From assembly GCA_035574915.1 (NCBI GenBank), contig DATLYJ010000080.1:1-35930 (forward strand): a DNA stretch of 35,930 nucleotides, given 5' to 3'. Shown piece after piece: positions 1 through 35,930 of this stretch (position 1 is its first letter; every line of letters begins with the position of its first letter). Both the position numbers and the translations under genes were made by a program. The stretch comes from Dehalococcoidia bacterium (GTDB taxonomy: Bacteria > Chloroflexota > Dehalococcoidia > DSTF01 > WHTK01). Under the pieces are notes generated by a model. It was given only the letters and a program-made list of their open reading frames with translations, was not told the DNA's origin and made no database searches.

Positions 1-1464
1 CACGCTCGCCACCTCGCCCTCGAGCGCTCCCGCCAGCTCATGAAGGCGCAGGCAGCGCTCGAAGGCGCCCTCCAGGAGGCGGAGAAGGCGGCGGCCGACG
101 ACTCGAGGGAGCAGGCCGCGGCCGCGCGGCGCGAGGCGGCGGCCCGGTCCCTGCAGGCGGCGGCCGAGGAAGTCTCTGCCGCGCAAGAGGCGCTCGACGC
201 GGCGCGGCGCCTCGACGCCGCTGGCCACGTCCGCGCCGGCCTGAAGCCCGGCGACCCCTGCCCGGTCTGCGGCGGCGTCGTCGGCAAGGACCTGCCTCCC
301 GTACAGGCGCATGTTGCCGAAGCAGAAGGGCGCCTCAAGGCGGCCCGCGACGCCGAGGCCCGCGCGCGGGAGGCCGACAGCCAGGCCCAGGCGGACCTCG
401 CGGCGGAGCAGGCCCGCCGCGAGGCCGCGGCCGCGGACGTGCGGCGGCTCCAGGCCGACCTCGCGTCCGCGCGCCGGGACCTCGAAGCCTCGCTCCCCGC
501 CGGGGTCAAGCCAAACGAACGCGACATCGAAGCAGCGCTGAAGGCCGAGACAGCGAAGGCTGAAGAGCACCGCCGGCTATCTGACCTCGAGTCAGACCTC
601 CGGCGCGAGATCGACGACCTTGCCCCGCGAGTCGCCACCAGCGAGCAAGGCCTTGCCGGACTGCGCGCTCGGGCGGAGACCCTGAGGGCGGAAGCCGAGC
701 AAGCCGGGGAGGAAGCGGACACCGCCAAGGCGCGCCTCACCCGCCTCGCCTCCGAATGGGACTGGCGCCAGGTCTCCGACCTCATCCGGGCAAAGCAATC
801 GCCCGTCGAACAGATCTCGGCTCAGCTGCGCGGCACCAATGCGGAGATCGAGTCGCTCACCGGCCTCCTCGCCTCCCTCGAGGGCCAGGAGCGCCGCCTC
901 GAAGAAGGCATCGAAAGGGCAGCAAAGCTGCGCGAGGAGCAGGAAGAGCTCACCGGCAAGCAGATCCTGCTCAGGGAGCTGGGCCTGCTCCTCCGTGCCG
1001 ACCAGTTCCAGGCCTTCGTCCTCGAGGCGGCGATGGCCGAACTTGCCCGGGCCGCGACGCGGCACCTGGCCCAGATCCACCCCCGCTTCGCGCTCGGCGT
1101 GGAGAAGGACGAGTTCGTGGTCATCGACCACTGGCAGGCGGACCAGGTGCGCGCCGCGAAGACCCTCAGCGGCGGCGAGACCTTCGTCGCCTCGCTGGCG
1201 CTCGCCCTCGCCCTCTCCGAGAGCATCCCGGAGCTGCGCAGCGCCGCCTCGACCTCGCTTGACAGCCTCTTCCTGGACGAAGGCTTCGGCACGCTCGACC
1301 CTGAGTCCCTCGGCGAAGTCATCGAGGCGCTCGAAGGGTTGAGGTCGGAGGAGCGGCTGGTCGGCATTATCACGCACGTGCCCGAGCTGGCGCGGCGGAT
1401 CGAGTGCCGGATCGAGGTGTCGAAGTCGCCCGACGGGAGCCGCGTGACCCTGGTCGGTGTCTGA
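1..1464 (+). CDS. sbcC: SbcC-type DNA exonuclease ATPase subunit, C-terminal part (5' end outside window)
   Basis: SMC/Rad50-like ATPase that works with the SbcD nuclease on DNA ends and hairpins in the cytoplasm. The frame is open from base 1, so the gene starts before the window and the N-terminal Walker A half is missing. Counting from the first in-window ATG (base 40), a zinc-hook CPVC lies at residues 74-77 between long Ala/Glu/Arg-rich coiled-coil arms. The ABC signature LSGGE is near 375, Walker B with D-loop (LFLDEGFGTLD) near 410, and the H-loop His (IITHVPEL) near 445. These are the expected parts of the C-terminal half in the right order. The TGA stop directly abuts the stop of the convergent membrane-protein gene. 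A sbcD gene would be expected just upstream, outside the window. Confidence 0.92.
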   Translation, partial: HARHLALERSRQLMKAQAALEGALQEAEKAAADDSREQAAAARREAAARSLQAAAEEVSAAQEALDAARRLDAAGHVRAGLKPGDPCPVCGGVVGKDLPPVQAHVAEAEGRLKAARDAEARAREADSQAQADLAAEQARREAAAADVRRLQADLASARRDLEASLPAGVKPNERDIEAALKAETAKAEEHRRLSDLESDLRREIDDLAPRVATSEQGLAGLRARAETLRAEAEQAGEEADTAKARLTRLASEWDWRQVSDLIRAKQSPVEQISAQLRGTNAEIESLTGLLASLEGQERRLEEGIERAAKLREEQEELTGKQILLRELGLLLRADQFQAFVLEAAMAELARAATRHLAQIHPRFALGVEKDEFVVIDHWQADQVRAAKTLSGGETFVASLALALALSESIPELRSAASTSLDSLFLDEGFGTLDPESLGEVIEALEGLRSEERLVGIITHVPELARRIECRIEVSKSPDGSRVTLVGV

Positions 1465-1908
1465 CTAGCGGCCGGCCCGGGCGGAGGCGGAGGCGAAGCG
1501 CGTCGCTTCCTCGCGCGTCGTCAGCCCGGCCCAGACCAGCGTCAGCCAGAGGCCGGCCGCGGCGAGGTACGCCAGCATGGCCACCAGGATCGACGGCTCG
1601 AATGCGCCCGAGGACCCGACCTTGCTGGCCGCGAGGATTCCTTCGAACGGGGCCGCTAGAGGTGCGGAAATGTCGTAGACCAGGGCGACGAAGCCGTTCG
1701 CCGTGTTCGCCGCCGCCAGGAGGAAGCCCAGCCTGAATGCCAGGACGGCCTCGATGAAGACAAGCGCTACGACAGTCCAGGCCGCCGCAATCCGGAACCA
1801 GTCCGGGCCCTCCCGTCCGCCGCCCCAGCGCCGCCAGCCCGGTGCGTCCGTGAGCGCCGGGCCATCCGCCGTACCGTTCATCTCTCGCCGCGCGCTCTCC
1901 GTCGTCAC
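1465..1908 (-). CDS. YggT-like small integral membrane protein (copy 1)
   Basis: Predicted 147-residue membrane protein with helices at about residues 40-66 and 105-129. The loop between them reads ALVYDISAPLAAPFEG, followed by a FEPSILVAMLAY helix start, which resembles the YggT family pattern of a proline-containing loop before the second helix. I chose the GTG at 1908 because GGAGAGG lies five bases upstream; an ATG start further upstream at 1983 has no such site. It is tail-to-tail with sbcC with zero intergenic bases. The next gene upstream on the same strand (1993-2409) has the same architecture, so the two look like tandem paralogues. The function of the family is poorly known; the family call is by motif impression only. 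Confidence 0.65.
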   Translation of the reverse strand: MTTESARREMNGTADGPALTDAPGWRRWGGGREGPDWFRIAAAWTVVALVFIEAVLAFRLGFLLAAANTANGFVALVYDISAPLAAPFEGILAASKVGSSGAFEPSILVAMLAYLAAAGLWLTLVWAGLTTREEATRFASASARAGR

Positions 1909-1992
1909 CGCTGCCTCTCCGGCACCAAAGATAGGAGCAGCGCCGTTACAGCGCGCACCACAACGGTCGCCGCGCCATAACAAGGCTGTGCG

Positions 1993-2409
1993 CTAATTGG
2001 GGGAAGACCCCGCCACGCTGCGCCGCAGCAGGGTACGGCGCGCCATGCGCAGAAGCACCAGCGCGACGACCAGGAGCAAGCCCGCGACGAAGTACACCTC
2101 CAGCGCCAGGAGGGTGGCCAGCTCGAGCAGGCCATGGTCGCGCACCGGCGCCGTCGTTTCCGCGTCTCGGAACGGGTCTATGAAGGCCGAGCTGAGGTCG
2201 TACAGCGCGCCGAGAAGGGGCGCCGTAACGTCATTCCCCGAGAACTGGGCCCAGAGACGGAGGCCGAGCAGCCCTTCCACGGCCCCGAACGCAACCCCGA
2301 GCATGAACAAGTGCGCCCGGAAGCCCGGCAGCGGGACGCGCGTCAGGCGCGGACGGCGCCCGGAGGTAAGCGAGCGTCTGCGGCGCATCGAAGGCGAGAT
2401 TGCGGCCAT
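1993..2409 (-). CDS. YggT-like small integral membrane protein (copy 2)
   Basis: A 138-residue protein with a basic N-terminal tail (residues 1-30), a membrane helix at about 33-56, a loop GALYDLSSAFIDPF at about 67-80, and a second helix at about 94-120 with a basic C-terminus. The loop aligns with ALVYDISAPLAAPF of the downstream copy, so the two genes are probably an old tandem duplication. The ATG is supported by GGGAGGG five bases upstream. There are 84 bases to the next gene in the same direction, which allows co-transcription. The upstream 250 bases (2410-2659) separate it from a divergent gene; I see no clear promoter hexamers there. Function unknown. Confidence 0.65.
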   Translation of the reverse strand: MAAISPSMRRRRSLTSGRRPRLTRVPLPGFRAHLFMLGVAFGAVEGLLGLRLWAQFSGNDVTAPLLGALYDLSSAFIDPFRDAETTAPVRDHGLLELATLLALEVYFVAGLLLVVALVLLRMARRTLLRRSVAGSSPN

Positions 2410-2659
2410 CCGGCCCTCCCAGGTAACCCGCGGAGCCCGCCGGTCGTCGCCGCCGCTCGGGTCGGGTCGCGGCGGGCTCTACACGGGACGAGGCCAGCGT
2501 AGGACCCGGCGGCCGGCGCCCGAATCACAGCCAGGGCTCCTCGCATTTAGACCCCATGCCGTGCCCGAAAGGTAGAGGCCGCTGTAACGGCGAGACCGGC
2601 GCGCTAACCGCGACGTTATGGCGCCTGACTTACAGTTCGTCCGGAGAAAGGAGGCAATC

Positions 2660-3079
2660 ATGAACGCCTTCAACCGGGCATTCGCCGCCCTGATCGCGCT
2701 GCTCTGGATTGCCGCCTCGGCAGGCGTCCTCTATCTGATGTGGGAGCCCGCGCGCGCCGTCGACATCAGCAACCGTTATCTTGACTTCGCCTTCGACATC
2801 ACTGTCAGCGGCTCCGACCGCATTCTCGCGACGCTCATCGCCGCGGGCGCCATCATCCTCGGTCTCGCGCTGCTCGCGGCCCAGTCGCTGCCGGGACGCC
2901 GGGCGCCGCGCGCCGTCCCTCCGGACAGCGACGCCCGCTTCCGCGAGCTCAGGGACCGCCTCGACAGCCTGCAGCGTCGGGTCGATGCCGGCGAGGCGGG
3001 CCGGCGGCCCGTATCCCCCCAGGAGCCGGCGCCGTCCTCGCCCGGCGAGCCGCGCCGCTGGGGCATCCTCAGGCGCTAA
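2660..3079 (+). CDS. small two-helix membrane protein with cytoplasmic coiled-coil tail
   Basis: A 139-residue protein of unknown function. The start at 2660 is chosen for the AGGAGG six bases upstream; the longer version starting at 2618 has no ribosome site. Residues about 8-27 and 56-76 form two hydrophobic helices. A DITVSGSD segment lies between them, and a tail with FRELRDRLDSLQRRV forms a short amphipathic coil before a Pro-rich end. The two-helix plus charged-tail layout resembles AmaP-like (Asp23-anchor) or other small envelope proteins, but no specific motif settles this. Its TAA overlaps the convergent aroA stop by four bases, so both genes end in the same bases with no room for a separate terminator. 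Confidence 0.7.
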   Translation: MNAFNRAFAALIALLWIAASAGVLYLMWEPARAVDISNRYLDFAFDITVSGSDRILATLIAAGAIILGLALLAAQSLPGRRAPRAVPPDSDARFRELRDRLDSLQRRVDAGEAGRRPVSPQEPAPSSPGEPRRWGILRR

Positions 3080-4377
3080 GGGGCCGCCCGCGCTTCCCCG
3101 CCCAGCAGGCCGAGGTCCCGCCAGAACGAGGGATAGGAGATCTCCACTGCCTCCGCGCCGGCGACCGTAGTCTCCCCCTGAGCCGTCAGGCCGGCCACCG
3201 CCCAGGCCATCGCCAGGCGGTGGTCGCCTTCGCTCTCCAGCAGGGCGCCGGAAAGCCGGCCCCGGCCCTCGATCACCATGCCGTCCGGCCGCTCTTCGGC
3301 CTCCACCCCCATGCGTCGCAGCCCCTCGATGACGGTCGCTATGCGGTCGGACTCCTTGACGCGCAACTCCTCCGCGTCGCGGATGACCGTCCGCCCGTTG
3401 GCGAGCGCCGCAGCCACCGCCAGCACGGGCACTTCGTCCATGGCGCTGAGCACGGTCGGCCCCGAGAGCTCGACGCCAGTGAGCGGGCTGCTCCGCACTC
3501 GAATGTCCGCGACCGGCTCGCCGCCCCAGACGCGCTCCTCCGTCACTTCCACCGCCGCGCCCATGGACCTGAGCGCGTCGATCACGCCGGTCCGGGTCGG
3601 GTTGACGCCGACGGCCGGCAGCGTGATCTCCGCGTCTCGGTGGGCTGCGGCAAGCACCATCCAGAACGCCGCCGCGCTGATGTCTCCCGGGACTCGCAGG
3701 TCAACCGGGTTCAGGCTCTCGGCCGGGCTCACATGGATCGTGGTGCCGTCGGCCATGACGTGCGCGCCCATGGCCCGCAGCATGCGCTCGGTGTGGTCGC
3801 GCGAAGTCATTGGCTCGATGATCGTGCTGGCAGAGTCCGCATAGAGCGCGGCGAGGATCAGGGAAGACTTCACCTGCGCGCTTGCCACCGGCGTGCGATA
3901 GGTGCAGCCGAACAGTCCGCCGCCGAGGATGGCGATCGGCGCGTAGTCTCGGTCGCGGGCGAGGCAGGTCGCGCCCATCGCTCGCAGTGGCTCCAGGACG
4001 CGCCCCATCGGACGGCGGCGCAGCGACTCATCGCCCGTGAGCACGGAGAAGAATGGCTGGCCCGCCAGCAGGCCCGCGAGCAGGCGCATCGTGGTCCCGG
4101 AATTGCCGGAATCGAGCACGTTAGCCGGCTCTCGCAGCCCACGCAGCCCCACCCCCTTCACCCGTAGCGTGCCGGCTTCGTCCAGCAGCAGCTCGGCCCC
4201 GAGCGCGCGCATGCACTCCACGGTGGAGAGGCAGTCTTCACCCTGCAGGAAGTTGCGTATTTCCGCCGTGCCGTCCGCGATCGAGTTGAAAATGGCGGCG
4301 CGGTGCGAGATCGACTTGTCGCCCGGGACGTTGATGACCCCGCGGATGCGGCGCGCGGGCGAGACGACGACCTCCAC
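3076..4377 (-). CDS. aroA: 3-phosphoshikimate 1-carboxyvinyltransferase (EPSP synthase)
   Basis: Sixth step of the shikimate pathway: joins shikimate-3-phosphate and phosphoenolpyruvate to EPSP in the cytoplasm. The 433 residues match the usual length. Visible motifs are PGDKSISHR (18-26), DSGNSGTTMRLLAG (from residue 89), RDHTERM mid-protein, DEVPVLAVAAA and RVKESDRI in the second half, and GDHRLAMAWAVAGL near the end. The start is a GTG with an AGGA sequence about nine bases upstream. It follows tyrA by 19 bases, so the two aromatic genes are almost surely one transcript, together with the HD and S2P genes upstream. Its stop overlaps the convergent gene by four bases. Confidence 0.97.
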   Translation of the reverse strand: MEVVVSPARRIRGVINVPGDKSISHRAAIFNSIADGTAEIRNFLQGEDCLSTVECMRALGAELLLDEAGTLRVKGVGLRGLREPANVLDSGNSGTTMRLLAGLLAGQPFFSVLTGDESLRRRPMGRVLEPLRAMGATCLARDRDYAPIAILGGGLFGCTYRTPVASAQVKSSLILAALYADSASTIIEPMTSRDHTERMLRAMGAHVMADGTTIHVSPAESLNPVDLRVPGDISAAAFWMVLAAAHRDAEITLPAVGVNPTRTGVIDALRSMGAAVEVTEERVWGGEPVADIRVRSSPLTGVELSGPTVLSAMDEVPVLAVAAALANGRTVIRDAEELRVKESDRIATVIEGLRRMGVEAEERPDGMVIEGRGRLSGALLESEGDHRLAMAWAVAGLTAQGETTVAGAEAVEISYPSFWRDLGLLGGEARAAP

Positions 4378-4396
4378 TGGCTGCGGTCCTGTCCGG

Positions 4397-5428
4397 CTAC
4401 TCGCGGCGGCGCCGCAGGCGCTCGGCCCGCTCCCGCTCTCGCTCGCGCGTCTCGAGCGACTTGGTCAGCTCGCGCGCTCGTTCCGCCCACATGCTGCCGG
4501 CAAGCAGGTTCATGAACGACTGGCTCGGCGACGGCAGGTCGTCCGGGAGGCCGGGCCTCTCGCGCTCGGGCGGGCTTACCAGGAAGTTCTCGCGCTCAAG
4601 CTGCGCCTCCGCCAGGGCGCGGAACAGGGCCTCGTCGTCTTCGCCCGCGATCAGGTCCTTCAGCCGCAGCAGCTCGTCGATGTAGCGGTCGATCCAGTGG
4701 CTGATGTTCTGCTTGTTGGTGAGGCAGATGTCATGCGCCATCTCCGGCTCTCCCGAAGCCAGGCGCGTCAGGTCCTTGAAGGCCGGCCCGGCCATGCCGG
4801 CCAGCTCCGGCCAGGCTGTCGAGCCTCGGGCGAGGCCGAAGAGCGCTACGGAGGCCACCAGCGGCACGTGGCTGATGGCAGCGGCGTAGGCGTCGTGCTC
4901 ATCGGCGTCGAGGAACATGGGCCGCGCGCCCAGCGTCTCGGCCAGCCCGATGACAGCGTTTACGGCGCCAGGACCGGCGTCCACGGCCGGGACGATCACA
5001 TAAGGGCGGTCCCGGAAGAGGCCCGGCTCCGCGGCCTGCGGTCCGGACTGCTCCTTGCCCGCCATCGGGTGGCCGCCCACGAAGTGCACTCCGGGCGGCA
5101 GTATCTCTCGCGCCCAGCGCATGACCGCGCCCTTCGTGCTCGCCGTGTCAGTGACGACCGCGCCCTTCTGCAAGTGCGGCGCGATCTCCCGCATGACCTT
5201 CTCGACGGCGATTATCGGCGTGGCGATCACGATTATCGCCGACTCGGCCGCGAGCTGCTCGAGCGACCGCGCCAGCGCGTCCACGGCGCCGTACTTGAGC
5301 GCCCGCCCTTCGACCTCGCGGTCGCGGTCGAAGCCCAGTACTGTCGTGTCGCGCAGCCCGGCGTTCCGGAGCGCCAGCCCTATCGAGCCTCCGATCAGCC
5401 CGAGCCCAATGATGCCGACCTTGCCCAT
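4397..5428 (-). CDS. tyrA: prephenate/arogenate dehydrogenase
   Basis: NAD(P)-dependent oxidative decarboxylation in tyrosine synthesis. The N-terminal Rossmann fold shows GLGLIGGS (8-15), followed by FDRD after the second strand. The family motifs DTASTKG (94-100) and GGHPMAG (118-124) are present. The helical C-terminal domain ends in a very charged Arg/Glu tail (last 30 residues, ETRERERERAERLRRRRE). There is no chorismate mutase or ACT domain, so it is a single-function enzyme. The ATG has GAGGGAG upstream. It sits 21 bases after the HD gene and 19 before aroA. Whether the substrate is prephenate or arogenate cannot be read from the sequence. Confidence 0.93.
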   Translation of the reverse strand: MGKVGIIGLGLIGGSIGLALRNAGLRDTTVLGFDRDREVEGRALKYGAVDALARSLEQLAAESAIIVIATPIIAVEKVMREIAPHLQKGAVVTDTASTKGAVMRWAREILPPGVHFVGGHPMAGKEQSGPQAAEPGLFRDRPYVIVPAVDAGPGAVNAVIGLAETLGARPMFLDADEHDAYAAAISHVPLVASVALFGLARGSTAWPELAGMAGPAFKDLTRLASGEPEMAHDICLTNKQNISHWIDRYIDELLRLKDLIAGEDDEALFRALAEAQLERENFLVSPPERERPGLPDDLPSPSQSFMNLLAGSMWAERARELTKSLETRERERERAERLRRRRE

Positions 5429-5449
5429 TGCTCCCTCGCCTTCCCCCGC

Positions 5450-5965
5450 CTAGGACCGGTCGTCCGCGGCGCGAAGCACAGCTATTTTATCGTGCTCGTG
5501 TTCGGGCACACTACCGCTTATGTAACGTACCGTCGCCTCGCTCGACCCCGCCCTGGCTGCCAGCGCCGCCCCGAGGCTGGCGTGATGCACCAGCCGGTAG
5601 GCCGCGGCAGCGGCCGCGCGAGCTCGAGGCGCGCCCGAGGGTTCGGCGCCACGCGCCAGCAACCTCACCAGCCACGGTGCGGCCACGTAGGCCACGCGAA
5701 GCCATAGCGGCACGCGGCCCTTGCCGCAGTCGTGCAGGAGGCCCGCCGCCAGGAGGTCGCGGTCGGCGTGGTGGTCGCGCAGCAGGTGCTCCATCACGCG
5801 GATGCCGTGACGCTGGTCGCGCACCTCCATCGACTCGAACAGCGCCAGCTCGCCCTCGTTGAGGACGCTGCGCACGAGATCTCCGTGATGCTCCTCGAAC
5901 CTGGGGAAGAGGGCGAGGAGAAATTGCCGCGCGCGGTAGGCGGTCCTAGCCAAGAGCACGCGCAT
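5450..5965 (-). CDS. HD-domain protein (putative metal-dependent phosphohydrolase)
   Basis: A 171-residue protein with an HD-type core: His at 53 (RHGIRVMEH) and the HD pair at 78-79 in LLHDCGKG. This is the metal-binding arrangement of small HD hydrolases acting on nucleotides or phospho-compounds. A hydrophobic stretch (WLRVAYVAAPWLVRLLA) follows, then an Ala-rich region with VHHAS, which may supply another metal ligand. The ATG lies 20 bases inside the upstream S2P protease gene, indicating translational coupling, and tyrA follows after 21 bases. Substrate unknown. An HD protein of this size next to tyrA does not point to a clear pathway role. Confidence 0.75.
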   Translation of the reverse strand: MRVLLARTAYRARQFLLALFPRFEEHHGDLVRSVLNEGELALFESMEVRDQRHGIRVMEHLLRDHHADRDLLAAGLLHDCGKGRVPLWLRVAYVAAPWLVRLLARGAEPSGAPRARAAAAAAYRLVHHASLGAALAARAGSSEATVRYISGSVPEHEHDKIAVLRAADDRS

Positions 5966-6668
5966 CGCCCCCCGAGAAGAGCTCCGTGAGGCCGTTGATG
6001 AGCGGAGACATGACCTCGTGCAGGACGCTCACCTGGCCTCGAGAGACGAAGGGCAGGATGAGGAGCAGCATCAGGATCGCCGGCCCGTACGGCTCGAGTC
6101 GGGCCAGCGAGCGCCCGAGGTCCCTCGGCAGCAGGCCGACGGCCACCGCGAAGCCGTCCAGCGGCGCAATTGGCAGGAGGTTGAAGACGGCCAGGATGAC
6201 GTTGAAGATGACCAGCGAAGTCAGGAACAGTCCCGCGTAGTCGGCAGTTTCCCAGCCGCTGGTGCGCACGATTAGGAAGGGGCTGCGCCACGGCGCCAGG
6301 TCAAGGTTTATCGGGATCGACGCGACTGCCGCCAGCAGCAGGTTCGATAGCGGGCCGGCGGCCGCCACCATGGCCCGGCCCGCCTCCGGGCCGTTACGCA
6401 GGCGGTTCGGGTTCACCATCACGGGCTTGCCCCAGCCAAACCCCACCAGCAGCATGAAGAAGGTGCCGACTGGCTCCAGGTGGCGCAAGGGGTTCAGCGA
6501 GATGCGCCCCATGGCCCGCGGCGTCCGGTCGCCCAGCCGGTCGGCCACCACCGCGTGACAGCATTCGTGGAAGGATATGCCCGCCACCAGCGCGACGAGC
6601 ACGGCGCCGAAGAAGGTCAGGAAGAGGAGAAGGCCCTCGCTTAGGAGGTCGGAGTAGGTTACGAGCAA
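5946..6668 (-). CDS. site-2 protease family (M50) membrane metalloprotease
   Basis: Integral membrane zinc protease of the S2P/SpoIVFB type. The active-site motif is HECCH at residues 34-38 (HExxH form) inside the first hydrophobic helix. NLLPIAPLDG at 163-172 supplies the third metal ligand, as in family members reading NxxPxxxLDG. Several other hydrophobic segments are present (about 14-33, 66-80, 100-120, 145-165 and the C-terminal part). At 240 residues it is the compact form with no PDZ or CBS domain. The start is a TTG with GAGG eight bases upstream. It heads the minus-strand run to aroA and is divergent from rex. The two cysteines inside HECCH are unusual but compatible with catalysis. 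Confidence 0.88.
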   Translation of the reverse strand: MLVTYSDLLSEGLLLFLTFFGAVLVALVAGISFHECCHAVVADRLGDRTPRAMGRISLNPLRHLEPVGTFFMLLVGFGWGKPVMVNPNRLRNGPEAGRAMVAAAGPLSNLLLAAVASIPINLDLAPWRSPFLIVRTSGWETADYAGLFLTSLVIFNVILAVFNLLPIAPLDGFAVAVGLLPRDLGRSLARLEPYGPAILMLLLILPFVSRGQVSVLHEVMSPLINGLTELFSGGDARALG

Positions 6669-6807
6669 GGGCAGCGCCTCAAATCGAATTCACTATAGCA
6701 CTCAGCCCTCTCCATCAGGGCGCGGCCCAACTTTGCGGATAGAGGCGGTGCATAGGCGCGTTCTCGACCAAGTGAATCCATCGTTCAGTTTGTCGTATCG
6801 GCTTCCC

Positions 6808-6836
6808 TTGACCCTTACGGGGACTGTACCTAGAGT
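6808..6836 (+). promoter_or_regulatory. predicted sigma-70-type promoter of rex
   Basis: TTGACC at 6808-6813, a 17-base spacer, then TAGAGT at 6831-6836. These match five of six and four of six consensus positions at optimal spacing. Transcription would begin near 6843, giving a leader of about 24 bases before the rex GTG. Confidence 0.5.
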
Positions 6837-6855
6837 TGTGCCAAGCTTCGCAGAC
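6836..6855. promoter_or_regulatory. imperfect inverted repeat over the rex start site (possible Rex operator)
   Basis: TTGTGCC, a central AAGCTT, then CGCAGAC. The six central bases and four of the seven flanking pairs are symmetric. The left arm starts with TTGTG, as in known Rex operators (TTGTGA-type arms); the right arm is a poor CACAA match. It overlaps the end of the -10 and the predicted start site, where a repressor would block transcription, so autoregulation is plausible. Confidence 0.3.
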
Positions 6856-6866
6856 TTGGGAAGAAT

Positions 6867-7502
6867 GTGCCAATAGACATCCCCGCCGTCGTAATCGACC
6901 GGCTGCCCGTCTACGCCAGGGCGCTGACCTCTCTCGAAGAACAAGGCCGTGATGTGGTCAGCTCCCAGGAACTGGGGACTATGCTGGGCGTGACCCCCGC
7001 CCAGATCCGCAAGGACCTCAGCTACTTCGGGCGCTTCGGCAAGCAGGGCCGCGGCTACAACGTCCGCCGCCTTGCCCAGGAATTGCGCCAGATCCTCGGG
7101 CTGGACCGCCAGTGGTCCATGGTCCTGGTCGGCGTCGGCCACCTCGGCATGGCCATCCTCTCGTACGACGGCTTCCAACCCCAGGGCTTCATCATCGTCG
7201 ACGCCTTCGACGCAGACCCCGCCATCATCGGCACCAGGGTCGGCGGCCTCACCGTGCGCGATGTGGCCGAGTTGCCCGAGTACCTCAAACGCCGCCACGT
7301 GGACATTGGCATCGTAGCGACGCCTGCCGCCGCTGCCGCCACGATCATCGAAACGCTGGTCAATGGCGGCGTCCGTTCGATCCTGAACTACGCCCCCGTG
7401 GCGATGCACGTCCCCGAGTCCGTGCAGATCAAGAACATCGACCCCGTGCTTGCCCTGCAGAGCATGACCTTCTACCTGAAGGCCGGCGTCCCCGCCAAGT
7501 AA
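6867..7502 (+). CDS. rex: redox-sensing transcriptional repressor Rex
   Basis: Dimeric repressor that senses the NADH/NAD+ ratio and controls fermentation and respiration genes. Residues 1-78 form the winged-helix DNA-binding domain with the highly conserved stretch RKDLSYFGRFGKQGRGY (48-64). Residues from about 84 form the NAD-binding Rossmann domain with GVGHLG (89-94) and a D-F-D after the second strand. NYAPV follows later, and SMTFYL near the end belongs to the C-terminal domain-swapped helix. Length 211 is typical. The start is the GTG at 6867; a nearby ATG at 6865 is out of frame and hits a stop at once. Promoter and candidate operator lie just upstream. Confidence 0.97.
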   Translation: MPIDIPAVVIDRLPVYARALTSLEEQGRDVVSSQELGTMLGVTPAQIRKDLSYFGRFGKQGRGYNVRRLAQELRQILGLDRQWSMVLVGVGHLGMAILSYDGFQPQGFIIVDAFDADPAIIGTRVGGLTVRDVAELPEYLKRRHVDIGIVATPAAAAATIIETLVNGGVRSILNYAPVAMHVPESVQIKNIDPVLALQSMTFYLKAGVPAK

Positions 7503-7515
7503 GGTCTCGACTGGC

Positions 7516-8487
7516 CTATCCGAGGAGCTCCCTGGCCCGCTTCGCCAGTAAGCGCTCGGCGCCCTCGCACATCCACTCCACCACCTCGGCGGCCGGTCGC
7601 ACGGCCGGGACCATCCCGGCAGACTGGCCGTAGAGCACGGCGCGGACTTCAGGGTCTGCCCGCCGTTCGCCTTCGAGCAACCGCTGCCGTATCTCCTCCC
7701 GCCGCTCCCGGACCTCCTGCTCGCGGCCCTCCCACTCGCGCGTGAAGGCGTTACGCCGGACCCTCTCGCCTATGCCGGGAGGCCACGGGGCGCCGCTCAG
7801 GATGTCATAGACCTGCGTATGCACGGTGTCCTGGCCGTCACTCCTGACGACCAGCTCCTTGTAGAAGTCCGGCACTTCCAGGCACTCCGGCGTGGCCAGG
7901 AACGGCGTGCCGGCCATTGCTCCCTCCGCGCCGGCTGCCAGGACCGCGGCAAGGGCCCTCGGGCTGCCGATGCCGCCCGCTGCCAGCACTGCCGCCTCGC
8001 CCGCCATGTCCAGCGCCATCGACAGCAGCGGCAGCGTCATCATGTAGCCGCTGTGGCCGCCCGCCTCGTTGCCCTGCACCACGATCGCGTCCGCGCCCAG
8101 GTCGACCGCCTGGCGCACGCCCTCCAGAGTCTGGACCTGCAGCAACACGCGCCTTCCCGCCGCCTGTGCCCGCCTCACCCACTCCGAGGGGTCGCCGAAG
8201 GAGAAGATCAAGACAGGCACGTCCTCCTCCAGGCACACCCGGAACGTCTCCTCCCGCAGGAACGCCGAGATGAAACCGACGCCGAAGTCAGCGCTGGTAC
8301 GCGACCGCGCGAGGCGCGCCTGCGCCCGGACCCACTCGGGCCCTTCGCGGTTGATGCCGCCGAAGGTCCCCAGGCCCCCGGCGTTCGAGACCGCAGCGGC
8401 GAGGGCGCCGCCGCTGTGGTTCGCCATCGGCGCGGACACCAGTGGATAGCGCAGGCCGAAGCGCTCGCTGAACCGTGTCTTCAGCAC
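7516..8487 (-). CDS. nitronate monooxygenase / 2-nitropropane dioxygenase-like flavoprotein
   Basis: FMN-dependent TIM-barrel enzyme of the NMO family, oxidising alkyl nitronates or acting as an enoyl-reductase-like flavoprotein. Diagnostic parts are the N-terminal PLVSAPMAN (15-23), the phosphate/flavin motif GNEAGGHSG (139-147) containing the catalytic His, AAGGIG (169-174), and GAEGAMAGTPFLAT. Length 323 fits. The start is GTG with no strong ribosome site. The gene lies 28 bases after the MaoC-like gene and probably depends on it for transcription. It converges on rex with 13 bases between stops. Real substrate unknown: many genomic members are not true nitronate oxidases. Confidence 0.9.
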   Translation of the reverse strand: MLKTRFSERFGLRYPLVSAPMANHSGGALAAAVSNAGGLGTFGGINREGPEWVRAQARLARSRTSADFGVGFISAFLREETFRVCLEEDVPVLIFSFGDPSEWVRRAQAAGRRVLLQVQTLEGVRQAVDLGADAIVVQGNEAGGHSGYMMTLPLLSMALDMAGEAAVLAAGGIGSPRALAAVLAAGAEGAMAGTPFLATPECLEVPDFYKELVVRSDGQDTVHTQVYDILSGAPWPPGIGERVRRNAFTREWEGREQEVRERREEIRQRLLEGERRADPEVRAVLYGQSAGMVPAVRPAAEVVEWMCEGAERLLAKRARELLG

Positions 8488-8515
8488 GGCCCGCCCGCTG
8501 CCTGAGCCAGCCTGG

Positions 8516-8998
8516 TCAGTAGCTGATACCGGTGCCGCGCCCCTTGGCGACCACTTTGCCGTCGCTGAGGCGGGTGAATACCGTCTCCGTCGTCGTGATG
8601 ATCATCGGGCCGATGCTGCCGGTGCGTTCCTGGATGTCGACGGTACGGCTGCGCGACTCGAGGACGTCGCCGGCGCAGATGACGTCGAAGTACTCGTACT
8701 CGTTCCCGGCGTTGAGGCCGCGTGTCATCCCGCCCGGGCGGCGCCGTGGCGCCGCCTGCTCGCCCGCTACCCTCGGGTTGAAGACCGGCGTACCGAGGTA
8801 GCCGGGCGGCGCCACAAGGTCGCGGTAGCCGCGCTTCTGCGCCTCCTCGACGTCGTAGAAGATCGGGTCCGTGTGCCCGACGGCCCGCGCGAACATGCGG
8901 ATGCCCGTGCGCGAGACCTCGCGGATGGTGGGCGGGCCCTCGCGGCCGATGCTGGCGCGCATCTCGTCGGTGATGTGGGACTGCTGTTCGGTGGTCAT
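8516..8998 (-). CDS. MaoC-like / FAS1-type dehydratase N-terminal domain protein
   Basis: Hot-dog-fold protein of 160 residues resembling the FAS1-like dehydratase (MaoC_dehydrat_N) family, which hydrates or dehydrates acyl-CoA thioesters. Visible traits are the N-terminal V-x-x-x-x-IRMFARAVGHTDPIFYD block, then APPGYLGTPVFNP, a GNEYEYFDVICAGDVLE stretch (the hot-dog helix to strand), and ITTTETVFTRLSDGKVVAKGRGTGI as the C-terminal strands. The ATG has GGAGG five bases upstream. It is followed by the NMO-like flavoprotein, a pairing that suggests acyl-CoA or aromatic-acid catabolism, but the partner hot-dog subunit (MaoC C domain) is not adjacent. Confidence 0.8.
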   Translation of the reverse strand: MTTEQQSHITDEMRASIGREGPPTIREVSRTGIRMFARAVGHTDPIFYDVEEAQKRGYRDLVAPPGYLGTPVFNPRVAGEQAAPRRRPGGMTRGLNAGNEYEYFDVICAGDVLESRSRTVDIQERTGSIGPMIITTTETVFTRLSDGKVVAKGRGTGISY

Positions 8999-9182
8999 GT
9001 GGCCTCCGGTCGCTTCGCTGACGGCTTCCGCGGGGTGGCGTCAGGTTACGGCAGGCAGGCCGTGGAGACAATACGGAGCGGTGTTGGTGAGGTCAGGACG
9101 CAGTAGCTAAGCCCGGAAGGCCCGCCGCCCGCGCGGGCGCGCGGTAGACCTGGTGCGGTTGGCGGTGCAGCGGCGCGAGCGC

Positions 9183-9494
9183 CTAGAGCAGCTTCTCGAC
9201 GAAGACTTCCATCACGCCGCCGCAGATCTTGTCCTCGCCCTCCGGCGACTCCGTGAGATCGACCAGCACCAGCTTGGGCCGGCCAGTCTCGTGCACGTTC
9301 ATGGCTTCCTGCCAGACCTCGGCCTCGCCGCAGCCGCCGCCAATCGTGCCGCAGAAGCTGCCGTCGGCCCGCACCGCCATCTTCGCCCCAGGCTTGCGCG
9401 GCGTGGAGCCGCGCGCCGACGCGACCGTGGCGATGACCAGCGGCCGGCCCTCGTTCAGGGCCCTCTCGATCTCGGTCAGAACTTCGTCCTGCAT
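9183..9494 (-). CDS. XdhC/CoxI N-terminal domain protein
   Basis: A 103-residue protein matching the first domain of XdhC/CoxI, which helps load sulfurated molybdenum cofactor into xanthine or CO dehydrogenase-type enzymes. Seen: LVIATVASARGSTPRKPGAKM (from 19), the turn GTIGGGCGEAEV (49-60), and CGGVMEVFVE near the end. It lacks the Rossmann C-terminal half of full XdhC, as in the short one-domain form. I place the start at the ATG 9494 because TATGAT sits exactly six bases before it, and because the upstream in-frame sequence belongs to a secreted lipoprotein. No molybdoenzyme genes lie in the window, so its client is unknown. Confidence 0.72.
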   Translation of the reverse strand: MQDEVLTEIERALNEGRPLVIATVASARGSTPRKPGAKMAVRADGSFCGTIGGGCGEAEVWQEAMNVHETGRPKLVLVDLTESPEGEDKICGGVMEVFVEKLL

Positions 9495-10076
9495 GCTTCG
9501 ATCATAGCGCATAGGGCCAGACGCACGGCGCAGGAGCGGAAGTGGTCCCCCTCCGTGCCCTCCGGCCCGGGCCTTGAGCGCGGCGCGCCCTACCCCCTGT
9601 CCCGCCTGCGCCCTCGGCGCCGGGGTCGGCGATGCCGTCGTGCCGCAGCGCACCGTGGTCTGGACGTTCGAGCCCGGGCCCGATGGCGTCTCCGTCGCGA
9701 GCCGATAGGTGCGCTGCTCCCCTACGTCGACTCGGTACACGGCGCTCCGCCGGTACTGGCGCTGCTCGATCTCGCCGGAGTCCTCGACCTGGCGTCCGTC
9801 CTCCAGCAGCCGCACCCGCGTCAGCAGCGTGGAACCGGTGGCAGTGGCGGAGTATTCGACCCGGATCTCGGCGCCGGTTGGCGTCAGCCGGCACGTCCCG
9901 GTGAGGCTCGACCGAATGAGCGGACGCCCCGTCTGGGTCGGTTCCGCGGTCGCCGTCGGCTGCGGGCCGTCCACCGCTGGGCGGTCTCCTGGCGCGGAAG
10001 CGTCCGGCGTCGCGCGGCTGCAGGCGAACGTGAGGACCGCGCTGGTCGCCCAGGCTAAGAGGACCGTCAGCCTCAT
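9183..10076 (-). CDS. lipoprotein reading frame that continues in frame into the XdhC-like gene (297 codons)
   Basis: The first part encodes a signal peptide with lipobox (LTFACS, Cys19) and a Pro/Thr/Asp-rich linker. It is followed by a beta-rich domain of about residues 50-145 (TCRLTPTGAEIRVEYSATAT, TYRLATETPSG, TTVRCG) with two cysteines. Residues 146-190 are Gly/Ala/Arg-rich and look like translated non-coding DNA, and from 195 the XdhC-like domain follows. A secreted lipoprotein fused to a cytoplasmic cofactor chaperone makes little sense. The likely reading is a lipoprotein of about 150-190 residues whose stop is lost or out of frame, plus a separate XdhC-like gene. The ATG at 10076 has TACAAT exactly six bases upstream and no ribosome site. 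Lipoprotein function unknown. Confidence 0.55.
   Translation of the reverse strand: MRLTVLLAWATSAVLTFACSRATPDASAPGDRPAVDGPQPTATAEPTQTGRPLIRSSLTGTCRLTPTGAEIRVEYSATATGSTLLTRVRLLEDGRQVEDSGEIEQRQYRRSAVYRVDVGEQRTYRLATETPSGPGSNVQTTVRCGTTASPTPAPRAQAGQGVGRAALKARAGGHGGGPLPLLRRASGPMRYDRSMQDEVLTEIERALNEGRPLVIATVASARGSTPRKPGAKMAVRADGSFCGTIGGGCGEAEVWQEAMNVHETGRPKLVLVDLTESPEGEDKICGGVMEVFVEKLL
9501..9506 (-). promoter_or_regulatory. -10-like hexamer of a leaderless XdhC-like gene
   Basis: TATGAT (five of six consensus) ends six bases before the ATG at 9494. No -35 box or Shine-Dalgarno is visible. The spacing would put transcription start on the A of the ATG. Confidence 0.4.
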
Positions 10077-10082
10077 CGGTTC

Positions 10083-10088
10083 ATTGTA
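10083..10088 (-). promoter_or_regulatory. -10-like hexamer of a leaderless lipoprotein gene
   Basis: TACAAT (five of six consensus) ends six bases before the ATG at 10076, with no Shine-Dalgarno. Same spacing as at 9501, 15941 and 26026. Confidence 0.4.
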
Positions 10089-10145
10089 GGGGCCCCGAGA
10101 GCGGGGCCAGCGGAGGGGCGATCCAGTAGGATCGGGCCGGGCCTG

Positions 10146-10574
10146 GTGATGGACATGCTGCGGAGACTCGTAGGAACCATATTCATCGTCGCCGCGGTGT
10201 TGCTCGCCGCCGGCGCGCTCGCCTACGCCTTCTTCGGCCCCAGGGAGCCATCGGTGCTCGCCGGCCTCGACCCCGCGGAGCTCAGCGGAGTGCTCCCGTC
10301 GTCGCCGGGACAGCTCCCCGTGGAGGCGCCACCCCCGCCGACTCCCGAGCCTACCGAGACGCCGGTACCGACTTCGACGCCGCGGCCGCCGACGCCCGAG
10401 CCCACTACACCGCCGCCGTCACCGACGGCCACGGACACTCCGACACGGACGGTGACACCCACACACACTCCCACGCCGACTCCGACCCCTTCCCCGACGC
10501 CGCAGCCGGTAGAACTTCCCGACGGCGGGTCTCAGCTTCCCACGCCTCCGCCGAACCCGACGAGCGCACCCTAG
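10146..10574 (+). CDS. membrane-anchored Pro/Thr-rich low-complexity protein
   Basis: A 142-residue protein with a short basic N-terminus, one hydrophobic helix (about residues 11-30, FIVAAVLLAAGALAYAFFG), and an extracellular tail. The tail from about residue 55 is almost only Pro, Thr, Ser and Glu (PTPEPT-type units). Such tails act as stiff spacers or glycosylation targets on the cell surface. Three possible starts are close together (GTG 10146, ATG 10149, ATG 10155); none has a clear ribosome site. It is divergent from the lipoprotein at 10076 and ends nine bases from the convergent cysS stop. No catalytic domain; function unknown. The repetitive coding sequence also produces long open frames on the other strand. 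Confidence 0.7.
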   Translation: MMDMLRRLVGTIFIVAAVLLAAGALAYAFFGPREPSVLAGLDPAELSGVLPSSPGQLPVEAPPPPTPEPTETPVPTSTPRPPTPEPTTPPPSPTATDTPTRTVTPTHTPTPTPTPSPTPQPVELPDGGSQLPTPPPNPTSAP

Positions 10575-10583
10575 GCTCCCGGC

Positions 10584-11957
10584 CTAGCGCGCCTTCCACG
10601 TCGTCCCATGGGGGCCGTCCTCGAGCACGATGCCCAGTTCGCCGAGGCCGTTGCGGATGCGATCGGCGAGCCCGTACTGCTTCGCCTCGCGCAGCTCGCG
10701 CCTGATCGTGATCAGCAGCTCGATGAACGGCGCCGCCTCGGCCGGGCCCTCGCGTTCCAGCTTCAGGCCCAGGACCGACGACAGCTCCCTGAGCTGCGAC
10801 TGCGCCTCCCGGATGCCCCGGCCGGCGTCGCGGGCGCGGTTGATCTCCCGCGCCAGGTCGAATAGCGCCGCGAGCGCGCCAGCGGTGTTGAGGTCGTCTT
10901 CCATGGCCGCGACGAACCGGTCGCGGTACGGCGCCGGCTCGACCGGGGACGTCGTGCCCGTCTCCGCTGCTTCCAGCGCCGTCCTGAGCCGCGCGGCCGC
11001 GCTCTTTGCCGCCTCCACTGCCTCTTCGGAGTAAGTCAGCGGCGAGCGATAGGAGCTGCTCAAGACGAAGATGCGGATGGCGTCGGCGCCGAAGCGCTCC
11101 AGGCCCTCGCCGATCGTCACCAGCTTGCCCGTGGACTTGCTCATCTTCTCCTCGCCCAACTGGAGCAGGCCGTGGTGCACCCAGAAGCGCGAGAACGGGA
11201 CCTTCCCGGTGTAAGCCTCCGTCTGCGCGACCTCGTTCTCGTGGTGAGGGAAGAGCAGGTCGAAGCCGCCGCCGTGCAGGTCGATCTGCGGTCCCAGATG
11301 CCGGTACGACATCGCCGAGCACTCGATGTGCCAGCCGGGGCGGCCGGGCCCCCAGGGACTGTCCCACGCCGGCTCGCCCGGCTTGGACGCCTTCCACAAC
11401 GTGAAGTCCATGGGGTTTTCCTTGCCCTCAAGGGGTTCGATGCGCGCGCCCGCCATCATCGACTCCAGGCTGCGCTTCGAGAGCTTGCCGTAGTCCGCCT
11501 TCTTCTCCACCCGAAAGTAAACGTCGCTGGCCTCGTTGGCGCCCTTGGGCGGGCCGATGTAGGCAAAGCCCTTCTCGATCAGGCCCTCGATCATCTCGAT
11601 GATGCCCGGGATCTCTTCCGTGGCCCGGGGGTAGACGTGCGCCCTCAGGACGTTGAGCGCTTCCATGTAAGACTCGAACTGCTCGATGTAGCGCCTCGCG
11701 ATGTCCCCAACGGTGCCGCCTTCGCGTTCCGCGCGCAAAATCAGCTTGTCATCGATGTCCGTGTAGTTCTGGACGTGCTTTACCCGCCAACCCTTGAACT
11801 CGCAGTAGCGGCGCAACGTGTCGAAGATGATGTAGCTCATCGCATGGCCCAGGTGGCTCTCCGAGTACGGCGTGATGCCGCAGACGTACATCAGGAGCTC
11901 GTCGCCCATGGGAGCGAACTCCTCCACCTTGCCGCTGAGCGTGTTGTGTAATCGCAT
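10584..11957 (-). CDS. cysS: cysteinyl-tRNA synthetase
   Basis: Charges tRNA-Cys. Full-length class I enzyme of 457 residues: zinc-ligand Cys26 in YVCGITPY, HIGH-type motif HLGH (35-38), NYTDIDDKLI, RPGWHIECSAM and HGGGFDLLFPHHENE with further zinc ligands. The KMSKS loop (GEEKMSKSTGK) is near 268. A DALR-like helical domain and a C-terminal anticodon-binding region follow, as in ordinary CysRS. The ATG has GAGGG a few bases upstream. It is the last gene of the minus-strand run cysE-hisI-cysS, after 92 bases without an obvious promoter. A second, shorter homologue at 14741-15934 lacks the C-terminal extension, so this copy is the likely housekeeping enzyme. Confidence 0.96.
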   Translation of the reverse strand: MRLHNTLSGKVEEFAPMGDELLMYVCGITPYSESHLGHAMSYIIFDTLRRYCEFKGWRVKHVQNYTDIDDKLILRAEREGGTVGDIARRYIEQFESYMEALNVLRAHVYPRATEEIPGIIEMIEGLIEKGFAYIGPPKGANEASDVYFRVEKKADYGKLSKRSLESMMAGARIEPLEGKENPMDFTLWKASKPGEPAWDSPWGPGRPGWHIECSAMSYRHLGPQIDLHGGGFDLLFPHHENEVAQTEAYTGKVPFSRFWVHHGLLQLGEEKMSKSTGKLVTIGEGLERFGADAIRIFVLSSSYRSPLTYSEEAVEAAKSAAARLRTALEAAETGTTSPVEPAPYRDRFVAAMEDDLNTAGALAALFDLAREINRARDAGRGIREAQSQLRELSSVLGLKLEREGPAEAAPFIELLITIRRELREAKQYGLADRIRNGLGELGIVLEDGPHGTTWKAR

Positions 11958-12049
11958 GTGAAGCCCTCAGGAAAGGAACGCCCGGAGCGCGGGCCAAGCA
12001 GCGGGGCGGCAGGCTGCGGCCTGGTTCGCGTCTGCCTCTTCCCGCTTCC

Positions 12050-12463
12050 TCACGGATCCAGATTCTCCAGGGTCATCGTCTCGAAGTCGAGGCGGCGGTA
12101 GAAGCAGTTGCGAGGCGCCCCGGCCGCATTCTTCGTGTGACATATGCCGCCGCGCCGCGGGCGGACCCGGTACAGCAGCGAGTTCTGCTCGCAGTTCACC
12201 CGGATTTCCACCAGCTCGAAGGTCTCCCCCGAAGACTTGCCCTTCTCCCAGAGTTCGTTCCTCGAAGTACTCCAGAAGACCGCCGACCGGCTCTCGATGG
12301 AAGCATCCAGGGCCTGCTGGTTGACATAGGCGATGAGGATGACCTCGCCCGTGTCGGCGTCCTGCACGGCGCAGGGGATGACGTCCGCTCCCGCCGGGAG
12401 GCGTGCCAGCTTGGTGAAGTCCAGCGCTAGAGCAGTCCCTTCTTCGAGTTCATTAGTCGTCAT
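12050..12463 (-). CDS. hisI: phosphoribosyl-AMP cyclohydrolase
   Basis: Third step of histidine synthesis: opens the purine ring of phosphoribosyl-AMP. The 137 residues cover only the cyclohydrolase; there is no fused HisE pyrophosphohydrolase. Motifs are VLIAYVNQQAL, FWSTSRNELWEKGKSSGE, VNCEQNSLLYRV, and ICHT with CFYR near the end, the last two giving the metal-binding cysteines. The start ATG is preceded by AAGG at a fair distance. It lies between cysE and cysS, away from other his genes, so histidine genes are scattered in this genome. The 180 bases between cysE and hisI show no clear promoter or leader peptide. Confidence 0.95.
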   Translation of the reverse strand: MTTNELEEGTALALDFTKLARLPAGADVIPCAVQDADTGEVILIAYVNQQALDASIESRSAVFWSTSRNELWEKGKSSGETFELVEIRVNCEQNSLLYRVRPRRGGICHTKNAAGAPRNCFYRRLDFETMTLENLDP

Positions 12464-12643
12464 GTGTGCTGCCTTCGTTTGTTGTCCGGCCAGTCCTTGC
12501 TGCGCTGCCGCTCGCTGCCGTCAGGCGGCTTCCTGCGCCCGCTGCCGCTGGGTCTGCCCGCACGAGCCTAACCCGCGGCATGCCGAAGACGTGGAGACGG
12601 GACCTCCCGCAGGCGGCCAGCCCGATCGGCCGGATAGGCGGCC

Positions 12644-13309
12644 TCACGCCCCGGAGCGCACGCGCTCGTCGCGAAGGGCCTGCTCAAGATCCGAGACCTT
12701 GGCTTGCAGCTCCTCCACCCGGCGGCTCAAGTCCTCGATGCGGTCCCACTCCGGGTCGGGCAGGCGCACGACCGTGTCGTTGCCCGAGTCGTAGTAGGCG
12801 ACCACCTTGCCCGGCACGCCTACCACCGTCGCGTACTCCGGCACGTTGGTGACCACCACCGAGCCGGCACCGATGCGGGCGTGGTCGCCGATCGTTATCG
12901 CGCCGATCACCGCCGCGCCCGCGCCCACGGTCACGTGGTTGCCCAGCGTGGGGTGGCGTTTCTCTCGCCGGTTGCTGGTGCCCCCGAGCGTGACGCCCTG
13001 CATCAGGTGACAGTCATCGCCGATGACTGCGGTCTCGCCGATCACGACACCCATGCCGTGGTCGATGAACAGACCCTCGCCGATCTTCGCGCCGGGATGG
13101 ATCTCGATCCCCGTGAACCAGCGGCTGAAGTGCGAGATGACGCGCGGTAGGACCGGCACGCCCGCGTTATGTAGAGTATGCGCCAGGCGGTGCAGCTGCC
13201 GAGCGTGGAAGCCCGGATAGGCAAGCACCACTTCTAGCGCGCTGCGCGCCGCCGGGTCCTTCTCCTGCGCCGACTTGATATCTCTGAGGATGCTCTTGAG
13301 AACAGACAT
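12644..13309 (-). CDS. cysE: serine O-acetyltransferase
   Basis: Makes O-acetylserine from serine and acetyl-CoA, the committed step to cysteine. The short EpsC-like form has 221 residues. An N-terminal helical part ([27 protein letters not shown]) precedes a left-handed hexapeptide-repeat helix from about residue 70. That helix contains [22 protein letters not shown] with the catalytic His, then GVTLGG and the RHPTLG loop. The C-terminus is a coiled coil ([18 protein letters not shown]). The ATG has AGGAGG upstream. The 5' leader carries a cysteine-rich reading frame and hairpins (see 13310-13442), which points to control by cysteine supply. Gene order ispD-ispF-cysE-(hisI)-cysS matches a widespread bacterial cluster. 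Confidence 0.96.
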
Positions 13310-13332
13310 GCCTGCCTCCTGTCTCTATCACT

Positions 13333-13349
13333 GTCCTTCGCCGAAGGAC
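13333..13349 (-). other. hairpin 2 of the cysE leader
   Basis: GTCCTTC, loop GGC, GAAGGAC: seven perfect pairs, seven bases downstream of hairpin 1. It shares the TCCTTC/GAAGGA arms with hairpin 1, so the strands can exchange partners. No run of T follows, so it is not a simple terminator. Confidence 0.6.
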
Positions 13350-13355
13350 GCGCCC

Positions 13356-13393
13356 GGGGTGCTGCCGTTCCTTCCGTGGAAGGACCGCACCCC
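13356..13393 (-). other. hairpin 1 of the cysE leader
   Basis: Outer arms GGGGTGC and GCACCCC (seven pairs) enclose an inner stem TCCTTC/GAAGGA with a CACG loop. It begins on the last base of the leader-peptide stop codon, so a ribosome on the final Cys codon would cover its 5' arm. Confidence 0.65.
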
Positions 13394-13428
13394 TATCGAC
13401 AGAGGCATTCGCGCAGGCAGAGCTTCAT
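13393..13428 (-). CDS. cysteine-rich leader peptide of cysE (MKLCLRECLCR)
   Basis: Eleven codons ATG to TAG with cysteine at positions 4, 8 and 10 (TGC, TGC, TGT). The ATG is preceded by CTGAGCCG and by TACACT eight bases upstream, so the transcript would be leaderless or nearly so. The TAG shares its last base with the first base of the following hairpin. Three Cys codons in eleven directly upstream of the gene for the committed step of cysteine synthesis is very unlikely by chance and is the hallmark of an attenuator leader. Too short for normal gene finding. Confidence 0.6.
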   Translation of the reverse strand: MKLCLRECLCR

Positions 13429-13565
13429 CGGCTCAGAGTGTAACATAACGGGACTCGCGCTTTTCGGCCCGGCGCCTGCCCGCATGCCGGAAGCCCGTCA
13501 GCCTGTCCCGGCCAGCACGAGCCCGGTCCCCCGGAGTCCTCCGAGGTCAGCACAACCCGTGAGGG

Positions 13566-14042
13566 CTACTCTGCCGGCTCCAGCAGGACAGCCGCCATCG
13601 CGGCGATGCCTTCGCCGCGGCCAAGCGCCCCCAGCCCGTCCGTCGTCGTAGCCTTCACGCTGACGCGCCCTGTCTCGACATCCAGCGCCTCCGCAAGCGC
13701 GGTGCGCATCTCCCAGACGCGCTCCGCCAGCCGCGGCCGCGCCGCGACCACCGTCACGTCCAAGTTCGCCACGCCGTAGCCCGCCTGCGCCACCATGGCC
13801 CTCACCCTCTTCAACATCCCGATGCTGTCCGCGTCCCGCCAGCGCTCATCGGAGCTCGGGAAGTGGTGCCCGATGTCGCCCAGGGCCGCCGCCCCGAGGA
13901 GCGCGTCGATTACGGCATGCGTGACCACGTCGCCGTCGGAGTGGCCCGCGAGGCCCGTCTCGCCCTCGAAGGTCACGCCGCCAAGCACCAGGCGGCGCCC
14001 CTCCCCGAAGGCGTGCGCGTCGAAGCCCTGGCCGATGCGCAT
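13566..14042 (-). CDS. ispF: 2-C-methyl-D-erythritol 2,4-cyclodiphosphate synthase
   Basis: Fifth step of the MEP isoprenoid pathway. The 158 residues begin MRIGQGFDAH, with Asp8 and His10 as metal ligands. GHSDGDVVTHAVIDALLGA with the third metal His and DIGHHFP follow. The C-terminal KATTTDGLGALGRGEGIAAMAAVLL is the family signature end. The start at 14042 is fixed by this conserved N-terminus; a longer open frame to 14255 is only ispD read in another frame. The ATG lies two bases after the ispD stop, indicating translational coupling. ispD and ispF are separate here, not fused. It is separated from cysE by 256 bases that hold the cysE leader and promoter. Confidence 0.97.
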   Translation of the reverse strand: MRIGQGFDAHAFGEGRRLVLGGVTFEGETGLAGHSDGDVVTHAVIDALLGAAALGDIGHHFPSSDERWRDADSIGMLKRVRAMVAQAGYGVANLDVTVVAARPRLAERVWEMRTALAEALDVETGRVSVKATTTDGLGALGRGEGIAAMAAVLLEPAE

Positions 14043-14044
14043 CC

Positions 14045-14710
14045 TCAAGTCCTCCCTGCCGTCAGCAACGCCTCGACCAGGGCCACGTCTTCCGGCGTCG
14101 TGACCTTGATGTTGCGCACCGAGCCCTCCACCAGCTTCACCGGCGCACCCAGGTGCTCGATCATCGCCGCGTCGTCCGTAACGTCGCCTTCGACGACATC
14201 GTGCGCTCGCAGCAGCAGCTCCAGGCGGAAGGCCTGCGGCGTTTGTGCCAACCACAGCCCTTCGCGCGAGATGGTGCTGTGCACGTGGCCGCTCGCGTCA
14301 CCGCGCTTCACCGTGTCCCTGACCGGCACCGCGCACAGGGCCGCGCCGCACTCGCGCGCTCCCTCCAGCGCCGCATCGATGAGCCCCGCCGTGACCAGCG
14401 GCCGCGCCCCATCGTGCACGACGACATAGTCGCAGCCCCTCAGCGTCAAGAGGCCAGCGCGCACGGAGTCGCGCCGGCGCTCGCCCCCCAGCACGAACTT
14501 CAACTTCTCGTGCTTGCCGACAGCCGCTGCGACGGCCTCCTGGTTTGCCCGCGACACCACGACCGTCACCGCGGCAATCGCGTCGTGTACGAGGAAAGGC
14601 CGGACCGCGTGTGCGACAACCGCCCGGCCTGCAACCGGCATGAGGAGCTTGTCGGCCCCGCCCATGCGCGTGGACCTGCCCGCGGCGACGATGACGGCCC
14701 CGGTTACCAT
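14045..14710 (-). CDS. ispD: 2-C-methyl-D-erythritol 4-phosphate cytidylyltransferase
   Basis: Third step of the MEP pathway: couples methylerythritol phosphate to CMP. The 221 residues show the nucleotidyltransferase N-terminus VIVAAGRSTRMGGADK (7-22), VVHDGARPLVT in the middle, and TDDAAMIEHLGAPVKLVEGSVRNIKVTTPEDVALVEALL at the end. The ATG has only a weak AGGCG upstream. A TATGCT hexamer lies eight bases before it, so a very short leader is possible. It follows the MshC/CysS-like gene by 30 bases and is coupled to ispF. Confidence 0.96.
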   Translation of the reverse strand: MVTGAVIVAAGRSTRMGGADKLLMPVAGRAVVAHAVRPFLVHDAIAAVTVVVSRANQEAVAAAVGKHEKLKFVLGGERRRDSVRAGLLTLRGCDYVVVHDGARPLVTAGLIDAALEGARECGAALCAVPVRDTVKRGDASGHVHSTISREGLWLAQTPQAFRLELLLRAHDVVEGDVTDDAAMIEHLGAPVKLVEGSVRNIKVTTPEDVALVEALLTAGRT

Positions 14711-14740
14711 CGCCTATGAGCATAGGGCAACCGGCAGGGC

Positions 14741-15934
14741 CTAGCGCCCCAGGGTCAGGCCAAAGACGTCCGTTGCGAGCCTCTTTGCGGCGCCCGCGTT
14801 CCTCGCGCTACCCGATGCCGCCAGCTCCAGCAGCCTCGTGACGGCGGCCTCGAGGTCGAAGCCGGAGTCCAGGGCCCCCAGCAGGGAGGAGTCGCCGTGT
14901 CCGGCGGCCTCGATGGTCCCCTGGGGCGTCGCCGCCTCGACATCCGCTAGTTCCGCCGCCAGCGCCTCCGCCGCCCCAACCCAGCGTCCGAGGGACGCCT
15001 CATCGTAGTCCCAGTCCGAACGGTAATCGCGCGCCAGCAGATAGAGGCGGACGGCGTCCGCGGGGAAGCGGTCCAGCAGGTCTCCCGCGAAGACCATGTT
15101 GCCCAGGGACTTGCTCATCTTCTCGCCGTCCAGGCGGACCATTCCCGTGTGAATCCAGTGCTTCACGAACGGCTTTCCGCTGTATGACTCGGACTGCAGG
15201 ATCTCGCAATCGTGGTGAGGGAAGAGCAGGTCGCGGCCGCCGCCGTGCAGGGTAAAGCTCTCCCCCAGGTGCGCCATACCCATCGCCGAGCACTCGATGT
15301 GCCAGCCCGGACGGCCGCGGCCCCAGGGGGACTCCCACCAGGGCTCGCCTTCCTGCCACCCCTGCCAGAGCACGAAGTCCAGGGGGTCGCGCTTGCGCGG
15401 GTCGTCCGGGCGATTACCGTTCTGGTTTGCGACCCGCAGCTTCTCCTCGTACGGCGCCGGGAACAGCCGGCCGAACTCGGGCGCGCGCCCAACCTCGAAG
15501 TACAGGCTGCCGCCGCTCTCGTAGGCAAGGCCGAGTTCCTGGAGACGGGCGTTAATCCGGCACATGTCCTCGATGTGCTCCGTCGCCCTTGGGTTCACGT
15601 CGGGCGGCAGATTATTCAGCCGCCGGCTCACGTCCCGGAACTTCGCGACCTCGCTGTCGCCCAGCTCCCTCCAATCCCGCCCGACCTCGCCCGCCTTCCG
15701 CAGGATGTCGTCGTCGATGTCCGTGATGTTCTGGACGTACTTGACCTCGTGCCCCAGGAAGCGCAGGTAGCGCACCAGCACGTCGAAGAACGTGTACGTG
15801 AAGGCGTGCCCCAGGTGCATGGCGTCGTACGGCGTGATGCCGCAGACGTAGAGCCCGATCAGCGGGTCAGCTGGGATCCGTTCGATTCGGCGGCTGAGCG
15901 AGTTGTAGACCCGGGGCGGCGGCAGGAGCGGCAC
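14741..15934 (-). CDS. short cysteinyl-tRNA synthetase paralogue resembling MshC-type cysteine ligase
   Basis: A 397-residue class I synthetase fold. Zinc-ligand Cys31 sits in YVCGITPYDAMHLGHA (HLGH 40-43). YVQNITDIDDDIL, DWRELGD, RKRDPLDFVLW, GRPGWHIECSAM, HGGGRDLLFPHHDCE and HTGMVRLDGEKMSKSLGN (KMSKS about 272) follow. It stops about 60 residues earlier than the cysS copy in this window and has little anticodon-binding region. The GITPYDA-HLGHA motif, the DW-L segment and the short C-terminus resemble MshC, which joins cysteine to glucosaminyl-inositol in mycothiol synthesis. A tRNA-charging or cysteine-activating role with another acceptor is equally possible. GTG start without ribosome site; TAAGAT lies six bases upstream. 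Confidence 0.85.
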   Translation of the reverse strand: MPLLPPPRVYNSLSRRIERIPADPLIGLYVCGITPYDAMHLGHAFTYTFFDVLVRYLRFLGHEVKYVQNITDIDDDILRKAGEVGRDWRELGDSEVAKFRDVSRRLNNLPPDVNPRATEHIEDMCRINARLQELGLAYESGGSLYFEVGRAPEFGRLFPAPYEEKLRVANQNGNRPDDPRKRDPLDFVLWQGWQEGEPWWESPWGRGRPGWHIECSAMGMAHLGESFTLHGGGRDLLFPHHDCEILQSESYSGKPFVKHWIHTGMVRLDGEKMSKSLGNMVFAGDLLDRFPADAVRLYLLARDYRSDWDYDEASLGRWVGAAEALAAELADVEAATPQGTIEAAGHGDSSLLGALDSGFDLEAAVTRLLELAASGSARNAGAAKRLATDVFGLTLGR

Positions 15935-15940
15935 CCGAAA

Positions 15941-15946
15941 ATCTTA
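15941..15946 (-). promoter_or_regulatory. -10-like hexamer of a leaderless MshC/CysS-like gene
   Basis: TAAGAT ends exactly six bases before the GTG at 15934; no Shine-Dalgarno or clear -35. Spacing identical to three other genes in the window. Confidence 0.35.
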
Positions 15947-16025
15947 ACAGGGCCGATCCGCAAGCAGATGCCCACCCGGGGCCGGCGGCGCCCTGCAGGA
16001 CGCCCGGGCGCCGGCCGCGATACGT

Positions 16026-17045
16026 TTACGCTGCCAGGCGCTCCACCACGGGCTCCACGCCCCGGTCAAGCTTCTGGCGCCAGTACTGCAGCAAGTCCGC
16101 CATCGTCTTTTCGAACGGGATGCGCGGCTTCCACCCGGTCTCCGCCCTGAACCGGGAGCAATCGCCAAGGAGGACCGGCACGTCGGATGGGCGCAGCCGC
16201 GAAGGGTCCACCCGCACCTCCACGCGCACATGCGACATCTCCAGCAGCATGTCCAGGACGCTGCGGATCCGGTAGGCCTTGCCGGAACAGATGTTGTAGA
16301 CCTCCCCTGGTGTCGCCGCGTTGACCGCGACCCAGTAGGCGCGTACCACGTCGCGCACGTCAGTGTAGTCGCGCTCCGCCTCTAGGTTCCCCACGTGGAT
16401 GACAGGCGCTCGGCTGCCCGCCTCGATCTCGGCCACCTGCTTCGCGAAATTAGACGTTACGAAGGACTCGCCGCGCCGCGGGCCTTCGTGGTTGAAGGCG
16501 CGGGTCCGGATGATGCGCAAGCCATAGCTCTGATAGTACTGGTAGCCCAGGAAGTCCATCGCAACCTTGGACACGGCATACGGTGACAGCGGCCGTAGCG
16601 GCGTCTCCTCGGTGATCGGCAGCGAGTTCCGGTCGACCAGCCCGTATTCTTCGGACGAGCCGGCTATCTGGATGACGGGATCGCACCCGCTCTGCCGTAT
16701 CGCCTCGAACAGATGCACGGAGCCGGTCAGGTTCGCCTCCATCGTCGCGGTCGGTGAAGCCCAGGAGGCAGGGACGAAGGACTGCGCCGCGAGGTGGAAG
16801 ACGTAGTCCGGCTGCACCTCGGCGACCGTGCGGCTCATGGAGTAGGCATCCATCAGGTCGCCTTCGTGGAGGTGGAGACGGCTCTTGATACCGTCGATGT
16901 GCTCGGTGCTCGACCGGTGCCGGCAGATGCCGTGCACCTCCAACCCTTCGTCCAGCAGGAGTTCCGCCATGTGGCTGCCCACGAAGCCCGTAATGCCCGT
17001 GATCAGAGCCCGCTTCCTGGCCCGGCCGCTCTCGAGTACACCCAT
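16026..17045 (-). CDS. GDP-mannose 4,6-dehydratase / GDP-6-deoxymannose reductase-like SDR enzyme
   Basis: Extended short-chain dehydrogenase of 339 residues making a 6-deoxyhexose nucleotide sugar. NAD(P)-binding GITGFVG is at 17-23, LAAQSFVPASW at about 85-95 and SSEEYG after strand 5. The catalytic YAVSK is at 156-160, and ARAFNHEGPRRGESFV, VGNLEAERDYTDVRDVVRAY and NICSGKAYRI follow. The last motifs fit the Gmd/Rmd branch; dehydratase and reductase cannot be told apart with certainty. The ATG at 17045 is chosen for AGGGAGG eight bases upstream and because the conserved fold starts right after it. It is divergent from the first glycosyltransferase, so it probably supplies that locus with a deoxysugar. 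Confidence 0.88.
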   Translation of the reverse strand: MGVLESGRARKRALITGITGFVGSHMAELLLDEGLEVHGICRHRSSTEHIDGIKSRLHLHEGDLMDAYSMSRTVAEVQPDYVFHLAAQSFVPASWASPTATMEANLTGSVHLFEAIRQSGCDPVIQIAGSSEEYGLVDRNSLPITEETPLRPLSPYAVSKVAMDFLGYQYYQSYGLRIIRTRAFNHEGPRRGESFVTSNFAKQVAEIEAGSRAPVIHVGNLEAERDYTDVRDVVRAYWVAVNAATPGEVYNICSGKAYRIRSVLDMLLEMSHVRVEVRVDPSRLRPSDVPVLLGDCSRFRAETGWKPRIPFEKTMADLLQYWRQKLDRGVEPVVERLAA

Positions 17046-17061
17046 GAAGTCATCCTCCCTG

Positions 17062-17075
17062 ACAGGAAATCCTGT
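17062..17075. repeat. short inverted repeat upstream of the Gmd-like gene
   Basis: ACAGGA, AA, TCCTGT: perfect six-base arms next to the ribosome site of the gene at 17045. Could be an operator; the two-base loop is too tight for a stable RNA hairpin. Confidence 0.3.
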
Positions 17076-17321
17076 GGAGTTATCGGCGCCCTGAGCCTGC
17101 GGTGTCATAGGGGGCATTCCCAATCTCGTTCTGCTTGCCCTGCTGGGAGGTCGTGGCCGTCCTCAGGAGGGCACCGGCGAAAATCGACACCCGGGAAGAG
17201 CAGGCGCTCAAGCGCGCGGCCCTCAGTGCCGACAATTCACTGACCCTGACCCGAATCGGAAGGAGCCGGCGCCATCGTAGCCCTGACCATTGCTCCGCCG
17301 CCGGCCGCGAGCCCCGCGCGC

Positions 17322-18416
17322 TTGCCCCGCGTCGGGATCGTCACCTATGACTTCTTCCCTCCCATCGGCGGCCAGGGCCGCCACACCTACGAGCTCTGGT
17401 GGCACCTGCGCCGCCTGGGCGCGGACGTGAAAGTGCTCTCCTCGCGTCCCAACGCGCTTGCAGGCCACACCTGCGCCGGGACGCCAGCAGCGATGCTGGC
17501 CAGAGGTATCGGCTTTTCCATTCATGCCAACGTCGTGCTGAGTCGCTGGCTGCACGCCAACCCCTGCGACCTCCTGCACCTCAACGGTGGCCCTGGCGGC
17601 GTCCTCCTGCTCGTCAAGCCTCCAGCGCCCTTGCTCTACACGGCCCACCATACCTACGCCCAGCAGGCCCGCCTCGTTCCCGGCCAGGCCTGGAAGAAGG
17701 CTCTGGCTCAGGTCGAGGCGCGCGGCTACGCGGCCGCCGCGGCTGTCGCGGCCGACACGCCCTCGACGGCCCGGTCCGTGATCGCCGAACTGGGCGTAGA
17801 CGCCGCGAAAGTTACAGTCATCCCGAGCGGCTTTGACGCCTCCCGCTTTCGGCCTCTCGGTTTGGAGCGCGCCCCGGACTGGGCGCTGTTCGTTGGCCGC
17901 CTGGACGCCCGTAAGGGCTTCCGGTTCCTCCTCGAGTCCTGGGTGGAGGTCGCGCGCCGCCGGCCGCAGGCGCGGCTCTTCGTCGTTGGCTCGGGGCCGC
18001 TCGAACCCTGGGCGCGCCGCTTCGTCGCCCAACACTGCCTGGAGGCGTCGGTGAGGTTCCTAGGCCGCCAATCGGAGGATGGACTCATCTCCTGGTACAA
18101 CCGTGTTTCCGTCGTGGTCGTCCCCTCGGTCTTCGAGGGCTTCGGCCTCACGGCGCTGGAAGCGCTGGCCTGCGGCGCGCAGGTCGTCGCTTCCGACGTC
18201 GAGGGCCTGGCAGACGTTGTGCCGGACGCTGGCTGGGCGCGCCGCGTGCCCTATGGCGACAACCGTGCCCTTGCCGAGGGCATCCTGGGGGCGCTGCAGG
18301 CGCCGAAGGCCATCCCGGCGGCGGCCATCGCGCGCCTGGCGCAGACCTACTCCTGGCCACAGGTCGCGGCCATGTACCTCGCGGCCTACCAGTCCCTGGA
18401 GTCGCAGCCATCATGA
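17322..18416 (+). CDS. GT4-family glycosyltransferase
   Basis: Retaining GT-B glycosyltransferase, probably using a nucleotide sugar to extend a lipid-linked oligosaccharide at the inner membrane face. The N-terminal Rossmann half begins with RVGIVTYDFFPPIGGQGRHTYEL, the acceptor-side glycine loop. The C-terminal half has FVGRLDARKGFRFLLES and the E-x7-E block SVFEGFGLTALEALACGAQVVAS. The stated start is the TTG at 17322, which has no ribosome site. A strong GGAAGGAG at 17258-17265 points instead to an in-frame ATC at 17274, giving 16 more residues; there is no ATG, GTG or TTG between. It overlaps the next gene by four bases (ATGA). Confidence 0.88.
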   Translation: MPRVGIVTYDFFPPIGGQGRHTYELWWHLRRLGADVKVLSSRPNALAGHTCAGTPAAMLARGIGFSIHANVVLSRWLHANPCDLLHLNGGPGGVLLLVKPPAPLLYTAHHTYAQQARLVPGQAWKKALAQVEARGYAAAAAVAADTPSTARSVIAELGVDAAKVTVIPSGFDASRFRPLGLERAPDWALFVGRLDARKGFRFLLESWVEVARRRPQARLFVVGSGPLEPWARRFVAQHCLEASVRFLGRQSEDGLISWYNRVSVVVVPSVFEGFGLTALEALACGAQVVASDVEGLADVVPDAGWARRVPYGDNRALAEGILGALQAPKAIPAAAIARLAQTYSWPQVAAMYLAAYQSLESQPS

Positions 18417-20335
18417 CCGTAGTCCCCGCCTGGCCCGGCCTGCGGCAGGCTCTTCGTATAGCCCTGCTCCAGTCAGCCGCCCTGGTAGTCCTGTCTTTGG
18501 CCGCCTTGCTGGCGGCGCGGGCCTTCCCGGACCAGTTCTTCTTCTTCCGGGCTCCCTGGCTCCTGCACCCTTTCGAGCAGGAGCACCTGATGATCGCTCG
18601 CCACCTCGCGCACACCGGCGATCTGACCATCGACGGTGAGGGACTGCACCCGGCTTACGGTTCGGAGGACCGCGGCTATGTCGACGGCCGCTACGTGCCC
18701 CGCGGCGGCGTCCTCGGATACCTCATCTACGCTCCCACCTTCCTCATTTCAGACTCCGCCTGGCTATGGGTGACCCCTGCCTTCGGGATTGTGGGCGCCT
18801 TGGGTGCCTGTGCGCTGGTGGCCCGCCGCACGGGAAGCGCCGTCGCGGGCCTCGGAGCGGGCACGGCCCTCTACTTCGCCGCGCCCTACTATCTCGCGTC
18901 CTCCGGCGTGGCGTTCGAGAACCTGATCGCAACGGCTCTCGTTCTCTGGGCTGCCGTAGCCCTGGACTCCTACGCGCGCGACGGCCACCCCGCCGCTGGG
19001 GTGTTGGCCGGCCTGCTGGCCGGAGCCGCAGCGGCCACCCGGCCTGACTACGCCCCGGCGGCGGGGCTCGTCATCTGCCTGATCCTCGTCCGCCTGGCCA
19101 TTGCCTGGCGCGCCGGCCGGCTTTCGCGCTCAATTTTCGCGGGGAGCGGCCTTGGAGCCGCCTTCGCGGCGGCTGGCGTCGCCAGCATCTTCGCGGCAAA
19201 CTACGCCTTCACCGGCGACCCCTTACAGAGCCCTTACGGCAGCGCCTGGCAGGGCAGCGCCTCCGGCATCGCCCGCAACTTCGCCGCCTTTCACCTTGCC
19301 GACTTTGTGAAGCTAGCCCGCTTCTTCCTCTGGGATGTCTCGGCCCCGGCGAGCGCGCTATTCGTAGCGGGCCTTGTGCTCCTGCCCGTGCACAGGAGGC
19401 CGTTCGCTGGCGACGTGATGCTCCTCGGCCTCGCCCTCTTCCTCGTCGTGCTCCACCTGGGCAGGTCCGGCCTGCACGCAACGGAAGAGGCTCTCCTGGT
19501 CTCGAGCCCGCCTCGGTACCTGCTGCCCGTCTATGGCGCCGGCATCGTCCTTGGCTTCGGCGGCCTCGCGCTGGCGCTGAGGCGCCTGGACCTGGGGCCG
19601 CTACCGAGTGCGCTCATGCTGGGAGTAGCGCTGGTCGCCGCCTCGGTTGGACTTAATGAGGCATACACCAACGCTGCTGGCATCCCCGCCGCCCAGGGCA
19701 CCGCGAAGCGCCACCTGGCAGTCCACGAGTTCTCGCTAAAGCATCCGGACGCCCTGTTCCTGGGCGACATCGACACCAGCGCAATCATCGTCACCCAGCG
19801 CCTGCTCATCCCACGCTTGCTTCCCGAAACCTCCGCCCTTGCCCCGATCGTCGCCGGCGAGCTTGGCTCGGGCCGCTCTGTGTACGTGGTCGATAGGCCG
19901 GACTCGCTGGTCAATAACCCCCTGTACTCGGGGTACATGGACACCCTTGCGGCGAGCGGCCTCGCCCTCTGCCGCGAGAGCGACGAGCGGCTCTTCGCCG
20001 AGGTCGTGTCTGTCGAAGGTGAGGGCAGCCGGCTTGTTACTCGGCTCTCGGTGCGCGCCAACGACCCTGCCGGAGTGGTAACGCCCGTCCTGCGCCAGGG
20101 TTTGTCCTATTACCTCGTCGCCTCTGGCGAGTTCGCGTACAACGCCGCCGGCGCCAGGTCCGACGCGGTCGACCTGTGGCTAGACGACACCCGTATGGCG
20201 AGTCAGCGTTCTGCCGCGCACGTCTACTGCCGCAAGGTTCAAGGTGGAGGAGCCCCGGTGCGTCTCTACGTCGGCGACGCGTTTACACAGGACAACAGCG
20301 GCGCTCTCACCGTCGCGGTCTGGCTGGCCAGGTGA
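18413..20335 (+). CDS. large polytopic membrane protein, GT-C glycosyltransferase-like
   Basis: A 640-residue protein with a dozen or so hydrophobic helices (residues about 15-400). After the first helix comes a soluble loop with PFEQEHLMIARHLAHTGDLT, and an R-x-D in ATRPDYAPAAGLVI. This layout is like ArnT/PMT-type GT-C enzymes that take sugar from a polyprenyl-phosphate donor outside the membrane. About 230 C-terminal residues are soluble and beta-rich. The loop acid expected in GT-C enzymes may be Glu or Asp in the HPFEQEH region; this is not certain. Its ATG overlaps the stop of the preceding glycosyltransferase and the next glycosyltransferase starts eight bases after it, so the three form one operon. 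Confidence 0.72.
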   Translation: MTVVPAWPGLRQALRIALLQSAALVVLSLAALLAARAFPDQFFFFRAPWLLHPFEQEHLMIARHLAHTGDLTIDGEGLHPAYGSEDRGYVDGRYVPRGGVLGYLIYAPTFLISDSAWLWVTPAFGIVGALGACALVARRTGSAVAGLGAGTALYFAAPYYLASSGVAFENLIATALVLWAAVALDSYARDGHPAAGVLAGLLAGAAAATRPDYAPAAGLVICLILVRLAIAWRAGRLSRSIFAGSGLGAAFAAAGVASIFAANYAFTGDPLQSPYGSAWQGSASGIARNFAAFHLADFVKLARFFLWDVSAPASALFVAGLVLLPVHRRPFAGDVMLLGLALFLVVLHLGRSGLHATEEALLVSSPPRYLLPVYGAGIVLGFGGLALALRRLDLGPLPSALMLGVALVAASVGLNEAYTNAAGIPAAQGTAKRHLAVHEFSLKHPDALFLGDIDTSAIIVTQRLLIPRLLPETSALAPIVAGELGSGRSVYVVDRPDSLVNNPLYSGYMDTLAASGLALCRESDERLFAEVVSVEGEGSRLVTRLSVRANDPAGVVTPVLRQGLSYYLVASGEFAYNAAGARSDAVDLWLDDTRMASQRSAAHVYCRKVQGGGAPVRLYVGDAFTQDNSGALTVAVWLAR

Positions 20336-20342
20336 CCTCGCG

Positions 20343-21470
20343 ATGAAGGTCGGCCTACTCACGGACAGCATCGAGAGAGGCAGCCCCGGGCTGCGGCGCT
20401 ACGCCATGCGGCTTTCGGCGGAGTTACTCGCCCTTGGCGGCGCCGACATCACCCTGCTGCACTTCTCCCCCGGCCGCGACTCCTTCTTCGAAGGTAAGCC
20501 CCACAGGCGGCTCTTTGACACCAGGGTCCCCCTGGCTGGCAAACAACTCGTTTTCTACCCCCAGGTCCGCCCCTTGAGCCTCGACATAGTGCACGACACC
20601 TATCACTTCCCGCCGTTCCTTGCGCCGGCATCATACGGCCGCATCATGACCGTCGCGGACACGACGGCCATAACTATGCGCACGCACCGCCTCAAAAACC
20701 GCCTGGCACACAAACTGCTGTTCCCGGTGCTGGTGCGGCGGGCCGACCACATCCTCACGATCTCGCAGCACACGCGCCACGACCTGATTGAGTTGTTACG
20801 CCTGCCAGAGGGCAAGGTCACCGCAACGCCGCTCGCCGCAGACGATCACCTTCAGCGCGTATCAGACCCGGCCAGACTCGCTGATGTCCGCTACCGTCTG
20901 AAGCTTCCAGCGCGCTACTTCCTCTACGTCGGCACAATCGAACCGAGAAAGAACCTCGAGCGCACGGTGAAGGCCTTCGCTCGGGCGGCCGCGGCCCACC
21001 CTGACGCCGAGCTGCTCCTCGCCGGACCTCGCGGCTGGGGAGACGCTGACCTTGAGGCAGTCGCCGCCGCCGAAGGAGTCGGCGCGCGGGTGCGGCTGCT
21101 CGGCCGCGTTGAGGAGCAGGACCTGGCCGCCCTCTACACGATGGCCACCGCGCTCGTTTACCCGTCTCTGTACGAAGGCTTTGGCCTGCCCCCCCTGGAG
21201 GCCATGCAATGCGGTTGCCCCGTGATCACCTCGAACGTGTCCAGCCTGCCGGAGGTCGTCGGCGACGCCGCCCTCCTCGTGGACCCTCGGTCCATCGACG
21301 GGATTGCCGAGGCCATGAGGGCAGTCCTCGCGAGCGAGTCGGAGCGCGGGGCGATGATCGAGCGCGGGCTCAAGCGGGCCCGCCTGTTCTCCTGGCGGCG
21401 CTGCGCCGAGAGGACGATGGAGGTCTACGAGCACGTCGCGGCCTCCCGGGCAGCCTCCCGAGCGGCCTGA
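20343..21470 (+). CDS. GT4-family glycosyltransferase (mannosyltransferase-like)
   Basis: A 375-residue GT-B enzyme. N-terminal MKVGLLTDSIERGSPGLRRYAMRL carries the glycine loop. DIVHDTYHFPPFLAP and ADHILTISQHTRHDLIE are typical of the GT4 mannosyltransferase group. FLYVGTIEPRKNLERTVKAF opens the C-terminal domain, followed by LYEGFGLPPLEAMQCGCPVITS (E-x7-E) and NVSSLPEVVGDAALLVDP. The start at 20343 is chosen over a longer frame because the fold starts there and AGGTGA lies just upstream, overlapping the previous stop. Sugar specificity unknown, though the motif set is common in GDP-mannose users, and a GDP-mannose-modifying enzyme lies nearby. Confidence 0.9.
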   Translation: MKVGLLTDSIERGSPGLRRYAMRLSAELLALGGADITLLHFSPGRDSFFEGKPHRRLFDTRVPLAGKQLVFYPQVRPLSLDIVHDTYHFPPFLAPASYGRIMTVADTTAITMRTHRLKNRLAHKLLFPVLVRRADHILTISQHTRHDLIELLRLPEGKVTATPLAADDHLQRVSDPARLADVRYRLKLPARYFLYVGTIEPRKNLERTVKAFARAAAAHPDAELLLAGPRGWGDADLEAVAAAEGVGARVRLLGRVEEQDLAALYTMATALVYPSLYEGFGLPPLEAMQCGCPVITSNVSSLPEVVGDAALLVDPRSIDGIAEAMRAVLASESERGAMIERGLKRARLFSWRRCAERTMEVYEHVAASRAASRAA

Positions 21471-21540
21471 GAAGCTTGCACGAGCCACTACGACGACACC
21501 GCCGGGAGGCTGTGGTCCGCGCCCGGCGGATGGACCGCTT

Positions 21541-21559
21541 GCGCGCCGGACCGGCGCGC
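21541..21559. terminator. GC-rich hairpin between convergent genes
   Basis: GCGCGCCGG, A, CCGGCGCGC: perfect arms with a minimal loop, in the 110-base gap between the convergent glycosyltransferase and flippase genes. No T-run on either side, so it may stop transcription only with Rho help or stabilise 3' ends. Confidence 0.35.
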
Positions 21560-21580
21560 GGGTCCTCTACGCCGCCCTGG

Positions 21581-23041
21581 TCAGGCAGCCCTGGAAACCA
21601 CGTTCTCGTCCTCGGCCTCGGTCAGGCCGCCAGGCATCTTTAGGACGCCCAGGCGCCAGACCAGCGCCGCGTAGGCCGCGGCGGCGAGCACGATTGTCAG
21701 GGGCAGCGGCGCCGCCGGGTGTACGGCGAGCAGCACGCCGACCACGGCGAGCGCCGCCGTGGCCGGCCGCGCCGCCGTCATCAGTATCTCTTGGCGACCC
21801 ATGCCCCCGGTACGAGAAGCCATGAACGCGAACACCGCTGTCTCGGCAGCCAGGGTCGCCGCCGCTGCCCCGTCAAGACTGAACCGCGGTATGAGGGCGA
21901 GGTTCAGCACCACGTTGACCACGGCGGCAATCGCTACGCCGGCGAGATACTCGCGCTGTCGCCCCGAGACCAGAAGGTGAGACCCGAAATAGCTGGAGAG
22001 AAACATGGCGCCCGCGGTCAGGCTCAGCACGCGCAGCGCGAAGGTGCCACCTGCGTATTCGGCCCCGTACACGAACACGAGGAGCGGCTCCGCGAGCACG
22101 AAGCCGCCTGCCGCCACCGGCAGGCCGAAGGCGAGTGAGTAGGAGCCATACAGCCGCATGAGGGCCCGCTTCTGCCTGCCGCTAGCATAGGCGCGCGACT
22201 GCGCCGGCAGGAACGCTGCCCTCAGCATCGAGACGATGCCGGAACTCCAGAGTGCCGGCGCATAGGCTGCCGTGTACCAGCCCAGCTCCTCGGCCTGACC
22301 AAGGGCTCCCATGATGACGCGATCGAAGTAGTAGTAGACCGCCGTCGTCAGCATCGCCACGCCAAGCGGCCAGGTCTCGCGGACAAGCGCCTTCGCAAGC
22401 TCCATCTGGAACTCGAACGCCAGCGGGCGCAATATCCGGAGGGCCAGCGCCCCACAGACAAGGAAAACCACGACCGTGACCGCTAGCGAGGCTGCCGCGA
22501 TCTCAGTGACTGCGGCGCCGCCAGCCGCCAGCGCCGCAACCACGCCGACGCTGACAAACGCATGAACCGAGGTCACCGCGGCCTCAAGCGCCATCTTCCC
22601 CGATGCCCGGAACGAACATTGCAGGATCAGCGTCCCCGACGCCACGAGAAGCTGCGCACCCAGAATGTAGACCAGCGCCCGCGCTTCGGCGCTGTCGTTC
22701 ACCAGCGGCTCGAGCGCGACCAAAAGGGCGAACACCGCCGCAGTGAGAGCGACCTTGATTGCCCCCACGGTGCCGAGGTACGGTCCCGGCCGCGCGCCTC
22801 GGCTCAGGTCGCGCGTGGCCAGGGTCGAGAGGCCGAAGTCGGCCGCCGTCGCGAAAAAGCTCGTAAAGGCCAACGCAAAGCCCCAGTGCCCGTAGGCGAC
22901 GGCTCCAACGTGGCGCGCGATGACCGCCGAGCGCACAAACATGGCCACGCCCCAGGCCACCTGGGCTCCCACCAGCCATCCCGTGTTGAACAGCAGCGTC
23001 CGCGCCGAGACCTGCCGCGCATCGCCCATGCTGACGCTCAT
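21581..23041 (-). CDS. oligosaccharide flippase (Wzx-like, MOP superfamily)
   Basis: A 486-residue membrane protein with about 12-14 hydrophobic helices. The N-terminal helix pair includes GWLVGAQVAWGVAMFVRSAVIARHVGAVAYGHWGFALAF, the usual start of polysaccharide-biosynthesis flippases. YYYFDRVIMGALGQAEELGWYTAAY in the middle is the typical second-half entry. It moves lipid-linked oligosaccharide units across the membrane. Its ATG overlaps the stop of the glycosyltransferase upstream by four bases (ATGA), so the two are translationally coupled. No Wzy polymerase or Wzz is evident in the window, unless the GT-C-like protein fills part of that role. Confidence 0.87.
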   Translation of the reverse strand: MSVSMGDARQVSARTLLFNTGWLVGAQVAWGVAMFVRSAVIARHVGAVAYGHWGFALAFTSFFATAADFGLSTLATRDLSRGARPGPYLGTVGAIKVALTAAVFALLVALEPLVNDSAEARALVYILGAQLLVASGTLILQCSFRASGKMALEAAVTSVHAFVSVGVVAALAAGGAAVTEIAAASLAVTVVVFLVCGALALRILRPLAFEFQMELAKALVRETWPLGVAMLTTAVYYYFDRVIMGALGQAEELGWYTAAYAPALWSSGIVSMLRAAFLPAQSRAYASGRQKRALMRLYGSYSLAFGLPVAAGGFVLAEPLLVFVYGAEYAGGTFALRVLSLTAGAMFLSSYFGSHLLVSGRQREYLAGVAIAAVVNVVLNLALIPRFSLDGAAAATLAAETAVFAFMASRTGGMGRQEILMTAARPATAALAVVGVLLAVHPAAPLPLTIVLAAAAYAALVWRLGVLKMPGGLTEAEDENVVSRAA

Positions 23042-24309
23042 GCGCCCCCGCTAAGGACCTGACGGTACACCTCGACCGTCCTCTCGGCGATGGCATCCCA
23101 GGACAGCTCGCGGGCCAGCCGCTCACTGTCCCGAGCCATCGCCTGCGCCAGAGCGCCGTCGCTGAGCACGCGCGCCAGTGCCGCGGCTAGTGCCGGGGCG
23201 TCTCCCGCCGGAAAGACGGCCTCGGGCCGTCCCACAAGCTCCGGCAGGCCGCCAGCGTCGGACACGACCATGGGCCTCCCGAAGGCCAGCGCCTGCGCCC
23301 CGACTGCGCTTTGCGCGTCGAAATGCTTGTAAGGAAGCACGACAACGTCGCTCGCCACGAAGAGCGCCTCCACAAGGTCGTTCGGGATGAAGTCGAGGAA
23401 TAGCCGCACCCGGCCCGATAGGCCCAGCGATGCGATAAGGCTCTCGTACGGCTGCCAGTCAGACCACGGCTTTCCCGCGATCACAAGCACGGCCTCCGGG
23501 ATATCACGGACTACCGCCGCGAACGCATCTATGAGGACGTCCAGCCCTTTATATGGACGAATATTGCCGAAGGCGAGCACTACCTTTGCCCTCGGGTCTA
23601 GCCCGGCCGTGCGTCGCGCCTCGGACTTCGACCGCGGCTCGACCGCCGTGCCGATCGCGCCCATTGGCAGCACGTCGATCCGGCGCCCGCGCGCCGCCGG
23701 CCGCAGGGCATCGCGATTCTGGCCCGCGTGCACCACGAAGCTGTGCGCGAAGGCGTATACGGCCCGGTTCAAGAGGCGGCTGAGGCGCGACGACTCGTGC
23801 GGCGCAGCGTTGTGCACCGTCACTACCACCTTCTTGCCGCGCAGCCGCGCCACCGCAAGCATCAGGGCATAAACCGGCGCCAGGACGTAGCTCCACCACT
23901 GGGCGTGCACCACATCGCCGCGCAAAGACGCACCAGCCCACAGCGCCGCGACCGGGTTGTACCAGCTGAGGAGCCGCCGGACGCGCGCTCCCGGGACTGC
24001 CGAGGGCGCGGAGCCGTCCTCGGGGTCGCCGCCGGGATAGAGCCAGCGCGGATAGATGCTGGCGAAGGTTACGACCTCGAGGTCGACATCCTCGCGCCCT
24101 GCAAGGGATTGCACCAGGTGCAGCATGTAAGGAGAGATGCCTTTCGCCGGCGGCAGGCTGCCCACCATCGTCACCTTCAGGGGCGAAGCCGCCCCGCGGC
24201 CGCCCGCTCCCGCGCCAGGCCGGCTGGTCTCAGGCGTAGCGGGGCCCGCCGCTGTTGCAACCGGCGTGATCGCGCTAGCTGAAAGAGGTGCTTCTGGACG
24301 GCGCCGCAC
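23038..24309 (-). CDS. GT4-family glycosyltransferase
   Basis: A 423-residue GT-B enzyme. After about 43 low-complexity Ala/Pro/Gly residues the fold starts with LKVTMVGSLPPAKGISPYMLHL. VTVHNAAPHE and the second-domain start VVLAFGNIRPYKGLDVLIDAF follow. LPYKHFDAQSAVGAQALAFGRPMVVSDAGGLPELV is an E-x7-E-like block in which the first acid is replaced by His-Phe-Asp. I chose the GTG at 24309 because GGGAGG lies five bases upstream; the ATG 21 bases earlier has no such site. Coupled to the flippase by a four-base overlap. The long disordered N-terminus is unusual for the family. Confidence 0.87.
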   Translation of the reverse strand: MRRRPEAPLSASAITPVATAAGPATPETSRPGAGAGGRGAASPLKVTMVGSLPPAKGISPYMLHLVQSLAGREDVDLEVVTFASIYPRWLYPGGDPEDGSAPSAVPGARVRRLLSWYNPVAALWAGASLRGDVVHAQWWSYVLAPVYALMLAVARLRGKKVVVTVHNAAPHESSRLSRLLNRAVYAFAHSFVVHAGQNRDALRPAARGRRIDVLPMGAIGTAVEPRSKSEARRTAGLDPRAKVVLAFGNIRPYKGLDVLIDAFAAVVRDIPEAVLVIAGKPWSDWQPYESLIASLGLSGRVRLFLDFIPNDLVEALFVASDVVVLPYKHFDAQSAVGAQALAFGRPMVVSDAGGLPELVGRPEAVFPAGDAPALAAALARVLSDGALAQAMARDSERLARELSWDAIAERTVEVYRQVLSGGA

Positions 24310-24392
24310 CAGTGCCTCCCTGCAGGGCATCGAGGGATTATCGGCAGAGGCGCCTCCGGCTTTTCGGCCCCGCGGGTGATACCGTGGGATGG

Positions 24393-24554
24393 ATGAGCGA
24401 GCAGGAGACGCCGGGCGCTCCCCGGCGCTGGCAGCGGCGCGAACAGCGCCATCTGGCCGCGCGACGGCGCATGCAGAAGCACGGCGCGGGCGTCAAACGC
24501 GTCTACGCCGATGCCCTGCGCAAGCGCCTCAAGCGCCGCCGGCCAGATGCATAA
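24393..24554 (+). CDS. small very basic protein of unknown function
   Basis: Fifty-three residues with a dense run of Arg, Lys, Gln and His (RRWQRREQRHLAARRRMQKH, then VKRVYADALRKRLKRR), predicted as two helices with a short break. Such charge fits nucleic acid or ribosome binding, but no family is recognised. The ATG at 24393 is preceded by GGGATGG, a weak ribosome site. It lies 74 bases before a small HTH protein on the same strand and divergent from the glycosyltransferase gene. Coding status rests on the regular codon pattern and the position. Confidence 0.5.
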   Translation: MSEQETPGAPRRWQRREQRHLAARRRMQKHGAGVKRVYADALRKRLKRRRPDA

Positions 24555-24576
24555 ATGTCTACTCTCTTGACAGCCG

Positions 24577-24585
24577 TGATATATT
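24577..24585 (+). promoter_or_regulatory. extended -10 promoter of the HTH gene
   Basis: TGATATATT: a TG dinucleotide one base before TATATT, in an AT-rich patch unusual for this region. TTGACA lies only seven bases upstream, too close to be its -35. Predicted leader about 37 bases. A ten-base palindrome TCCGCGCGGA (24614-24623) overlaps the ribosome site and could be an operator. Confidence 0.35.
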
Positions 24586-24628
24586 GACTCACGCGCTTTA
24601 GCACCTGAAGTGTTCCGCGCGGAGAACA

Positions 24629-24844
24629 ATGGTCAGAGACCCGTTCGATAACTACCTGGACCTCGTCGAAGCAGCGCGCATCCTCGGCATCCACCCTCAG
24701 AGCCTGCGTCGTCTGATCAAGCAGAAGAAGGTGCCGGCCGTGATCTTCGCCGGCAAGTACCTCATCGAACGGGACAAACTCGAGATGTTCAAGGCCAACT
24801 ACGACCCCCGCCCCGGCCGCAAACCCCTGCGCCGCCTCCTGTAG
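24629..24844 (+). CDS. small helix-turn-helix (excisionase/MerR-like) DNA-binding protein
   Basis: Seventy-one residues with a winged-helix core of the excisionase/MerR type. DLVEAARILGIHPQSLRRLIKQKKVPAVIFAGKYLIERDKLEMF reads as helix-turn-helix, then the wing with G-K-Y, then a C-terminal helix, exactly the layout of helix_turn_helix_17 proteins. The tail is basic and Pro-rich. ATG with GGAG six bases upstream. No integrase or other phage gene is near, so it is more likely a small regulator than a true excisionase. It is followed by 116 bases without any feature I can name. Confidence 0.85.
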   Translation: MVRDPFDNYLDLVEAARILGIHPQSLRRLIKQKKVPAVIFAGKYLIERDKLEMFKANYDPRPGRKPLRRLL

Positions 24845-24960
24845 CCCTCTTAGCGCTTCAGCCCTCAACACATCAGCGCGAGGCTGCGCAGCGTCGGCCT
24901 GACGCCCGCAAGGCCACGGCCTGAGCGACGGTGGGCTGACCTGCCGGACGGCCTCGCCGC

Positions 24961-26019
24961 CTACTCCAGCGCGAAGTACGTCAGCTCGTCCGAGAAGAAC
25001 TCCTGCCAGACCAGCAGAAACCCCGTCTCGTCCGTGGGTACCTTGAAGCAGACGTTGCCCTCCGCCTGGCCGTTCGGGAAGAGGTTTGCGTCCAGCTCCT
25101 TCGAGATGACGCCGCAGTCGGTGTCGTCGTCGAACTGGTCGTAGAGCCGGTTGCGCGACCCCACCAGGCTGAAAGCGTAGGAGTCGATGTTCTCCGGCCT
25201 CTGGTTGGTAGATATGTTCTTCACCCGCAGCGAGATAAGCAGCATGCGCTCGCCCGCCTTCGGCGGGTCGTTGAAGCGGCTCTCCGCCTGGACCTTCGGC
25301 CAGCCGTCGCGGTCAACGCCCGTCACCGTTATCTCCCACTTGCCCTCGATGCGCCCCGGCTGGCCGAGGCGTACGGGGTTCGAACGGGAGCTGCCGGGGC
25401 CCGTACGGGTCGGCGTCGGCGTGCGCCCGCCCGCCGTGACCGTCACGCGCGTGTCCGGCGAGTTCCCGCTGCCGCCGAGGCCGCCGCCGAAGTCCCTGAG
25501 CTCTCCGCAGTCGCCGAGGTACCACTTCCCGTCGCGCTTTACGAGCAGGAGCGACTCGAGCTCGTCCGACGGGTCGCTTCCGCCGCCCAGGCCGAGTCCG
25601 GAGAAGAACTCGTCCGCCGTCTGCCACTTGCCCTTGGACTTGATCCGGATCGCGTCGACGTTCTCCGGCCTCACCTCGTAACCCTCAGCTACCTTGACCA
25701 GTCTCAGCTTGCCGACGTCGACCTCCTCGATCTTTGCCTGCGCCAGCTGAGGGACGAAGAGGCGGATGAGGCCCAGCGCGGCGTCGATCTCGCTCGCGTT
25801 GACGCCGCCCCGGCACTCCGGCGCAAACGTGTTGATGACGTCCTTCCCGCTGCTGCCGCCCGTGATCACCCCGAGCAGCACCTTGATGTGCTGGTTGGTC
25901 GCCCTCGTGACCTGTTCTTCCTCCGAGCCGCCTCCCCCGCCGCCGCCCCCACCACCACAGGCGGCGACGGCGAGCACGAGGACGGCGCTAAGGGCGGGGA
26001 GTAAGGCTTTCTTTAGCAT
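24961..26019 (-). CDS. lipoprotein with C-terminal DUF4352-like domain
   Basis: A 352-residue secreted protein. The signal peptide has lipobox LAVAAC (Cys21), directly followed by ten glycines. Residues 35-170 form a first domain (NQHIKVLLGVITGGSSGKDVINTFAPECRGG) of unknown kind. A Thr/Pro/Arg linker (TPTPTRTGPGSSRSNP) leads to a beta-sandwich from about 220. VRLGQPGRIEGKWEITVTGV, RMLLISLRVKNIS, YAFSLVGSRNRLYDQFDDDTDCG and NGQAEGNVCFKVP are the strands of the DUF4352/telokin-like family. Two cysteines in that domain may form a disulfide. No ribosome site; TAACAT lies six bases before the ATG. Role likely in the cell surface; not known. Confidence 0.85.
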   Translation of the reverse strand: MLKKALLPALSAVLVLAVAACGGGGGGGGGGSEEEQVTRATNQHIKVLLGVITGGSSGKDVINTFAPECRGGVNASEIDAALGLIRLFVPQLAQAKIEEVDVGKLRLVKVAEGYEVRPENVDAIRIKSKGKWQTADEFFSGLGLGGGSDPSDELESLLLVKRDGKWYLGDCGELRDFGGGLGGSGNSPDTRVTVTAGGRTPTPTRTGPGSSRSNPVRLGQPGRIEGKWEITVTGVDRDGWPKVQAESRFNDPPKAGERMLLISLRVKNISTNQRPENIDSYAFSLVGSRNRLYDQFDDDTDCGVISKELDANLFPNGQAEGNVCFKVPTDETGFLLVWQEFFSDELTYFALE

Positions 26020-26025
26020 GCGAAG

Positions 26026-26031
26026 ATGTTA
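26026..26031 (-). promoter_or_regulatory. -10-like hexamer of a leaderless lipoprotein gene
   Basis: TAACAT ends exactly six bases before the ATG at 26019. No Shine-Dalgarno, no clear -35. Confidence 0.35.
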
Positions 26032-26192
26032 CAACTCGCTTTCGACAGTGTGTGGTCCGATCGCTCGATCTCGACCCCGCGGCCGCCGTAGCTGGCATTT
26101 CCGGCCCGGGCCGCTCAGGACAATGGCGGCGGGAGAGGTCATAGCGCGGACTGGTCCTGGAAGATAATCGGCAGAAACTCGCGATTCGCCGC

Positions 26193-26834
26193 TTACTCGG
26201 AGCCAGAAATCGTCGACCGCAGGTAGTCCATCGACCGCTTGTACCAGTCGTCGCTGATGCGGCCCGTGTAGCGAAGATGGTTGAGGATGACCTCCAGCGT
26301 CAGACAGCTGCGCATGTTGATGCCCGCGCGCAGCAGGCGCTCGCGCGCCCCCTGCTGCCTGTCGATCAGCACGAAGGCGTCGCGCACGTACAGCCCTTGC
26401 TCACGCAGCTTCTCCGCCGTCTCCAGGATGCTCCCGCCGCCGGTTACCAGGTCGTCCATGATGATCGCCGTCTGGTTCGGTTGATAGACGCCCTCGATCT
26501 CATTCCCCTCCCGGCTGGGATGCAGGTAGATCATCGGGACCTTGGCCGTCAGCGAGTACGCCGTGGCGATGTGCAGTCCGCCGAGTGGCACGCCCGCGAC
26601 GAGGTCAAAGGGGTGGACCTGCGGGTTGCGCATCGACTGCAGCGCGAGGATCTCCTCGTGGATGACGTGCGCCGCCCGCCATAGGGCCGAGGGGTGGCCG
26701 ATGAGACGTCGTACGTTTATGTAAACGGGGGATCCGACCGTCGTGCGTCCGAGCGTGAATTCGCCGAACTGGACCGCGTCCAGCTGGAAGAGGGCATCCG
26801 CCAGCCAGAGTCTGCTGTTGTTCTCGACGCTCAT
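26193..26834 (-). CDS. pyrE: orotate phosphoribosyltransferase-like protein
   Basis: Type I phosphoribosyltransferase of 213 residues. The N-terminal LADALFQLDAVQFGEFTLG (11-29) and SPVYINVRRLIGHP, the GVPLGGLHIATAYS loop and the PRPP-binding QTAIIMDDLVTGGGSILET (121-139) place it in the orotate branch, close to the UMP-synthase type. Two features are odd. The FTLKSG motif reads FTLGRTTVGS, and the flexible catalytic loop (usually RRKEAKDYG) reads YLHPSREGNEIEG, so the usual lysines are absent. It may be a divergent enzyme or have a changed role. The ATG is only two bases after GAGG. A terminator and a long leader lie directly upstream. Confidence 0.85.
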   Translation of the reverse strand: MSVENNSRLWLADALFQLDAVQFGEFTLGRTTVGSPVYINVRRLIGHPSALWRAAHVIHEEILALQSMRNPQVHPFDLVAGVPLGGLHIATAYSLTAKVPMIYLHPSREGNEIEGVYQPNQTAIIMDDLVTGGGSILETAEKLREQGLYVRDAFVLIDRQQGARERLLRAGINMRSCLTLEVILNHLRYTGRISDDWYKRSMDYLRSTISGSE

Positions 26835-26838
26835 CGCC

Positions 26839-26878
26839 TCAAATCACAAAACGCCGGAGGCCCTTCGGACCTCCGGCG
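26839..26878 (-). terminator. Rho-independent terminator directly before pyrE (attenuator)
   Basis: Arms CGCCGGAGG and CCTCCGGCG (nine perfect pairs) with a short loop, followed by TTTTGTGATTT, ending at the pyrE ribosome site. Lying between promoter and gene on the coding strand, it can only serve as a regulated stop. Confidence 0.75.
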
Positions 26879-26991
26879 CCGGGTCGATTTCGTTCGCGTT
26901 CCCGCCTATCTGGAAACTCCATCCACTTGCGCCAGGCTTACACGCATCTGGCCAAGATTCGGTTTCTCTGGCGGTCTACCCTTTGTCGTGC

Positions 26992-27012
26992 GCCCTGTCG
27001 ACCCGACAGGGC
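26992..27012 (-). other. perfect hairpin in the pyrE leader
   Basis: Nine-base arms GCCCTGTCG and CGACAGGGC around a GGT loop, one base after the TAA of the leader ORF. No T-run follows. A ribosome finishing the ORF would sit on its 5' arm. Confidence 0.6.
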
Positions 27013-27013
27013 A

Positions 27014-27058
27014 TTAAGAGTCGACTTGCCAAACTCCCCAACGGACCCGGTCGGTCAT
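27014..27058 (-). CDS. possible leader peptide of pyrE (MTDRVRWGVWQVDS)
   Basis: Fourteen codons ATG to TAA with GGGAGG ten bases upstream. Two Trp codons but no run that would sense pyrimidines. Its place between the GNRA hairpin and the perfect hairpin suggests translation may affect folding. It may be a chance ORF. Confidence 0.3.
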   Translation of the reverse strand: MTDRVRWGVWQVDS

Positions 27059-27119
27059 GCCGACGTTTCCTCCCTTGCGGGACTGTCCTGCTTTATTCGG
27101 ACTCCGGAGTTCCAGCGCC

Positions 27120-27147
27120 AGCATAGCACCGCCCCATGCCTTGTCAA
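27120..27147 (-). promoter_or_regulatory. predicted sigma-70-type promoter of pyrE
   Basis: Perfect TTGACA (27147-27142), 16-base spacer, TATGCT (27125-27120, four of six). The best promoter match seen in the window; start predicted near 27113. Confidence 0.6.
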
Positions 27148-27235
27148 GTCGATTTCGATTACGTCACGCGTTCCTTTGGACTTCGATGCCGCCGTATACG
27201 TATCTGCAAGACACCCCTGGGGCGGGCGAGGGACG

Positions 27236-27547
27236 TCACCCCTCCTCTCCGCCCTCCACCGTCCGCAGCGCCTGCACCAGCACGCACACCAGGCTTCGCG
27301 CTTCCCTTGCGTCCAGCATCATGGCCAGGGCTTCCGGCTCCCCGTCCCATCGCTGGCGCGACAGCTCCACCACGACGCGCGATGCCTGCGGATACACGTC
27401 GAGCTTGACCCTCGTCCACGGCCGGTCGACCTCGCCGTCTGCCCGGACGACCTCTCGCTCGTCCAGGCGGGTGATCGCCATCCGGGCCGGCCCGGGCGGG
27501 CTGCGCTCTCCGGCTCTCGTGACCATGTCGATCTGTGCGGTGCCCAT
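27236..27547 (-). CDS. hypothetical protein of 103 residues
   Basis: Unrecognised small soluble protein. The ATG at 27547 is chosen for GGAGG seven bases upstream; the longer frame to 27673 has an unlikely N-terminus. Predicted mixed strand/helix: ITRLDEREVVRADGEVDRPWTRVKLDVYPQASRVVVELSRQRWDG looks like three to four strands, and DAREARSLVCVLVQALRTVEGG a C-terminal helix. It is divergent from groEL with about 330 bases between starts, and followed 88 bases later by the pyrE promoter. No sign of membrane segments or catalytic motifs. Function unknown. Confidence 0.6.
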   Translation of the reverse strand: MGTAQIDMVTRAGERSPPGPARMAITRLDEREVVRADGEVDRPWTRVKLDVYPQASRVVVELSRQRWDGEPEALAMMLDAREARSLVCVLVQALRTVEGGEEG

Positions 27548-27769
27548 CGCTTTGCCTCCATCAGCGCTCCTTGCCAGCCGGAGCAACTGGAGACAGTGTC
27601 GCCCTGGCCCGCCGGCGCGGCATCGCAGGAACCAGTGATCTTCGGGGCGATTTCGGCCCTCACTGCGTGGCATCGGTAACAGTAAGCGGTGATCGGCGCT
27701 CTAGGCCCTCCGCTCATAGGGCGGAAGCCGGGCGCTCGCGCCCGCGATCCAGACTATCGGCCAAACCCC

Positions 27770-27798
27770 TTGCGCTTGCGCGCGCCTTGCTCCAAAAT
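27770..27798 (+). promoter_or_regulatory. predicted groEL promoter
   Basis: TTGCGC (27770-27775), 17-base spacer, CAAAAT (27793-27798, four of six). The CIRCE starts five bases downstream, covering the expected start site. The remaining 27548-27769 between this and the divergent small gene shows nothing I can name. Confidence 0.45.
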
Positions 27799-27802
27799 GC
27801 CG

Positions 27803-29486
<1,684 letters not shown>

Positions 29487-29493
29487 CCGCGTC

Positions 29494-29534
29494 CGCCGGC
29501 GCGGGCGAGCCGCTCCCCTGCACCCGCGCCGGCG
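29494..29534 (+). terminator. stem-loop after groEL
   Basis: Twelve-base perfect arms CGCCGGCGCGGG and CCCGCGCCGGCG eight bases after the groEL stop, 17-base loop, no T-run. Likely 3'-end structure or Rho-assisted stop. Confidence 0.5.
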
Positions 29535-29592
29535 TCCCGTCAGGCCAAAGGAGGCCGGGCACTTACCGATAACTTTGATAGAGGGGACACCA

Positions 29593-30051
29593 ATGCAAAG
29601 CGAAAATGGTCTTCTAGTCGACGTAGGTCAGATACGCCAGGTTGTAGAGAATGCGGACGTCTTTGCGGTAGGATTCGCGAACTTCTCCGAGCGGCTACTG
29701 GTCGATACCCGCAGGAACGCCGAGGCCGGCCCGATGGTCCGCGTCGTCGAGCCGCTCGGCTCCGTCCAGGAGCGCTACTTCTGGCTCGGCAAGGAGCGCC
29801 CGGCCTTCGGCCCGCCTCAGAACTTCGTCTTCTTCGCCTGGCCGCACTCCATCGCCTTCCTCCAGCAGTCCGGCATATGGGAGCGCATCTGCGAACGGGT
29901 CGGCGCGCCCACGGACCCGGACGCCGCCCGCCAGTGCGACAACTCGCTCGAAGACCTGAAGGCGCTCGAGCGCCAGGTGCTTACCAACGCCATCCTCGGG
30001 CGTAACTACGTAGGCCTCTGGCCTCAACAGCAGCAGCAGCCGCGCGGGTAA
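29593..30051 (+). CDS. hypothetical protein of 152 residues
   Basis: Unrecognised soluble protein. The ATG at 29593 is chosen for GAGGGG six bases upstream; an earlier in-frame ATG has none. The N-terminal half is strand-rich (LLVDVGQIRQVVENADVFAVGFANFSERLLVDTR, GPMVRVVEP). A middle block PQNFVFFAWPHSIAFLQQSGIW and a helical part DNSLEDLKALERQVLTNAI follow, then a C-terminus GRNYVGLWPQQQQQ. The DVFAVGFANFSERLLVDTR opening recurs in small proteins of Chloroflexi as far as I can recall; no function is known. It lies alone between groEL and the S9 peptidase. No signal peptide or membrane helix. Confidence 0.75.
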   Translation: MQSENGLLVDVGQIRQVVENADVFAVGFANFSERLLVDTRRNAEAGPMVRVVEPLGSVQERYFWLGKERPAFGPPQNFVFFAWPHSIAFLQQSGIWERICERVGAPTDPDAARQCDNSLEDLKALERQVLTNAILGRNYVGLWPQQQQQPRG

Positions 30052-30220
30052 GCCCGCCCTCAGCCGTCCGCTGGGCTCCCACGTAGGGAGTCCGCGCGCG
30101 CCCGGCGCGCCCCCTATCGCTGCCGTTCGCGCGCCCGCCGTCTGACCCCCCTCTCCGCTGTCTCCTGGCCCGTCCGGGTTCCTGTGCCACAATGCGCTAA
30201 CACTGCCCAGGAGGCCCGGC

Positions 30221-32218
30221 ATGACGGAAACAGCGCCCGCGAAGCGCCCCATGCGTCCGGAGGACATCCTCCGCATCCGCTGGCTCAGCGACCCCCAGAT
30301 TTCCCCGGACGGCAGCCGCGTTGCCTACGTCGTCACCACTCTCGACGCGAAGAGGAACGAAAACCGCTCCTTCATCGCCCTGGTGGACGTGGCCACCGGC
30401 GAGTCGCTGCCTCTCACCAACGGGCCGAAGCGCGACACCTCGCCGCGCTGGTCGCCGGACGGGCGGCACCTCGTCTTCGTGAGCGAGCGCGGTGACGAAA
30501 AGGAGAAACCACAGCTCTGGGTCATCGCCGCCGCCGGCGGAGAAGCCTGGCGCCTCACGGACGCGAAGGACGGCGCCGCCAACCCGGCCTGGTCGCCGGA
30601 CGGCAGGCGCATCGCCTTCACCAGCCGCGTCGAGCTCAACCCCGCGCCCAGGGCGCCTGACGGCAAGCCCTATCCCAAGGTGCGGAAGATCACGACCCTC
30701 AAATACAAGAGCAACGGCGAGGGCCTCGTCGACGACAAGCGCACACACATCTACCTGGTCGACGTAGACTTCGACTCCCGCGAGTCCAGGTCGGCGATCG
30801 CCCTCACGGCCGGCGACTTCAACGACGGCCCGCCCCGCTGGTCGCCGGACGGCAAGCAGGTCGCCTTCGTGTCGGCCCGCCACGCGAGCCGCGACCGCGA
30901 CACCGCCGCGGACCTCTGGCTGGTCGACGTCCCGCCGCCAGGCGAGACGCCGAAGAAGGCGCCGGCGCCGCGGCGGCTGACGAGCACGCAGGGGCCGGTC
31001 AGCGCCCCGGCCTGGTCGCCGGACGGCTCCTTGATCGCCTACCTCGGCCATACCCACCGAGATCGGCCCTCCGGGCGCCACCATCGCCTCTGGCTGGTGC
31101 CAACGGCTGGCGGCGCTCCCTCCTGCCTGTCCCAGGCGCTCGACCGCAACTGCAACAGCGGCGTCGAGCCCTTCTGGTCGAACGACGGCGGGTCGGTCTT
31201 CTTCGGCGTCGTGGACGGCGGTGACTGTCACCTCTACTCCACGCCTGCGTCGAAGGCCGACCCGGCGCCCGTCCTGAGAGGGGCCAGGCAGGTAACCGCC
31301 GCCCGCGGCGCCGCCGGGAAAGTGTGCTTCCTGGCCAGCGACACCACCCATCCGGCCGAGGTCTACCTGGTGTCCGAGGACGGCGGCGGCGAGCGCCAGC
31401 TCACCAGCGAGAACGCCGCCTGGCTCGACGAGGTCGAACTGGCGCCGCGAGAGGAGATCAAGGCCACGAGCGCGGACGGCACGCCCGTACAAGCGTGGGT
31501 CATCCGGCCGCCCGGGGCCACCGGGGCCCTGCCCTGCCTGCTCAACGTGCACGGCGGCCCCAAGACCCAGTACGGGAGCAACTTCTTCGACGAATTCCAG
31601 GTCTACGCCGGCGCCGGCTACGTGGTCGCGTTCGGCAACCCCCGCGGCTCCGACGGCTACAGCGAAGACTGGGCGATGGCCGTCCTCGGCGACTGGGGTG
31701 GCAAGGACTGGGCCGACGTGACGGCTATCGCGGACGCCGCCGAGGCGCTGCCCTTTGTGGACTCATCTCGGATCGGCATCATGGGCGGGTCTTACGGTGG
31801 CTTCATGACCAGCTGGGCCGTCGGCCACACGCGGCGCTTCCGTGCCGCCTGCTCCGAGCGCGCCGTAAACAACGCCTACTCGATGGTTGGCACAAGCGAC
31901 ATCGGCTTCAACTTCCAGCTGGACCACGTCGGTGGCGTGCCCTCCAGGGACGCTGACCGGTTCCTGCGTATGTCGCCGATCACCTACGTGCGTGACATCC
32001 GCACGCCCCTGCTCATCATCCACGCCGAAAATGACCTGCGCTGCCCGATCGAGCAGGCGGAGCAGCTTTACGTCGGGTTGAAGCTGCTGAGACGGCCGGT
32101 AGAGTTCTGGCGCTTCCCTGAGGACAATCACGAAATGTCGCGCTCCGGCAAGCCGCGAAATCGCCTCAAGCGTTTCGAGGTGATCCTCGCCTGGTTCGGC
32201 CGCCGCCTGAGGGCTTGA
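30221..32218 (+). CDS. S9 family peptidase (prolyl oligopeptidase / acylaminoacyl-peptidase-like)
   Basis: Serine peptidase of 665 residues. The N-terminal seven-bladed propeller has repeated WSPDG blades (four times WSPDG, each coded by nearly the same bases) with TolB-like strands. The C-terminal alpha/beta-hydrolase carries the catalytic Ser524 in GGSYGG, Asp605 in HAENDLRCP and His637 in EDNHEMSRSG; NVHGGPKTQYG is the oxyanion-side loop. There is no signal peptide, so it acts in the cytoplasm on small peptides or N-acylated ends. The ATG has AGGAGG upstream. It stands as a single gene, with a hairpin at its 3' end. Confidence 0.95.
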   Translation: MTETAPAKRPMRPEDILRIRWLSDPQISPDGSRVAYVVTTLDAKRNENRSFIALVDVATGESLPLTNGPKRDTSPRWSPDGRHLVFVSERGDEKEKPQLWVIAAAGGEAWRLTDAKDGAANPAWSPDGRRIAFTSRVELNPAPRAPDGKPYPKVRKITTLKYKSNGEGLVDDKRTHIYLVDVDFDSRESRSAIALTAGDFNDGPPRWSPDGKQVAFVSARHASRDRDTAADLWLVDVPPPGETPKKAPAPRRLTSTQGPVSAPAWSPDGSLIAYLGHTHRDRPSGRHHRLWLVPTAGGAPSCLSQALDRNCNSGVEPFWSNDGGSVFFGVVDGGDCHLYSTPASKADPAPVLRGARQVTAARGAAGKVCFLASDTTHPAEVYLVSEDGGGERQLTSENAAWLDEVELAPREEIKATSADGTPVQAWVIRPPGATGALPCLLNVHGGPKTQYGSNFFDEFQVYAGAGYVVAFGNPRGSDGYSEDWAMAVLGDWGGKDWADVTAIADAAEALPFVDSSRIGIMGGSYGGFMTSWAVGHTRRFRAACSERAVNNAYSMVGTSDIGFNFQLDHVGGVPSRDADRFLRMSPITYVRDIRTPLLIIHAENDLRCPIEQAEQLYVGLKLLRRPVEFWRFPEDNHEMSRSGKPRNRLKRFEVILAWFGRRLRA

Positions 32219-32227
32219 AAGAGACCT

Positions 32228-32260
32228 CGGGCGCACGTGACGACTTCGTCCTTGCGCCCG
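32228..32260 (+). terminator. stem-loop after the S9 peptidase gene
   Basis: Outer arms CGGGCGCA and TGCGCCCG with an inner GACG-ACTT-CGTC stem, ten bases after the stop. No T-run, so not a classic terminator. Confidence 0.45.
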
Positions 32261-32268
32261 GGCTGCAA

Positions 32269-32274
32269 TACAAT
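32269..32274 (+). promoter_or_regulatory. -10-like hexamer before the PPOX-type gene
   Basis: TACAAT (five of six), 44 bases before the ATG at 32319; no good -35. Suggests separate transcription from the peptidase gene. Confidence 0.35.
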
Positions 32275-32318
32275 CCCGCTGACCCGGCGCTGCTGGGAGG
32301 GACTCGAAGGGGTGCAAG

Positions 32319-32708
32319 ATGACGCAACCGCGGCGCACATACGAGGAGTTGAGGGCGATCGCCGACCAGTTCCTGAAAGAGCATCGCCTCGGCGTGCTGG
32401 CCACCGGCCGCCGTGACGGCACGCCGCAGCAATCCATCCTCTCCTACTCCTACGACGGGAAGGACATCGTCATCAGCACCGGCTCCGAGACCGCTAAGGT
32501 CAAGAACATCCGCAAGCGGCCCGGCGTGGCCCTGGCCGTCACTGACGGCCCCAGGTGCGTCGTCGTCTACGGGAAGGCCCGGCTGCTGCAGGGCAGCGAA
32601 GCGGAGGCCTACCTTGGCCGGCCCCCGGGCAGCGGCCGCCAGGGCGGCGTGCCGACCCTCATCGTCTTCTCGCCGGAGACCTACCGTTGGGCGCGGCTCG
32701 AGGGCTGA
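32319..32708 (+). CDS. PPOX-class, F420- or FMN-dependent oxidoreductase
   Basis: Small split-barrel flavin/deazaflavin protein of 129 residues, like Rv1155-type TIGR03618 proteins. LGVLATGRRDGTPQQSILSYSYDGKDIVISTGSETAKVKNIRKRPGVALAVTD is the conserved strand order with the loop that holds the cofactor phosphate, and the C-terminus PETYRWARLEG is typical. Members of this group often use coenzyme F420 rather than FMN, and a luciferase-like F420-type gene follows 340 bases later, which supports F420 but does not prove it. The ATG is preceded by GAAGGGG. Substrate unknown. Confidence 0.87.
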   Translation: MTQPRRTYEELRAIADQFLKEHRLGVLATGRRDGTPQQSILSYSYDGKDIVISTGSETAKVKNIRKRPGVALAVTDGPRCVVVYGKARLLQGSEAEAYLGRPPGSGRQGGVPTLIVFSPETYRWARLEG

Positions 32709-32714
32709 CCAGCC

Positions 32715-32891
32715 TCACGTCGCGTCCGGGCATCCCTCTGCAACCACGGCCGCGACGGCCCCTGCCCCGCGGGGCTCCAGCCCTGCCGTCCCATCGAAGG
32801 GCGCCAGCCGCCGCTCGCCGAGGTCCGCCTCCGGATAACTGACCAGGACCTCAGCCTCGGCCCCGCGCGGCGTAGCCGCACGCGCGACCAC
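32715..32891 (-). CDS. possible small protein of 58 residues (GTG start)
   Basis: In the 340-base gap between two oxidoreductase genes, a minus-strand frame from the GTG at 32891 has GGAGG seven bases upstream and codon use like neighbouring genes. The product begins MVARAATPRGAEAEVLVSYP and includes LGERRLAPFDGTAGLEPR; no family is recognised. It is tail-to-tail with the PPOX gene. It could also be a remnant of a longer gene, since the frame upstream soon meets a stop. Nothing else is visible in 32709-33049. Confidence 0.35.
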   Translation of the reverse strand: MVARAATPRGAEAEVLVSYPEADLGERRLAPFDGTAGLEPRGAGAVAAVVAEGCPDAT

Positions 32892-33049
32892 AACCAGACC
32901 TCCAGCGTCTCCGTCGGCGGCGCTCCCGCACGGTCATGAGGTGATGACCGCGTCCCGCCCGGGCTTGGGGCTGCGGCGGCACTGTCGTACTATGGCCGCA
33001 CTCTCATCTCCCATCGCGCGCTTGTTAGCCTCGCCTGGAAGGACTTCCG

Positions 33050-33958
33050 ATGCCGAAAATCGAGCTTGGGGTACACACCGGACAGCAGGACATAGAGCTG
33101 GACGAACTGCGGCGGCTCTGGCGCTATTGCGACGAGAACGGCTTCGACTGGATCAGCGTCTGGGACCACTTCTACGAGGCCCCCAACCGCGACAACGAAG
33201 GCCCGACCTACGAGGCGGTCGCTCTGATGGCCGCGCTCGCCCTCGAGACGAAGCGGCCCCGCATCGGCTGCCTGGTCTTCTGCATGAACTACCGCAACCC
33301 GGCGCTCCTGGCCAAGTCCCTGACCACCATCGACCACCTCAGCGGCGGCAGGGTGACCGTGGGCCTCGGCGCCGGCTGGCATGTCCAGGAGCACCAGGCC
33401 TTCGGCTACGACTTCCCGCCGGTCAGAGAGCGGCTGGACCGCCTGTCCGAGGGGGTGCGGATCATCCGCGGCATGCTGACCCGGGAGCAGTTCAGCTTCC
33501 AGGGCAAGTACTACCGCGTCGACAACGTCCGCAACAACCCGAAGCCCCTGCAAAGCCGGATGCCGATCATCGTCGGCGGCGGCGGCGAGCAGCGCACCCT
33601 GCGCATCGCCGCCCGCCGGGCCGACGGCTGGAACGTCCCCTACATCGGCCCCGACGTCTTCGCGCACAAGAGCAAGGTCCTGGACATGTGGTGCGAGAAG
33701 CTCGGCCGTGACCCCGGGACCATCGAAAAGTCCGTGAACCTGCACTTCCTCATGTCGTCCAGAGGGCCGAGCGACACGAGCCGCTTGCGGCCGGGAGCGG
33801 CAGCGGGCGGCCTCTCCGGCGAACCACAGCAGGTCATCGACAAGATTGGCGAGTACATAGACGGCGGCGCCCAGCGCGTGAACATCGCCATCCGCCCGCC
33901 CGTGGACTGGGAGGCCCTCCAGGAGTACGTCGAAGACGTGATGCCAGCCTTCCGCTAG
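33050..33958 (+). CDS. LLM-class F420-dependent oxidoreductase
   Basis: Luciferase-like TIM-barrel monooxygenase/dehydrogenase of 302 residues. ELGVHTGQQDIELDELRRLWRYCDENGFDWISVWDHFYE is the family N-terminus, and CLVFCMNYRNPALLAKSLTTIDHLSGGRVTVGLGAGWHVQEH the conserved central block. PIIVGGGGEQRTLRIAARRADGWNV is the cofactor-phosphate loop region. These proteins use coenzyme F420 (or FMN) to oxidise or reduce many small compounds; the substrate is unknown. The ATG has GGAAGGA six bases upstream. It stands 172 bases before pncA, with no shared pathway evident. Confidence 0.94.
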   Translation: MPKIELGVHTGQQDIELDELRRLWRYCDENGFDWISVWDHFYEAPNRDNEGPTYEAVALMAALALETKRPRIGCLVFCMNYRNPALLAKSLTTIDHLSGGRVTVGLGAGWHVQEHQAFGYDFPPVRERLDRLSEGVRIIRGMLTREQFSFQGKYYRVDNVRNNPKPLQSRMPIIVGGGGEQRTLRIAARRADGWNVPYIGPDVFAHKSKVLDMWCEKLGRDPGTIEKSVNLHFLMSSRGPSDTSRLRPGAAAGGLSGEPQQVIDKIGEYIDGGAQRVNIAIRPPVDWEALQEYVEDVMPAFR

Positions 33959-34130
33959 CCCGCTGGCTGCCGCCGGCATTGAAGGCTGAAGGCCCGCTCC
34001 CAGGGAGCGCGCACTGACGTTGGCCGCGCCCTGGCCCCCGCCCGGAAACGGCATCGCAGGAACTAGAGGAGCCTGCATCCTTCTGGCAGACTAAGTACAC
34101 AGAGAGGCCCCGGGGAGGCGCTCGCTGCCA

Positions 34131-34721
34131 ATGCCTGACTACGACTCCACGACAGCGCTGCTCGTCGTAGACATGCAGAACGACTTCGCCGACCCTCGCG
34201 GCTCGCTGTACGTGCGCGGCGGCGAAACCATCGTGCCCGTCGTGAATGCGGAGATCGAACGCGCACGGGCCGCCGGCGCCCTCGTGGTCTATTCGCGAGA
34301 CTGGCATCCGCCCTCGACGCCGCACTTCCAGAAGGACGGCGGCGTCTGGCCCGTGCACTGCGTGGGCGACACGTGGGGCGCCGCCTTCCACCCTGACCTC
34401 AAGGTCGTGGAAGGCGCCGAGGTCATCCACAAGGGGACAGGCGGCGAGGACGGCTACTCCGTGTTCAGCGTGCGAGATCCTCGCTCCGGCGAGCACTACC
34501 CGACGCGCCTGGAGTCGTTGCTGCGCGACGCCGGCATCCAGAAGGTCGTCATCGTCGGCCTGGCGACCGACTACTGCGTGAAGGAGACCGCCCTGGACGC
34601 GCGCCGCCTCGGCTTCGACGTCACCGTGCTCCGCGAGGCGGTCGCCGCCGTCGACCTGCAACCCGGAGACGGGGAACGCGCGCTCGAGGCTGCCGCGGCT
34701 GCCGGCGCGCGGATCGAGTAG
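34131..34721 (+). CDS. pncA: nicotinamidase (isochorismatase-like cysteine hydrolase)
   Basis: Turns nicotinamide into nicotinic acid for NAD salvage. The 196 residues show the full catalytic set: Asp14 in LLVVDMQNDF, Lys101 in VIHKGT and Cys149 in GLATDYCVKET. The metal ligands Asp57, His59 and His65 are in SRDWHPPSTPHF, and the W-P-x-HCV substrate loop follows. The next gene is nicotinate phosphoribosyltransferase, starting seven bases after the stop, so the product is passed straight on. The ribosome site (GGGGAGG) is about twelve bases from the ATG, longer than usual. Confidence 0.95.
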   Translation: MPDYDSTTALLVVDMQNDFADPRGSLYVRGGETIVPVVNAEIERARAAGALVVYSRDWHPPSTPHFQKDGGVWPVHCVGDTWGAAFHPDLKVVEGAEVIHKGTGGEDGYSVFSVRDPRSGEHYPTRLESLLRDAGIQKVVIVGLATDYCVKETALDARRLGFDVTVLREAVAAVDLQPGDGERALEAAAAAGARIE

Positions 34722-34728
34722 CGGGGCG

Positions 34729-35930
34729 ATGCGGGAGGGCGAAGGCCTTTTCACCGACCTCTACGAGCTGACGATGTGCCAGGCCTACTTCAACGAGGGC
34801 CTCGAGCAGGATGCCGTCTTCGACCTCTACGTCCGCAGCCTGCCGCCGCAGCGGAATTTCCTCATCGCCTGCGGCCTCGACCAGGTCCTGTCTTACCTCG
34901 AAGCGCTCTCGTTCGACCAGGCGGCCCTGGAGTACCTGCGCTCGCGAGGCCTCTTCTCGGAGCCGTTCCTGGAGTATCTGTCAACCCTGCGCTTCACCGG
35001 GTCCGTGCGCGCGGTGCCCGAGGGGACCGCGGTCTTCGCCGGCGAGCCCATCCTTGAGGTAACGGCGCCGATTCCGCAGGCACAGATCGTCGAGACCTAC
35101 CTCCTGAACCAGGTCACGTTCCAGACCATCATCGCCTCCAAGGGGGCAAGGGCCGTCATCGCCGCCCGCGGCCGCACCCTGGTCGACTTCGGCTCGCGCC
35201 GCGCCCACGGCAGCGACGCCGCCTTGAAGGCGGCCCGGGCACTCTACATCGCCGGCTACGACTCCACCTCGAACGTGCTCGCCGGCCGGGAGTACGGCAT
35301 TCCCGTTGCCGGCACCATGGCCCACAGCTACATCGAGGCGCACGAGTCCGAGGTCGAGGCGTTCCGGGCCTTCCTCCGCTCCTACCCGGAGACCGTCCTA
35401 CTGGTCGATACCTACGACACCATGGAGGGCCTGCGGCGGGTCGCGGCGCTCGCCGCGGAGCAGGGCGGCCTGCGCATCCGCGGCGTCCGTCTGGACTCCG
35501 GCGACATGGGCGCCCTGGCGAAGGCAGCGCGGCAGGTCCTGGACGATGCCGGCCTCCGGGCGGCGGGCATCTTCGGTAGCGGCGGCATGGACGAATACGA
35601 GATCGATGCGCTCCTGAGCGCCGGCGCGCCCTTCACCGCCTTCGGAGTCGGCACGGCCGCCACGGTCTCCAGCGACGCGCCCGCGCTCGACTCGGCGTAC
35701 AAGCTGGTCGCCTTCGCTGGCCGGCCGCGCATGAAGCTCTCGCCCGAGAAGGCGACGCTGCCCGGCCCCAAGCAGGTATTCCGGCGCCTCGAACATGGCC
35801 GCTTCGCCGGAGACGTCATCGCCCTGGCCTCCGAGTCTCTTCCCGGCGAGCCGCTGATGGTCGAGGTCATGCATGCCGGCCGGAGGACCGCTGCCGGCGC
35901 CTCCTCCCTTGAGGAGGCGCGGGCTCGCTG
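34729..35930 (+). CDS. pncB: nicotinate phosphoribosyltransferase, 3' end outside window
   Basis: Makes nicotinate mononucleotide from nicotinate and PRPP, the step after PncA. About 400 residues are visible and the frame is still open at the window end. Motifs are LFTDLYELTMCQAYF near the N-terminus, RNFLIACGLDQVLSYLE, VETYLLNQVTFQTIIASKGAR, DFGSRRAHG, AGTMAHSYIEAHESE with the catalytic His region, LLVDTYDT, RLDSGDM and FGVGT. It belongs to the short bacterial NAPRTase group. ATG seven bases after the pncA stop, weak ribosome site, so probably coupled to pncA. A usual length of about 440-480 residues suggests little is missing. Confidence 0.95.
   Translation, partial: MREGEGLFTDLYELTMCQAYFNEGLEQDAVFDLYVRSLPPQRNFLIACGLDQVLSYLEALSFDQAALEYLRSRGLFSEPFLEYLSTLRFTGSVRAVPEGTAVFAGEPILEVTAPIPQAQIVETYLLNQVTFQTIIASKGARAVIAARGRTLVDFGSRRAHGSDAALKAARALYIAGYDSTSNVLAGREYGIPVAGTMAHSYIEAHESEVEAFRAFLRSYPETVLLVDTYDTMEGLRRVAALAAEQGGLRIRGVRLDSGDMGALAKAARQVLDDAGLRAAGIFGSGGMDEYEIDALLSAGAPFTAFGVGTAATVSSDAPALDSAYKLVAFAGRPRMKLSPEKATLPGPKQVFRRLEHGRFAGDVIALASESLPGEPLMVEVMHAGRRTAAGASSLEEARAR

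Follow-up and report, generated by a model that had tools for sequence, protein, structure and literature searches.

A rigid Cys-codon and hairpin module before cysE and cysS in many Chloroflexota: a probable cysteine-sensing leader

Terminator-less leader ORFs rich in Cys codons were predicted in 2005 in front of the cys operons of Mycobacterium and Propionibacterium and of cbs in Bifidobacterium (Seliverstov et al., PMC1262725); mycobacterial examples have since been found by profiling (Shell et al. 2015, PMC4633059) and, as reported in a citing paper, shown to respond to cysteine (Canestrari et al. 2020, Mol. Microbiol. 114:93, as cited in PMC9031893). In the mycobacterial leaders, which lead into cys operons or cysA2, the Cys codons come in runs and a conserved hairpin is lacking (PMC1262725). 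A second system, uORFC-8-2, is confined to Rhodobacterales and combines tandem Cys codons with an intrinsic terminator, complete with a U run, for transcription attenuation (PMC8632094). No version of a Cys leader from Chloroflexota, or in front of cysE, was found in the open-access literature, and neither were papers on cysteine regulation in Chloroflexota, a subject that appears little studied.

The DNA analyzed here (the window) is a 35,930-nt stretch from a Dehalococcoidia bacterium; all features below lie on its minus strand. The gene of interest is cysE (12644..13309, ATG at 13309), which encodes serine O-acetyltransferase (TIGR01172 above cut-off, E 2e-68); the closest named CysE in the genome collection, at 71%, also comes from a Dehalococcoidia bacterium. 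A first-pass annotation had described an 11-codon ORF with three Cys codons, MKLCLRECLCR, behind a TACACT hexamer, and the ORF is there, at 13428-13393 (ATG AAG CTC TGC CTG CGC GAA TGC CTC TGT CGA TAG). The -10-like TACACT (13437..13442) lies 8 nt 5' of the leader ATG, a leaderless geometry; an alternative in-frame ATG upstream, at 13446, would yield MLHSEPMKLCLRECLCR before the same stop. One Cys codon (13419-13417) stands apart from the other two, which form the core motif TGC CTC TGT (Cys8-x-Cys10; 13399..13407). A 5-nt spacer, CGATA (13394..13398), separates the last Cys codon (Cys2 of the pair) from a GC hairpin, GGGGTGC...GCACCCC (13356..13393), whose first base is the G of TAG, the leader stop, and which is predicted both by folding and by a covariance model. 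Folding also predicts a second small hairpin, GTCCTTCGGCGAAGGAC (13333..13349), which lies between the main hairpin and the Shine-Dalgarno sequence (SD) in the window genome and falls outside the conserved module described below. The segment just before cysE (13310..13325), which contains the SD AGGAGG (13320-13315), is complementary to the leader and pairs with 13402-13418 in the predicted ensemble.

The leader is preceded by ispD and ispF; downstream, on the same strand, are a hisI-like ORF and cysS, which encodes cysteinyl-tRNA synthetase (10584..11957; TIGR00435, E 1e-138). cysS is possibly carried on one transcript with cysE, and the cysE-cysS adjacency is found also in module-carrying relatives. 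Two CysS-family genes in fact flank the cysE/isp region, the one just named (10584-11957) and another at 14741-15934; the latter, 397 aa long, also gives an MshC score, which is below cut-off, and may encode a CysS-like paralogue with a different function. The window contains no match to a full -35/-10 promoter and no detected intrinsic terminator, and neither the window nor any of ten leader loci has a gathering-score match in Rfam 15, T-box included.

How far does this arrangement extend? CysE is present in all 18 genomes of the same order, and a Cys-x-Cys leader ORF precedes cysE in every one, where shuffles predict about 6%. The first-pass annotation had named a lack of conserved Cys codons or complementarity in relatives as grounds for giving up its reading; the Cys codons turn out to be conserved (18/18 genomes), and the complementarity of leader and SD covaries. 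In a sample of the class, the leader occurs in 57/89 upstream regions against 5.7 expected from dinucleotide shuffles, and an enlarged set of loci has it in 60/128, representing ~20 families. It is mostly missing where ispF is immediately followed by cysE; no comparable leader was seen in cysE upstream regions of other phyla, nor any leader upstream of cysK/cysM in the same order. The loci share descent, a dependence that family-level tests lessen but do not abolish; taken together, we judge the comparative sequence evidence decisive against chance.

The conserved unit is a rigid module. In 59 loci from ~20 families, aligned without gaps on the Cys pair and chosen with no part played by the hairpin, TGC-NNN-TGT is followed by exactly 5 variable nucleotides, a length fixed in relatives, and then by a GC hairpin; the position after the spacer, which opens the hairpin, is G in 97% (family-weighted). 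The ungapped logo shows TG to be invariant in both Cys codons, with TGC as the first in 54/58 loci and TGT as the second in 57/58 (13401-13399 in the window), whereas within cysE itself, at these loci, Cys is encoded by TGC 28 times vs by TGT 4 times. The fixed U of Cys2 is unaccounted for by plain Cys starvation. The hairpin, set 5 nt past TGT and missed by the first-pass annotation, is the most conserved structural feature; in its stem, 50 cells are altered on both sides vs 25 in shuffles, and the covariation score is reached by 0/500 shuffles, in an alignment fitted to the model, which favours structure. In the peptide, the middle residue of Cys-x-Cys is small or hydrophobic and the remaining residues are unconserved.

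Two covariance models, R1 and R2, extend the picture. In 18 whole genomes of the order, every R1 or R2 match at E<0.01 is a cysE leader; owing to its 38-nt hairpin, the leader of the window escapes R1 in a genome-scale search, and R2 finds it within the window only (13408-13356, 23.5 bits, E 0.0012). At E<=0.01, R2 matched 35 of 400 Chloroflexota genomes, 31 of them outside the class, and 29 of the 31 out-of-class matches lie directly before cysE (usually then cysS) or before cysS alone; within the class, 35 genomes matched, 33 of them next to cysE, one in a leader that sits at the end of a contig, and one falsely. Across phylum and class, nearly all matches at this threshold directly precede cysE or cysS, and four are in or near unrelated sequence; L298, L308, L315, and L320 were judged false positives. 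A control set of 35 genomes, mostly from other phyla and including a few Chloroflexota, gave 0 matches at E<=0.05 in a search run without a positive control. By these matches, the module is a phylum-level arrangement before cysteine genes in many Chloroflexota.

Is the short ORF translated? For frame, start, and stop statistics, 81 modules were gathered without any ORF rule. A stop within 12 codons upstream occurs in 0/81 in the Cys frame, against 30% and 15% in the other frames; ATG is found in the Cys frame in 64/81 vs 7 and 8 in the others; where a -10-like hexamer lies 4-11 nt ahead of a start codon, that start codon belongs to the Cys frame (17/17); and the stop falls exactly one codon past Cys2 in 34/81. 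This is strong frame evidence that the leader ORF is translated. In the window, as in families f5, f7, f32, f36, f61, f68, and f75, 6-11 nt separate a -10-like hexamer from the ATG, and several families have a perfect TATAAT 6-10 nt 5' of the ATG, which suggests leaderless leaders in those families; a leaderless start is likely in the window and in several families. In other families, such as f4, the leader ORF is preceded by an SD. The first-pass likening of the leader to leaderless polycysteine ORFs is apt as to the probable start, and falls short as to the Cys-x-Cys pattern, the hairpin at a fixed distance, and the families led by an SD. In two families, f70 (L102, L109, L114) and f61 (L104, L120, L121, L123), the leader ORF spans the hairpin and reads on across the cysE start, with its stop 17-20 nt into cysE and in a different frame; translation of leader and cysE would then collide or couple. 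Could a single genome have come by the whole arrangement by chance? In the window on its own, the complementarity stands only at the 3% level, as detailed below, but all comparative results contradict chance: conservation, covariance-model searches, and frame statistics rule it out, and we give it practically no credence.

The module shares with leader-peptide attenuators a short translated ORF with codons for what the following genes make or charge, here Cys codons placed before cysE and cysS. Like the mycobacterial leaders, it puts its Cys codons close to the end of a short ORF, in several families probably leaderless, in front of cysteine genes, it has no terminator, and translation-level attenuation is proposed for it; unlike them, it has Cys-x-Cys, exactly 5 nt, and a conserved hairpin, and precedes cysE/cysS in another phylum. 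A run of Cys codons near the stop is absent, and the window peptide has no adjacent Cys codons. Like uORFC-8-2, it couples a Cys-codon ORF to RNA structure before a cysteine gene outside Actinobacteria; unlike uORFC-8-2, which precedes cysS, it has no U run and no tandem Cys codons and is found mainly at cysE. With uORFC-8-2 published in 2021 (PMC8632094), the module would not be the first cysteine attenuator outside Actinobacteria. With attenuators of the trp/his/leu type the module would share a leader ORF in the codons of the product and an RNA structure alternative to ribosome occupation, but it has no intrinsic terminator and the element masked would be the SD of the next gene; with translational attenuators of the erm type it would share a ribosome stalled in the leader ORF that frees the next SD, but the proposed signal is amino-acid shortage and not a drug. 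The module appears to work like known Cys leaders and fails defining features of each, which makes it, as far as sequence can tell, a new version of a known kind.

What could the leader pair with? Complementarity between the leader and the cysE ribosome site, reported in the first-pass annotation, is borne out in the window: the GCCUCUGUC:GACAGGAGGC duplex, with one bulge, has a stability of -12.1 kcal/mol and the GCCUGC:GCAGGC duplex one of -10.2 kcal/mol. The leader:initiation-region duplex scores -26.1 vs -19.1 for shuffled leaders, and 3.3% of shuffles are equally stable; taken alone, the window complementarity is only mildly unusual. The whole-leader fold has z = -2.5, the best predicted fold uses a shifted register, and AGGAGG is about half unpaired there. 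The SD, exposed to 0.51 when the RNA is free in the model, becomes no more accessible with a ribosome stalled on the Cys codons (0.30-0.41). Simulated SD access with 60 nt of extra upstream RNA differs from that of a fold begun at the presumed start, and we weight single-locus folding little because the result depended on the RNA start used. Modelled folding of the window backs SD masking only ambiguously; since the SD is half open when free and no more open when stalled, masking at this locus is putative.

Relatives are more informative. The leader fits its own SD region better than shuffles do in 16/19 families. Families f2, f5, f34, f86, and f141 give no clear leader:SD excess; examples of the pairing are CGCTCCTCGCTG:CAGCGGGGAGTG and CTTGGCATCTTCC:GGGAGGTGCCAGG. 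In swap tests on 83 loci, which left out L303, L307, and L319 (motif mis-assigned), the fit to the own SD exceeds that to the SDs of other families in 22/27 families (p about 5e-6 and 2e-6). The Cys-codon region, too, matches its own post-hairpin spacer (p about 1e-4). The pairing data support one long, hairpin-capped stem between a leader arm and the spacer plus SD. The anti-SD arm ends a median of 18 nt before Cys1 (the first Cys codon of the pair), about where a stalled ribosome has its back edge, and so queuing may matter; in many families the distance from the arm to the Cys codons downstream of it is 20-60 nt, more than one ribosome footprint, and in f134 the arm precedes the leader start, a placement that simple stalling leaves unexplained. 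One stalled footprint raises simulated SD access in relatives only from 0.23 to 0.28, and the first-pass proposal that stalling exposes the cysE start is not borne out in the form given; with the stretch upstream of the Cys codons occupied, access in relatives is 0.38, and a simulated stall plus queue takes it from 0.35 to 0.44 (p 4e-5). In one family, f2 (L088, L089, L090, L091, L094), a small perfect hairpin of the GAGGAC-GCC-GTCCTC-ATG type sits at the cysE ribosome site and is proposed as an alternative means of hiding the SD.

The cross-genome comparison shows a translated ORF, its Cys codons, the fixed spacing, the hairpin, both complementarities, and the link to cysE/cysS. On this basis the leader module is very probably a cysteine-sensing switch, and we rather favour, as its mode of action, ribosome-mediated cysteine attenuation of cysE translation (of cysS in some relatives). 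The short leader ORF would be translated before cysE. When charged tRNA-Cys is ample, the ribosome would clear TGC-NNN-TGT and depart, and the leader RNA would form the long stem capped by the GC hairpin, with the 5' arm (leader ORF sequence that includes or precedes the Cys codons) paired to the cysE spacer and SD to keep translation low. Under a shortage of charged tRNA-Cys, ribosomes stalled at the Cys codons, together with a queue behind them, would cover the 5' arm and free the SD. What would the hairpin do? While Cys2 occupies the A site, the last of the five spacer bases falls at ~+11 counted from the P site, the location assigned to the ribosomal helicase; the hairpin would reach the mouth of the mRNA channel at the moment when Cys2 moves into the A site, and it may sharpen the pause. 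More tentatively, with somewhat less than even confidence, we suggest a phylum-wide Chloroflexota class in which UGC-N3-UGU, with a wobble-read UGU as Cys2, lies one entry-channel length before a hairpin whose opening is coupled to the decoding of Cys2, the SD of cysE or cysS being released from pairing with the leader ORF.

Must the output be translational? Stalling at the Cys codons might instead leave SD access aside and govern transcription, with Rho-dependent termination inside the spacer, or decay of the RNA, as the output. None of 80 loci has a U-tract after the hairpin (at most 4 T in the following 8 nt), so the hairpin is not an intrinsic terminator, a reading rejected also for lack of any terminator in the window; a transcriptional output would consequently need Rho, which has been proposed for mycobacterial cys leaders (PMC1262725), and it would sit well with the several leaders whose anti-SD arm is beyond the reach of one ribosome. 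The leader:SD complementarity nevertheless covaries between families, a feature superfluous to a device that is purely transcriptional, and we think this alternative unlikely.

Two further proposals were weighed. The invariant Cys-x-Cys, its small or hydrophobic middle residue, and the near-constant TGT (57/58), none of them required by plain Cys starvation, would suit a nascent peptide that binds a metal or jams the exit tunnel, holding the ribosome without any shortage of tRNA-Cys, but the remainder of the peptide is unconserved and the genes behind the leader are cysE and cysS, not metal genes, which makes such a sensor improbable. The U fixed as the third base of Cys2 and the exact 5-nt spacing look, on the other hand, like constraint at the RNA level, as if a structured RNA were read by a factor other than the ribosome (a riboswitch or a protein site) with the ORF incidental; the strong frame evidence, the lack of ligand-pocket-like conservation outside the codons, and the lack of an Rfam match all speak against this, and we consider it very improbable. 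Attenuation of cysE translation by ribosomes held at the Cys codons stays the reading we prefer.

Such a module would be a specific and testable control element, phylum-wide and absent from Rfam, acting at two points, the first committed step of cysteine synthesis and the charging of tRNA-Cys; its exact 5-nt gap between Cys codon and hairpin, with the fixed UGU, could reveal how a sensor combines codon reading with mRNA unwinding. Similar Cys-rich short ORFs, beginning MRVLCAVCADCLTV and MHALCAECASCLTA, occur ~140-160 nt upstream of cysE in Hydrogenovibrio/Thiomicrorhabdus (L049, L075, L076), where they could be a further leader or could overlap an adjacent gene.
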